From Melioribacter roseus (GTDB lineage Bacteria; Bacteroidota; Ignavibacteria; Ignavibacteriales; Melioribacteraceae): a stretch of 52,024 nucleotides of DNA. The stretch covers positions 4,551 to 56,574 of the forward strand of contig DYSW01000009.1 of the NCBI GenBank assembly GCA_020726285.1. Reading direction: 5' to 3'. The notes beneath the pieces were generated by a model. That model did not search any database, was not told the DNA's origin, and was given only the letters and a program-made list of their open reading frames with translations. The position numbers and the translations under genes were made by a program. Position 1 is the stretch's first letter, and each line of letters begins with the position of its first letter. This document shows, one piece after another, positions 1-52,024 of the stretch.

Positions 1-109
1 ATGGTGGTTAATAATTCGAGAAAGAGTTTTTCTTTGTTGTGCAATATAAGATTTGATTTTTTTTTTTTTTGAAATAAAACATATTTTTGCTTTCAAAAAA
101 TTGGAGTTT
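1..109. other. Window edge, no assigned gene; 14-T tract
   Basis: No gene can be supported here. A short + frame open from base 1 ends at the stop beginning at base 71 and could be a chance ORF or the tail of an upstream gene. Bases 57-70 are fourteen consecutive T. TATAAG at 45-50 resembles a -10 box, but I see no -35 partner at the right distance. TTGGAG at 101-106 is the ribosome binding site of the next gene. Confidence 0.4.
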
Positions 110-778
110 ATGGAAAATTTTAACGGCTTTTTGTCGCTACTTTGGGCAAGCATTGAACTTTTACTACTTATAAATGTTTTGATTTTTGCAGAAAAAAATA
201 GAATTAACAAGATTGGAATCGTTTTAATTGGTTTACTTTTCAGTTATCAATTCACAGAATCAATGATTTGTGCTTTTGGTTTCAGCTCTTCTTTTACAAT
301 TTTGATTGGTTATATTATCATTTCTTATCTTCCACCAGTTGGGTTATTGTTGGTAATGGAATATTTCAAACTGACTAAAAAATACAATTTTATTATGTTT
401 ATGCCATTTATCGTAATTAACATCTACTATATTTTTACTTACCAGTCGTTTTCGCTTATTAATTGTACTCCATTTATTGCAGGTTATAAGAACGAACTAA
501 GTAACATTTACGGTTTTTTCTATTATGCTGAAATTGCAGTTATTCTATTTATTTTGAAAGATAACTACTTCAAAATACCAGTTGAAAAGAAAAAGGAGTT
601 TTATTTTTTAGCAATAGGATTTTACATTTTCATATTACCATTTTTTGTGATATTTCCGTTTATACAGGACTTTCGTTCGTATTTTGAATCAATTTTATGC
701 AAATTTGCAATAACTTTGGCAGTTCCGTTATCATTTTTTTTACTAATTCACAAAGAGAAAAATGGAAAAAATAGTTAA
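110..778 (+). CDS. Hypothetical seven-TM membrane protein
   Basis: Unrecognised integral membrane protein of 222 aa. I chose the ATG at 110 because TTGGAG lies just upstream; an earlier in-frame start at 53 would be translated through the poly-T tract. Hydrophobic stretches lie near residues 8-26, 33-56, 60-85, 92-112, 132-150, 163-185 and 193-214, giving about seven helices. The third contains LPPVGLLLVMEYF, which resembles the 7-TM sensor region found N-terminal to some histidine kinases (HisKA_7TM type), but no kinase domain follows. The last 17 nt overlap the next gene, so the two are probably translationally coupled. The function is unknown; the sensor comparison is weak inference. Confidence 0.6.
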   Translation: MENFNGFLSLLWASIELLLLINVLIFAEKNRINKIGIVLIGLLFSYQFTESMICAFGFSSSFTILIGYIIISYLPPVGLLLVMEYFKLTKKYNFIMFMPFIVINIYYIFTYQSFSLINCTPFIAGYKNELSNIYGFFYYAEIAVILFILKDNYFKIPVEKKKEFYFLAIGFYIFILPFFVIFPFIQDFRSYFESILCKFAITLAVPLSFFLLIHKEKNGKNS

Positions 779-1091
779 TATTTATGTCGTAATTAAAAAT
801 GGATTTGTTGTAAATCTGTTTGCAAAGGATTATACAAAAGATGGAGAAGATCAAGAAAAAGTTCAATTTCTATTTGAAAACGCTGAGAATGATTTTCCAA
901 CTGCGTTAGAATATGGAGCTGCGGTTAATAAAAACGGCGAATTTTTAAGTTATAAACAATTTAACAAATTAGAAAAACGTGGAATGCACTTTCAGATGTT
1001 TCAGCATATTTTTGAAGAATTAGAAATGGGAAATTCGCCATTAATTTGTGTAACACCAATTGTAGATGGAAAAATATTATCAAAAAAGTAA
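762..1091 (+). CDS. Hypothetical small soluble protein
   Basis: A 109-aa protein with no signal peptide or membrane segment. It opens with a beta-rich, hydrophobic stretch (residues 4-20) followed by an acidic helical middle (DGEDQEK, FEELEMGN). I recognise no family. It starts inside the 3' end of the 7-TM gene (17-nt overlap) and lies 44 bp upstream of the bactofilin gene, so it could be an accessory of either. The ATG at 762 sits within the lysine-rich tail of its neighbour, and AAAGAGAAAA there offers a weak ribosome binding site. Function unassigned. Confidence 0.6.
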   Translation: MEKIVNIYVVIKNGFVVNLFAKDYTKDGEDQEKVQFLFENAENDFPTALEYGAAVNKNGEFLSYKQFNKLEKRGMHFQMFQHIFEELEMGNSPLICVTPIVDGKILSKK

Positions 1092-1135
1092 AATCAAATT
1101 CATAACTTTGTAAAAGTTAACTTTGGAGAAATTTT

Positions 1136-1495
1136 ATGGCCAGAAAAGATTATCATACAGGCGAAATAAGTATAATTAGTACAGATGTAAAAATTGAAGG
1201 AAAAATTACAAGCAAAGGAAATGTAAGAGTTGATGGCTCAGTTGTTGGGGATATTTTGGTTGATGGAAATTTAACTTTAGGTGAAACATCGCAAGTAACT
1301 GGCGATGTAACAGCAATGAATTTAATTTTAAGCGGCGAATTACACGGTAAAGCAATTGCATCTGAAAAAATTGTTTTGGAATCGAAATCACGTTTAATCG
1401 GAGATATACAAGCTAAAAAATTAGTTGTGGAAGAAGGAGCATTTTTTGAAGGAAGAAGTTCGATGACATTTACAACAGAAAAATTATTTAATTAG
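1136..1495 (+). CDS. Bactofilin family polymer-forming protein
   Basis: Bactofilins self-assemble without nucleotide into beta-helical filaments that scaffold cell-envelope enzymes and affect cell shape. This 119-aa protein shows the hallmark repeats: regularly spaced G-x-I/V turns such as GKITSKGNVRVDGSV, GDILVDGNLTL and GDIQAKKLVVEEGA, making up a right-handed beta-helix core (about residues 17-107) with short tails. Length is normal for the family. GGAG at 1125-1128 places the ATG at 1136. It ends 1 nt before the first ATP synthase accessory gene. In many genomes bactofilin genes neighbour M23 peptidases; none is visible here. Confidence 0.88.
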   Translation: MARKDYHTGEISIISTDVKIEGKITSKGNVRVDGSVVGDILVDGNLTLGETSQVTGDVTAMNLILSGELHGKAIASEKIVLESKSRLIGDIQAKKLVVEEGAFFEGRSSMTFTTEKLFN

Positions 1496-1496
1496 T

Positions 1497-1751
1497 GTGG
1501 AAAAGGAAGAAGAAAAATCAATTGCCAAACTTAGTAAAGCTTATCAGGAAATTGGTGTTTATCTTGGTTTGGGAACACAACTTGCAGCAACAATAACTTT
1601 TATGTCGTATTCAGGGTGGTGGTTAGACGAGTATTTCGACTCAAAGCCGATATTTCTGATAATCTTTGCGTTTTTAGGTGGATTTGCAGGAATCTATAAT
1701 TTTATAAAAGCAACATTAAAAGCAAATGAAAAAAAGAAATCTGATAAATAG
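1497..1751 (+). CDS. atpZ: AtpZ/AtpI-like F0F1 ATP synthase accessory protein
   Basis: Small two-TM protein (84 aa) of the ATPase_gene1/AtpI-AtpZ group, thought to help c-ring assembly or ion uptake for the F0 sector. The GTG start at 1497 is 1 nt past the bactofilin stop. Hydrophobic segments span about residues 20-42 and 50-70, joined by SGWWLDEYFDSKPIF, which matches the typical G-x-x-LD-x-x-F-x-x-x-P loop of the family. It heads the ATP synthase cluster and overlaps the next gene by 26 nt. The gene symbol is assigned by family resemblance and position. Confidence 0.75.
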   Translation: MEKEEEKSIAKLSKAYQEIGVYLGLGTQLAATITFMSYSGWWLDEYFDSKPIFLIIFAFLGGFAGIYNFIKATLKANEKKKSDK

Positions 1752-2136
1752 TATTCTTTTCGCAAATTTAATTGCCATAGTTATATATCTCGTATATTAT
1801 TTTGTTTTACAAATAAAATCTGAAGAAATTCTTGAATATTCAAAACCATTTTTATTAGCTTTTGGAATAAATATGCTGAATTTTATTTTTGCGATGTTCC
1901 TTTTTTTCATTTCTCAGAATAAAAATAATAGAATTTTTCTAATATTAAATCTTGGAGGAATGGTATTTAGAATTATTCTTTTAACAGCTTTTGTTACTAT
2001 TTTTTATAATTTCTTGAATATTGACAAAGTTGCCTTTATATTTGCATTCTTTATTTTTTACTTTATTTATTTAATAATTGAAATTAGATTTTACTCGAGA
2101 AAAAATACGATAAATTATGGCGTTAGCAGAAGTTAA
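1726..2136 (+). CDS. Putative ATP synthase subunit I-like membrane protein
   Basis: A 136-aa, strongly hydrophobic protein with four predicted helices (about residues 8-30, 42-65, 73-96, 103-122) and basic ends, the layout of AtpI-type proteins encoded just upstream of subunit a. It overlaps the upstream atpZ-like gene by 26 nt and atpB by 20 nt, so it is embedded in the ATPase operon. Sequence similarity to known AtpI is low; the assignment rests mainly on topology and position. Having both an AtpZ-like and an AtpI-like gene is common in F-ATPase operons. Confidence 0.65.
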   Translation: MKKRNLINSILFANLIAIVIYLVYYFVLQIKSEEILEYSKPFLLAFGINMLNFIFAMFLFFISQNKNNRIFLILNLGGMVFRIILLTAFVTIFYNFLNIDKVAFIFAFFIFYFIYLIIEIRFYSRKNTINYGVSRS

Positions 2137-2920
2137 AGAAGTAGCAGAACACGTGGCAGAAAAACACGGAGAGAGTGGCGGAAGTTGGATTATTCACCAT
2201 ATTTTGGATAGCGATACATTTTTCGGCTTATTTCCATTGCCAAATTATTTGACAAATCACGTAATGTTTATGCTGATTGCTTCAATTTTGCTAATTTTTG
2301 CACTTTCGCGAGCAGCGTCATCTTACAAAAAGAGTTTTGTCCCTACTGGATTTACAAATTTAATTGAAATATTCATCGTTTTCATTCGTGATGAAGTGGT
2401 AAAACCTACCATCGGAAAAGGATATGAGAAATTTCTTCCTTTTTTACTTACTGTCTTCTTTTTTATTCTTACAATAAATTTTTTGGGGTTAATTCCCAAT
2501 GGAAGTACAGCAACGGGAAATATTGCAGTAACATCTGGTTTGGCGTTAATATCGTTTTTTATGACTCAAGCTGCAGGAATTAAGAAAAACGGATTTTTAG
2601 GGTACTTCAAAGGATTAATTCCACATGGAATTCCTGCTTTTGTATTACCTGTTATGATTGTTGTTGAAGTACTCGGTTTACTAACAAAACCATTTGCATT
2701 GGCAATACGTCTTTTTGCAAATATGACAGCAGGTCATGTGATTATCCTTTCATTAATAGGTTTAATATTTATTCTGAAAACAGTGTTAGTTTCACCAGTT
2801 TCAGTTGGTTTTGCACTTTTTATATATTTCTTAGAAATTTTAGTAGCATTTATTCAAGCATATATTTTTACAATTCTGTCTTCCTTGTTCATTGGAATGG
2901 CAGTTCATCAAGAACATTAA
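2117..2920 (+). CDS. atpB: ATP synthase F0 subunit a
   Basis: The stator subunit providing the proton half-channels facing the c-ring. The protein has 267 aa with a polar N-terminal extension (about 35 residues) and then five or six helices. The essential arginine lies in the conserved motif LAIRLFANMTAGH near residue 195, followed by the usual C-terminal helix hairpin ending in AYIFTILSSLFIG. ATG at 2117 overlaps the preceding reading frame by 20 nt. Followed after 30 nt by the c subunit gene. Confidence 0.96.
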   Translation: MALAEVKEVAEHVAEKHGESGGSWIIHHILDSDTFFGLFPLPNYLTNHVMFMLIASILLIFALSRAASSYKKSFVPTGFTNLIEIFIVFIRDEVVKPTIGKGYEKFLPFLLTVFFFILTINFLGLIPNGSTATGNIAVTSGLALISFFMTQAAGIKKNGFLGYFKGLIPHGIPAFVLPVMIVVEVLGLLTKPFALAIRLFANMTAGHVIILSLIGLIFILKTVLVSPVSVGFALFIYFLEILVAFIQAYIFTILSSLFIGMAVHQEH

Positions 2921-2950
2921 TAATAAAAAAATAAATCTTTGGAGGATTTA

Positions 2951-3184
2951 ATGGAATTAGCAGCATCAGCATATGCTTATTTGGCAGCAGGCATCGGAGC
3001 CGGTTTAGTTGTAATTGGTGGTGGATTAGGAATTGGAAAATTAGCTAGTTCAGCGATGGAAGCAAGTGGACGCCAACCAGAAGCGGCAAGCGATATTAGA
3101 ACATCTATGATTATCGCAGCAGCGTTGATTGAAGGTATTTCGCTTTTCGGTCTTGTTATTGCAATTCTTTTAGCTCTTAAATAG
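2951..3184 (+). CDS. atpE: ATP synthase F0 subunit c
   Basis: The proton-carrying rotor subunit, 77 aa, two helices joined by the polar loop ASGRQPEA. I place the start at ATG 2951 because GGAGG at 2941-2945 is an ideal ribosome binding site for it; an in-frame TTG at 2939 would lie before that site. Helix 1 carries the glycine-rich packing motif (VVIGGGLGIG) and helix 2 the ion-binding carboxylate E61 in AALIEGISLFG. The residues aligned with the sodium ligands of Ilyobacter-type c rings (Gln32, Ser66, Thr67) are Ile, Gly and Ile here, so proton rather than sodium coupling is predicted. Confidence 0.95.
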   Translation: MELAASAYAYLAAGIGAGLVVIGGGLGIGKLASSAMEASGRQPEAASDIRTSMIIAAALIEGISLFGLVIAILLALK

Positions 3185-3186
3185 CA

Positions 3187-3201
3187 CTGAGTTTTTCTCA
3201 G
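3187..3201 (+). promoter_or_regulatory. Small intercistronic hairpin atpE/atpF
   Basis: CTGAG, a five-T loop, then CTCAG form a perfect 5-bp stem just after the atpE stop. It may help set the high c-subunit stoichiometry by protecting the atpE message end, as intercistronic structures do in other atp operons. The stem is short, so this is tentative. Confidence 0.35.
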
Positions 3202-3220
3202 CATAATTAAGGAAAACAAA

Positions 3221-3763
3221 ATGTTTTACAAAACATTATTATTATTATCAGAAAGTGGTACTGGTCCGCAAAGTTGGCTTTTAGATGTAAACCCAGGTGT
3301 TTTACTTTGGACGATTATCATTTTCATATTTTTACTTCTTATTCTTAAAAAAGTAGCTTGGAAACCAATTCTTACTGCTTTGGATGAACGAGAAAAATTT
3401 ATTCGTGAATCAATTCAAAAAGCAGAAGATGCACAAAAACAAGCAGAAAATATGCTAAAAGCAAACCAAGAAAGGTTAGCTAAAGCTGAAGAAGAAGCTC
3501 AAAAAATCATCGGACAAGGAAGAGAATATGCTGAAAAAGTAAAAGAGCAAATTCTTTCAGAAAGTAAAGATGAAGCAAGAAAAATGATTAGCGAAGCACA
3601 GATTATTATTGAAAGAAAGAATCAAGAAGCTTTTGCAAAACTGAAAACTGAAATAGCCGAAATTGCGGTTGGTGCTGCCGAAAAGATAATTAGAGCAGAA
3701 CTAAGTGTTGAAAAGCAAAAAGTTTTAGTTGATTCTTACATTGAAGAATTGAATAAAAATTAA
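3221..3763 (+). CDS. atpF: ATP synthase F0 subunit b
   Basis: Peripheral stalk subunit, 180 aa, linking the membrane sector to F1. One N-terminal helix (about residues 27-46, VLLWTIIIFIFLLLILKKV) is followed by a long charged heptad-type helix (residues 55-160) rich in Lys, Glu, Ala and Gln, the dimerising coiled coil, and a short C-terminal part for delta contact. It has the typical PGVLLWTI entry and KKVAWKPI exit of the membrane helix. AAGGA at 3209-3213 precedes the ATG. Followed after 2 nt by atpH. Confidence 0.95.
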   Translation: MFYKTLLLLSESGTGPQSWLLDVNPGVLLWTIIIFIFLLLILKKVAWKPILTALDEREKFIRESIQKAEDAQKQAENMLKANQERLAKAEEEAQKIIGQGREYAEKVKEQILSESKDEARKMISEAQIIIERKNQEAFAKLKTEIAEIAVGAAEKIIRAELSVEKQKVLVDSYIEELNKN

Positions 3764-3765
3764 TT

Positions 3766-4305
3766 ATGAGCAATTACAGCGTAACATCGAGATATTCGTT
3801 AGCTTTACAAGAAATGGCGGAGGAAAAAAATATTTATGCCTCAGTTGTGGAAAATGTCGAGCTAGTTTTTGCTTCCTTGCAAGATTCACGTGAGTTAAGA
3901 AATTATCTTTCAACTCCAATAATTAGTGAGCAGAAGAAAACGGAACTACTTGAAGCAGTTTTCACCAATTATATTTCTGAAGATGTCTTAAATTTTTTGA
4001 AATTCGTTGTTAAAAAGGGAAGAATAAATCTATTGAAAGATATTCTATCTCACTTTTTAAAAAAGCGAGATGAGAAAGAAAATATTACTGATGTAGTATT
4101 AAAATCAACATATATGCTTGATGAAACACAATCAGAAGTTGTTATAAATCAACTTAAAAAATTTTCTGGAAAGAAAATAAGATTTTCAAACCGAGTTGAT
4201 GAATCAATAATTGGCGGATATATTGCTGAAATAAATGATGTTATTGTAGATGCTTCAGTAAAACGTCAGTTAGAAAAAATTAAAAGTACTTTAATAAATG
4301 AATAG
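3766..4305 (+). CDS. atpH: ATP synthase F1 subunit delta
   Basis: Connects the b-subunit stalk to the top of the alpha3beta3 head. The 179-aa protein starts with YSVTSRYSLALQEMAEEK, matching the family's conserved A-x-R-Y-A-x-A-L region, and carries an N-terminal helical bundle (residues 1-105). The C-terminal part contains the signature IIGGYIAEINDVIVDASVKRQ near residues 147-167, which corresponds to the delta motif G-G-x-x-x-x-x-x-D-x-x-x-D-x-S-x-x-x-x-L. Length is normal. It sits between b and alpha as in most F-ATPase operons. Confidence 0.94.
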   Translation: MSNYSVTSRYSLALQEMAEEKNIYASVVENVELVFASLQDSRELRNYLSTPIISEQKKTELLEAVFTNYISEDVLNFLKFVVKKGRINLLKDILSHFLKKRDEKENITDVVLKSTYMLDETQSEVVINQLKKFSGKKIRFSNRVDESIIGGYIAEINDVIVDASVKRQLEKIKSTLINE

Positions 4306-4323
4306 AATTAAAAGGTTTTAAAT

Positions 4324-5865
4324 ATGGCGCAAGTTAGACCAGATGAAATCTCTGCGATTTTGAGAAAACAACTTTCTGGATTTGATTCAGAAATTGATAT
4401 TTACGAAGTTGGTACTGTTTTACAAGTTGGAGATGGTATTGCTCGAGTTTATGGATTATCGCAAGTGATGGTTTCAGAACTTGTTGAGTTCCCACATCAA
4501 ATTATTGGAATGGTACTTAATCTTGAAGAAGATAGCGTAGGTTGCGTTCTTTTTGGCGATTCCTCAAAAATTCAAGAAGGCGACAAAGTAAAAAGAACAC
4601 ATCGTTTAGCTTCTTTTCCTGTTGGCGATAAAATGATTGGTCGAGTTGTCGATCCACTTGGTCAGCCAATTGATGGAAAAGGAAATATTGATGGAACTGA
4701 ATACAAACCAATTGAACGTAAAGCACTTGGTGTAATTGCACGCCAACCTGTAAAAGAACCACTTCAAACTGGTATTACTGCCGTGGATGCAATGATTCCA
4801 ATTGGTCGTGGACAAAGAGAATTGATTATTGGTGACCGCCAAACTGGAAAAACAACTGTTGCGATTGATGCAATTATTAACCAAAAATACACACATTCTG
4901 AAGAAGCAAAAGCTGTTGGAATAAATCCAGTATTTTGTGTTTATGTTGCAATCGGACAAAAGAATTCAACAATTGCACAAGTTGTTGCTAAATTGCACGA
5001 ACACGGTGCTATGGAATATACAACTATTATTTCGGCACCAGCTTCATCTCCAGCTCCAATGCAATACATTGCTCCTTATTCGGGTGCAACAATGGGTGAA
5101 TTTTTTAGAGATAGCTCAAGGCACGCACTTGTTATTTATGACGATCTTTCAAAACAAGCAGTTGCTTATCGGGAATTATCATTATTATTAAAACGTCCTC
5201 CTGGGCGAGAAGCTTATCCTGGCGATGTTTTTTATCTACATTCAAGATTACTTGAACGTGCTTCAAAAATAAATGATGATTTAGGAGGAGGTTCGTTAAC
5301 TGCTCTTCCAATTATTGAAACACAACAAGGTGACGTTTCTGCTTATATTCCAACAAACGTAATTTCAATTACTGATGGACAAATTTATCTCGAACCAAAT
5401 CTTTTTAACTCCGGTGTTCGACCTGCAATTAACGTTGGTATTTCAGTTTCCCGCGTGGGAGGAAATGCACAAATAAAAGCAATGAAAAAAGTTGCCGGAA
5501 CTTTGAAACTTGATTTAGCTCAATTTCGTGAACTCGAAGCATTCGCAAAATTCGGTTCTGATTTAGATAAATCTACTCAAAGAACTCTTGCAAAAGGCGA
5601 AAGGTTAGTTGAATTATTAAAACAAGGTCAGAATGCACCAGTTCCAGTTGAAAAACAAGTTATTTCAATTTATGCTGGCACAAAGGGATTTTTAGAATCA
5701 ATTAAAGTTTCTGATATTAAACGATTCGAAAAGGAATTGTTGGAATATATCGAAATTAATAACTCTGATATATACGAAGCAATTAAAAAAGAAAAAGCAT
5801 TGTCAGATACAACAACAGAAAAAATTAACCAAGTTTTAACAAAATTTGTAGAAAAGTTCAAGTAG
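4324..5865 (+). CDS. atpA: ATP synthase F1 subunit alpha
   Basis: Non-catalytic nucleotide-binding subunit of the F1 head, 513 aa, full length. The P-loop GDRQTGKT is at residues 170-177, followed by the Walker B-type strand [13 protein letters not shown] and the alpha signature [14 protein letters not shown] (about residues 365-378). The alpha-type arginine finger lies within this last segment. The start ATG 4324 follows AAAAGG. The catalytic beta (atpD) and epsilon (atpC) genes are not in this window, so the enzyme's genes must be split between at least two loci. Confidence 0.98.
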
Positions 5866-5876
5866 AATTCTAAATT

Positions 5877-6755
5877 ATGGCAACTTTAAGAGAGATAAAA
5901 CAAAGAATTAGTGGTGTAAAAAGCACACAAAAAATTACAAAAGCTATGAAAATGGTAGCTGCATCACGATTGCGCCGTGCTCAGGAAAATATTACTAAAG
6001 CACGTCCGTATGCTATAAAAATTTCTGATGTTTTGTCCGAATTAGTTCCATCTACTTCAGATATGCAAATACCGCTCTTCAAGAAAGTGGAAAATGCAGA
6101 AAAAATAGCGATTATAGGTATAACTGCAGATAGAGGCTTGTGTGGTAGCTTCAATGTAAATATTATAAAATCTATCGAAAATGAAATTCGAGGAAAGTAT
6201 TCAATTCAAAACACCGAGGGAAATGTATCATTATTTTTAATTGGTAAAAAGGGATTTGAATATTTTAATCGCCGAAATTATAAAATAGACGAAAAACACC
6301 TTGGTGTATTTTCGGACTTGAAATTTGAATTCGCAGAAAGATTTATTACAAATCTTTCAAATAGATTCATAAATGGTGAATTTGATAAAATTATTTTAAT
6401 ATCAAATGAATTCAAATCTGTAATGCAACAGAATCTTGTTGTCAAACAAATATTACCAATAACTTCTGTTTCTACAGAATCTACCAAAACAGAAATTACT
6501 GATTACATTTACGAACCAGAAAAACAAAAAATTTTACAAACTTTAATTCCAAGTTATTTAAACTCACAAATCTGGAAAGCATTATTGGAATCTTATGCGT
6601 CTGAGTTGGGAGCAAGAATGACTGCAATGGACCAAGCTACTGAAAATGCAAGTGAAATGATAAACGGATTGCAATTAAAATATAATAAAGCAAGACAAGC
6701 AGCTATCACAACAGAAATAATTGAAATTGTTTCTGGCGCAAACGCATTAAGCTAA
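5877..6755 (+). CDS. atpG: ATP synthase F1 subunit gamma
   Basis: Central rotor shaft of F1, 292 aa. The N-terminal helix begins TLREIKQRISGVKSTQKIT and is followed by KAMKMVAASRLRRAQ, the strongly conserved coiled-coil segment. The C-terminal helix holds ASELGARMTAMDQATENA and ends near ITTEIIEIVSGANAL, also diagnostic. It closes this ATPase gene cluster: the next gene is ffh after a 49-bp AT-rich gap, not atpD as in the classical order. Confidence 0.97.
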   Translation: MATLREIKQRISGVKSTQKITKAMKMVAASRLRRAQENITKARPYAIKISDVLSELVPSTSDMQIPLFKKVENAEKIAIIGITADRGLCGSFNVNIIKSIENEIRGKYSIQNTEGNVSLFLIGKKGFEYFNRRNYKIDEKHLGVFSDLKFEFAERFITNLSNRFINGEFDKIILISNEFKSVMQQNLVVKQILPITSVSTESTKTEITDYIYEPEKQKILQTLIPSYLNSQIWKALLESYASELGARMTAMDQATENASEMINGLQLKYNKARQAAITTEIIEIVSGANALS

Positions 6756-6804
6756 AAGTTTGATAAATCCAATTATTTTATTATTTTTTATCGCCTAATT
6801 TGAA

Positions 6805-8127
6805 ATGCTTGAAGATTTAACTCTAAAACTTGAAAATGTGTTAAAGAAAGTTACCGGGCAAGGTAAGCTTTCCGAAGAGAATATATCTGAAACGCTTCGT
6901 GAAATTAGGCGTGTTCTTTTAGATGCTGATGTTAATTATAAAGTCGCTAAAAAATTTATTGATGACGTAAAAGTTGATGCTCTTGGCAAGGAAGTTTTAT
7001 CTTCTGTTACTCCAGGTCAGCTTATTACAAAAATAATTTACGATAAGTTAACTGACTTACTCGGTGGCAATAATAAAGAATTAACAATAAATCCGACTGG
7101 AGCTACAATCATTTTGATGGTAGGTTTACAAGGTTCGGGTAAAACAACTTTTGCTGGTAAATTGGCAAAATATTTGAAATCTAAAAAACGTAATGTTCTT
7201 TTAACTGCTGCTGATATTTACAGACCTGCTGCAATTGACCAACTTAAAGTGTTGGGGAAAAGCATTGATGTTCCCGTATTTTCAATTGACGGAAGCAAAG
7301 ACGCCGTAAAAATTGCCGAAGAATCACTTAAATATGCTAAAGAAAATCATCTAAACACTATTATTGTTGATACAGCGGGACGATTACACGTTGATAGAGA
7401 TTTGATGGATGAAGTTGTTAATATTAAAAAAGCAATAAATCCAACAGAAATTCTTTTCGTTGTAGATTCAATGACCGGACAAGATGCCGTAAATTCAGCC
7501 AAATCATTTCATGACGAAGTTGATTTTGATGGAATTATTCTCTCGAAAATGGATGGAGATACTCGTGGTGGTTGTGCTTTATCAATAAAAGCAATTGTTG
7601 ATAAGCCAATAAAATTTATGAGTATTGGTGAAAATTTAGATGAGATTGAAGTCTTTTATCCAGAAAGATTAGCTTCAAGAATTCTTGGAAAAGGCGATAT
7701 AATCTCATTTGTTGAGAAAGCTCAACAACAATTCGACCAAAAAGAAGCTCAAGATCTTGAGAAAAAACTTTTAGAAAATAGATTTGATTTGGAAGATTTT
7801 CTTAAACAAATTAAAATGATTAAGAAAATGGGTTCATTACAATCATTAATATCAATGATTCCCGGTGTTAGTAAAGCACTAAAAAATCAACAAATTGATG
7901 ATAGAGAATTAGTTAAAGTTGAATCAATAATTCAATCTATGACTAAAAAAGAACGCAAAACTCCAGATATTCTAAATGGAAGCAGAAGAATGAGAATAGC
8001 TCGCGGGAGCGGTAATTCAATTCAAGATGTAAATAGATTACTAAAGCAGTTTAAAGAAATGCAAAAAATGATGAAAATGTTAAAAACGCGCGGTGGCGCT
8101 AAAAATATACTTAAGAATTTTAGATAG
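6805..8127 (+). CDS. ffh: Signal recognition particle protein Ffh (SRP54)
   Basis: GTPase that binds signal peptides of nascent membrane proteins with 4.5S RNA and docks at FtsY. The 440-aa protein has an N-domain helical bundle (residues 1-95), a G domain with P-loop GLQGSGKTT (107-115), DTAGR (188-192) and the G4 motif in SKMDGD (246-251), and a methionine-rich M domain (about 320-440: QIKMIKKMGSLQSLISMIPG, KEMQKMMKMLK). It starts the ffh-rpsP-khpA-rimM-trmD-rplS operon, an order common across bacteria. The 4.5S RNA gene is not visible here. Confidence 0.97.
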   Translation: MLEDLTLKLENVLKKVTGQGKLSEENISETLREIRRVLLDADVNYKVAKKFIDDVKVDALGKEVLSSVTPGQLITKIIYDKLTDLLGGNNKELTINPTGATIILMVGLQGSGKTTFAGKLAKYLKSKKRNVLLTAADIYRPAAIDQLKVLGKSIDVPVFSIDGSKDAVKIAEESLKYAKENHLNTIIVDTAGRLHVDRDLMDEVVNIKKAINPTEILFVVDSMTGQDAVNSAKSFHDEVDFDGIILSKMDGDTRGGCALSIKAIVDKPIKFMSIGENLDEIEVFYPERLASRILGKGDIISFVEKAQQQFDQKEAQDLEKKLLENRFDLEDFLKQIKMIKKMGSLQSLISMIPGVSKALKNQQIDDRELVKVESIIQSMTKKERKTPDILNGSRRMRIARGSGNSIQDVNRLLKQFKEMQKMMKMLKTRGGAKNILKNFR

Positions 8128-8158
8128 AAAATATATATAAACTAGGAGGATAGCTACT

Positions 8159-8599
8159 TTGGCTGTTAAGTTAAGATTACGTAGAATGGGAAAGAAAAGA
8201 CAACCAATTTATCAAATTGTTGCTACTGATTCTAATTCCCCAAGAGATGGTCGATTTATTGAAATTATTGGCTCTTATAACCCAAAAACAAATCCAGCAA
8301 CTATTGAAGTTAATGAAATAAGATCACTTTATTGGTTAGGAGTTGGTGCACAACCAACCCAAACTGTTAAAAACATTTTAAGCAAAGAAGGAATTATTCT
8401 TAGAAGAGAATTAGCAAAACGCGGTTTGACTGAAGATCAAATTACAGCTGAAATGGATAAATGGTATGCAAATCGAGCTGAAAAAATTGCTAAAATTGCT
8501 CTAAAAAAAGAAATTGCTAAAAAAGAAGAAAAAAAACAACCAATAAAAGAAGAAAAATTGGAGGAAGTAACTGACGCCACTTCCGAAGAGCAAAACTAA
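8159..8599 (+). CDS. rpsP: 30S ribosomal protein S16
   Basis: Small-subunit assembly protein. The TTG start at 8159 is supported by AGGAGG at 8144-8149 and by the conserved N-terminus AVKLRLRRMGKKRQPIYQIV. The core (residues 1-85, with DSRSPRDGRFIE-like and GSYNP motifs) is followed by about 60 extra charged residues, ending in a Lys/Glu-rich tail; 146 aa compares with about 80-90 aa in E. coli. Such tails are seen in Bacteroidota-type S16. It probably lies on the ribosome surface, but its role is not known. Confidence 0.96.
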   Translation: MAVKLRLRRMGKKRQPIYQIVATDSNSPRDGRFIEIIGSYNPKTNPATIEVNEIRSLYWLGVGAQPTQTVKNILSKEGIILRRELAKRGLTEDQITAEMDKWYANRAEKIAKIALKKEIAKKEEKKQPIKEEKLEEVTDATSEEQN

Positions 8600-8611
8600 T
8601 TTATTTAGTTA

Positions 8612-8638
8612 TTGTTAAAAAAGAGCGTCTTTTAACAA
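8612..8638 (+). promoter_or_regulatory. Hairpin between rpsP and khpA
   Basis: TTGTTAAAA (8612-8620) pairs with TTTTAACAA (8630-8638) around a 9-nt loop. No T tract follows, so it is not a classical terminator. It could be an mRNA stability or processing element. Confidence 0.35.
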
Positions 8639-8653
8639 ATTCTCGGTATTCTG

Positions 8654-8887
8654 ATGAAAGAATTTATAGAATTCGTTGCAAAGCATTTGGTTGATAGTCC
8701 TGATAACGTTAAAGTTGACGAGACTAAGCAAAGTGAAAAATCTGTTATCCTAAAACTTACAGTTGCTCATGATGATATTGGTAAAGTTATAGGAAAACAA
8801 GGTAAAACAGCTCAATCTTTAAGAACACTTTTAACAGCTGTTGCTGCAAAAGATGGAATTAAAGCAACATTAAATATTGTTGATTAA
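8654..8887 (+). CDS. khpA: KhpA, KH-domain RNA-binding protein
   Basis: A 77-aa single KH domain protein. The GxxG loop is seen in GKVIGKQGKTAQSLRTL (about residues 44-60), following IVKLTVAHDD-like strands. In other bacteria KhpA pairs with KhpB and binds many RNAs, affecting cell envelope and division. Its place between rpsP and rimM is the conserved one for this family. The upstream ribosome binding site is weak, and translation may depend on coupling to rpsP across the 54-nt gap. Confidence 0.93.
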   Translation: MKEFIEFVAKHLVDSPDNVKVDETKQSEKSVILKLTVAHDDIGKVIGKQGKTAQSLRTLLTAVAAKDGIKATLNIVD

Positions 8888-8898
8888 TTTATTGCAGT

Positions 8899-9408
8899 TT
8901 GATTGATTTATTCCTTATAGCCCAATTTTCTTCTGCTTACGGTGAAAAAGGTTATCTTTCTTTAAAATCATTTTCAGATTTTGAAGAAAATACTTTTTCT
9001 TTAGAATACGTTTTTGTTGATGTCTTTGGTGGACCACGTAAGTTATTCATCGAAGATGTTCTTAAAAAAAATGAAAAATTGCTTGTTAAATTGAAAAATT
9101 TCAATTCAAATAAAGAAATTGAATTTCTATTTGGCAAGAATTTATATATTGAACAAACACAGACAGCAAAACTAAAAGAATCTGAATATTTTATTCATGA
9201 TTTAATTGATTGCAAAGTTATTTATAAAAATACGTTCTTTGGCATTGTGACTGACATATTTGTACTAAAATCAAACGAAGTGCTTGTTGTAAAGACTGAA
9301 GATAATCCCGAATTCCTAATTCCTTTTATCTCGGATTATATCAGCAATATTAATCTCAATCACAGGCAGATCGATCTAATTAATTTAGAAAATTTAAATG
9401 AGAATTGA
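8899..9408 (+). CDS. rimM: Ribosome maturation factor RimM
   Basis: Assists 30S head assembly by binding S19. The 169-aa protein starts at TTG 8899 (IDLFLIAQFSSAYGEKGYL, the family's G-x-x-x-x-x-x-G-x-x-G region with changes). It has the two-domain layout: an N-terminal RimM barrel (residues 1-85) and a C-terminal PRC barrel (about 95-165) with LIDCKVIYKNTFFGIVTDIF and the closing EFLIPFISDYI. Sequence is divergent at the N-terminus but the order and position beside trmD support the call. Overlaps trmD by 11 nt. Confidence 0.9.
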   Translation: MIDLFLIAQFSSAYGEKGYLSLKSFSDFEENTFSLEYVFVDVFGGPRKLFIEDVLKKNEKLLVKLKNFNSNKEIEFLFGKNLYIEQTQTAKLKESEYFIHDLIDCKVIYKNTFFGIVTDIFVLKSNEVLVVKTEDNPEFLIPFISDYISNINLNHRQIDLINLENLNEN

Positions 9409-10078
9409 CATTATTTCTGCCGTTCCAGATTTACTTACTTCGCCGCTTAATAATAGCATTATTAAACGTAGCCAAGATAAAAAAATAGTTGAAATATTTG
9501 TACACGATATACGAGATTATGCAACCGATAAACACAAAACAATAGATGATAAACCATTTGGTGGTGGTGCTGGAATGTTGTTAAAACCAGAACCAATTTT
9601 CAGTTGTATCAAAAAATTGCAGGATGAAAGAGAATATCAACACATTATTTTTGCAACACCTCGTGGTAAAATTTTAGAACAAACTGATGCAAACCGATTT
9701 TCACTTGCAAATAATATTATTATTCTTGCTGGACATTACAAAGGAATTGATGAACGAGTTATCGAAGAATTTGTAACTGATGAAATATCTATCGGAAAAT
9801 ATATACTAAGTGGTGGTGAATTACCAGCACTAATTATGGTTGATGTTATCGTTAGAATAATTCCCGGAGTGCTAAACGACAGCGAATCGGCATTATTAGA
9901 TTCGTTTATGGATGGCGATAGAATTGAACCGCCATTTTATACACGTCCTGCAAATCTAAATGGGAAAAATGTTCCTGAAATATTATTATCCGGACATACA
10001 AAAAAAATAAGTGAATGGAAAGAAGAACAGTCGCAAATATTAACTAAAAAATGGAAAAAAATTAATAGATTGGAGTAA
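9398..10078 (+). CDS. trmD: tRNA (guanine-37-N1) methyltransferase TrmD
   Basis: SPOUT-class knotted methyltransferase that methylates G37 next to the anticodon and prevents +1 frameshifting. Motifs visible: [18 protein letters not shown] (about residues 50-67), the SAM-binding knot with [13 protein letters not shown] (about 108-120) and [20 protein letters not shown] (130-149). Length 226 aa is normal. The start ATG lies inside the end of rimM (11-nt overlap), and rplS follows after 2 nt, so the three are coupled. Confidence 0.97.
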
Positions 10079-10080
10079 CT

Positions 10081-10428
10081 ATGGACAGATTAACCGAAAT
10101 ACTAAATGATCAGAGATCAAATGAGTTTCCACAATTCAAATCTGGAGATAAAATAAACGTACACGTTCGAGTTGTTGAAGGAAATAAAGAAAGAATTCAG
10201 CAATATCAAGGAGACGTAATAGCAATAAAAGGTAGCGGAGCTGGAAAATCTTTTACAGTTCGTAAAGTTACAAACGGTGTTGGAGTTGAAAGAATATTTC
10301 CATTCAATTCACCAAAAATTTCTAAAATAGAATTAGTTCGTGAAGGTAAAGTTAGAAGAGCAAAACTTTATTATTTACGTAATTTATCTGGAAAAGCCGC
10401 AAGAATTAAAGATAAAAACATTCACTAA
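10081..10428 (+). CDS. rplS: 50S ribosomal protein L19
   Basis: Large-subunit protein at the 30S/50S interface. The 115-aa sequence matches the family throughout: [20 protein letters not shown], the [19 protein letters not shown] segment and a basic end ([19 protein letters not shown]). GGAG at 10072-10075 serves the ATG. Last gene of the ffh operon, followed by a strong terminator. Confidence 0.97.
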
Positions 10429-10448
10429 AATTATTTTGATTTTTATTT

Positions 10449-10474
10449 AAGCCTGCTAAGTCAGGCTTTTTTTA
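10449..10474 (+). terminator. Rho-independent terminator after rplS
   Basis: AAGCCTG (10449-10455) pairs with CAGGCTT (10462-10468) around the loop CTAAGT, followed by a run of T (TTTTTTT through about 10473). This is a textbook intrinsic terminator and ends the ffh-rplS operon. Confidence 0.9.
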
Positions 10475-10479
10475 TTGAT

Positions 10480-11229
10480 ATGATACAAATAGCAAGTTCA
10501 GATAATATTTATACAAGATTACTTTTTTCTGCAATCACAAATGCAGAAATTAAAGTAACATTTATGCAAAACAATTCGTTACAAAAAGCCTTTTCAGACA
10601 ACTTGTATGATTTATATTTGTTACCAAGTTTAGAAATCACACAAACAAACAATCTATTTGTTTCAAAAAAAATTGGTATTGCTTTCGATGGATTTCTATC
10701 TCCAGATTACATTTTTTATTCACAAAGCGAAAATCTCAAAAAGATGAATCTTATAGGAGATTATTCAATGAATGAAATAATACTGTCAAAAGTTGTTTTT
10801 CGTGAGGTATTTGCTCAAGAAATTGAAATAATAATTGAAAAAAATACAAATACCAATGACAATCTAATTGTTTGTGGAAATTCAAATTTCACACAAAATA
10901 AATTTGAAAAAGGCGATAGTCTTTCGGAATTGATTTCAAATTATTTGGACGCGCCTTATCTTAAATACATATTTGTTTCGAAATCGAAAGAACCTATTGT
11001 AAAAATTAATCAATTTGCAGAAATAATTGGTGAAAAGGAATTTGCCGATATAACAAAAAATGAATATTTTATTGAATTTTCTGAAAACGTGCTTGAAATT
11101 CTTAAATCTGAGTGGGATTCAATTTATTTTAGCTTAACAGATTTAGAAATAGATGCATTTGAAGAATTTCGAAAGATTCCATTTTATTACGGTTTAGCAG
11201 ACGAAATGAAAGAATTAGCTTTCATTTAA
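10480..11229 (+). CDS. Possible MqnA-like / periplasmic-binding-fold protein
   Basis: A 249-aa soluble protein without a signal peptide. Its layout resembles MqnA (chorismate dehydratase of the futalosine menaquinone route) and related solute-binding folds. An early strand IQIASSDNIYTRLLF and the segment LQKAFSDNLYDLYLLPSLEI look like the L-x-x-A-x-x-x-G-x-x-D-x-x-x-x-S-x-x-E pattern. GIAFDGFLSPDYIFYS and a late AFEEFRKIPFYYGLADEM stretch fit the same layout. Key MqnA motifs are not clearly kept, so activity is doubtful. It stands alone between the rplS terminator and the tRNA cluster; ATG 10480 directly follows the terminator T run. Family call is low confidence; the ORF itself is convincing. 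Confidence 0.45.
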   Translation: MIQIASSDNIYTRLLFSAITNAEIKVTFMQNNSLQKAFSDNLYDLYLLPSLEITQTNNLFVSKKIGIAFDGFLSPDYIFYSQSENLKKMNLIGDYSMNEIILSKVVFREVFAQEIEIIIEKNTNTNDNLIVCGNSNFTQNKFEKGDSLSELISNYLDAPYLKYIFVSKSKEPIVKINQFAEIIGEKEFADITKNEYFIEFSENVLEILKSEWDSIYFSLTDLEIDAFEEFRKIPFYYGLADEMKELAFI

Positions 11230-11247
11230 AAAATAATTTTAATTATC

Positions 11248-11276
11248 TTGCATAATGAAAATCAATACCTTATTTT
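11248..11276 (+). promoter_or_regulatory. Candidate promoter for the tRNA cluster
   Basis: TTGCAT (11248-11253), a 17-nt spacer and TATTTT (11271-11276) form a moderate sigma70-type match about 50 bp upstream of tRNA-Tyr. Nothing else in the 98-bp gap has both boxes. It is placed right for a tRNA-rpmG-tRNA-secE transcript, but the boxes match the consensus only partly. Confidence 0.35.
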
Positions 11277-11326
11277 TGTTGCTCTTAAAATAAGTTTGTA
11301 GTTTGTAATTTGTAATTTTGATTACT

Positions 11327-11409
11327 GGGGAGGCGCCAAAGCTGGAGAGTTGGGGCGGACTGTAAATCCGTTGGCTAAGCCTGAGGGGGTTCGATTCCCT
11401 CCCTCCCCA
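11327..11409 (+). tRNA. tRNA-Tyr (GTA)
   Basis: Acceptor arm GGGGAGG pairs with CCTCCCC (11402-11408), discriminator A at 11409. The anticodon stem CGGA/TCCG encloses loop CTGTAAA, anticodon GTA. A long variable arm is present as expected for tRNA-Tyr, and the T arm reads GGGGGTTCGATTCCCTC. CCA is not encoded. First of four tRNA genes leading into secE-nusG. Confidence 0.96.
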
Positions 11410-11545
11410 CAATGTTCTTTATTTATTATCGACTTTTAATGTCGAATTAAGGTTACGCTAATACCGGATTTACGCTTAATGCGATAAATAATCGGGAGTA
11501 ATTCGAAAGACGAAATATCGATTCTCTTAAACTGACAAAGTTTAA
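11410..11545 (+). other. Inter-tRNA spacer with partial tRNA-Gly 5' repeat
   Basis: The 136-bp gap between tRNA-Tyr and tRNA-Gly contains CGGGAGTAATTC at 11493-11504, which matches 11 of 12 bases of the tRNA-Gly 5' part at 11547-11558. It also has small hairpins: TCGAC/GTCGA at 11429-11445 and AAACT/AGTTT near 11530-11543. No complete tRNA can be folded from it. Confidence 0.4.
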
Positions 11546-11619
11546 GCGGGAGTAACTCAGTTGGCTAGAGTCACAGCCTTCCAAGCTGTTGGTCGCGGGT
11601 TCAAGTCCCGTCTCCCGCT
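11546..11619 (+). tRNA. tRNA-Gly (TCC)
   Basis: Acceptor GCGGGAG pairs with CTCCCGC (11612-11618), discriminator T at 11619. The anticodon stem CAGC/GCTG holds loop CTTCCAA, anticodon TCC. T arm CGCGGGTTCAAGTCCCGT. CCA is not encoded. Confidence 0.96.
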
Positions 11620-11665
11620 CAATTTCCCTTAGAATTTTCCCATTAGCAGATAATAATTTTTTTAA

Positions 11666-11738
11666 GCTGACGTAGCTCAGTAGGTAGAGCACATCCTTGG
11701 TAAGGATGAGGTCACCGGTTCAATCCCGGTCGTCAGCT
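11666..11738 (+). tRNA. tRNA-Thr (GGT)
   Basis: Acceptor GCTGACG pairs with CGTCAGC (11731-11737), discriminator T at 11738. The anticodon stem CATCC/GGATG holds loop TTGGTAA, anticodon GGT. T arm ACCGGTTCAATCCCGGT. CCA is not encoded. Confidence 0.96.
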
Positions 11739-11774
11739 CTACATTAAGTTTTAATATGAAATTTTGGAGATAAA

Positions 11775-11942
11775 ATGGCTAAAGCAAAAAATGCTCGAGT
11801 TAGAATAATTCTAGAAAGTACCGAAGGTACTGGTTACAGATATAGTACGATGAAAAACAAAAGAAATCAACCACAACGAGTTGAACACAGAAAGTACGAT
11901 CCTGTAGCAAAAAAACATGTAATTTTTAAAGAAACTAAATAA
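11775..11942 (+). CDS. rpmG: 50S ribosomal protein L33 (zinc-free type)
   Basis: A 55-aa basic protein: it begins [16 protein letters not shown] and continues with [12 protein letters not shown] and [17 protein letters not shown], all diagnostic of L33. There are no cysteines, so this is the zinc-independent C-minus form. GGAG at 11766-11769 precedes the ATG. It sits between tRNA-Thr and tRNA-Trp upstream of secE, in the place where many bacteria carry tufB. Confidence 0.96.
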
Positions 11943-11949
11943 TATTGTT

Positions 11950-12025
<76 letters not shown>

Positions 12026-12043
12026 GTTAACTAAGGTTTAAAA

Positions 12044-12226
12044 ATGGTAGATAAAATAAAAAACTTTTTTAACGATGTTGTTAAAGAAATGAAAAAAGTA
12101 ACTTGGCCAACTAAAGCAGAGTTGCAAGAATCAACGGTTGTTGTAATTGTTGTAAGTATTCTTTTTGCAGTTTTTACATACATAATTGATATCGGATTAG
12201 TTCAAATATTAAAAGGAATATTTTAA
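12044..12226 (+). CDS. secE: Preprotein translocase subunit SecE
   Basis: Clamp subunit of the SecYEG channel. The 60-aa short form has an amphipathic helix with the family motif VVKEMKKVTWPTKAEL (about residues 11-26) and then one transmembrane helix (about residues 30-52). It follows tRNA-Trp and directly abuts nusG, the standard arrangement. Confidence 0.96.
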   Translation: MVDKIKNFFNDVVKEMKKVTWPTKAELQESTVVVIVVSILFAVFTYIIDIGLVQILKGIF

Positions 12227-12772
12227 TTGGAAAATTCTGTTGCAAAATGGTACGTGGTTAGAACTTTCTCCGGACATGAAAATAAGGTAAAGGGTCTAAT
12301 TGAATATGAGCTAGCTGATAGAGAAGATCTTAAAGACAGAATTTATGATATTCTTGTCCCAACTGAAAAAGTCTTTGAAATAAAAGACGGTAAAAAGAAA
12401 ATTAAGACCAAGAACTTCTTTCCTGGGTATATTTTACTTCACGCAACAATGGATAATAAAGTATATGATTTTGTTTCAAACACCCAATCTGTTATGGGTT
12501 TTTTGGGAAATAAAAACAAACCAGTCCCTCTAACACCAGATGAAGTTAAAAGAATTGTTGGTAAACTTACTTCAGATGAAGACACAGAACGCAATGAAAC
12601 AATGTTTAGATCGGGCGATTTTGTAAAAATTATTGACGGTCCTTTCAACAACTTTAGTGGTTATGTTGAAGAGATTAATGAAGAAAAAATGAAAATAAAA
12701 GTTATGGTCTCAATATTCGGAAGAAAAACTCCGGTTGAACTTGACTTTTCACAAGCTGAATTAGAAAAATAA
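12227..12772 (+). CDS. nusG: Transcription antitermination/pausing factor NusG
   Basis: Binds the RNA polymerase clamp and links transcription to translation or Rho. It has 181 aa: an NGN domain (residues 1-115, KWYVVRTFSGHENKV and FPGYILLHATMD) and a C-terminal KOW domain (about 125-180, GDFVKIIDGPFNNFSGYVEE). The TTG start at 12227 immediately follows the secE stop with no spacer, so reinitiation by coupled ribosomes is likely; AAAGGA lies about 10 nt upstream. Confidence 0.96.
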   Translation: MENSVAKWYVVRTFSGHENKVKGLIEYELADREDLKDRIYDILVPTEKVFEIKDGKKKIKTKNFFPGYILLHATMDNKVYDFVSNTQSVMGFLGNKNKPVPLTPDEVKRIVGKLTSDEDTERNETMFRSGDFVKIIDGPFNNFSGYVEEINEEKMKIKVMVSIFGRKTPVELDFSQAELEK

Positions 12773-12792
12773 AGTAAATAAAAGGTTTAACA

Positions 12793-13218
12793 ATGGCTAA
12801 GAAAATTACAGGTTATATCAAACTACAAGTTCCTGGCGGAAAAGCAAATCCATCTCCACCAATTGGGCCAGCTTTAGGTCAAAAAGGTGTAAATATTATG
12901 GAATTCTGTAAACAGTTCAACGCTAAAACTTCAGACCGTGAAGGTTTGATAATTCCAGTTGTGATAACTGTTTATGCTGATAAATCATTCACATTTATTA
13001 CCAAAACTCCACCTGCTGCAGTTTTGATAAAAAAAGCAATTAGCCTCCCAAAAGGCTCGGGCGAACCAAATAAAACTAAAGTTGGAAAATTGACTCAAGC
13101 CCAATTAAGAGAAATTGCTGTAATGAAAATGCCAGATTTAAATGCAAACGATGTAGACCATGCTATGAGCATTATTGCAGGTACTGCAAGAAGCATGGGC
13201 GTTGTAGTTGAAGGATAA
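12793..13218 (+). CDS. rplK: 50S ribosomal protein L11
   Basis: Forms the GTPase-associated centre with 23S rRNA. The 141-aa sequence has the proline-rich N-terminal domain ([19 protein letters not shown]) and the C-terminal rRNA-binding domain ([36 protein letters not shown]). AAAGG precedes the ATG. Standard nusG-rplK-rplA order. Confidence 0.98.
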
Positions 13219-13250
13219 ATTAGATAAAAATAAAATTTTGGTAAGATAAT

Positions 13251-13949
13251 ATGAAAGTTTCTAAAAGAATTAAAGCGATACAAAAAGAAGTTGATTTCAG
13301 AAAAGAATACGAATTAGATGAAGCAATTAAAACATTGCAAAAAGTATCTAAAGTAAAATTTACTGAATCTTTAGATTGCGCTATTAAATTAGGTGTCGAT
13401 CCACGTCATGCTGACCAAATGGTTCGAGGTACAGTTTTACTTCCGAACGGAACTGGTAAAGTGGTTAAAGTTCTCGTTATTGCCAAAGGTGTTAAAGCCG
13501 AAGAAGCATTAGCAGCAGGAGCCGATTTCGCTGGATTTGAAGAATATCTAGAAAAAATAAAGAATGGCTGGACAGATGTTGATGTAATTATTGCCACACC
13601 AGATTCAATGGTAGAACTTGGTAAACTTGGTAGAATTTTAGGCCCACGTGGTTTAATGCCAAACCCCAAAAGTGGAACCGTAACTTTGGATGTTGCAAAA
13701 GCCATTAAAGAATCTAAAGGTGGTAAAATTGAATTCCGTGTTGATAAAGCCGGAATTGTGCATACTTCTGTTGGAAAATTGAATTTTGAATCAGATAAGC
13801 TAAGAGAAAATCTAATTGCGTTCTTAAACATGATTATGAAATTAAAACCTTCATCTGCAAAAGGTCTGTATGTAAAGAGTTTATATCTTTCTACAACTAT
13901 GGGCCCTGGTTTGAAATTAAATAAAGAAACAATCACAATACTTAAATAA
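13251..13949 (+). CDS. rplA: 50S ribosomal protein L1
   Basis: L1 stalk protein that helps eject deacylated tRNA, and in many bacteria a translational repressor of its own operon. Full length at 232 aa. The family segment around [19 protein letters not shown] (about residues 127-145) and [19 protein letters not shown] (about 158-176) are clear. I did not identify an L1 operator in the short rplK leader. Confidence 0.98.
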
Positions 13950-14002
13950 GAAATTACGCACTCAATATATAGCTTCAAAAGAAAAAATAACAAGGTGTTT
14001 AA

Positions 14003-14524
14003 ATGAATAAGACTGAAAAAGCAGAACAAATTGCTCAGATTAAAGAGTTGCTTCAGAATTCCTACGCTGTTTATTTAGTCGATTATGCAGGCATTAATGT
14101 TGGAGATATTAGCAACCTAAGAAGAGAATTCCACAAGGAATCAGTTACTTACAAAGTTTTCAAAAATACTTTGGTTAAAAGAGCAATGAATGAAGTTGGT
14201 GGTTACGAATCAATTTCTGAAACACTTGCTGGGATGACCGGATTTATTTTTACAGGTGAAAATTTTGTTTCACCAGCAAAGATAATCAAGAAGTATTCTG
14301 ATGATAAAAAGAAATTCGCATTCAAAGGTGCAGTTATAGAATCAACATTCTACGGAAGTGAAAAATTAGATGTACTTGCTTCCATGCCATCCAAACCAGA
14401 AATTATGTCAAGCATTATTGGCAGCATAGCACAACCAGCAACAGGTATTGTTGGAGTACTAAATGCAGTAATGCGAGATTTGGTAAGTGTAATTGATGAA
14501 ATCAGCAAAAAAGAAGCTGCTTAA
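14003..14524 (+). CDS. rplJ: 50S ribosomal protein L10
   Basis: Base of the L7/L12 stalk. In 173 aa it shows the rRNA-binding N-terminal domain (KTEKAEQIAQIKELLQNSYA, VDYAGINVGDISNLRREF, YKVFKNTLVKRAM) and a C-terminal helix that carries L12 dimers. It is followed after 33 nt by rplL. The 53-nt leader before it is too short for the large L10 operator seen in E. coli, and I see no strong fold there. Confidence 0.97.
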   Translation: MNKTEKAEQIAQIKELLQNSYAVYLVDYAGINVGDISNLRREFHKESVTYKVFKNTLVKRAMNEVGGYESISETLAGMTGFIFTGENFVSPAKIIKKYSDDKKKFAFKGAVIESTFYGSEKLDVLASMPSKPEIMSSIIGSIAQPATGIVGVLNAVMRDLVSVIDEISKKEAA

Positions 14525-14557
14525 AAAAAGAAAAAATTATTAAAGGAGATTTATAAA

Positions 14558-14932
14558 ATGTCAGAAAAAATTGCTAAAATAGTAGAAGAAATTAAAGCTC
14601 TAACATTAGTTGAAGCTGCAGAATTGAAAAAAGCCTTAGAAGAAGAATTTGGTGTAAGTGCAGCAGCTCCAGTAGTTATGGGTGCTCCAGTTGCAGTAGC
14701 AGCCGTAGAAGTTGAAGAAAAAACAGAATTTGATGTTGTTCTTATGGTTGCTGGCGAAAAGAAAATCAACGTAATTAAAGTTGTAAGAGCACATACTGGC
14801 TTAGGCTTAAAAGAAGCAAAAGATTTAGTTGATGCAGCTCCAAAAACAGTTAAAGAAGCTATAACAAAAGACGAAGCAGCAAAAATTAAAGCTGAATTAG
14901 AAGAAGCTGGCGCAACAGTAGAACTTAAATAG
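14558..14932 (+). CDS. rplL: 50S ribosomal protein L7/L12
   Basis: Multi-copy stalk protein that recruits translation GTPases. It has 124 aa: an N-terminal dimerisation domain (residues 1-32), an Ala/Val-rich hinge (about 36-54) and the conserved C-terminal domain with [20 protein letters not shown] and a closing [17 protein letters not shown] at 14544-14549 is a strong ribosome binding site. It is followed by the rplL/rpoB hairpin. Confidence 0.98.
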
Positions 14933-14953
14933 TTCACAACATACTATATTTTC

Positions 14954-14989
14954 ATAGTGGTAGGATGGCAAAGTTCGTCCTACCACTAT
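14954..14989 (+). promoter_or_regulatory. Perfect 12-bp hairpin between rplL and rpoB
   Basis: ATAGTGGTAGGA (14954-14965) is exactly complementary to TCCTACCACTAT (14978-14989), with a 12-nt loop. Only a weak T-rich stretch follows (TATAATTTTAAA), so it should be a partial attenuator or an RNase III cleavage site. In E. coli the same intergenic position holds both an attenuator and an RNase III site that lower rpoBC relative to rplJL; the role here is inferred from position. Confidence 0.75.
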
Positions 14990-15028
14990 ATAATTTTAAA
15001 AAGTAATCCAAATTTTTGGAGGTTAGGA

Positions 15029-18000
15029 TTGAACAACATAAAAATAAATCCGTTAAGCAACAGAGTAACTTTTTCGAAGATTAACACTGTTTTAGAACAA
15101 CCCGATTTATTGGATGTGCAATTAAAATCGTTTGAAGATTTCATTCAACTTAAAGTTAAACCAGAAGAAAGAACAAATACTGGTTTAGAGCAAGTTTTTA
15201 GATCAAATTTCCCAATTTTTGATAATAAAGAATTCTACCGTTTAGATTACCTAGGTTATTTTGTAGAAAAACCACGTTATTCTATGGAAGAATGCCAAGA
15301 AAGAGGTTTAACTTTTAATGCAACACTTAAAGCTAAACTACGTCTTTCAACAAAAGATGAAGAAACACAAGAATACGTTAATAGCATTGAACAGGAAGTA
15401 TATTTAGGCAATATTCCTTTTATGACCCAAAGAGGTTCATTTATTATAAATGGAGCTGAAAGAGTAATTGTAAATCAGTTACATCGTTCCCCAGGTGTTG
15501 CTTTTCAAGAATCAACACACCCGAACGGAACACCAATTTATTCAGCTCGAATCATTCCATTTCGCGGTTCTTGGGTAGAATTTGCTACCGATATACACCA
15601 CGTAATGTATTGTTATATAGATAGAAAAAAGAAATTTCCAGCAACAACTTTATTAAAAGCACTAGGATATGTGGAAGATGAAGTTATCTTAAATTTATTT
15701 AACCAAGTAAATGTGGTTAAAAAAGTTGAATTAGATAACGAAACTCATATCGGAATGCTTGCGTTGCTTGATGTTATTGATGAACACACCGGCGAACTTC
15801 ATGTTGCCAAAGGTGAGGAAGTAACAGAAGAAATCATTGAATTGATCAGAAATTCTTCAGTTGAATCAGTAAAACTTATTACTTCAAAAACTACTTTTGA
15901 ACAAGATTTAATTGTAAATACGTTAATTAAAGATACAGCACAATCTCAAGAAGAAGCTCTTTTTGCAATTTATCGTCAATTAAGAACAGGTGAAGCTCCA
16001 GATATTGATACTGCAAAAGGACTTATTGACAAATTATTCTTTAATGAAAAAAGATACGATCTAGGTGAAGTTGGTCGTTTTAGAATGAACGACAGATTGG
16101 GACTAAGCATTCCAATTACAACAACTATTCTTACAATTGAAGATATTATTTCCATTATGAAGAAAATTATCGAACTAAAACGCGGTGATTTACATGTGGA
16201 TGATATTGACCATCTTGGAAATAGAAGAATTAGAACAATTGGCGAGCAATTAGGTCAGCAATATAATGTTGGACTTGCAAGAATGGCAAGAACAATTAAA
16301 GAAAGAATGAATGCTCGCGATACCGAAAATATGCAACCACTCGATTTAGTTAACGCTAGAACAATTACTAGTGTAATTAATGCATTTTTTGGAACAAATC
16401 AACTTTCTCAGTTTATGGATCAAACAAATCCACTTGCTGAAATGACCCACAAAAGAAGAGTATCAGCATTAGGACCTGGTGGTTTAACAAGAGAAAGAGC
16501 TGGTTTTGAAGTTCGTGATGTGCATCACACACATTACGGTCGACTTTGTCCAATTGAAACTCCCGAAGGTCCGAACATCGGACTTATCTCTTCATTAACA
16601 ATTTATTCAAGAATTAACAATTATGGATTTATAGAAACACCATATCGCAAAGTTGAAAATGGAAAAGTTCTAAATAATGTTGAATATTTAACTGCTGATG
16701 AAGAAGATGAATTTACAATTGCTCAAGCAAATGCTCCATTAAACGACCAAAATAAATTTGTTAACGAAAGAGTAAAATGTCGTCTAAAAGGAGAATTCCC
16801 AGTTGTTGTCCCTGGTGAAGTTCACTACATGGATGTTGCTCCATCGCAACTTGTTAGTGCTGGTGCATCACTAATTCCATTTTTAGATCATGATGATGCT
16901 AACCGTGCTTTAATGGGTTCAAACATGCAACGCCAAGCAGTTCCACTTATGGTAACTGAAGCTCCTATTGTTGGAACCGGCATGGAATACAAAATTGCAC
17001 ATGATTCCCGTGCACTCATTCTTGCTGAAGCAAAAGGCGTAGTGGAATATGTAGATGCGGAGAGAGTTATTGTTCGCTATGATATTGATCCAAATAGCCT
17101 TGAAGCACTTACTACTTTTGAAGATACTCAAGTAAAAGAATATAAACTTGTAAAATTTTCAGGTTCAAACCAAGAAACATGTATTAATCAGAGACCTGTT
17201 GTAAGAATGGGACAAAAGATTGAGAAAAATGATGTTTTGGTTGATGGACATTCGATGCAAGGTGGAGAACTTGCTCTTGGAAAAAACGTATTCGTTGCGT
17301 TTATGCCTTGGCGAGGTTACAACTTTGAAGATGCTATTATCATCAGTGAAAAATTAGTACGCGAAGATGTTTTTACTTCTATTCACATAGAAAAGTTTGA
17401 ACTACAAGTACGCGAAACAAAACGTGGACAAGAAGAATTAACTCGTGATATTCCAAATGTTAGTGAAGATATGACTAAAAATTTGGATGAAGATGGAATT
17501 ATCAGAATTGGAGCAAGCGTTGTTGAAGGTGATATTCTTATCGGGAAAATTACACCGAAAGGCGAAAGCGATCCTACACCTGAAGAAAAATTGTTAAAAG
17601 CAATATTTGGAGAAAAAGCTGGTGATGTAAAAGATGCATCCAAAAAAGCACCTCCAGGGTTGAAAGGTACAATTCTTAAAACAAGATTATTTAGTAGAAA
17701 GAAAAAAGAAGGTGATTCTAAAAAAATCGAGAAAAAGCAACTTGATGAACTCGAAAAGCATTTGGAATCAAATAGAAATAAAATTTATAATAGTATGGTT
17801 TCCAAATTAACGAAGCTAACAAGCGGAAAAAACACACTTGGAATTCGTGATTTGGATGGCTCTTCAATAATTCGAAGCAATTCAGTTATTAAAAACGATA
17901 CTTTTTTATCATTGGAAGACATTTCAAAATTAGATTATCGCCAAAATTGGTTTGATGATGTAGAATTAAATGCAAATATCAGGTTATTATACAAAAACTA

Positions 18001-18808
18001 CTTTTTTGCTGTAAATGATATCCAAGAAGAATACAAACGAGATAGATTAAAAGTTATCAGCGGTGATGAACTTCCTCCGGGGATTGTTCAACTTGCAAAA
18101 GTATACGTTGCTAAAAAACGTAAACTGCAGGTCGGTGATAAAATGGCTGGTCGTCACGGAAACAAAGGTGTTGTTGCTAAAATTGTTCCTGTTGAAGATA
18201 TGCCATTTACTGAAGACGGAACTCCCGTTGATATAATTCTAAATCCGCTTGGTGTTCCATCTCGTATGAACATCGGGCAGATTTACGAAACTGTTCTCGG
18301 TTGGGTTGGCAAAAGATTAGGACACAAATTCGAAACACCAGTTTTTGACGGTGCTAAATTCCACGAAATTGAAAGTTGGATAAATGAAGCAGAAATCGGC
18401 GAAGGTAGTAAATCCACCTTATTTGACGGTAGAACTGGCGAAAAATTCGACCAAAAAGTTATGACTGGTTTTATTTATATGCTAAAACTTGGTCACATGG
18501 TGGACGATAAATTACACGCTCGAGCAACTGGTCCTTATTCCTTAATTACTCAACAACCACTTGGTGGAAAAGCTCAATTCGGCGGACAAAGATTCGGTGA
18601 AATGGAAGTTTGGGCTTTAGAAGGTTATGGCGCGTCGCACATTCTTCAGGAAATTCTAACCATAAAGAGTGATGATGTTTTCGGTAGAGCAAAAGCATAC
18701 GAATCAATTGTGAAAGGTGAAAATATTTCTGAACCCGGTGTACCTGAAGCATTCAACGTTCTAATTAAAGAACTTCAAGGCTTAGGACTTGATATTAAAT
18801 TAAGATAA
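15029..18808 (+). CDS. rpoB: RNA polymerase beta subunit
   Basis: Catalytic core subunit, 1259 aa. The start is TTG 15029, supported by GGAGG at 15018-15022; an upstream in-frame GTG at 14957 falls inside the hairpin and is rejected. The rifampicin pocket (about residues 455-485) reads QLSQFMDQTNPLAEMTHKRR with the Asp, His and Ser positions of the drug-sensitive form. Other landmarks are GRLCPIETPEGPNIGLI, KVGDKMAGRHGNKG-type residues and the C-terminal MEVWALEGYGASHILQEI. Not fused or split. Followed by rpoC after 24 nt. Confidence 0.98.
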   Translation: MNNIKINPLSNRVTFSKINTVLEQPDLLDVQLKSFEDFIQLKVKPEERTNTGLEQVFRSNFPIFDNKEFYRLDYLGYFVEKPRYSMEECQERGLTFNATLKAKLRLSTKDEETQEYVNSIEQEVYLGNIPFMTQRGSFIINGAERVIVNQLHRSPGVAFQESTHPNGTPIYSARIIPFRGSWVEFATDIHHVMYCYIDRKKKFPATTLLKALGYVEDEVILNLFNQVNVVKKVELDNETHIGMLALLDVIDEHTGELHVAKGEEVTEEIIELIRNSSVESVKLITSKTTFEQDLIVNTLIKDTAQSQEEALFAIYRQLRTGEAPDIDTAKGLIDKLFFNEKRYDLGEVGRFRMNDRLGLSIPITTTILTIEDIISIMKKIIELKRGDLHVDDIDHLGNRRIRTIGEQLGQQYNVGLARMARTIKERMNARDTENMQPLDLVNARTITSVINAFFGTNQLSQFMDQTNPLAEMTHKRRVSALGPGGLTRERAGFEVRDVHHTHYGRLCPIETPEGPNIGLISSLTIYSRINNYGFIETPYRKVENGKVLNNVEYLTADEEDEFTIAQANAPLNDQNKFVNERVKCRLKGEFPVVVPGEVHYMDVAPSQLVSAGASLIPFLDHDDANRALMGSNMQRQAVPLMVTEAPIVGTGMEYKIAHDSRALILAEAKGVVEYVDAERVIVRYDIDPNSLEALTTFEDTQVKEYKLVKFSGSNQETCINQRPVVRMGQKIEKNDVLVDGHSMQGGELALGKNVFVAFMPWRGYNFEDAIIISEKLVREDVFTSIHIEKFELQVRETKRGQEELTRDIPNVSEDMTKNLDEDGIIRIGASVVEGDILIGKITPKGESDPTPEEKLLKAIFGEKAGDVKDASKKAPPGLKGTILKTRLFSRKKKEGDSKKIEKKQLDELEKHLESNRNKIYNSMVSKLTKLTSGKNTLGIRDLDGSSIIRSNSVIKNDTFLSLEDISKLDYRQNWFDDVELNANIRLLYKNYFFAVNDIQEEYKRDRLKVISGDELPPGIVQLAKVYVAKKRKLQVGDKMAGRHGNKGVVAKIVPVEDMPFTEDGTPVDIILNPLGVPSRMNIGQIYETVLGWVGKRLGHKFETPVFDGAKFHEIESWINEAEIGEGSKSTLFDGRTGEKFDQKVMTGFIYMLKLGHMVDDKLHARATGPYSLITQQPLGGKAQFGGQRFGEMEVWALEGYGASHILQEILTIKSDDVFGRAKAYESIVKGENISEPGVPEAFNVLIKELQGLGLDIKLR

Positions 18809-18832
18809 TTTTTCTACAAGGAGAAAAAATAG

Positions 18833-21800
18833 ATGCGAGTAAGCAAGCAAGAAGTTAAAATAAAATCAATAAGCAGTGTTGTTATTAGCTTAGCAAGTCC
18901 TGATGATATTTTATCTAGATCGAATGGAGAAATTACAAAGCCTGAAACCATCAATTATCGTTCGTTCAGACCAGAAAAAGATGGTTTATTTTGTGAAAAG
19001 ATATTTGGTCCAGTAAAAGATTGGGAATGCGCTTGCGGAAAATATAAAGGTGTACGTTATCGTGGTATAGTTTGCGATAGATGTGGTGTCGAAGTTACTC
19101 AAAAAGCAGTTCGTCGCGAAAGAATGGGACATATTGCTTTAGCAGTACCAATTGTTCATATTTGGTTTTTCAAAGCACTACCATCAAAAATTGGAAATAT
19201 CATAGGTTTAAGCACTAAAGAACTTGAAAAAGTAATTTATTATGAATCATATATTGTTATTAATCCAGGTCCAACTGGCGTAAAAAAGAAAGATTTACTT
19301 TCAGAAGACCAGTATTATGAAATTCTTTACACTTTACCAGAAAAAAATGATGCACTTGATGAAAATGATCCAAACAAATTTGTGGCTAAAATTGGTGGAG
19401 AAGCAGTAAAAATTCTTCTAAAAGAAGTAGATATAGATAAAACACTTGTTGATTTGAAAGCAAGATTGAAATCAGAAACTTCACAACAAAAAAGAGAAGA
19501 TTTATTAAAAAGACTTCGAGTTTTTGAAGCTTTTAAATTAGAAGAAGATAAAGTACCAAATCGTCCGGAATGGATGGTTATGAATATAATCCCAGTAATT
19601 CCGCCTGAACTTCGTCCACTTGTACCATTAGAAGGTGGAAAATTTGCAACAAGTGATTTGAATGATCTTTATAGAAGAGTAATAATCAGAAATAACAGAT
19701 TAAGAAGATTAATTGACATAAAAGCTCCGGAAGTAATTCTAAGAAATGAAAAAAGAATGCTTCAGGAATCAGTTGATGCACTTTTTGATAATTCAAGAAG
19801 ATCATCTGCAATCCGAAGTGATGGAAATCGCCCACTAAAATCACTTTCTGATATGTTGAAAGGAAAACAAGGTCGATTCCGTCAGAACTTACTTGGTAAA
19901 CGTGTTGATTATTCTGGTCGTTCGGTAATTGTTGTTGGCCCGGAATTAAAATTACATCAATGCGGATTACCAAAAGATATGGCAGTTGAATTATTTAAAC
20001 CTTTCATCATTAGAAAATTAATGGAAAGAGGCGAATTTAAAACCACAAAAAGTGCAAGAAAAGCTGTTGATAGAAAGGAACCGATAATTTGGGAAATTCT
20101 TGAAACAATAATTGATGGACATCCAATTTTATTAAATCGTGCTCCAACTTTGCACAGACTTGGTATTCAAGCATTCCAACCTGTATTGATTGATAGTAAA
20201 GCTATTCAATTGCACCCAATGGTATGTACAGCGTTTAACGCCGATTTTGACGGTGACCAAATGGCAGTTCACGTTCCACTTTCATTTGAAGCACAACTTG
20301 AAGCTTCATTATTAATGCTTTCAAGCCATAATATTTTGTCGCCACAGAACGGAAATCCAATTGTAGTTCCAACCCAAGATATTATTCTAGGAATTTACTA
20401 TCTAACAAAAATGAAACCAAACGATGTTGGCGAAGGTATGATTTTCTCTGATGGTCAAGAAGTTCAATTAGCTTTAGATCAGAAAAAAGTTGGACTACAT
20501 GCAAAAGTTAAAGTTAGAATAGATGGAAAAATCATAGAAACAACACCAGGTCGAGTAATATTTAATAGCATTGTTCCTAAAGAAATGGGTTTTATTAATG
20601 AATTATTGATCAAGAAATTTTTCAGTAATTTTATTTATAAAATGTTTACCAAACTTGGTAACGAAGTTACAGCAATTTTTCTTGATGAATTGAAAGATCT
20701 GGGTTATACTTTTGCTACAAGAGCTGGCGTTTCAATCAGTTTTAGTGATATGATTGTTCCAAAAGTAAAAGAAAAATTAATTAAAGAATCGAACAAAAAA
20801 GTAAGCGTTATATATCAAGAATATGAAGAAGGTTTAACAACTGATACTGAAAGATATAACAGAATAATTGACGTATGGACTCATACTTCAAACGATGTTT
20901 CAAAAGCATTAATGGACGAACTTAAAAAAGATCGCGATGGATTTAATCCTCTAAATATGATGGTGGATTCTGGTGCGAGAGGTTCGCAAGAACAAGTACG
21001 ACAGCTTGCTGGTATGAGAGGTTTAATGCAAAAACCGCAGAAAACTTTGTCAGGCCAATCAGGTGAAATCATCGAAAATCCGATTATTGCAAACTTTAAA
21101 GAAGGTTTGTCAGTTTTGGAATACTTCATTTCAACACACGGTGCTCGAAAAGGTCTTGCTGATACAGCTCTTAAAACTGCAGATGCTGGTTATTTAACCA
21201 GAAGGTTAACAGACGTTGCACAAGATGTAATTATTTCAGAACCAGATTGTGGAACAATTCGTGGAATTTACATTTCTGCTCTTAAAGATGGCGAAACTGA
21301 AAGAGAACCTTTAGCAGAAAGAATTACAGGTCGTGTTGCTCAAGAAGATATTTATGATCCAGTTACTGAAGAACTTCTTGTTGCAACTGGTGAAACCATT
21401 GAAGAAGATTCAGCTCGAAAAATTGACGAAGCAAGCATAGATTCAGTTCATATTAGAACAGTATTAACTTGCGAATCTCAAAAAGGTGTTTGCGCCAAAT
21501 GTTACGGAAGAAATCTAACTACCGGAAAATTAGTAGAAATTGGTGAAGCAGTAGGAATTGTTGCCGCTCAATCAATCGGTGAACCTGGAACACAGCTAAC
21601 ACTTCGAACTTTCCACTTAGGTGGTACTTCATCTCGTATTGCATCACAATCTCAAGTTGAATCAACACATAACGGACGTGTGGAATTTGAAAGATTGAAA
21701 TATGTTGATTACGAAAAAGAAGATATTTTTGGTGACAAAACCAAAGTAAAAGTTGTTATCGGAAGACGTGGTTCAATCAACTTGTATGATAATGATAATC

Positions 21801-23104
21801 GACAAATTAAACGATTCGATGTACATTATGGTGCGGAATTGCTTGTCTCTGATGGCGATATGGTAACATCAAAGCAACCTTTATATAATCACGACCCATA
21901 TAACACGCTTATTATTTCAGATATAACTGGTGAAGTTCGATTTATAGATTTAGTTGATACTATTTCAATAAAGGAAGTTTCAGATTCCCAAACCGGACAC
22001 GTAGCTAAAGTTGTAATTGAATCGAAAGATAAAAACTTTACACCTTCGATAATGGTAACTGATAGAGGAGGAAATGAAAAAATATACAACATGCCAATTG
22101 GTGCTTATCTAAACGTTGAAGAAAACGAAGAAATTCAAGCTGGTACTATTTTAGCAAAAATATCAAAAGCTACTTCAAAAACAAAAGATATTACAGGTGG
22201 TTTACCAAGAGTAACAGAATTATTTGAAGCAAGAAGTCCGCACGATCCTGCAGTTGTTTCAGAAATCGAAGGAGTTGTAAAATTCGGCTCAAGAAAAAGA
22301 GGTTCACGCGAAATTATCATTGAAGCATTCGATGGTTCAATTCAAAAAGTATATAACGTCCCTTATGGAAAACATATTCTTGTTCAGGAAAGTGACGAAA
22401 TATCAGCTGGTGAAAAAATTACAGATGGACCAATTGATCCACATGACATCTTGAAAATCAAAGGTCCGAATGCAGTACAAGAATACTTAGTTAACGAAAT
22501 ACAAGAAGTTTATCGCTTGCAAGGTGTTAAAATAAACGATAAACACATTGAAGTTATAGTAAAACAAATGTTGCAAAAAGTTCAGGTTATTTCTTCAGGA
22601 GATAGTAAGTTTATAGATGAAGATTTAGTAAACAGAACACATTTTAATAACGAGAACTTAAGGCTTCTAAACTTAGTTTCAATTGATGAAATTGGGGATT
22701 CAGAGCTAAAAGTTGGACAACTAGTAACAAAAACAAAAGCCCGTGAAATATCATCTTCATTAAAAAGAAAAGATCAGAAAGATATTGTTGCTCGTGAAGC
22801 GGATCCTGCAACTTTTGATAATATTTTACTCGGCATTACTGAAGCAGCTTTAAAAACTGAAAGTTTTATTTCAGCAGCATCTTTCCAAGAAACTACAAAA
22901 GTTTTAACTAATGCAGCTATACAAGCAAAAGTTGATAATTTACAAGGATTAAAAGAAAATGTTGTAATGGGACATTTAATTCCAGCTGGAACCGGATTAA
23001 AGAAATTCAAAGATATATTAATTGAATTACATGATTACTCAGAACAAGAAGAACCGGTCGAAGAAGAATTTACAAATGTTACAAATAATTTTGATGAAAT
23101 ATAA
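18833..23104 (+). CDS. rpoC: RNA polymerase beta' subunit
   Basis: Catalytic subunit, 1423 aa. The N-terminal zinc site uses Cys66, Cys68, Cys81 and Cys84 (CACGKYK, CDRCG). The active-site Mg motif NADFDGD is at residues 469-475. The bridge-helix/trigger-loop region and the second zinc cluster ([13 protein letters not shown], about residues 880-892) follow, with [16 protein letters not shown] next to it. AAGGAG at 18819-18824 serves the ATG. Length is close to that of E. coli (1407 aa) and there is no sign of a split. Confidence 0.98.
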
Positions 23105-23122
23105 TAAAATGATAAGCTGAAC

Positions 23123-23151
23123 TTGACAATTACCCTCAATATCAATATATT
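23123..23151 (+). promoter_or_regulatory. Sigma70-type promoter for the str operon
   Basis: TTGACA (23123-23128), exactly 17 nt of spacer, then TATATT (23146-23151): a full -35 match and a 5/6 -10 match. It lies 36 bp upstream of rpsL, in the short gap after rpoC, giving a transcript start near 23158-23160. The -10 box sits in the right arm of a perfect inverted repeat (23132-23157). Confidence 0.7.
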
Positions 23152-23157
23152 GAGGGT
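23132..23157 (+). promoter_or_regulatory. Perfect inverted repeat between rpoC and rpsL
   Basis: ACCCTCAATAT (23132-23142) and ATATTGAGGGT (23147-23157) form an 11-bp stem with tetraloop CAAT. No T tract follows, so termination of rpoBC would be weak. As DNA, the same palindrome covers the spacer and -10 of the candidate str promoter and could be an operator; as RNA it could stabilise the rpoC message end. Confidence 0.6.
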
Positions 23158-23186
23158 CTGAAAATTTTGAAAGTATTGGAGATTTT

Positions 23187-23564
23187 ATGCCTACAATTAG
23201 TCAATTAGTTAGAAAAGGCAGAAAAAAAATAACATTTAAGAGTAAAGCCCCGGCTTTAAATTCAAACCCTCAAAAAAGAGGAGTTTGCACAAGAGTTTAT
23301 ACTACAACTCCTAAAAAGCCGAACTCAGCTCTAAGAAAAGTTGCAAGAGTGAGATTAACTCACGGTGTAGAAGTTACAGCTTATATTCCAGGTGAAGGTC
23401 ATAATTTGCAAGAACACTCAATCGTTTTGATTAGAGGTGGTAGAGTTAAAGATCTTCCAGGTGTAAGATACCATATTATTCGAGGAACACTTGATACTGC
23501 TGGTGTTTCAGATAGAAAACAAGGTAGATCTAAATACGGAACTAAAAAACCAAAAGCTAAGTAG
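23187..23564 (+). CDS. rpsL: 30S ribosomal protein S12
   Basis: Decoding-centre protein, 125 aa. The residues linked to streptomycin response are wild type: the lysine in [13 protein letters not shown] and the lysine in [13 protein letters not shown]. The N-terminus [11 protein letters not shown] and the basic tail are typical. TTGGAG at 23177-23182 precedes the ATG. First gene of the str operon (rpsL-rpsG-fusA-tuf). Confidence 0.98.
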
Positions 23565-23569
23565 AGAAT

Positions 23570-24037
23570 ATGAGAAAGAGAAGAGCTGAAAAGCGTTATA
23601 TTAAGCCAGATCCTAAATTCAATGACAAATTGATTTCAAAATTTGCAAACTACATTATGTACGACGGAAATAAAAATAGTGCATTAAAAGTGGTTTATGA
23701 TTGTTTCGAAATAATCGAAGCTAAAACACAAAAAGCAGCTTTAGAAACATTTAACAAAGCAATTCAAAATGTACAACCAATGGTTGAAGTTAGAAGTAGA
23801 AGAGTTGGTGGAGCAACATACCAAGTACCTATGGAAGTTAGACCAGAAAGGCGAGTAGCGTTAGCATTTAGATGGATAAAAACATACTCACGCGGAAGAA
23901 AAGATAAATCAATGGCTTCAAAATTAGCTGCAGAATTATTAGATGCATCTAATAATCAAGGCTCATCAGTTAAGAAAAAAGAAGATACACATAGAATGGC
24001 GGAAGCAAATAAAGCTTTTGCTCACTTTAGATGGTAA
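23570..24037 (+). CDS. rpsG: 30S ribosomal protein S7
   Basis: Primary 16S rRNA-binding protein of the 30S head, contacting E-site tRNA. It has 155 aa with RKRRAEKRYIKPDPKF at the start, the beta-hairpin VGGATYQVPMEVRPERR (about residues 78-94) and a C-terminal MAEANKAFAHFRW. The ATG lies 5 nt after the rpsL stop. Confidence 0.98.
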   Translation: MRKRRAEKRYIKPDPKFNDKLISKFANYIMYDGNKNSALKVVYDCFEIIEAKTQKAALETFNKAIQNVQPMVEVRSRRVGGATYQVPMEVRPERRVALAFRWIKTYSRGRKDKSMASKLAAELLDASNNQGSSVKKKEDTHRMAEANKAFAHFRW

Positions 24038-24049
24038 GGTCTAGTTTAA

Positions 24050-26128
24050 ATGGCTAAAAAAAGAGTTGAAATAGATAAAGTTAGAAATATTGGTATCATG
24101 GCACACATAGATGCTGGTAAAACGACAACAACTGAAAGAATTTTGTTCTATACAGGAAAATTACATCGAATTGGTGAAGTACACGATGGTGCTGCAACTA
24201 TGGACTGGATGGAACAAGAAAAAGAACGTGGTATTACAATCACTTCAGCTGCTACAACTGCGGTATGGAGAGATCATGAAATTAATATCATTGATACTCC
24301 AGGACACGTGGATTTTACAGTAGAAGTTGAAAGATCTTTAAGGGTTCTTGATGGTGCTATCGCTCTGTTTTGTGCCGTTGGTGGAGTTGAACCACAATCT
24401 GAAACAGTTTGGCGTCAAGCTGATAAATATAAAGTACCAAGAATTGCATTTATAAATAAAATGGATAGAATTGGTGCTGATTTTTATTCGGTAGTTGACG
24501 CAATAAAGGATAGATTTGGCTCAAACGCAGTTCCGATAAATTTACCAATCGGTGCGGGTGATTTGTTTACAGGAGTAATAGATTTACTTGAAATGAAAGC
24601 TAGAATGTTCCATGACGAAACTCAAGGCGCTACTTTCGATGATATTGATATTCCTCATGATTTGATGGGATTTGCCAATAAATACCGTACACTTATGCTT
24701 GAAGCAGTATCTGACGCCGATGACACACTTCTAATGAAGTATTTAGAAGGTGAAGAAATTACAAAAGATGAAATCATTAAAGCTCTACGACAAGCTACTA
24801 TACAATTAGATGTTGTTCCAGTACTTTGTGGTTCTTCATTCAAAAACAAAGGTGTTCAAAAATTACTTGATGCAGTTGTTGATTTCTTACCATCTCCTAC
24901 TGATTCTGAAGATATACCAGCAACACATGTTTATAGAGATGATGAAGTATTTATTAAACCCTCAGCTTCATCTGAACTAACTGGATTAGCTTTTAAGATT
25001 ATGACTGATCCTTATGTAGGTAAATTAACTTACGTCAGATTGTATAGCGGTATTCTAAAAACTGGCTCATATATTTATAATTCAATCTCTGATAAAAAAG
25101 AGAGAGTTGGTAGAATTTTGCGAATGCATGCCAATACAAGAGAAGATCTTGAAGAAGCAAGAGCAGGAGATATTATTGCAATTGTTGGATTAAAAGCAAC
25201 AAGAACAGGTGACACACTTTGTGAAAATGATAAAAACCCTGTTATGCTTGAAAAAATGATTTTTCCAGAACCAGTAATCCAAATTGCAATTGAACCAAAA
25301 TCTAAAGTGGATCAAGATAAACTTTCGGATGCATTAGTAAAATTATCTGATGAAGATCCTACATTTAAAATAAAAGTAGATGACGAAACAGCACAAACAT
25401 TAATTAGTGGAATGGGTGAACTTCACTTAGAAATTCTAGTCGATAGAATGAAAAGAGAATTTAAAGTTGAAGCAAACATTGGTAAACCACAAGTTGCATA
25501 CAGAGAAACAATAACAAAAGCAGTTAAAACCGAAGGTAAATTTATTAAACAATCTGGTGGTAGAGGTAAATACGGTCACGTTTTAGTAGAACTTGAACCT
25601 AATGAACCAGGCAAAGGATTCGAATTTATCAACGCAATTGTTGGTGGAGCAGTACCTAAAGAATATATTACTCCAGCAGCAAAAGGTATGGAAGAAGCAA
25701 TGAAGAACGGTGTTTTAGCTGGTTATCCTTTAGTTGATATCAAAGCAACACTTTATGATGGTTCTTTCCACGAAGTTGACTCTGATGAAATATCTTTTAA
25801 AGTTGCCGGTTCTATGGCAATGAAAAATGGTTGCAGAAGTGCTAAACCAGTATTACTCGAACCAATGATGTCAGTTGAAGTTACAACTCCTGAAGAATAT
25901 CTTGGAGATGTAATGGGAGACTTAAATTCAAGACGAGGAAAAATCGAAGGATTTATTGCACGTCGAGATGCTCAAGTAATTAAAGCCCACGCACCACTAG
26001 CCGAAATGTTTGGTTACGCTACAAGATTACGTTCTATGACACAAGGTAGAGCAATCTATTCAATGCAATTTTCACATTATACTCAAGTGCCTCAAAGTGT
26101 GGCCGATGAGATTATTAGCGGTAAATAA
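24050..26128 (+). CDS. fusA: Elongation factor G
   Basis: Translocase GTPase, 692 aa, five domains. Visible GTPase motifs are [15 protein letters not shown] (G1, from residue 18), [12 protein letters not shown] (switch I/G2), DTPGHVDF (G3) and INKMDR (G4). Domain IV carries [19 protein letters not shown] and domain V ends in [18 protein letters not shown]. Only one EF-G gene is seen in the window. It lies between rpsG and tuf as usual. Confidence 0.98.
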
Positions 26129-26160
26129 TAAAAGTAATAAAAAGTTAAAAGGAGAATTCA

Positions 26161-27366
26161 ATGGCTAAAGAAAAATTTGATAGGAGTAAGCCTCACGTTA
26201 ACGTCGGTACTATCGGACACGTAGACCACGGAAAAACAACCTTAACAGCAGCAATTACAATGGCACTTGCTAAAAAAGGTTTATCAGAAAAAAGATCATT
26301 TGACTCAATTGATAATGCCCCCGAAGAAAGAGAACGCGGTATTACAATTGCAACTGCACACGTAGAATATTCTACTATTAAAAGACACTATGCTCACGTA
26401 GATTGTCCTGGTCACGCCGATTATGTTAAAAACATGATTACTGGTGCGGCTCAAATGGACGGAGCAATTCTTGTAGTTGCAGCAACTGATGGACCTATGC
26501 CACAAACAAGAGAACACATTCTACTTGCAAGACAAGTTGGTGTACCTAAAATGGTAGTATTTTTAAATAAAGTTGATATGATGGATGATCCAGAACTAAT
26601 CGAATTGGTTGAAATGGAATTACGTGAATTGTTAACACAATACGAATTTCCTGGTGATGATATTCCGATAATTAAAGGTTCTGCATTACACGCCCTTGAA
26701 GCAGCAACAGCTGATGCTCCTGCTACAGACGAAAGATATAATTGTATTTGGGAACTTATGGATTCAGTTGATAGCTATATTCCTGAACCAGAACGCGAAA
26801 AAGATAAACCATTCTTAATGCCAGTTGAAGACGTATTTTCGATTACAGGTCGTGGTACAGTTGCAACAGGTAGAGTTGAAAGAGGCGAAGTAAAAGTACA
26901 ACAAGAAGTTGAACTTATTGGTCTAGGAATTCACAAGAAAACTATTGTTACAGGTGTTGAAATGTTTAGAAAAGAACTTGATGCTGCAATGGCTGGTGAC
27001 AATGCTGGAATTCTTCTCCGTGGTGTTGATAAAAAAGAAATTCAAAGAGGAATGGTTCTTGCAAAAACAGGTTCTATTACTCCTCATACAATATTTGAAG
27101 GTGAAGTTTACATTCTTTCAAAAGAAGAAGGTGGACGTCATACTCCATTCTTTAACAACTACAGACCACAATTTTATTTTAGAACTACAGACGTAACTGG
27201 TATTGTTGAACTTCCTGAAGGACGCGACATGGTTATGCCAGGAGATAACGTAAAATTAAAAGTTACACTAATTTCTGAAATTGCAATGGAAGATGGATTA
27301 AGATTCGCTATCCGTGAAGGTGGAAGAACAGTTGGAGCTGGCGTAGTAACAAAGATATTTGCATAA
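26161..27366 (+). CDS. tuf: Elongation factor Tu
   Basis: Delivers aminoacyl-tRNA to the ribosome, 401 aa. GTPase motifs: GHVDHGKT (residues 19-26), [12 protein letters not shown] (switch I), DCPGHADYV (G3) and NKVD (G4). Domains II and III follow with [13 protein letters not shown] and the C-terminal [19 protein letters not shown] at 26150-26155 is a strong ribosome binding site. The tRNA-secE region, where many genomes have a second tuf, lacks one here, so this may be the only copy. Confidence 0.98.
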
Positions 27367-27384
27367 AAAATTAAGATAAATAAT

Positions 27385-27413
27385 TAAGAGGAAGATTCTA
27401 TATCTTTCTCTTA
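27385..27413 (+). promoter_or_regulatory. Hairpin between tuf and rpsJ (possible attenuator)
   Basis: TAAGAGGAAGAT (27385-27396) pairs with ATCTTTCTCTTA (27402-27413), 12 bp with one G-U pair and a 5-nt loop. The following TATTTTG is only a weak T tract, so it may attenuate or mark an RNA end between the str and S10 clusters. It is followed by the GGAG that serves rpsJ. Confidence 0.6.
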
Positions 27414-27433
27414 TATTTTGGAGAAAGACTATC

Positions 27434-27742
27434 GTGGCTGGACAAAAGATTAGAATAAGATTAAAATCATACGATCATCAATTGATTGACAAATCGACAG
27501 ATAAAATTATTAAAACCGTTAAAATGACAGGTGCAATAGTTTCTGGGCCAATTCCAATGCCTACTAAAAGAAGTGTTTTTACAGTTTTAAGATCACCTCA
27601 CGTTGATAAGAAGTCAAGAGAACAGTTCGAAATTAGGTCACACAAACGTATTATTGATATTCACAACTCAAATAATAAAACTGTCGATTCGTTAAGTAAA
27701 TTAGAAATACCTGCTGGTGTTGATATAGAAATTAAGTTATAG
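27434..27742 (+). CDS. rpsJ: 30S ribosomal protein S10
   Basis: 30S head protein and NusE antitermination partner, 102 aa. Starts at GTG 27434 ([20 protein letters not shown]) with GGAG at 27420-27423 upstream. The rRNA-inserted loop segment [20 protein letters not shown] and the ending [10 protein letters not shown] are typical. First gene of the S10 cluster. Confidence 0.97.
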
Positions 27743-27757
27743 GCGAGGATAAGAAAA

Positions 27758-28381
27758 ATGCCCGGTTTAATTGGTAGAAAAATAGGTATGACAAGTTTAT
27801 ACAATGCTTCTGAAAAAAGCATTCCTGTTACAGCGGTTGAAATTGGACCATGTACAATTACTGACATCAAAACAAAAGAAAGAGATGGCTATATAGCCGT
27901 TCAACTTGGGTTTGGTTCAATAAAAGAAAAAGCAATTAATAATGCACAATTGGTGAATTTTAAGAAGAACAATCTTCAACCTGCAAAATATCTTAAAGAA
28001 TTTAGAAATTTTGATATTACACAATTTAAGGTTGGTGAAGTAATTACTGTTGAAACACTCTTTAAAGAAGGTGAAAAAGTTTCAGTAATTGGTATTTCTA
28101 AAGGAAAAGGATTTCAAGGTGTAATGAGAAGACATGGCTTTAGTGGTGTTGGTGGTAGAACACACGGTCAATCTGATAGAGAAAGAGCTCCAGGTTCTGT
28201 TGGTGCAAGTTCCTATCCCTCTAGAGTTTTAAAAGGAACAAGAATGGCTGGTAGAACTGGTAACGATAGAGTAACTGTAAAAAGTTTAGAAGTTGTAAAA
28301 ATCTTACCAGAAAAAAATATCATCTTTATTAAAGGTGCGTTACCTGGCGCTATTAATTCAATTGTCGAAATTAACAAATAA
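27758..28381 (+). CDS. rplC: 50S ribosomal protein L3
   Basis: Early 50S assembly protein near the peptidyl transferase centre, 207 aa. N-terminus PGLIGRKIGMTSLYN. The central loop GVGGRTHGQSDRERAPGSVG (about residues 130-149) contains the glutamine that is methylated in E. coli L3, followed by GASSYPSRVLKGTRMAGR. GCGAGG lies 8-13 nt before the ATG. Confidence 0.98.
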   Translation: MPGLIGRKIGMTSLYNASEKSIPVTAVEIGPCTITDIKTKERDGYIAVQLGFGSIKEKAINNAQLVNFKKNNLQPAKYLKEFRNFDITQFKVGEVITVETLFKEGEKVSVIGISKGKGFQGVMRRHGFSGVGGRTHGQSDRERAPGSVGASSYPSRVLKGTRMAGRTGNDRVTVKSLEVVKILPEKNIIFIKGALPGAINSIVEINK

Positions 28382-28390
28382 GAGATTGAA

Positions 28391-29017
28391 ATGAAATTAG
28401 ATGTTTATAAAATAGATGGTTCTAAAAGTGGTGAAACTATTGATTTAACAGAAAATATTTTTGCTGTAGAACCAAATGATCATGTTATTTATTTAGCTGT
28501 AAAAGCTTATTTGGCTAATAAAAGACAAGGTACAAGTAAAGCTAAAGAAAGAAATGAAGTTTCTGGCGGTGGAAAAAAACCTTGGAAACAAAAAGGCCGC
28601 GGTGGAGCAAGAGCTGGTACATCAAGATCGCCTCTTTGGGTTGGTGGTGGAACAATATTTGGGCCTAAACCACGTAACTACCGACAAAAACTAAATAAAA
28701 AAGTTTTAGTTGTGGCAAGAAAATCTGCTTTAACTTATAAAGCACAAGCAAATCAAATAATTGTAATTGAAAACTTTGATTTTGATGCACCAAAAACAAA
28801 AGAATTTAACAATATTCTTAAATCATTGAATATTAATAATAAAAAAGTTCTTCTTCTTACTGATGAAAATCGCACTAACATATATAAATCGGGTAGAAAT
28901 ATTGAAAAAGTCAATATTCTTGAAGCTAAAAATGCCTCTACTTTCGATTTAGTGAATAATCAAGTACTTGTTATTCAATCTGGTGCTATTCAAAAAATTG
29001 AAGAAATATTAAACTAA
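28391..29017 (+). CDS. rplD: 50S ribosomal protein L4
   Basis: Lines the peptide exit tunnel, 208 aa. The extended loop is clear: [18 protein letters not shown] (about residues 57-74) followed by [20 protein letters not shown]. In E. coli L4 also represses the S10 operon; I cannot identify an equivalent leader here other than the tuf/rpsJ hairpin. Confidence 0.98.
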
Positions 29018-29027
29018 GGTTGAGATA

Positions 29028-29324
29028 ATGGCACGTACAATTTTAATAAGACCGTTACTTACAGAAAAAATTACTAGCTTAATGGAAAAAAAGAATCAAT
29101 ATGGTTTCATTGTAGATTTTACCGCTAATAAAATTGAAATTAAAAAAGCCGTTGAAGAAAAATTCTCAGTTAAAGTTACTACTGTAAATACAATTAAGCA
29201 CAAAGGTAAAGTTAAAGCACAGATGACAAAGAAAGGTCGCTTTGTTGGAAGAACTCCGAAATACAAAAAAGCAATCATTACTTTGGTTGATGGTCAAAAA
29301 ATCGATATAGTTGGCGAAGTATAG
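29028..29324 (+). CDS. rplW: 50S ribosomal protein L23
   Basis: Exit-site protein that docks SRP and trigger factor, 98 aa. Motifs: [20 protein letters not shown] at the start, [20 protein letters not shown] in the middle and a [13 protein letters not shown] strand near the end. Normal length. It lies between rplD and rplB as in all S10 clusters. Confidence 0.97.
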
Positions 29325-29341
29325 GATAGTGGAGATTTTAA

Positions 29342-30166
29342 ATGGCAATTAGAAAATTAAAACCGAATACACCTGGAACAAGATATATGTCGATTTCCAC
29401 TTTTGAGGAAATCACAAAAACTACTCCTGAAAAATCACTTTTAGCTCCAATTAAAAAGAGTGGTGGTAGAAATAATCTTGGTAGAATTACAACTCGTTTC
29501 AGAGGTGGTGGACACAAAAGACAATATAGAATTATTGATTTCAAAAGAAATAAATTTGATATTCCTGCAAAAGTGGCATCAATTGAATATGATCCAAACA
29601 GATCAGCCAGAATAGCACTTCTTTTTTATAACGATGGAGAAAAAAGATACATTTTAGCTCCAAACGGACTAAAAGTTGGTGACATAGTTATTTCTGGTAA
29701 CGAAGTTGAAATAAAAGTTGGTAACTCCTTGCCAATTAAAAATTTACCTCTCGGAAGTATGCTACATAACGTTGAATTAAAACCAGGTAAAGGCGGTCAA
29801 ATGGGTCGTTCAGCTGGAACTTCTATTCAACTTATTGCTAAAGAAGGTCAGTATGCAACACTTAAAATGCCTTCGGGTGAAGTTAGAATGGTAAGTCTAG
29901 AATGCCGTGCAACTTATGGTGTTGTTAGCAATTCAGATAATTTTAATATAAGTGTTGGAAAAGCCGGAAGAACACGCTGGCTTGGTAAACGCCCACATGT
30001 TCGTGGTGTTGCGATGAACCCGGTAGATCACCCAATGGGTGGTGGTGAAGGTAAAACTTCAGGTGGTGGACATCCGGTATCACCTTGGGGTCAAAAATCC
30101 AAAGGTTTGAAAACTAGAAAGAAAACTAAAGTTTCAGACAAATTAATTGTTAAGAGAAGAAAATAG
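29342..30166 (+). CDS. rplB: 50S ribosomal protein L2
   Basis: Peptidyl transferase-associated protein, 274 aa. The functionally important histidine region is intact: [18 protein letters not shown] (about residues 219-236), followed by [20 protein letters not shown]. The N-terminal [18 protein letters not shown] motif is also clear. GTGGAG at 29329-29334 precedes the ATG. Confidence 0.98.
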
Positions 30167-30179
30167 GTTGAGTTAGGAT

Positions 30180-30467
30180 ATGCCAAGATCAATTAAGAAA
30201 GGTCCTTTTGTACATTACAAACTCGTTAAAAAAATTCAAGAAATGAATGAAAAAAACGAGAAAAAAGTTATTAAAACTTGGTCAAGAGCAAGTATGATTT
30301 TACCTGAATTTGTAGGTCATACAATTGCTGTACACAACGGAAACAAAATGATTCCAGTTTATGTTTCTGAAAATATGGTTGGTCATAAACTTGGTGAATT
30401 TTCACCTACTAGAATTTTTAGAGGTCATCCTGGAACCAAAGCTGAAAAAGCAGCTAAGAAAAAGTAA
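30180..30467 (+). CDS. rpsS: 30S ribosomal protein S19
   Basis: 30S head protein contacting the A-site finger, 95 aa. Begins [18 protein letters not shown] and contains [22 protein letters not shown] and [15 protein letters not shown], all diagnostic. Basic C-terminus. Normal length. Confidence 0.98.
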
Positions 30468-30485
30468 GCACAAAGGATTATGAAT

Positions 30486-30833
30486 ATGGAAGCTAAAGCA
30501 ACACATAAATTTATTAAAGTATCACCTCGAAAGATGAGGTTAGTTATCGATTTAATTCGCGGTAAGTCAGTTGATGAAGCTGTACAAATTCTACATTTTC
30601 ATCCAAAACATGCTTCAAATTATGCTGAGAAAGTACTAAAATCAGCTGTAGCTAATCTTATCAATAAAGTAGATGGAAATAATATTAAGTCGCAAGATTT
30701 ATTTGTAAAAGAAGTCTTTTCTGATGCAGGTCCAGTTCTAAAAAGAATATCTGCTGCACCAATGGGAAGAGCTTACAGAATTAGAAAAAGAACGAATCAT
30801 TTAACAATTGTTGTCTCTACAAGAGCAAATTAG
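30486..30833 (+). CDS. rplV: 50S ribosomal protein L22
   Basis: Exit-tunnel protein, 115 aa from the ATG at 30486. An in-frame ATG at 30480 is only 2 nt from the AAAGGA ribosome binding site, whereas 30486 has the normal 8-nt spacing. Motifs: SPRKMRLVIDLIRGKSVDEA near the start, and the tunnel-reaching hairpin segment APMGRAYRIRKRTNHLTIVV near the C-terminus, where macrolide-type changes occur in other bacteria; it appears unaltered. Confidence 0.97.
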   Translation: MEAKATHKFIKVSPRKMRLVIDLIRGKSVDEAVQILHFHPKHASNYAEKVLKSAVANLINKVDGNNIKSQDLFVKEVFSDAGPVLKRISAAPMGRAYRIRKRTNHLTIVVSTRAN

Positions 30834-30842
30834 GAGGATTTT

Positions 30843-31481
30843 TTGGGTCAGAAAACAAATCCTATAGGTTTTAGAGTTGGTGTTATAAGAGGTTGGGATT
30901 CAAATTGGTTTGAATCCAAAAGCTATAAAGATAAATTGCTTGAAGATAAAAAAATAAGAAATTATATCAAGCAAAGACTTAAAAAAGCTGGTGTCTCTAA
31001 AGTAATTATTGATAGAACATCTAAAAACCTTTCGATAACAATATTTACTTCAAGACCTGGAGTAGTAATTGGGAAAAGCGGTAAAGATATTGCACAACTT
31101 GAAGAAGAATTGAAAAATTATCTTACAAAAGATGTAAAAGTTCAAATATCTGAAATAAAAAGGCCAGAATTGGATGCATATCTTGTAGCTGAAGGAATTG
31201 CCCAGCAATTGCAAGGAAGAACTTCATTCCGCCGTGCAATGAAATCCGCAATTAACAATACTATGCGTATGGGTGGAAAAGGAATCAGAGTAAAATGTTC
31301 AGGCCGTTTAGGCGGAGCTGAAATGGCTCGAACAGAACAATACAAAGAAGGTAGAATTCCACTACATACAATAAGAGCCAACATTGATTATGCAACCGCT
31401 ACAGCACAAACAATTTATGGAGCGATTGGTATAAAAGTTTGGATATTTAAAGGCGAAGTTTTTGGTAGAATAAGTGAATAA
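30843..31481 (+). CDS. rpsC: 30S ribosomal protein S3
   Basis: 30S protein at the mRNA entry site with helicase role, 212 aa. The TTG start at 30843 follows AGGAGG at 30833-30838 (overlapping the rplV stop), encoding GQKTNPIGFRVGVIRGWDSN. The KH domain has GVVIGKSGKDIAQLEEEL. The C-terminal domain has GRLGGAEMARTEQYKEGR, including residues that contact mRNA. Followed by rplP. Confidence 0.97.
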   Translation: MGQKTNPIGFRVGVIRGWDSNWFESKSYKDKLLEDKKIRNYIKQRLKKAGVSKVIIDRTSKNLSITIFTSRPGVVIGKSGKDIAQLEEELKNYLTKDVKVQISEIKRPELDAYLVAEGIAQQLQGRTSFRRAMKSAINNTMRMGGKGIRVKCSGRLGGAEMARTEQYKEGRIPLHTIRANIDYATATAQTIYGAIGIKVWIFKGEVFGRISE

Positions 31482-31502
31482 AAGCACCCGGAGATTAGAT
31501 TT

Positions 31503-31919
31503 ATGTTAATGCCGAAAAGAGTTAAGTATAGAAAATCACATAGAGGTAGAAGAGCTGGTAACGCTCAACGCGGTCACCGAGTTGCTTTTGGCGATATGGG
31601 ATTAAAGGCAATGGAAGCTGCTTGGATTACATCACGTCAGATAGAATCTTGTCGTATTGCAATTACAAGAAAGATGAAGAGAGATGGTAAAGTTTGGATC
31701 AGAATATTTCCGGATAAACCAGTATCTAAAAAACCACTTGAAACAAGAATGGGTAAAGGAAAAGGAAACCCAGAGTTTTGGGTGGCAGTAGTAAAACCAG
31801 GTAGAATTATGTTTGAAACTGCTGGCACAACAAAAGAATTACAAACCGAAGCCTTAAGTTTGGCATCATATAAGTTGCCAATTAAAACTAAAGTTGTTTC
31901 AAGACCAGATTATGTATAG
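31503..31919 (+). CDS. rplP: 50S ribosomal protein L16
   Basis: Central protuberance protein near the A-site tRNA elbow, 138 aa. Begins [20 protein letters not shown]. The conserved [20 protein letters not shown] (about residues 80-99) includes the arginine hydroxylated in some bacteria. GGAG at 31490-31493 supports ATG 31503. Confidence 0.98.
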
Positions 31920-31932
31920 GTAAGAGGTAAAG

Positions 31933-32139
31933 ATGAAGATTTATGATATAAAAGATATGAGTTCCGAAGAAATTATTAAGAGAATTACCGAAGAAGAAAA
32001 GAATTTGGTCGATTTAAGATTTCAAAATGCATTAAAAAATCTTACAAATACTGCAAAATTGAAAAACACCAAAAAGGATATCGCTAAGATGCACACAATT
32101 CTTCGTCAACGTGAATTATCTGGAACAAAAGCCAATTAA
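31933..32139 (+). CDS. rpmC: 50S ribosomal protein L29
   Basis: Small helical-hairpin protein at the exit site, 68 aa. Contains ITEEEKNLVDLRFQNALKNL and the typical NTKKDIAKMHTILRQRE segment of the second helix. AGAGG at 31922-31926 precedes the ATG. Confidence 0.96.
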   Translation: MKIYDIKDMSSEEIIKRITEEEKNLVDLRFQNALKNLTNTAKLKNTKKDIAKMHTILRQRELSGTKAN

Positions 32140-32158
32140 GTTAGGAGAAATTAAGTAA

Positions 32159-32416
32159 ATGCAAGAAAGAGGAACAAGAAAAACCAGAGTTGGTGTAGTA
32201 GTCTCAACAAAAATGGATAAATCCATAGTTGTTCTGATTGAAAGACGTGTAAAACATCCTATTTACAAGAAATACTTTACTATTTCTAAAAAGTTAATGG
32301 CTCATGACGAACAAAATCAGTGTGGAAACGGTGATTTTGTAAAAATTATGGAAATTCGCCCTTTAAGCAAACGCAAAAAATGGGCTTTAACAGAAATTAT
32401 TGAAAAAGCCAAATAG
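32159..32416 (+). CDS. rpsQ: 30S ribosomal protein S17
   Basis: Primary 16S rRNA-binding OB-fold protein, 85 aa. Sequence landmarks: [40 protein letters not shown] and [20 protein letters not shown]. Normal length. It begins 19 nt after rpmC with GGAG at 32143-32146. Confidence 0.98.
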
Positions 32417-32438
32417 GATTCGGTAAGGAGTTTATAAG

Positions 32439-32807
32439 ATGATACAACAAGAAACAACCTTAGTAGTTGCGGATAATTCGGGAGCAAAAAAAGTTGCTTG
32501 TATAAAAGTTTTAGGTGGAACAGGCAGAAAATACGCTTCTATTGGCGATATTATTATTGTAGCTGTAAAAACTGCCATTCCAAACGGAAACGTTAAAAAA
32601 GGTGAAGTATCAAGAGCTGTAGTTGTTAGAACAGCAAAAGAAATAAGAAGAAACGATGGTTCATACATCAGATTTGATGAAAATGCTGCTGTATTATTAA
32701 ACAACCAAAACGAACCTCGTGGAACACGTATTTTTGGACCAGTTGCCCGTGAATTACGTGAAAAACGATTTATGAAAATTGTGTCATTAGCACCAGAAGT
32801 ATTATAA
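32439..32807 (+). CDS. rplN: 50S ribosomal protein L14
   Basis: Interface protein that contacts 16S rRNA helix 14, 122 aa. Begins [20 protein letters not shown] and ends with [20 protein letters not shown] and VSLAPEVL, as in the family. AAGGAG at 32425-32430 is a strong ribosome binding site. Confidence 0.98.
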
Positions 32808-32821
32808 AAATTAGGTTGGCT

Positions 32822-33148
32822 ATGAAAGTTAAAAAAAATGATAATGTTATTGTAATTGCTGGAAATAATAATGGTAAAAAAGGTAAAGTACTTAAAGTAT
32901 TTCCAAAAAAGAACCGTATTATTGTTGAAGGTGTAAACATCAGAAAAAGACACACAAAACCAAATCAACAATATCCAAATGGTGGAATTATTGAAAAGGA
33001 ATTACCGATTGATGCATCGAACGTTATGCTTGTAGATCCTAAAACTAGCAAACCAACACGTGTAGGTTCAAAAGTTGTTTTAGATGAAAAAACTGGTAAA
33101 AAGAAAAGTGTTAGAATAGCAAAGAAAAGTAATGAAGTGTTGTCTTAA
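32822..33148 (+). CDS. rplX: 50S ribosomal protein L24
   Basis: Assembly initiator with a KOW motif, 108 aa from ATG 32822. I reject the in-frame TTG at 32816 because the likely ribosome binding site TTAGG (32811-32815) touches it and is correctly spaced for the [26 protein letters not shown]. The segment [20 protein letters not shown] is diagnostic. Confidence 0.96.
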
Positions 33149-33165
33149 TTAGGATTTTAAAGAAA

Positions 33166-33774
33166 ATGGCAAAGAAAAATAATGAAACTAAAGTAACTGC
33201 TGAAAAAACTCAAAAGCAAGAGAAAGTTACTCCAAAATTATTTACAAAATACAAAGCGGAAGTTATAGCTAAAATGCTTGAGCAATTTCAGTATGCAAAT
33301 GTAATGCAAGTACCCAAACTCGAAAAGATAGTTGTAAACATCGGAGCTGGAGATGCAGTTCAAGATGCTAAACTTTTAGATGAAAGTGTTCTAGCAATTG
33401 AAACAGTTACTGGACAAAAAGCACAAGTAAGACTTGCGAAAAAGTCAATTTCAAACTTCAAATTACGTGAAGGAATGAAAATTGGAGCTAAGGTAACTTT
33501 AAGAAGAGAAATTATGTATGAATTTCTTGATAGATTAATTTCACTCGCTCTACCTCGTGTAAGAGATTTTAGAGGAGTTCCTGATAAATCTTTTGATGGA
33601 CGTGGAAATTACACTTTGGGAATAAAAGAACACATAATATTCCCAGAAATAAACATAGACAGAATTAACCGTGTCTTAGGTATGGATGTAACAATTGTAA
33701 CATCCGCAAAAACAGACAAAGAAGCTTACGAATTGTTAAAAGCATTCGGCTTTCCATTCAAAAAGAAGAATTAA
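33166..33774 (+). CDS. rplE: 50S ribosomal protein L5
   Basis: 5S rRNA-binding central protuberance protein, 202 aa. A lysine/glutamate/threonine-rich N-terminal extension of about 22 residues precedes the usual start [17 protein letters not shown]. Core motifs: [39 protein letters not shown] and [15 protein letters not shown]. coli L5 is 179 aa, so the extra length is explained by the extension. Confidence 0.97.
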
Positions 33775-33786
33775 TTAAGGTAAGTT

Positions 33787-34056
33787 ATGGCAAGAAAAGG
33801 ACTTATAGCAAGACAAACCAAAAGAGAAATGCTTGTTGCAAAATTTGCTCAGAAAAGAAAAGAACTAAAAGAAAATGGTGATTTTGAAGGTTTACAACAA
33901 TTACCAAAAAATTCTTCTTCAGTTAGATTAAAAAACAGATGTTCAATTACAGGTCGACCAAGATCTTATTACCGCAAGTTTGGTGTATCGAGATTAGTAC
34001 TTAGAGAAATGGCTTTAAGTGGTGAAATTCCTGGATTAAAAAAATCAAGTTGGTAA
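33787..34056 (+). CDS. rpsN: 30S ribosomal protein S14 (zinc-free type)
   Basis: 30S head protein, 89 aa long form. It has only one cysteine (in [20 protein letters not shown]), so the zinc ribbon of the short C-plus form is absent. The ending [18 protein letters not shown] is typical. AAGGTAAG precedes the ATG. Confidence 0.97.
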
Positions 34057-34079
34057 AAGAGATTTTAGGAGAATTATAA

Positions 34080-34475
34080 ATGCCAGTTACAGATACAATT
34101 GCAGATTATTTGACAAGAATAAGAAACGGTGTTAACTCAAAAAAGAAATTTGTAGAAATTCCTTCATCAAACATGAAAGTGAACATCTCAAAACTTTTGA
34201 AAGAAAACAACTTTATTAAAGATTACGAAGTAATTGAAGACAATAAACAAAACGTATTAAAAGTTTACCTTCAATACATTGATGGAGAAGCTTCAATTAA
34301 AGGATTAAAGAGAATAAGTACACCAGGTTTACGCCAATATGGTGATACTAATAATCTTCCTCGTGTAATCAATGGATTAGGTATTGCAATCATTTCAACA
34401 TCGAAAGGACTTCTTACAGACAAACAAGCGCGTAAAGAAGGAATTGGCGGTGAAATAATCTGCCATGTTTGGTAA
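34080..34475 (+). CDS. rpsH: 30S ribosomal protein S8
   Basis: Central 16S rRNA-binding protein and, in E. coli, repressor of the spc operon; 131 aa. Motifs: TDTIADYLTRIRNGVNSKKK at the start, and GLGIAIISTSKGLLTDKQAR with GIGGEIICHVW at the end. AGGAG at 34068-34072 precedes the ATG. Confidence 0.98.
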   Translation: MPVTDTIADYLTRIRNGVNSKKKFVEIPSSNMKVNISKLLKENNFIKDYEVIEDNKQNVLKVYLQYIDGEASIKGLKRISTPGLRQYGDTNNLPRVINGLGIAIISTSKGLLTDKQARKEGIGGEIICHVW

Positions 34476-34492
34476 AATTTAAGAGGTAGAAA

Positions 34493-35029
34493 TTGTCACG
34501 AATAGGTAAAAAACCGATAGATATTAAAAAAGTTGAAGTAGAACTTAAAGAAAAGTATATTACTATTAAAGGTAATTTAGGAGTTCTTTCTATGGAAGTT
34601 CATCCTAATATCGATGTAAAACTTGAAAATGATGAAATAGTTGTTACTCGCCCCGATGATACAAAACAAAATAAAGCTTTGCATGGTTTAACTAGAGTTT
34701 TACTTAACAATATGGTTAATGGTGTAACAGAAGGTTTTACAAGAATTCTTAAAATTGTTGGTGTTGGTTATAAAGCTGAATTAAAAGGAACAAACCTATT
34801 ATTAAATATTGGTTATTCTCATCCAATTCTTTTTATTCCCCCAGCAGAGATTAAATTAGAAGTTCCAACCCCAGATGAAATTAGAATATTTGGAGCAGAT
34901 AAAGAATTAGTAGGTAATATAGCCGCAAAGATTAGATCTTTCAGAAAACCTGAACCATATAAAGGCAAAGGTATAAAATACAATAATGAAGTTATTTTAC
35001 GTAAAGCTGGTAAAACTGCAGGTAAATAA
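34493..35029 (+). CDS. rplF: 50S ribosomal protein L6
   Basis: Sits by the sarcin-ricin loop and factor-binding site, 178 aa with two homologous domains. TTG start at 34493 (SRIGKKPIDIKKVEVELKE) with AGAGG at 34482-34486. The C-terminal KIRSFRKPEPYKGKGIKY motif is diagnostic. Confidence 0.97.
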   Translation: MSRIGKKPIDIKKVEVELKEKYITIKGNLGVLSMEVHPNIDVKLENDEIVVTRPDDTKQNKALHGLTRVLLNNMVNGVTEGFTRILKIVGVGYKAELKGTNLLLNIGYSHPILFIPPAEIKLEVPTPDEIRIFGADKELVGNIAAKIRSFRKPEPYKGKGIKYNNEVILRKAGKTAGK

Positions 35030-35048
35030 TTTACGGAGACTATGAAAA

Positions 35049-35414
35049 ATGAATAGAAGATTAGCTGAAAGAAGAGAAAAAAAATTAACGAAAGTAAGAA
35101 GCAACGTTCAAGGCACAAGCCAAAAACCAAGATTAAGTGTGTTTAGAAGTGCAAAACATATCTATGCACAATTAATTGATGATGCAAGTGGAAAAACATT
35201 AGCATCAGTTTCAACAAAAACAAAAGAGATTAAAGAAGAAGTAAATAATGCCAAAACAAAAACTGAAAGAAGTTTGGTCGTTGGCGAACAATTAGGTAAA
35301 ATTGCAGTTCAAAATGGTATTCTATCGATTGCTTTTGATAGAGGTTACTATAGATTTCACGGTAGAGTAAAAGCTTTAGCCGATGGAGCAAGAAAAGCAG
35401 GTTTAAATTTTTAA
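35049..35414 (+). CDS. rplR: 50S ribosomal protein L18
   Basis: 5S rRNA-binding protein, 121 aa. Motifs: KPRLSVFRSAKHIYAQLIDD, TLASVSTKTKEIKEE and the ending IAFDRGYYRFHGRVKALADG. GGAG at 35035-35038 precedes the ATG. A tRNA-Gln gene begins 12 nt after the stop. Confidence 0.97.
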   Translation: MNRRLAERREKKLTKVRSNVQGTSQKPRLSVFRSAKHIYAQLIDDASGKTLASVSTKTKEIKEEVNNAKTKTERSLVVGEQLGKIAVQNGILSIAFDRGYYRFHGRVKALADGARKAGLNF

Positions 35415-35425
35415 TTGAATTTAAC

Positions 35426-35496
35426 TGCCGGATCGTCTAACGGTAGGACTACGCCCTTTGGAGGCGTCTGCAGAGGTTCGAATCCTCTTCCGGCAG
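35426..35496 (+). tRNA. tRNA-Gln (TTG) inside the spc cluster
   Basis: Acceptor TGCCGGA pairs with TCCGGCA (35489-35495), discriminator G at 35496. The anticodon stem ACGCC/GGCGT holds loop CTTTGGA, anticodon TTG. T arm GAGGTTCGAATCCTC. CCA is not encoded. It lies on the same strand between rplR and rpsE with gaps of 11 and 27 nt, so it must be cut from the ribosomal-protein mRNA. Confidence 0.95.
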
Positions 35497-35523
35497 CAAA
35501 AATTTGAAACATTGGAGAACACA

Positions 35524-36030
35524 TTGAGATTTAAAAAAGTAACTATACTAGAAGGTTTAAAAGAAAAAGTTGTTACTATTAACAGAGTAGCAAAAGTTGT
35601 TAAAGGTGGACGCCGTTTCAGTTTTAATGCCATTGTAGTTGTTGGTGATGGAAGTGGACACGTTGGCGTAGGTTTAGGAAAAGCTAATGAAGTTACTGAC
35701 GCAATCGCAAAAGGTATTGACGATGCAAAAAAGAATGTTTACAAAGTTTCTGTAATCAAAGGATCAATTCCTCACGAAGTCCTAGGTAAATTCGGTGCTG
35801 GAAAAGTTCTTTTAAAACCTGCTTCGCCTGGTACAGGTTTGATTGCTGGTGGCGGTGTAAGAGCAGTATTAGAACTTGCAGGAGTTCAAGATATTCTTAC
35901 AAAATCATTAGGTTCAAGCAATCCTCATAACCAAGTAAAAGCAACATTATACGGCTTATTAGACCTTGTTGATGCCAATAAAATGGCAAAAAGAAGAAAT
36001 ATGACTGTTAGTGAATTATTCAATGCGTAG
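35524..36030 (+). CDS. rpsE: 30S ribosomal protein S5
   Basis: Fidelity protein near the decoding centre and mRNA entry, 168 aa. TTG start at 35524 is supported by TTGGAG at 35512-35517; an upstream in-frame extension would read through the tRNA-Gln gene and is rejected. Motifs: [40 protein letters not shown] and [20 protein letters not shown]. Confidence 0.97.
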
Positions 36031-36043
36031 ATGAGGTTGTGTG

Positions 36044-36238
36044 ATGACAAAAAAAATAAAAATAACTCAAACAAAAAGTGTAATTGACAGACCAAAAACC
36101 CAAAAGCTAACTATTGAAGCTTTAGGATTAGGCAGACCAAATTACACAACAATTAAGAATGATACACCACAAATTCGTGGTATGATAAATAAAGTATCAC
36201 ATTTAGTAAAATTTGAAGAAATTGAAGTTAGTGAGTAG
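36044..36238 (+). CDS. rpmD: 50S ribosomal protein L30
   Basis: Small 50S protein, 64 aa, with KIKITQTKSVIDRPKTQK and the signature ALGLGRPNYTTIKNDTPQIR. I use ATG 36044; a GTG at 36041 is closer to the AGG ribosome binding site (36034-36036) than is normal. The family's usual C-terminus is present. Confidence 0.95.
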   Translation: MTKKIKITQTKSVIDRPKTQKLTIEALGLGRPNYTTIKNDTPQIRGMINKVSHLVKFEEIEVSE

Positions 36239-36242
36239 AAAA

Positions 36243-36707
36243 ATGGATATTTTAAGTAATTTAACTCCGGCAGAAGGTTCAGTAAAAAAACGCAAAAGAA
36301 TTGGTCGAGGTGAAGGTTCAGGTCACGGTGGACAATCAACACGAGGTATGAATGGAGCTCGCTCACGTTCAGGTTTTAAAAATCGTGCTTGGTTTGAAGG
36401 TGGACAAATGCCTCTTCAACGTAGAATTCCAAAACGTGGTTTTAAAAATATCTTCAAAATTTATTTTCAGGTAATTAATTTAGATAGTCTTCAAAAATTA
36501 TCAGAAAGTGGTAGAATTGAAGATGGCAAAATTAATGCAGTTGTACTTTATGAAAACGGCTTAATTTCTAAAGCTAATTCTCCATATAAAATTCTTGGTA
36601 GAGGAGAATATTCTGCAAAATTAACAGTAGAAGCTCATAAATTTAGTAAATCAGCTCAAGAAAAAATTGAAGCTGCAGGCGGTTCAATAAAAGAGATTGA
36701 AGATTAA
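36243..36707 (+). CDS. rplO: 50S ribosomal protein L15
   Basis: Late-assembly 50S protein, 154 aa from ATG 36243, 4 nt after the rpmD stop. Motifs: DILSNLTPAEGSVKKRKRIG, GSGHGGQSTRGMNGARSRSG and FEGGQMPLQRRIPKRGF. An upstream in-frame ATG at 36213 lies inside rpmD and would add ten residues absent from the family. The stop overlaps the secY start by 1 nt. Confidence 0.97.
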   Translation: MDILSNLTPAEGSVKKRKRIGRGEGSGHGGQSTRGMNGARSRSGFKNRAWFEGGQMPLQRRIPKRGFKNIFKIYFQVINLDSLQKLSESGRIEDGKINAVVLYENGLISKANSPYKILGRGEYSAKLTVEAHKFSKSAQEKIEAAGGSIKEIED

Positions 36708-38041
36708 TGGGAAGAATACAAGATACATTTAGAAATATTTTCAAAATCCCTGAACTAAGACAGAGAATACTCTTTACACTTGGTTTATTGATTATTGTTA
36801 GAATTGGTGCTCACGTTACCTTACCAGGTGTCGACCATCATATTTTAAGTCAAGCAATGGAAAATAAAACAACAGATAACCTATTTGGTCTTTACGATTT
36901 GTTTGTTGGTGGTGCTTTTTCCAATGCTGCTATTTTTGCACTTGGAATTATGCCTTACATTAGTGCTTCAATTATTATTCAGCTAGGTGGAGCGATTATT
37001 CCTACTATTCAAAAACTTCAACGAGAAGGTGAAGAAGGTAGGAAAAAAATAACCCAATATACAAGAGTGGGAACTGTATTTATTGCAGCTTTTCAAGCTT
37101 GGGGTGTAACAATTCATCTAAAGAATATTAATTTTAATGGTTTATCGATACTTCCTCCTGAAGTGCAAGGTTTGTTCTGGACATTTTCAACTGTTGTATT
37201 ACTTGTTGCAGGTACTTTGTTTATGATGTGGTTAGGCGAACAAATTACTGATAGAGGTATTGGAAATGGAATATCTTTAATTATTACAATTGGTATTATA
37301 GATCGTTTACCATACGCACTTTTAGATGAATATCGTTTAATTGATGCTGGAACCAGAAATTTAGTTATTGAAGTTATTATCTTTTCACTCTTGTATTTTA
37401 TTATTGCTGGTATTGTACTTGTAACACAAGGAACACGTAGAATTCCTGTTCAGTATGCAAAAAGAGTAGTTGGCAACAAAATAGCTGGTGGAACAACTCA
37501 ATATATTCCACTTCGAGTAAATACTGCAGGTGTAATGCCTATTATTTTTGCTCAAGCAATTATGTTTATTCCAAGTACTATTTTATCTTTTTTCCCAGAT
37601 AGTGAATTTTTACAAACGACCGCAGGATATTTTCAATATACTTCAATGACATATTCCGTATTCTATGCTCTGATTATAATATTTTTCACATATTTTTATA
37701 CAGCAATTGCTTTTAACCCCCAAGATGTATCTGAAAATATGAAAAAGCAAGGTGGTTTTATCCCTGGAATAAGACCAGGAAAACCAACTGCAGAATTTAT
37801 TGATAACATTTTAACTAAAATTACATTGCCAGGTTCAGTATTTCTTGCAATAATAGCAATATTACCTGCATTCATTTCAAAATTAGGTGTATCCGGTAGT
37901 TTTGCAAGTTTTTTTGGCGGTACAAGTTTATTAATTGTTGTGGGCGTTGCTCTCGATACCTTACAACAAATTGAATCTCATTTATTGATGCGTCATTATG
38001 ATGGATTTATGAAATCGGGAAAAATAAAAGGTAGAAGATAA
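36707..38041 (+). CDS. secY: Preprotein translocase subunit SecY
   Basis: Main pore of the Sec translocon, 444 aa with ten predicted membrane helices. Typical segments: PGVDHHILSQAMENKT near the first periplasmic loop, LGIMPYISASIIIQLGGAI, and QYAKRVVGNKIAGGTTQYIP before helix 7. The cytosolic loop with FNPQDVSENMKKQGGFIPGI is also diagnostic. The ATG overlaps the rplO stop (TAATG), so translation is coupled. Confidence 0.97.
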   Translation: MGRIQDTFRNIFKIPELRQRILFTLGLLIIVRIGAHVTLPGVDHHILSQAMENKTTDNLFGLYDLFVGGAFSNAAIFALGIMPYISASIIIQLGGAIIPTIQKLQREGEEGRKKITQYTRVGTVFIAAFQAWGVTIHLKNINFNGLSILPPEVQGLFWTFSTVVLLVAGTLFMMWLGEQITDRGIGNGISLIITIGIIDRLPYALLDEYRLIDAGTRNLVIEVIIFSLLYFIIAGIVLVTQGTRRIPVQYAKRVVGNKIAGGTTQYIPLRVNTAGVMPIIFAQAIMFIPSTILSFFPDSEFLQTTAGYFQYTSMTYSVFYALIIIFFTYFYTAIAFNPQDVSENMKKQGGFIPGIRPGKPTAEFIDNILTKITLPGSVFLAIIAILPAFISKLGVSGSFASFFGGTSLLIVVGVALDTLQQIESHLLMRHYDGFMKSGKIKGRR

Positions 38042-38050
38042 GGTCATACC

Positions 38051-38812
38051 TTGATTATAATCAAGACAAAAAAAGAAATTGATTATATTAAAGAAAGTTC
38101 TCTAATTGTTGCTAAAACTTTACAATTATGTAAGAGTTATGTGAAGCCAGGAATCACAACTATAGAATTAGATACTATTGCTGAAGATTTCATCAGAAGT
38201 AATAATGCTACTCCAGCTTTCAAAGGTTATTCGCAAGGTTATGGAATTCCTTTCCCTGGTACAATTTGTTCTTCAGTTAATGAAGAGGTAGTGCATGGCA
38301 TACCTTCAAATCGAGTTCTGAAAAATGGTGATATTATTTCCATTGATGTAGGAGTTGAAAAAAATGGCTATTTTGGAGACGCAGCTTTAACAGTTGCTGT
38401 TGGTCAAATATCAAATGAAGTTCAACAACTTATGGAAATTACAGAAAAATCACTTTATAAAGGAATTGAAGTTGCTTGTGTTGGAAATAGAATTGGTGAT
38501 ATTTCCAACGCAATTGAAAAGTTTATCAATCCTTATGGTTATGGAATTGTTCGTGATTTATGTGGACATGGAGTTGGAAAACATCTTCATGAAGACCCAC
38601 AAATTATGAATTTTGGAAAAGCCAATTCAGGACCAGAAATAAAAGAAGGAATGACAATTGCTATTGAACCTATGATAAATTTAGGTACATGGCGAGTTAA
38701 CGTTCTTGAAGATGGTTGGACAATAGTTACAAAAGATAATCAACCATCAGCCCATTTTGAGCATACAATTGCAATAATAAATGGTAAAGCAGAAATTTTA
38801 AGTAAATTATAA
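38051..38812 (+). CDS. map: Methionine aminopeptidase type I
   Basis: Removes initiator methionine from nascent proteins, 253 aa. Metal ligands are in place: aspartates in [18 protein letters not shown], histidine in [15 protein letters not shown], glutamates in [10 protein letters not shown] and [12 protein letters not shown] start at 38051; this codon lies inside a perfect 16-bp palindrome (38050-38065) that could fold over the initiation site. Standard secY-map-infA order. Confidence 0.96.
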
Positions 38813-38828
38813 AGCAGTATTAGATTAT

Positions 38829-39047
38829 ATGGCAAAACAAGGCGCAATAAAAGTAGATGGAGTAGTTAATGAAACACTCCCAAATGCTCATTTCAGAGTA
38901 AAACTCGATAATGGGCATGAAATTATTGCTCACGTTTCAGGTAAGATGAGAATGCATTTTATAAAGATATTAGTTGGTGATAAAGTCGCAATTGAATTAT
39001 CACCGTATGATTTAACGAAAGGTAGAATAACTTACAGGTATAAGTAA
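38829..39047 (+). CDS. infA: Translation initiation factor IF-1
   Basis: A-site-binding OB-fold initiation factor, 72 aa: [20 protein letters not shown] near the start and [20 protein letters not shown] in the middle, ending [11 protein letters not shown]. Normal length. The stop overlaps the rpmJ start by 1 nt. Confidence 0.97.
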
Positions 39048-39160
39048 TGAAAGTACGTGCATCAGTTAAAAAAATTTGTGAACATTGCAAAGTTATCAAA
39101 AGAAATGGCGTTGTAATGGTTATTTGTAAGAATCCTAAACACAAACAAAGACAAGGTTAA
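39047..39160 (+). CDS. rpmJ: 50S ribosomal protein L36 (zinc-binding type)
   Basis: Smallest 50S protein, 37 aa: it begins [20 protein letters not shown] and continues through [16 protein letters not shown]. The zinc ribbon ligands Cys11, Cys14, Cys27 and His32 are present, so this is the C-plus form. ATG at 39047 overlaps the infA stop (TAATG). Conserved infA-rpmJ-rpsM order. Confidence 0.97.
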
Positions 39161-39177
39161 AATCAGGAGGTTATGAA

Positions 39178-39561
39178 TTGGCTCGTTTAGCAGGAATCGA
39201 TTTACCCAAAAATAAGAAAGCCTTTATCGGGTTAACATATATCTTCGGCATTGGAAGAACCACTTCTTTCAAGATATTAAACCAAGCTGAAATTGACCCA
39301 GATAAAAAAGTTAATGAATTAACAGAAGAAGAAATCGCTAAGATTCGTGAAATTATCACTACAGAAATAAAAGTAGAAGGTGCACTAAGAAGCGAAGTTA
39401 ATCAGAATATTAAAAGATTGATGGACATTGGTTCATACAGAGGATTAAGACACAGACGAGGATTACCTGCAAGAGGTCAAAGAACTCGTACTAACTCAAG
39501 AACCCGAAAAGGAAAGAGAAGAACAGTTGCTGGAAAGAAAAAAGCACCTGGTAAAAAATAA
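39178..39561 (+). CDS. rpsM: 30S ribosomal protein S13
   Basis: 30S head protein bridging to the 50S, 127 aa. TTG start at 39178 with AGGAGG at 39165-39170; the ATG at 39173 is out of frame. Motifs: [40 protein letters not shown] and [17 protein letters not shown] with a basic tail. Confidence 0.97.
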
Positions 39562-39583
39562 TTAATAGTTGAAGGAGTTTAGT

Positions 39584-39970
39584 TTGGCTAAGACTACGAA
39601 AAAGACTAAAAAGAAAGTTCATGTTGATGCGACAGGCGTTGCGCATATAAAAGCTTCATTTAATAATGTAATTGTTACAATTACAGATGTTTACGGAAAT
39701 ACAATTTCTTGGTCATCTGCCGGTAAAAACGGATTTAAAGGATCAAGAAAAAACACACCTTTTGCTGCTCAAGTAACAGCTGAAGGCGCCGCAAAAGAAG
39801 CATTTGATATGGGTTTACGTAGAGTAGATGTTTTTGTAAAAGGACCTGGTACTGGTAGAGAAGCCGCTATTAGAGCACTTAATACAGCAAAAATTCAAAT
39901 TATGTCAATAAAAGATATTACACCAATTCCACACAATGGTTGTAGACCACCTAAAAAGAGAAGAGTTTAA
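39584..39970 (+). CDS. rpsK: 30S ribosomal protein S11
   Basis: 30S platform protein, 128 aa. TTG start at 39584 is correctly spaced from GAAGGAG at 39571-39577; an in-frame TTG at 39569 lies before that site. Motifs: [40 protein letters not shown] and [18 protein letters not shown]. Confidence 0.97.
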
Positions 39971-39982
39971 GTAGGAGATTAA

Positions 39983-40609
39983 ATGGCGAGATATACTGGT
40001 CCCGTTTGTAAACTATGTAGAAGAGAAAAACAAAAATTATTCTTAAAAGGAAGTAAATGTACTTCAGAAAGATGTCCATTGGAAGTTAAGAATTATGCTC
40101 CTGGACAACATGGTACAGGTCGCAAAGGAAAATTCTCAGAATATGGTGTACAATTAAGAGAAAAACAAAAAGTAAAAAGAATTTACGGAGTTCTGGAAAC
40201 TCAATTCAGAACATACTTTGAAAAAGCTAACCGTCAAAAAGGTGTTACTGGCGAAAATTTAATAAAACTTCTAGAAAGAAGATTAGATAATGTTGTTTAT
40301 AGATTAGGCTTTGCTCCGTCAAGAAAATCGGCAAGACAAATTATTCTACACAAACATTTTCTTGTAAATGATGTTGTAGTAAATATCCCATCTTTCTTAG
40401 TAAAACCTGGTGATGTTGTTAGTGTTCGAGATAAAAGTAAACAATTAGACATTATACACAATACTTTGAGAAGAACAAAAGAAGATACTTATCCTTGGTT
40501 AACAATTAACAAAGCAGATCTTTCAGGTATTTTTAATGAACTTCCAAGTAGAGAAGATGTGAAAATTGATGTAAATGAACAACTAATTGTTGAATTGTAT
40601 TCTAAATAA
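39983..40609 (+). CDS. rpsD: 30S ribosomal protein S4 (zinc-binding type)
   Basis: Primary 16S rRNA-binding and mRNA-entry protein, 208 aa. Cys9, Cys12, Cys26 and Cys31 (CKLC, KCTSERC) form the zinc site of the C-plus form. The S4 RNA-binding domain is seen around [20 protein letters not shown] and [19 protein letters not shown]. In E. coli S4 represses the alpha operon; no operator was identified here. Confidence 0.97.
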
Positions 40610-40630
40610 CAATAATTTAAGAGGAATTAG

Positions 40631-41626
40631 ATGAGTCTATACGAAATTAGAATGCCCGATGGTGTTATTTTAGAAGATGCAACCGCAACCGAAACTTACG
40701 GTAAGTTTACAGTTCAACCTTTAGAAAGAGGTTTTGGACAAACTTTGGGAAATGCTTTCAGAAGAGTTCTGCTTTCATCATTAAATGGTGCAGCTTTTAC
40801 TGCAATTAGAATTGATGGTGTTTTGCACGAATTTAGCACAATACCTGGAGTTGTTGAAGATCTTACAGAAGTAGTTCTTAATCTTAAAAAAGTAAGATTT
40901 AAAGTTCACGATAAAAATATGTCAAAATTTGATGTTACTTTTACAGAAGCACAAACAATTACGGCAGGCGACTTGAACAAATTCTGTCCGAATATTGAAG
41001 TGCTAAATAAAGATACTCATATTTTAACCATAACAGAAAATGTTAAATTTTCAATGGAATTACGCTTTGGAATTGGGAAAGGTTATGTCCCTGCTTCCGA
41101 ACAACAAATTCCAGATCAAACAATTGGTTTGATTTCAATTGATTCTATCTTTTCGCCAGTTGAAAAGGTAAACTTCAAAATTGAAAATGTTAGAATTGGC
41201 GAAAGCAAAGATTTTGAAAAATTAACATTAGAAATTACTACTGATGGTTCAATTTCTGCTGAAGAAGCATTATCGAGTGCTGGAAATATCTTAAAAGAAC
41301 ATATCAATATGTTTATTCATTTTGATGTTGAACAAGAAGAAGAAGAAATACAAGTTGTTCATGACCCTGAATTTGAAGCAATTCGCAAAAAATTAATTAC
41401 AAGTGTTGATGATTTGGAATTGAGTGTTCGTTCACATAATTGCTTGAAAACAGCAAATATCAAAACGCTTGGCGAACTTGTTGAAAAAGATGAAGCCGAA
41501 TTATTAAAATTCCGCAATTTTGGAAGAAAATCACTTTCAGAATTATCAGAAATTGTAAAATTATACAATCTTGAATTTGGAATGGATGTTGAAAAATATC
41601 TTAATCCAAAAGATGATGAAAATTAA
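40631..41626 (+). CDS. rpoA: RNA polymerase alpha subunit
   Basis: Assembly scaffold of RNA polymerase, 331 aa. The N-terminal domain has KFTVQPLERGFGQTLGNAFR and RVLLSSLNGAAFTAIRIDGV. An acidic linker (EQEEEEIQ, about residue 236) leads to the C-terminal domain with LELSVRSHNCLKTANIKTLG and LKFRNFGRKSLSEL, the part that binds UP elements and activators. GAGG at 40621-40624 precedes the ATG. Confidence 0.98.
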   Translation: MSLYEIRMPDGVILEDATATETYGKFTVQPLERGFGQTLGNAFRRVLLSSLNGAAFTAIRIDGVLHEFSTIPGVVEDLTEVVLNLKKVRFKVHDKNMSKFDVTFTEAQTITAGDLNKFCPNIEVLNKDTHILTITENVKFSMELRFGIGKGYVPASEQQIPDQTIGLISIDSIFSPVEKVNFKIENVRIGESKDFEKLTLEITTDGSISAEEALSSAGNILKEHINMFIHFDVEQEEEEIQVVHDPEFEAIRKKLITSVDDLELSVRSHNCLKTANIKTLGELVEKDEAELLKFRNFGRKSLSELSEIVKLYNLEFGMDVEKYLNPKDDEN

Positions 41627-41647
41627 CGTTTAAAAGGTTAGATTATT

Positions 41648-42205
41648 ATGAGACACGGAGTTAAAGGTTTTAAATTAGGTCGTACTGCAAGTCACAAAAA
41701 AGCAACTTTGCGTATTTTGGCAACGGCTTTACTTAAACATAAAAAAATTAGAACTACAATTACAAAAGCAAAAGCTACAAGACTTTTTGTTGAACCCATA
41801 ATTACTAAAGCTAAAATTGATACAGTTCATTCGCGTAGAATTGTTGCCGCCGATATTCAAGATAGAACGGTGTTGCAAGAACTATTTGGTGAAATTGCAA
41901 ACAAAGTTGCGAACAGAAATGGTGGTTATACAAGAATTGTAAAACTTGGCACTCGTCCTGGCGATGCTTCAGAAATGGCTTATATTGAATTGGTTGATTA
42001 TAATCTTGGAACACAAGTTTCTGAAAAACCAAAGAAGCAAAAAGCTGAACTAAAAGCTACACCAGTTGTTGTAGATAAAAAAACAGAAGAAGTAGTTGAA
42101 GCTGAAGTTATTGAAGAATCAGCACAAGTAGAAGAAACCGAAGTAACACATGAAGTTGAATCGACAGAAGAAACAACTTCTACTGAAGACACAAAAGAAA
42201 ACTAA
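41648..42205 (+). CDS. rplQ: 50S ribosomal protein L17 with acidic tail
   Basis: Exit-site protein. The core (residues 1-122) is standard: [40 protein letters not shown] and [20 protein letters not shown]. About 60 extra residues follow, rich in Glu, Val and Thr, giving 185 aa against 127 in E. coli. Such tails occur in Bacteroidota-type L17 and may reach the exit surface. Last gene of the superoperon, followed by a strong terminator. Confidence 0.96.
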
Positions 42206-42228
42206 TTTTAATATTAAATTACCTTTTG

Positions 42229-42260
42229 AAAGAGTAATCCTAAAGGGTTACTCTTTTTTT
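42229..42260 (+). terminator. Rho-independent terminator after rplQ
   Basis: AAAGAGTAATCC (42229-42240) pairs with GGGTTACTCTTT (42245-42256) with one G-U pair and loop TAAA, then continues as TTTT. This ends the 30-kb superoperon. The next ATG (engB) begins 6 nt later. Confidence 0.92.
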
Positions 42261-42265
42261 ATATT

Positions 42266-42844
42266 ATGGAAGTAAAATTCGAAAAATCCGTTCATCTAAT
42301 AAAACAACTTCCAGAAGTTGGTAGACCAGAAATTGTTCTTTGTGGAAGATCGAACGTTGGAAAATCAAGTTTTATTAATTCATTTTTTAATCGAACAAAA
42401 TTAGCCCAAACTAGCTCAAAACCTGGGAAAACTCGTTCATTAAATTATTATAATATTGATGACAAACTTTATTTTGTCGATTTACCTGGATTTGGTTATG
42501 CAAGTGTTTCAAAAACCGAAATTATTCGTTGGAAAAAGCTAATTGAAGATTATTTTGCTGAAAAAAGAAATTTCTTAGTAGCTTTTCATTTTGTTGATTC
42601 GCGAATTGGAATGACCAAACTTGATTTTGTACTCAATTCATTTTTAGTTGAAAATAATATTCCCTTTATAATAATTTTATCAAAAATTGATAAACTGAAA
42701 ATGAGTGAAAAGGCAAGTATAACAAAAATCGTTTTAGAACAAATGGAAAATCGCATTTCACCCAATCAGATTTTCGAATATTCTTCAACAAAAGGAAATG
42801 GCAAAAAGAAATTGTTAAGTTATTATAATTCTTTAATTTATTAA
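42266..42844 (+). CDS. engB: Ribosome biogenesis GTPase EngB (YsxC/YihA)
   Basis: Essential small GTPase for late 50S assembly, 192 aa. Motifs: G1 GRSNVGKS (residues 27-34), the G2-region threonine in KPGKTRSLNYY, G3 DLPGFGYA (72-79) and a G4 site SKIDK (139-143) in place of the usual TKxDK. There is no obvious ribosome binding site, since the ATG follows the terminator T run. It may be read from terminator bypass or from a promoter I cannot see. Confidence 0.95.
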   Translation: MEVKFEKSVHLIKQLPEVGRPEIVLCGRSNVGKSSFINSFFNRTKLAQTSSKPGKTRSLNYYNIDDKLYFVDLPGFGYASVSKTEIIRWKKLIEDYFAEKRNFLVAFHFVDSRIGMTKLDFVLNSFLVENNIPFIIILSKIDKLKMSEKASITKIVLEQMENRISPNQIFEYSSTKGNGKKKLLSYYNSLIY

Positions 42845-42866
42845 TGTTTTTTTTATAAAGATTTAT

Positions 42867-42872
42867 TATAAT
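42867..42872 (+). promoter_or_regulatory. Candidate -10 box upstream of the GAF-deoB-rpoD operon
   Basis: A perfect TATAAT in the 63-bp gap after engB, placing a transcript start about 30 nt upstream of the next gene. No TTGACA-like -35 is found 16-18 nt upstream (the region reads AATGTTTTT), so the match is partial. Confidence 0.35.
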
Positions 42873-42907
42873 CAACCTTTAAAAAAATAGTTTTTAGGCA
42901 CGCTCAA

Positions 42908-44779
42908 TTGAATGATAAAAGTAAAACCCGAGCTTTAGTTTTTATAGTTTTTTTGGTGATTTCTATTCCAATATTCCTAACAAATAACTTTATTGTTGAA
43001 TTAATTTTGGTTACACTTCAATTAATTTACGTAGGTTTAACTATTTATCTTCGTGATACCTTTCATTCTGACCCGTCTTTTCGAAAAACTAAAGAAAATC
43101 TCGACAAATTATCTAAAACTCCGATAGAAAAAACTAATATTCAAACTCCATTTAATGGTGATTATAGCGATGAAGGATTTGCTTTAGTTGATAAAAATAA
43201 AAAAGTAGAAGTTTCTGAACCAGATATAAATTCCTATCAGAATGGAAAGATGGTTGATGTTAGTGTAAAAACTCATGAAGAATATGTAAAGGTAATTAGC
43301 AAAAGATTTAATCATGACGGAAATAAAGATCAAGAATTTAAGTTAGTTTTAGAAAGATTTCTGCAAGTTGTAAAAGAAAGCCTCGGAGTTTATTCTGCCA
43401 CATTTTTTGTATATAATCATCAAGCAAAAAAGATAATATTAAAAGATTACTATCCCAAAACAGTTGATATTTATCCAATAAAATTTGAATTGGGAAATGA
43501 TATTGTAAGTAAAATTGTAAAGGAAAAATCGCCAAAATTTCTTCTAAATATTACTCAAGTTGTTGAAGCCGATAATATTGTTTATTATAAAAATCCACAA
43601 GGAATTAAAAGTTTTTGTGGTGTTCCTTTTGAATTTGATGACGGAAGTATTTTTATTCTTGCTGTGGATTCCAAAAATGAAGACCAATTTGGGAATGAAT
43701 CAATTGTAAATATGGGAAGGTTTATTCATTTAATTTATTACTTTATTCATATGTTTAATGAATATAACAATGAAACGAATCTTGAGAAAAAAGTAACAGA
43801 ATTAAGCAAAATGGTTTCTCACACGCCAAGTATTTCAAACTATGAGAATGTTAAAAAATACGTTGGAACAAGTTTGAAAGGACTTCTTAATTGGAATATG
43901 ATAACACTTTCTTTAGTTGATCAACAAACAGGGCTGGTAAAAACTGTTTTTATTGATTCGAATAAAGATACTTTAAAATATATCGGCGAAAATTTAGAAC
44001 TTTCGACAAAATCAATTGCAGGAACTGTGCTTATTAATAAAAAGGAAATTTACATAACCGACCTTTCTACTGAAAAAAGATTCAGATTTCGGGAAGGAGA
44101 AGATATTCAATTGAACGGAAGTTTTGTTGCAATTCCATTAGTTTATGAAAATTCGATTTTTGGTGTTGTTACTTACGAATCACTTGAAAAAAATAATTAC
44201 ACAGAAAACGAAATTGAATTCGCAAAAAGTTCCACTAAAATATTATCATTTATGTTGAATGTCTATTTCGTTATCGATTATCTTAAAGAAAGAACAACTC
44301 TTGATTATGAAACACTATTCCTAAATAAAAATGAATTTGCTCGTCAGGTAGAAAATGCTTTTGCCCGAGATAAATACTCAAATATTGTTGGTGCAATAGC
44401 ATTAATTAAGGTAGATAGTTTACACGAAAATTCCCTTTTTGAATCAAGTACTTTGCCTGTAGTTTCGCAAGTACTTACTATAATGCTTAAAAATTCTACA
44501 AAACCGCTTACTCTTATTGGCAGAATAGATAGCAAATTATTTGCAATTTATTCATTTAATTCATCAAGTAGCGAAATGTTAATTTGGGCTGATCAGCTTC
44601 GAAGCAATGTTGCAACTTACGATTTTCCACTAGAATCGGCTCTGAAAAATCAGACAATTTCTGTTGGAATTGCTTCTAATATAAATTATGTAGAATTTGA
44701 ACAAGTTTACAAAATAGCTGAATTGGCATTAGAAAAAGCTTATACTGAAGGCGGAAATAAAGTTGTGAGAGCAAACTAA
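42908..44779 (+). CDS. Membrane GAF-GAF protein with degenerate GGDEF domain
   Basis: A 623-aa putative signalling protein. Two N-terminal helices (about residues 9-25 and 29-48) anchor it. Two GAF-like domains follow: residues about 140-280 (ESLGVYSATFFVYNHQAKK to FCGVPFEFDDGSIFILAVD) and about 305-455 (GTSLKGLLNWNMITLSLVDQ to SFVAIPLVYENSIFGVV). The C-terminal 150 residues look like a diguanylate cyclase: TISVGIAS and AELALEKAYTEGGNKVV are typical. However, the GGDEF position reads DSKLF (541-545), so cyclase activity should be lost. It probably acts as a sensor or binding partner. TTG start at 42908; the stop overlaps deoB by 1 nt. Confidence 0.75.
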   Translation: MNDKSKTRALVFIVFLVISIPIFLTNNFIVELILVTLQLIYVGLTIYLRDTFHSDPSFRKTKENLDKLSKTPIEKTNIQTPFNGDYSDEGFALVDKNKKVEVSEPDINSYQNGKMVDVSVKTHEEYVKVISKRFNHDGNKDQEFKLVLERFLQVVKESLGVYSATFFVYNHQAKKIILKDYYPKTVDIYPIKFELGNDIVSKIVKEKSPKFLLNITQVVEADNIVYYKNPQGIKSFCGVPFEFDDGSIFILAVDSKNEDQFGNESIVNMGRFIHLIYYFIHMFNEYNNETNLEKKVTELSKMVSHTPSISNYENVKKYVGTSLKGLLNWNMITLSLVDQQTGLVKTVFIDSNKDTLKYIGENLELSTKSIAGTVLINKKEIYITDLSTEKRFRFREGEDIQLNGSFVAIPLVYENSIFGVVTYESLEKNNYTENEIEFAKSSTKILSFMLNVYFVIDYLKERTTLDYETLFLNKNEFARQVENAFARDKYSNIVGAIALIKVDSLHENSLFESSTLPVVSQVLTIMLKNSTKPLTLIGRIDSKLFAIYSFNSSSSEMLIWADQLRSNVATYDFPLESALKNQTISVGIASNINYVEFEQVYKIAELALEKAYTEGGNKVVRAN

Positions 44780-45942
44780 TGAATAATTTTGTAGTAATAA
44801 TTTTAGATGGTGTTGGAATCGGAGAAACTCCCGATTCTTATAAATATTCTGATCAAGGAAGTAACACACTTTCGAATATGGCAGATATTATTGGTGGATT
44901 AAATTTACCAAATCTTGAAAAAATGGGTCTCGGAAATATTCACCCAATAAAAGGAATTCAACCAGTAGAAAAACCACTTGCTTCATACGGTAAATTGCAA
45001 GAAACTGCAGTTGGTAAAGATTCAACTTCGGGTCATTGGGAAATTGGTGGATTAAATGTTGATATGGATTTTGCTTATTATCCAAACGGTTTTCCAAAAG
45101 AAATAATTGATGAATTCATTGAAATAACCGGAGTTGGCGGAGTTTTGGGTAATAAACCTGCTTCTGGAACCGAAATAATTGCAGAACTTGGCGATGAACA
45201 CGTACGGACTAAATTTCCAATTGTTTATACATCGGCAGATTCAGTTTTCCAAATAGCAGCACACGAAGATGTAATTCCACTTGGAATGTTGTACGAAATT
45301 TGTGTTATTGCACGAAATGAAATCTTTGTTGGAAAAGATTCTGTTGGTCGAGTAATTGCCCGTCCTTTTGTCGGAACTTCTGGAAATTATACTCGCACAA
45401 CAAACCGACGCGATTTTTCTCTTTTTCCACCAAAAGACACAATTCTTGATTACGTTCAAAAAGAAGGTTTGGAAACAATTGCTATTGGAAAAATCAATGA
45501 TTTATTTGCACATCGTGGAATAACTTTAGGTATAAAAACAAAATCCAATCTCGAAGGAATTGAACAGATTCTAAAATACACAGCAAAAAAACAAAATAGT
45601 TTCATCTTTGCAAATTTAGTTGATTTTGATGTTTATTATGGACATAGAAACGACCCAGTTGGTTTTGCTAAAGCACTTGAAGAATTTGATGGCTATTTGC
45701 CAAAAATTTTGGAAAATCTCGATGAAACTGATGCTTTCATTATTACAGCAGATCATGGAAACGACCCAACAACACCAAGTACAGATCATTCCCGCGAATT
45801 TGTTCCGATTTTATTTTACCGAAAAGGAAAAAATGGAATTAATTTGGGAACTCGACAAACTTTTGCAGATGTTGCACAAACAATCGCACATTTTTATAAA
45901 ATAAACAATGATTTGAATGGAATTAGCTTTCTTTATGGATAA
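44779..45942 (+). CDS. deoB: Phosphopentomutase DeoB
   Basis: Interconverts (deoxy)ribose 1-phosphate and (deoxy)ribose 5-phosphate in nucleoside catabolism; alkaline phosphatase fold with two metals, usually Mn. The 387-aa protein has the N-terminal metal site ILDGVGIGETPDS (Asp10), the nucleophile region GKDSTSGHWEIGG with Ser84 just before GHWE, and the C-terminal metal cluster ITADHGNDPTTPSTDHSR (about residues 327-344). Full length. ATG 44779 overlaps the GAF gene stop (TAATG). The downstream genes start within its last 8 nt. No deoC, deoA or deoD is in this window. Confidence 0.95.
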   Translation: MNNFVVIILDGVGIGETPDSYKYSDQGSNTLSNMADIIGGLNLPNLEKMGLGNIHPIKGIQPVEKPLASYGKLQETAVGKDSTSGHWEIGGLNVDMDFAYYPNGFPKEIIDEFIEITGVGGVLGNKPASGTEIIAELGDEHVRTKFPIVYTSADSVFQIAAHEDVIPLGMLYEICVIARNEIFVGKDSVGRVIARPFVGTSGNYTRTTNRRDFSLFPPKDTILDYVQKEGLETIAIGKINDLFAHRGITLGIKTKSNLEGIEQILKYTAKKQNSFIFANLVDFDVYYGHRNDPVGFAKALEEFDGYLPKILENLDETDAFIITADHGNDPTTPSTDHSREFVPILFYRKGKNGINLGTRQTFADVAQTIAHFYKINNDLNGISFLYG

Positions 45943-46063
45943 GAAAAACATTAACGAACTTGCCAAAAAAATTGCCGAAGTTCAAAAAATTCCATTTGAA
46001 GTTGCTTTGAAATTAATTGAAGCAAAAAGCAAAATAAAGAATAATAAATTTGAAGAAAATTGA
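45935..46063 (+). CDS. 42-aa ORF between deoB and PIN-like gene
   Basis: A short lysine-rich ORF. ATG 45935 lies inside the end of deoB (8-nt overlap) and its TGA lies inside the start of the PIN-like gene (14-nt overlap), the spacing expected of a translated, coupled gene. It encodes two predicted amphipathic helices (NINELAKKIAEVQK and PFEVALKLIEAKSKI). By position it could be an antitoxin for the PIN-like protein. Alternatively, its amphipathic helices recall short shell-targeting peptides of microcompartment cargo. No family is recognised, so both readings are inference. Confidence 0.5.
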   Translation: MDKKNINELAKKIAEVQKIPFEVALKLIEAKSKIKNNKFEEN

Positions 46064-46439
46064 ATTTTTAGTTGAAACCGAAATTTTAGTAAATCATCTA
46101 ACATGGCGATTTGGTGGACTTTCGGACTTAGAAAAAGCACTTATAAAAGGTGAAGTTTACACAACAGTTTTGAATTCGGCAGAATTAATATCTCTTATGA
46201 ATTCAGAAATAGATAAAAAATTAGCAATTGATGTTTTATCAGGAATTCATGTTCTTGGATTACCAGCAAGATATTCGTTACAAGTTAGCGAGTTTTTTGA
46301 TAAAACCAAAAGTATAAATGATTCTATGTTTTGTGTAACAGCTAACTTAAATAAATTACCTATTCTAACTAAAAATCCGCAAAAATACACAAATTGCAAT
46401 GTTGAAGTAATTTCAACAGATGAATTGGAGAAGTTATGA
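46050..46439 (+). CDS. PIN-domain-like protein (VapC-like)
   Basis: A 129-aa protein whose pattern fits a PIN ribonuclease. There is an N-terminal strand EFLVETEILVNHL, where Glu9 stands in for the usual first Asp. Glu45 lies in TVLNSAELISLM, Asp91 in INDSMFCVTANL, and PILTKNPQKY is a late TxN-type motif. Most acidic positions are kept, so RNase activity is possible but the Asp-to-Glu change makes it uncertain. TTG start at 46050 overlaps the 42-aa ORF by 14 nt; its stop overlaps the first BMC-P gene (ATGA). Confidence 0.6.
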   Translation: MKKIEFLVETEILVNHLTWRFGGLSDLEKALIKGEVYTTVLNSAELISLMNSEIDKKLAIDVLSGIHVLGLPARYSLQVSEFFDKTKSINDSMFCVTANLNKLPILTKNPQKYTNCNVEVISTDELEKL

Positions 46440-46735
46440 TACTCGGAAAAGTTATCGGAACAATTTGGTCAACTAGAAAAGACGAAAGTCTTGTTGGTTC
46501 AAAATTTTTAATTGTAAGAGAAATAAAATTAGATTATTCTATAAAAGAAGCTTTTCACGTTGCAATCGATTCAGTTGGTGCTGGCGTTGGCGAAGTTGTA
46601 TTAATTGCTCAAGGTAGTTCGGCTAGACAGACAAAATTCACTAAAAATAAACCAGTAGATTCAGTAATTATGGCAATTGTAGATAAACTTGATATTGCTG
46701 TAAAAGATGAATTATTGAAACAAGTAGTTGCATAA
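46436..46735 (+). CDS. BMC vertex (pentamer) protein, EutN/CcmL family
   Basis: A 99-aa BMC-P protein; such proteins form pentamers that cap the vertices of bacterial microcompartments. Motifs: GKVIGTIWSTRKDESLVGSK at the start (residues 4-23), the pentamer-loop signature GAGVGEVVL (48-56), SSARQ (61-65) and PVDSVIMAIVD (73-83). GGAG at 46427-46430 supports ATG 46436, which overlaps the PIN gene stop by 4 nt. No BMC-H/BMC-T shell genes or cargo operon are present in the window. Confidence 0.9.
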   Translation: MILGKVIGTIWSTRKDESLVGSKFLIVREIKLDYSIKEAFHVAIDSVGAGVGEVVLIAQGSSARQTKFTKNKPVDSVIMAIVDKLDIAVKDELLKQVVA

Positions 46736-47020
46736 ATGCGATTTGGACAAGTAATCGGAACAATTTGGGCAACCAAAAAGTATGAAACATTGCAAAGTTA
46801 CAAAATGCAGTTATTGCAACCGTTAGATTTTACGTACCAAAAAATTGGAGATCCAATAATTGCTATTGATACAATTGGGGCAGGACCGGAAGAATTTGTT
46901 ATTTATGCAACTTCCAGCGAAGCAGTAATTCCAATGAAAGTTGACCACGCACCGGTTGATGCCGCAATCGTTGGAATAGTTGATAGTGTTAATCTTGAAA
47001 TAAAAGGAGATGTGAATTGA
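46736..47020 (+). CDS. Second BMC vertex protein, EutN/CcmL family
   Basis: A 94-aa paralogue of the preceding gene, starting at the base after its stop. Motifs: [20 protein letters not shown] (residues 4-23), [10 protein letters not shown] (48-57) where the usual GAGVGE has become GAGPEE, and [11 protein letters not shown] (73-83). The two proteins clearly arose by duplication but have diverged in the pore-side loop and in the SSARQ region (here SSEAVIPM), so they may form different pentamers or a mixed one. Its stop overlaps the rpoD start (TTGA). Confidence 0.9.
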
Positions 47021-47871
47021 AAATTACAAAGCAATTTACAAACAGGGAAAGTCAGTCGCTTGATAAATATTTACAAGAAATTGGAAAAGTTGACTTACTT
47101 TCACCTAACCAAGAAATTGAATTAGCGATTGAAATAAAAAAGAACAATCAGCACGCATTAGAAAGACTTGTCAAAGCTAATTTACGATTTGTAGTTAGTG
47201 TGGCAAAACAATATCAGAATCAAGGATTATCACTTGGCGATTTGATAAATGAAGGAAATCTTGGCTTAATAAAAGCCGCAAAAAGATTTGACGAAACTCG
47301 CGGATTTAAATTTATTTCCTATGCAGTCTGGTGGATTCGGCAGTCAATTTTGCAAGCACTCGCAGAACAATCAAGAATTGTCCGTTTACCTTTGAACAGA
47401 GTTGGAGCCCTAAATAAAATTGGAAAAGCATATAGTAATCTTGAACAAGAATACGAACGCGAACCAAGTGCTCAGGAATTAGCAAAAGAATTAGATATGG
47501 ATGTAAATGAAGTTGCTGATACTTTAAAAATTTCTGGTCGCCATGTTTCAATGGATGCTCCGTTTCAACAAGGGGAAGATAACAGATTACTTGACGTTTT
47601 GGTAAACGAGCATCAACCTGCACCAGACCACAAGTTAATGGAAGATTCACTAAAAGATGAAATTGATAGAGCTTTATCAACATTAACAGAAAGAGAAGGT
47701 GAAGTTATCAAATTGTATTTTGGTTTAAATTCCGAACATTCGCTTACTCTTGAAGAAATTGGTGAAAAATTTAATTTAACACGTGAAAGAGTTCGCCAAA
47801 TAAAGGAAAAAGCAATTAGAAGGTTACGACACGCTTCGCGTAGTAAGAACTTAAGAGCATATTTGGGCTAA
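47017..47871 (+). CDS. rpoD: Primary RNA polymerase sigma factor (short RpoD/SigA type)
   Basis: Group 1 sigma factor, 284 aa, lacking region 1.1 as in Bacteroidota/Chlorobi primary sigmas. Region 1.2 is at about residues 14-30 ([17 protein letters not shown]), regions 2.1-2.4 at about 45-115 ([37 protein letters not shown]), then region 3. Region 4.2 is at about 244-270 with [20 protein letters not shown]. The TTG start at 47017 lies in the stop region of the second BMC-P gene (4-nt overlap), so translation is probably coupled to it. Confidence 0.95.
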
Positions 47872-47872
47872 T

Positions 47873-48544
47873 TTGAAACTAAAAATTGTAATATTATTTT
47901 TGTTGGGAACATCCTTAAATATTTTTACTTCAGGATGTTCAGCAACAAGCAAAATAGAGCGATATAAACAAAAAGAGATTGAAATCCAACAATTGGATAC
48001 AAATGTAGTTCGTTTTACTGCCCAAGAAGATACAACATCCCATAAGTTTGAACCGGAAGAGCAACCTGAATTTGATGAAATTCCCAGTGAAGATATTAAA
48101 ATTGATGAACAAAAATTTGCTGAGGAATTTGCTAATCTTGAGCAATCAAACATTCCACACTCTACAAAAGAAGAAATTCTACTTGAAATTATTAAATATT
48201 TGAAAACTCCTTATAAGTATGGAGGCAAATCAACCGCTGGAATGGATTGTTCGGGATTTACATCGAGTGTTTATATGAATTCCATAAATTTGGCTTTACC
48301 ACGTACAGCTCGTGAACAATTTCAAATTGGCGAAAAAATTGTAAAAGATTCTTTATTGTTTGGTGATTTAGTCTTTTTTAACACTTCTCGAAAAGTAAAA
48401 CCAGGCCATGTGGGAATTTATATTGGAGATAACAAATTTGCACATGCAAGCAGAACAAACGGAGTTGGGATCACTTCACTTGAAGAAAAATACTACAAAA
48501 AACGATATATGGGAGCAAAAAGAATTAATCAATTTGAAGATTAA
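47873..48544 (+). CDS. NlpC/P60 family lipoprotein, putative cell-wall endopeptidase
   Basis: A 223-aa envelope protein. A signal peptide with lipobox FTSGC (Cys22) indicates a lipoprotein. A low-complexity acidic linker (about residues 40-95) leads to an NlpC/P60 domain with catalytic Cys126 (GGKSTAGMDCSGFTSSVYM), His179 (KPGHVGIYIGD) and a third polar residue probably near His191 (FAHASRTNG). It likely cuts peptide stems of peptidoglycan at the periplasmic face. The TTG start at 47873 is 1 nt after the rpoD stop, making it the last gene of the coupled string. Confidence 0.88.
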   Translation: MKLKIVILFLLGTSLNIFTSGCSATSKIERYKQKEIEIQQLDTNVVRFTAQEDTTSHKFEPEEQPEFDEIPSEDIKIDEQKFAEEFANLEQSNIPHSTKEEILLEIIKYLKTPYKYGGKSTAGMDCSGFTSSVYMNSINLALPRTAREQFQIGEKIVKDSLLFGDLVFFNTSRKVKPGHVGIYIGDNKFAHASRTNGVGITSLEEKYYKKRYMGAKRINQFED

Positions 48545-48547
48545 TAG

Positions 48548-48844
48548 TTTTTTCAAATAAAAAATAATCGATATTTTTTTAGAAGAAATTGGCAAATAAT
48601 TCTTCAAGTAGGCAAAAATGACACAACATCTCAAATTAATTGGGATTTGAAAAATGAAAATAGAAAAAGGGTTGCAAGTGGAGTGTATCTTGCCGTTGTT
48701 GAAAATAAAAAATTAAGAGAAAAAACATTGAAATTTGCAATAATACAAGGTGCTAAATTAAAAAAAGTGAATTTTACTGAAGTTAAATTACTAAAACGAA
48801 AAATCATTTTGGAAAGATATGTTTCCTTGAATATATTTGATTAA
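48548..48844 (+). pseudogene. Decayed FlgD/T9SS-type C-terminal sorting-domain fragment
   Basis: The frame is open from just after the TAG at 48545 to the stop ending at 48844 but has no plausible start. It encodes NWQIILQVGKNDTTSQINWD, then VASGVYLAVVENKKLREKTL and KFAIIQ. The pattern W-D-x-x-N-E-N-x-x-R-V-A-S-G-V-Y and the K-F-A-I-I-Q strand are typical of FlgD-like domains ending secreted proteins of Bacteroidota/Ignavibacteria. A non-homologous basic tail follows, so the end is also altered. I see no upstream passenger domain. A short real protein starting at TTG 48647 is less likely. Confidence 0.55.
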
Positions 48845-48864
48845 TTAAAGAAAAAAGTTCAAAT

Positions 48865-49629
48865 ATGGTTGATTTAACAGATTACAAACGCTTCGCGAAA
48901 TACTTCGCTATTTCCCTTTTAACTTACGTGTTTTTTGTAGATTGGGTAATTCCTTCAAATTATTACGTTCCATCTACTTTTTTTGTTTTGGAATCGGCGT
49001 ACACAATGATCGTTGACTACAAATTCTTGAACGCAGTTGGTTTAACATTTGCCACAACACTTTTTGTCCCATTGGGTGGATTTGCGTGTTTTTTACTCAC
49101 AAAATACGGAGTTATAAAATTTGCACTTCGAAATAATTGGAGTAGTATTTTAACCCTTACTTTTCGTATAATTCCTTACATAATGATTCCATTTCTTTTT
49201 ACACAAGTATTTGGAAGTTCAATAATCTTTCAATTTTTGTTTTTAATAATTGTTGGCGGAATTGAACAAAAAATCTTTATGTTTGACACAATTTCAAAAC
49301 TCGACCGAAATTTCATTTCTGCAGGAAAAAGTTTGGGTTTGAGTGATAAAGAAATTTATAGCGATATGTTAGGACAAATGCTTTTGCCATTTGTATTTGG
49401 AAAAATTCACTACCTATTTCTTTCAGCTTGGGGTTATTCCATTCTTTTCGAGATTATCTCAGGAAATTACGGTTTGGGCACTTTGCTAATAAAATCATTG
49501 GAATTCCACGATATGGCAATGTTGTTTTTGATATTTTTTGTAATTGCGGTATTAATTTATTTAAGCGGTTTCGCTTTCAAATTAGTTGAGAAAAAAGTTA
49601 TTTATTGGATACCAGATGAAATTAAATAA
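48865..49629 (+). CDS. ABC transporter permease (SsuC/TauC-like)
   Basis: A 254-aa inner-membrane protein with about six helices (residues about 10-27, 55-85, 95-118, 122-145, 180-205, 215-240). The coupling-helix (EAA-type) loop is recognisable as AGKSLGLSDKEIYSDMLGQM followed by LLPFVFGK (about residues 151-178), as in the nitrate/sulfonate/taurine permease family. The neighbour downstream is its presumed ATPase (14-nt overlap). No substrate-binding protein gene is in view, so substrate and direction are unknown. Confidence 0.75.
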   Translation: MVDLTDYKRFAKYFAISLLTYVFFVDWVIPSNYYVPSTFFVLESAYTMIVDYKFLNAVGLTFATTLFVPLGGFACFLLTKYGVIKFALRNNWSSILTLTFRIIPYIMIPFLFTQVFGSSIIFQFLFLIIVGGIEQKIFMFDTISKLDRNFISAGKSLGLSDKEIYSDMLGQMLLPFVFGKIHYLFLSAWGYSILFEIISGNYGLGTLLIKSLEFHDMAMLFLIFFVIAVLIYLSGFAFKLVEKKVIYWIPDEIK

Positions 49630-50383
49630 AGTTTTAGAATTAACCAGATTAACAAAAGATTACACAAACGAAAATGGTTATAAAATCCGATTATTCGAAG
49701 AAATGTCTTTTGATATTTACGAAAATCAATTTACAACAATTATTGCTCCAGTTGGTTCGGGAAAATCATCGCTTTTGCGAATTCTTGCTTTTGTTGATAC
49801 TGATTTTATAGGTGATTATCGCACATTTTCTGAATCAAGAGTTGTTCTAATTCCCGATACACCAACTTCATTTCAGTGGCAAAATGTATATGAAAATATA
49901 AAATATATCGGAAGAGATTTATCAGATTTAGAAATTCAAAAAATAATTGATAATGTTGGATTGGCTGGATATGAATCGCAATATCCACATCCAAGTGCAG
50001 TTGGTTTCCGATTGAGAATTTCGATTGCTCGTGCATTAGCCGCAAACGCATCTGTAATTCTACTAGATAATGTTTTTCACCTTATAAAAGATTACAAAAC
50101 TAAAATTGATCTTTTGCAATTATTGTGGAAATTGGATAAAATTTACGACAAAACAACGTTTGTATTTGCTACTGATGACATTTCTGAAGGAATATTTTTA
50201 GGCGAACAAATTCTGCTGATAAATAAATTCCCAGGAAAATTGGTGGAAATTATCGAGAATAGTAATCAAGAAGAGCGAAATGAAGATTATTTTCTAAATG
50301 CTGACTTTTTGAATCTAAGAAATGAAATAGAACAAAAAATGAAAGCAGTTTTGAATCAAAAAACACTAAATATTACGGCTTAG
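49616..50383 (+). CDS. ABC ATPase-like protein with degenerate catalytic motifs
   Basis: A 255-aa nucleotide-binding-domain protein from ATG 49616 (an in-frame ATG at 49586 lies within the permease gene and is less likely). Walker A is intact (APVGSGKSS, residues 44-52). The rest departs from active NBDs: no clear Q-loop glutamine ([11 protein letters not shown]), signature LSGG replaced by SAVG (127-130) although ISIARALA follows, Walker B ending LLDN (catalytic Glu to Asn152), and the H-loop THD replaced by TDD (186-188). It may bind ATP but hydrolyse it poorly. It overlaps the permease gene by 14 nt and ends 1 nt before the carboxylase gene. Confidence 0.8.
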
Positions 50384-50384
50384 A

Positions 50385-51929
50385 ATGAAAGAAAATCTTG
50401 AAAAACTTTATAATTTAAGAGAAGAAGCACAACTCGGTGGTGGCGAAGATAGAATAAGAAAACAACACGAAAAAGGAAAATTTACAGCTCGCGAACGAAT
50501 AAATATGCTGCTTGATGAAGGTTCGTTTGATGAACTTGATATGTTTGTTACTCACCGTTCTTCCGATTTCGGACTTCAGGAACAAAAATTTCTTGGTGAT
50601 GGAGTTATTACAGGTTTTGGAAAAATTAACGGAAAATTGGTTGCTGTTTTTAGCCAAGATTTTACTGTTTTTGGTGGTTCACTTTCCGAAGCACATGCCG
50701 AAAAAATCTGTAAAATTATGGATTCTGCAATGAAATTGGGAATTCCAATAATTGGATTAAACGATTCTGGCGGTGCAAGAATTCAAGAAGGCGTTGTTTC
50801 ACTTGGCGGATATGCTGATATTTTTCTTCGAAACACACTCGCTTCTGGAGTAGTTCCACAAATTTCTGCTATTCTCGGACCAAGTGCTGGCGGCGCAGTT
50901 TATTCGCCAGCAATTACCGATTTCATTTTTATGGCTCGAAATTCAAGTTATATGTTTGTTACAGGACCAAATGTTGTGAAAACTGTAACTCACGAAGAAG
51001 TTTCATTCGAAGATTTAGGCGGCGCCGATACTCACGCAAGTAAAAGTGGCGTTGCACATTTTGCAATGGATAACGAAGTGGAAGTAATCGAAGGAATTCG
51101 CAAACTAATAAGTTTTTTCCCGCAAAATTGGAAAGATAAACCACAAGATAAATTTTTTGATTTCTCGCAAAATTATTCAGTTCCAGAATTGAACGAAATT
51201 ATTCCAGATAACCCAAACAAACCTTATGATATGAAAAAAATTATCAAACTATTGGTTGATGACGGTGAATTTTTTGAAGTTCATAAACAATACGCAGAAA
51301 ATATTCTTGTCGGATTTTCGCGAATAGGTGGAATGTCAATTGGAATTATTGCAAATCAACCTGCAGTTTTAGCTGGAGTTTTAGATATAAATTCATCTAA
51401 AAAAGCTGCTCGATTTGTTCGTTTTTGCGATGCTTTCAACATTCCTTTGCTTGTTTTGGAAGATGTTCCTGGATTTTTGCCTGGAACCGAACAAGAATGG
51501 AATGGAATTATTAGTAACGGAGCAAAATTATTATTTGCTTTCAGCGAAGCAACTGTACCAAAAATTACAATAATTACAAGAAAAGCTTATGGCGGAGCTT
51601 ACGATGTGATGAATTCAAAACATATTCGTGGAGATTTCAATTTTGCTTGGCCAACTTCAGAAATTGCAGTAATGGGACCAAAAGGAGCAGTTGAAATAAT
51701 TTTCAACAAAGAAATCAAAAATTCTGAAAATCCTGAAGCTAAAACTGAAGAATTGATTGAAGAATATCGCAAGAAATTTGCAAATCCATTTATTGCGGCT
51801 GAACGCGGTTATGTTGATGACATAATTGTTCCATCTGAAACAAGGTCGCGATTGATTAATGCATTCCAGACTTTGAAAACAAAAGTTGATCAAAATCCCA
51901 AAAAGAAACATTCTAACATTCCTTTGTAA
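50385..51929 (+). CDS. Acyl-CoA carboxylase beta subunit (PccB/MmdA type)
   Basis: Carboxyltransferase subunit that moves CO2 between biotin and an acyl-CoA such as propionyl-CoA, or acts in methylmalonyl-CoA decarboxylase; 514 aa, full length. The N-terminal half has [20 protein letters not shown] and the oxyanion sequence [38 protein letters not shown] is also typical. The C-terminal half has [20 protein letters not shown] and [23 protein letters not shown] follows the ATPase stop by 1 nt. Biotin carrier and biotin carboxylase genes are not in the window and might follow it. Exact substrate cannot be told from sequence. Confidence 0.92.
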
Positions 51930-52024
51930 ATGATTTTTTAGGAATCTTATCTTAAAATTAAGATGAATAAAACAATTAAATTTTTATTGAACGAAATTTT
52001 AGTTTCAATAAATATTAATCCAAC
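51930..52024 (+). other. Window end; possible start of another CDS
   Basis: After the carboxylase stop there is a 7-bp AT-rich inverted repeat (ATCTTAA/TTAAGAT, 51949-51964). An ATG at 51963 then opens a + frame of 20 codons that is still open at the window edge. The fragment is too short to identify, and no clear ribosome binding site precedes it. I see no convincing terminator. Confidence 0.3.

Follow-up and report, generated by a model that had tools for sequence, protein, structure and literature searches.

The window analyzed here, a 52,024-nucleotide stretch of a genome assigned to Melioribacter roseus, contains two adjacent forward-strand genes, denoted P1 (46436..46735, 99 amino acids) and P2 (46736..47020, 94 amino acids), that encode BMC-P vertex proteins of the EutN/CcmL family (PF03319). 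In the set of open reading frames (ORFs) of the window, the first base of P2 directly follows the stop codon of P1. Both proteins align with the entire profile (positions 1-83 of 83) and score above the curated cut-off of 25 bits (P1: E-value 5.4e-30, 104 bits; P2: E-value 1.3e-25, 90 bits), in full agreement with the original prediction of two neighboring BMC-P genes at this site; both genes are intact. Among the proteins of solved structure, the EutN/CcmL family member 4i7a is the best match for P2 (E-value 3.6e-12). P1 is 75% and 91% identical to its counterparts in two genomes of the same genus (G263 and G009, respectively). Comparison with the nearest relative among the named genomes (L057) shows that both genes evolve under purifying selection, with Nei-Gojobori dN and dS values of 0.043 and 0.249 for P1, and 0.005 and 0.164 for P2.

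The second copy had been singled out because it carries GAGPEE in place of GAGVGE, which was taken as a sign of functional divergence. The spelling of the motif is as described, but the divergence does not follow: in P2 of the best 80 of 285 named relatives, GAG/GSG is followed by proline in 59 (PG in 58 and PE in one) and by a different residue in 13, with 8 unparsed (the count includes one locus, L087, where a single ORF was taken as both P1 and P2). Thus, proline at this position is a common mark of the P2 paralog, and GAGPEE is not supported as a functional mark; the PE form is local, being found here and in L057.

Upstream of the pair are the genes for a GAF/GGDEF protein (42908-44779) and the phosphopentomutase DeoB (44779..45942, forward strand), which scores 521 bits against the NCBIfam phosphopentomutase model (cut-off 256) and 479 bits against TIGR01696 (cut-off 341), followed by a PIN-domain ORF of 129 amino acids (46050..46439, forward strand; PF01850, E-value 3.3e-7), the stop of which overlaps the start of P1; we regard this ORF as a context gene outside the organelle proposed below. 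On the other side, the P2 stop is overlapped by the start of a forward-strand gene for a sigma-70 family sigma factor (47017..47871, 284 amino acids, Sigma-70 regions 1.2, 2, 3 and 4). This sigma factor, for which the top NCBIfam model is RpoD (296 bits, under the cut-off of 555 for that model), is probably co-transcribed with P1-P2; it is followed by an NlpC/P60-like ORF (47873-48544, named by reading). Further upstream, reading of the sequences identified an EngB-type GTPase and the rpoA end of the ribosomal gene cluster. Thus, the pair indeed adjoins a sigma-70 family gene downstream of that cluster, in the housekeeping setting that was originally attributed to it. A promoter scan was uninformative (19 sites versus 17.5 expected), and no terminator-like sites were found where 2.3 were expected.

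To compare this neighborhood across related bacteria, named genomes were scanned with the P1 alignment and the best 80 of 285 relatives were kept, so that these loci are P1-selected and, in the neighbor counts, some are cut by contig ends. The titles of the 80 relatives read Melioribacter, Melioribacteraceae, Stygiobacter, Ignavibacteria, or broader groups (Bacteroidetes, Chlorobiota, Chlorobiaceae), and the top-scoring one, 91% identical, is labelled Melioribacter roseus. The conservation of the pair, which the original prediction proposed to check, is evident: among these best 80 of 285, P2 is present in all 80 loci and a P1 ORF in 78; of the other neighbors, DeoB precedes the pair in 77 loci, and the sigma factor gene, the NlpC/P60-like ORF, the GAF/GGDEF gene and the PIN-domain ORF occur in 74, 73, 69 and 39, respectively. 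In the same set of loci, the median gap between P1 and P2 is -1 base (60 bases or less in 69 of the 79 measured), and that between P2 and the sigma factor gene is 12 bases (60 or less in 68 of the 73 measured).

The original prediction described the pair as orphaned, with the hexamers encoded elsewhere (a satellite locus) or else with the pentamers repurposed. The PF00936 search of the genome bears out the lack of BMC-H and BMC-T genes near the pair and extends it to the entire 56.6-kb contig (C37). However, the pair is not an orphan: the genome (2.06 Mb, 140 contigs) contains 4 PF00936 domain matches, all on contigs C79 and C117, and 3 PF03319 genes, so that the shell genes are spread over C37, C69, C79 and C117. 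Specifically, C79 carries two tandem BMC-H genes (H1-H2), C117 carries a gene for a PduT-like BMC-T protein with two BMC domains, directly downstream of a PduS-like gene, and C69 carries a third BMC-P gene (P3) just upstream of dprA (named by reading). The expectation that the hexamers are encoded elsewhere is therefore borne out, but the pair is not a satellite in the usual sense because neither the PF00936 nor the PF03319 search of this genome revealed a locus that combines BMC-H with BMC-P. The contexts of these other shell genes recur as well: H1-H2 are preceded by relA/spoT and ruvX (named by reading) in four of the four loci compared (this genome, L228, L231 and L235), and the P3-dprA neighborhood was also found, by reading, in a distant genome (G200).

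H2 has a long, acidic C-terminal tail with a conserved end (L008 10365-11201 on C79; also in L228, L231 and L235). The end segment, [LM]NVxxLRxxAR...FPIKGR[DE]ISKANR, recalls by eye SAP or Rho_N-like motifs; no Pfam domain scored over its cut-off in the tails of these four proteins.

Vertex and hexamer genes go together in other genomes of the class, too. In a sample of 294 class genomes, none of which were dropped (the named relatives, too, are mostly Ignavibacteria), PF03319 matches were detected in 119 genomes, PF00936 matches in 124, and both in 118, hereinafter denoted shell-positive. Six genomes contain PF00936 alone, and at least three PF03319 matches were found in 106 of the 119 PF03319-bearing genomes. 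The 124 include two genomes (G105 and G107) with PF00936 matches near an E-value of 6e-4; one or two weaker PF00936 matches were obtained in G222, G280, G130 and G165. That the pentamers have been recruited for a role that does not involve hexamers, as could be suggested by the position of the pair alone within a housekeeping gene cluster, seems extremely unlikely given that this genome also encodes BMC-T, two BMC-H proteins and a third BMC-P, and that PF03319 occurs without PF00936 in a single genome of the 119. That genome, G258, encodes BMC-P along with two of the candidate cargo features discussed below (AldDH and the RpiB extension) and was counted as shell-negative.

Scattered shells of this kind have been described. 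The FRAG ('fragmented') BMCs, with Ignavibacteriae among the hosts and the function left open, were defined in a survey of BMC types (Sutter 2021, PMC8217296, in the part of the text available). As in FRAG systems, so far as they are characterized there, the shell genes in our genome are at several sites with no main locus, include a BMC-P triplet and are mostly remote from known enzyme genes; by this dispersal and the triplet, the shell distribution appears to fit the FRAG type. For Melioribacter roseus, an earlier survey reported seven BMC-P genes distributed among five loci, four of which are satellite or satellite-like (Axen 2014, PMC4207490, in the accessible part).

The genes for the enzymes that we consider candidate cargo are all on one other contig, C140, which contains neither PF00936 nor PF03319 matches. 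These are deoxyribose-phosphate aldolase-type DeoC (C140:68855, PF01791) and RpiB (C140:37736, PF02502), both over the respective cut-offs, and an aldehyde dehydrogenase (AldDH). In DeoC, about 65 residues precede the aldolase core: residues from about 66 to 288 match solved aldolases, whereas the first 57 residues yield no match at an E-value of 0.001. Residues 4-448 of AldDH match the acetylating acetaldehyde dehydrogenase 5j78, and the score of the protein against TIGR02518 (acetaldehyde dehydrogenase, acetylating) equals the cut-off of that model; about 80 residues extend beyond the core, with a helix-like segment at the end. The N-terminal extension of RpiB shows a weak similarity to TIGR02536 (ethanolamine utilization; E-value 5.4e-7, 29 bits against a cut-off of 153). 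Several other enzymes of this genome were considered and set aside, namely, four further Aldedh matches (by reading alone), an aldolase on C85 with a strong PF01791 match, read as fructose-bisphosphate aldolase-like, and, as a signature enzyme, a class II aldolase encoded 3.7 kb from P3 on the opposite strand, where DeoC fits better.

Across the class, the distribution of all three candidates tracks that of the shell. DeoC with the extension was found in 105 of the 118 shell-positive genomes versus 4 of the 176 others, AldDH (at least 50% identity) in 108 versus 1, and RpiB with the extension in 101 versus 2; 96 shell-positive genomes combine all three features. For each of the three, the association with the shell is significant at p <1e-56 by Fisher's test, which ignores kinship, although within families f1, f2, f3 and f5 shell-positive genomes stand next to genomes that lack the pair, this AldDH and the DeoC extension. 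The DeoC extension was defined as an alignment starting at query residue 41 or earlier, and DeoC matches weaker than those listed were counted as non-extended. Fragmentary AldDH matches (G242, G267 and G292) were scored as present, and RpiB was scored as present in G015, where it is at a contig edge, and as absent in G242. G085 was scored as shell-positive with AldDH present and the DeoC and RpiB extensions absent; its own extensions of these proteins differ.

Direct reading identified DeoC without the extension in five genomes without BMC-P (G222, G280, G173, G266 and G165) as well as in two genomes with another BMC type (G119 and G251). Among the shell-negative genomes scored with an extended DeoC, inspection of the sequences showed that the N-terminus is shortened in G192, G212 and G264, whereas G139 (78% complete) carries the full DeoC extension together with the RpiB extension. 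Eight shell-positive genomes (G065, G096, G119, G174, G208, G246, G251 and G255) lack all three cargo proteins, and seven of these encode an AldDH of 26-29% identity on a contig with BMC-P or other shell genes; we take these eight, post hoc, to carry a BMC of another type. In addition, G035 (79% complete) and G045 (68%) combine the shell and an extended DeoC with no AldDH match of this kind, and G114 and G287 combine the shell and AldDH with no DeoC match.

Shuffling tests for an amphipathic helix, as expected at the end of an encapsulation peptide joined by a linker, gave mixed results: the DeoC extension failed with a single sequence (964/2000 shuffles) and with 29 sequences at 100 degrees (19534/20000), and passed only with 80-120 degrees allowed (6/5000), and the values for the AldDH tail were 112/2000 and 671/20000; the case for cargo is not rested on these statistics. 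The DeoC extension contains, at approximately residues 20-35, conserved cysteines in the motif FYCxxxTCxGWERN (L023 6646-7512), and distant DeoC relatives have a cysteine-rich stretch at the same place, perhaps a metal site. The DeoC match in G093 (L160) is interrupted by an in-frame TAA stop, due to either gene decay or a sequence error.

A compact relative of the dispersed system was identified in G085, a genome of the same class, where a locus of about 6.3 kb (L227 8077-14391) encompasses genes for RpiB, DeoC, BMC-P, AldDH, BMC-H and two further BMC-P proteins, with other genes interspersed. RpiB of this locus has a short N-terminal extension, the N-terminal extension of DeoC can be aligned to its counterpart in the dispersed type, and AldDH has a C-terminal helix-like tail, too. 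The identity to the proteins of our genome is 82% for H1, 55% for P1 and for DeoC, 50% for AldDH, 39% for P2 and 32% for P3. This SPU-like locus connects DeoC, RpiB and AldDH with the same kind of shell. Other sampled members of the same genus (g46) mostly lack BMC genes.

Taken at face value, a dispersed FRAG-type BMC could also act on another substrate, with a different enzyme as the source of the aldehyde and another role, for example, in oligomer contacts, for the extensions of DeoC and RpiB. Such a system would be in line with the placement of FRAG1-7 among the types with no obvious signature enzyme in the available text of the survey (Sutter 2021, PMC8217296), with the preservation, in the DeoC extension, of more than a targeting helix, namely, the cysteines and the conserved GWERN segment, and with the class II aldolase near P3. 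Nevertheless, we consider it unlikely because the presence of the DeoC and RpiB extensions tracks that of the shell, the G085 locus unites the homologous DeoC, RpiB and AldDH with shell genes, and AldDH is an acetaldehyde-type dehydrogenase, in line with the product of DeoC.

The scattering of the genes is evident in genomes assembled as one contig. In G113 (single contig of 3.74 Mb), the positions are 2.423 Mb for the pair, 2.320 for BMC-H, 2.302 for DeoC, 2.045 for BMC-T, 1.741 for RpiB and 0.866 Mb for AldDH; the pair, BMC-H and BMC-T are at least 100 kb apart, and the same is the case in G180 and G183, where the parts are spread across megabases. Thus, the scattering is no assembly artefact. 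Some parts are nevertheless loosely linked, as follows from the short distances between BMC-H and DeoC (about 18 kb in G113 and about 10 kb in G153 and G195) and from the location of AldDH within 10 kb of the pair in L116, L131 and G169. Besides the dispersed type, G153 contains a second, different BMC locus (L238 2180-6817), which encodes several BMC-P and BMC-H proteins, a class II aldolase and an AldDH of 28% identity.

Dispersal of this kind might be expected if a formerly compact locus had disintegrated into remnants that are heading for loss; the existence of the compact relative in G085 would accord with such decay, as would the patchiness within the order, where several genomes lack the pair, AldDH and the DeoC extension. 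Decay seems highly unlikely, though, given the strong purifying selection on P1 and P2, the preservation of gene order across the 80 loci (best 80 of 285) and the retention of three or more vertex genes in most of the PF03319-bearing genomes.

We therefore favor, as the likely explanation, that P1 and P2 are two of the three vertex proteins of a dispersed, SPU-like organelle for deoxyribose-5-phosphate, with DeoC, AldDH and RpiB as cargo. The products of the dispersed genes, P1-P2, P3, H1-H2 and the PduT-like BMC-T beside a PduS-like flavo-iron-sulphur protein, would assemble into one shell. Nucleosides from DNA would be converted to deoxyribose-1-phosphate and, by DeoB, to deoxyribose-5-phosphate, which is the substrate of DeoC; inside the shell, DeoC would cleave it to glyceraldehyde-3-phosphate and acetaldehyde, and the trapped acetaldehyde would be oxidized to acetyl-CoA by AldDH. 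DeoB, encoded upstream of the pair, may thus be functionally linked to the shell, although this proximity might be no more than a frozen gene order. PduS and PduT are the model for NADH re-oxidation at the shell, and, by this analogy, the PduS-like/PduT-like pair, where present, could re-oxidize the NADH produced by AldDH.

The BMC-T protein matches, in the order of decreasing similarity, the solved structures 3nwg, 3pac and then others, including the PduT chains 3n79 and 3vcd, and it resembles PduT of the propanediol BMC in this respect and in adjoining a PduS-like protein with Complex1_51K, SLBB, RnfC_N and 4Fe-4S domains; unlike PduT proper, it scores 124 bits against the PduT model, under the cut-off of 250. 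The two genes are adjacent in all 30 best-scoring loci. BMC-T (at least 57% identity) was found in 75 of the 118 shell-positive genomes (a hand count of the matches listed, including three by fragments and G119, which has another BMC type), and therefore, electron transfer through BMC-T cannot be general. A PP2C/SpoIIE-type phosphatase gene (by reading) precedes the PduS-like and BMC-T genes in this genome (L009 7066-8289) and in G113 (L237 8934-10169). The nucleoside genes cdd and tdk are next to BMC-T in 2 of the 30 best-scoring loci, and this unconserved association was dropped as general support.

The SPU loci combine DeoC, RpiB and AldDH, and DNA catabolism has been proposed as their role; PduL is present in all SPU loci described in 2014 except for those of Marinimicrobia (Axen 2014, PMC4207490, in the accessible text). 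Our system shares with these loci, as described there, the signature enzymes DeoC and RpiB and AldDH, and the DeoC extension can be aligned to its counterpart in the SPU-like locus of G085. It differs in the absence of a common locus, in the presence of the PduT-like BMC-T with its PduS-like partner and in the lack of PduL (PF06130), which was not detected in this genome, the one searched, with E. coli as a positive control; because of this, CoA recycling is unaccounted for in the proposed pathway. Since DeoC, RpiB and AldDH are encoded apart from the shell genes, we do not classify the system as an SPU locus and propose an organelle that works like an SPU metabolosome and is FRAG in form. The HO BMC of Haliangium also has a BMC-P triplet, and some HO genomes carry a remote DeoC-family gene with an EP-like N-terminal extension, but that type, in contrast to ours, has a main shell-gene locus (Sutter 2021, PMC8217296, as far as the available text goes).

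For FRAG systems, the available part of the same survey names neither a signature enzyme nor a function, whereas here an extended DeoC, an acetylating AldDH and RpiB are proposed. Because the scattered shell is already known, the cargo proposal for the class is the new part; in the accessible portion of the open-licence literature, we found no prior assignment of DeoC, AldDH and RpiB to the FRAG BMC of this class. Enzymes with terminal extensions that come and go with the shell, rather than gene neighbors, yield a specific, testable cargo set.

It is tempting to speculate, tentatively and with considerable doubt, that this is a housekeeping organelle and not an inducible one, made during all growth to deal with the acetaldehyde released by deoxyribonucleotide salvage or DNA turnover, given that the shell genes are fixed among core growth genes (the sigma factor and the ribosomal-rpoA cluster, relA/spoT-ruvX, and dprA). 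If this is the case, the FRAG BMCs of the class would acquire a defined function and their scattering would have a reason. The group includes a cultured bacterium, Melioribacter roseus. In a metaproteome, a protein named EutM from a Melioribacteraceae genome has been detected and interpreted as evidence of ethanolamine use (PMC12583861, in the part of the text available); if that EutM is an ortholog of H1, this interpretation may need revision.
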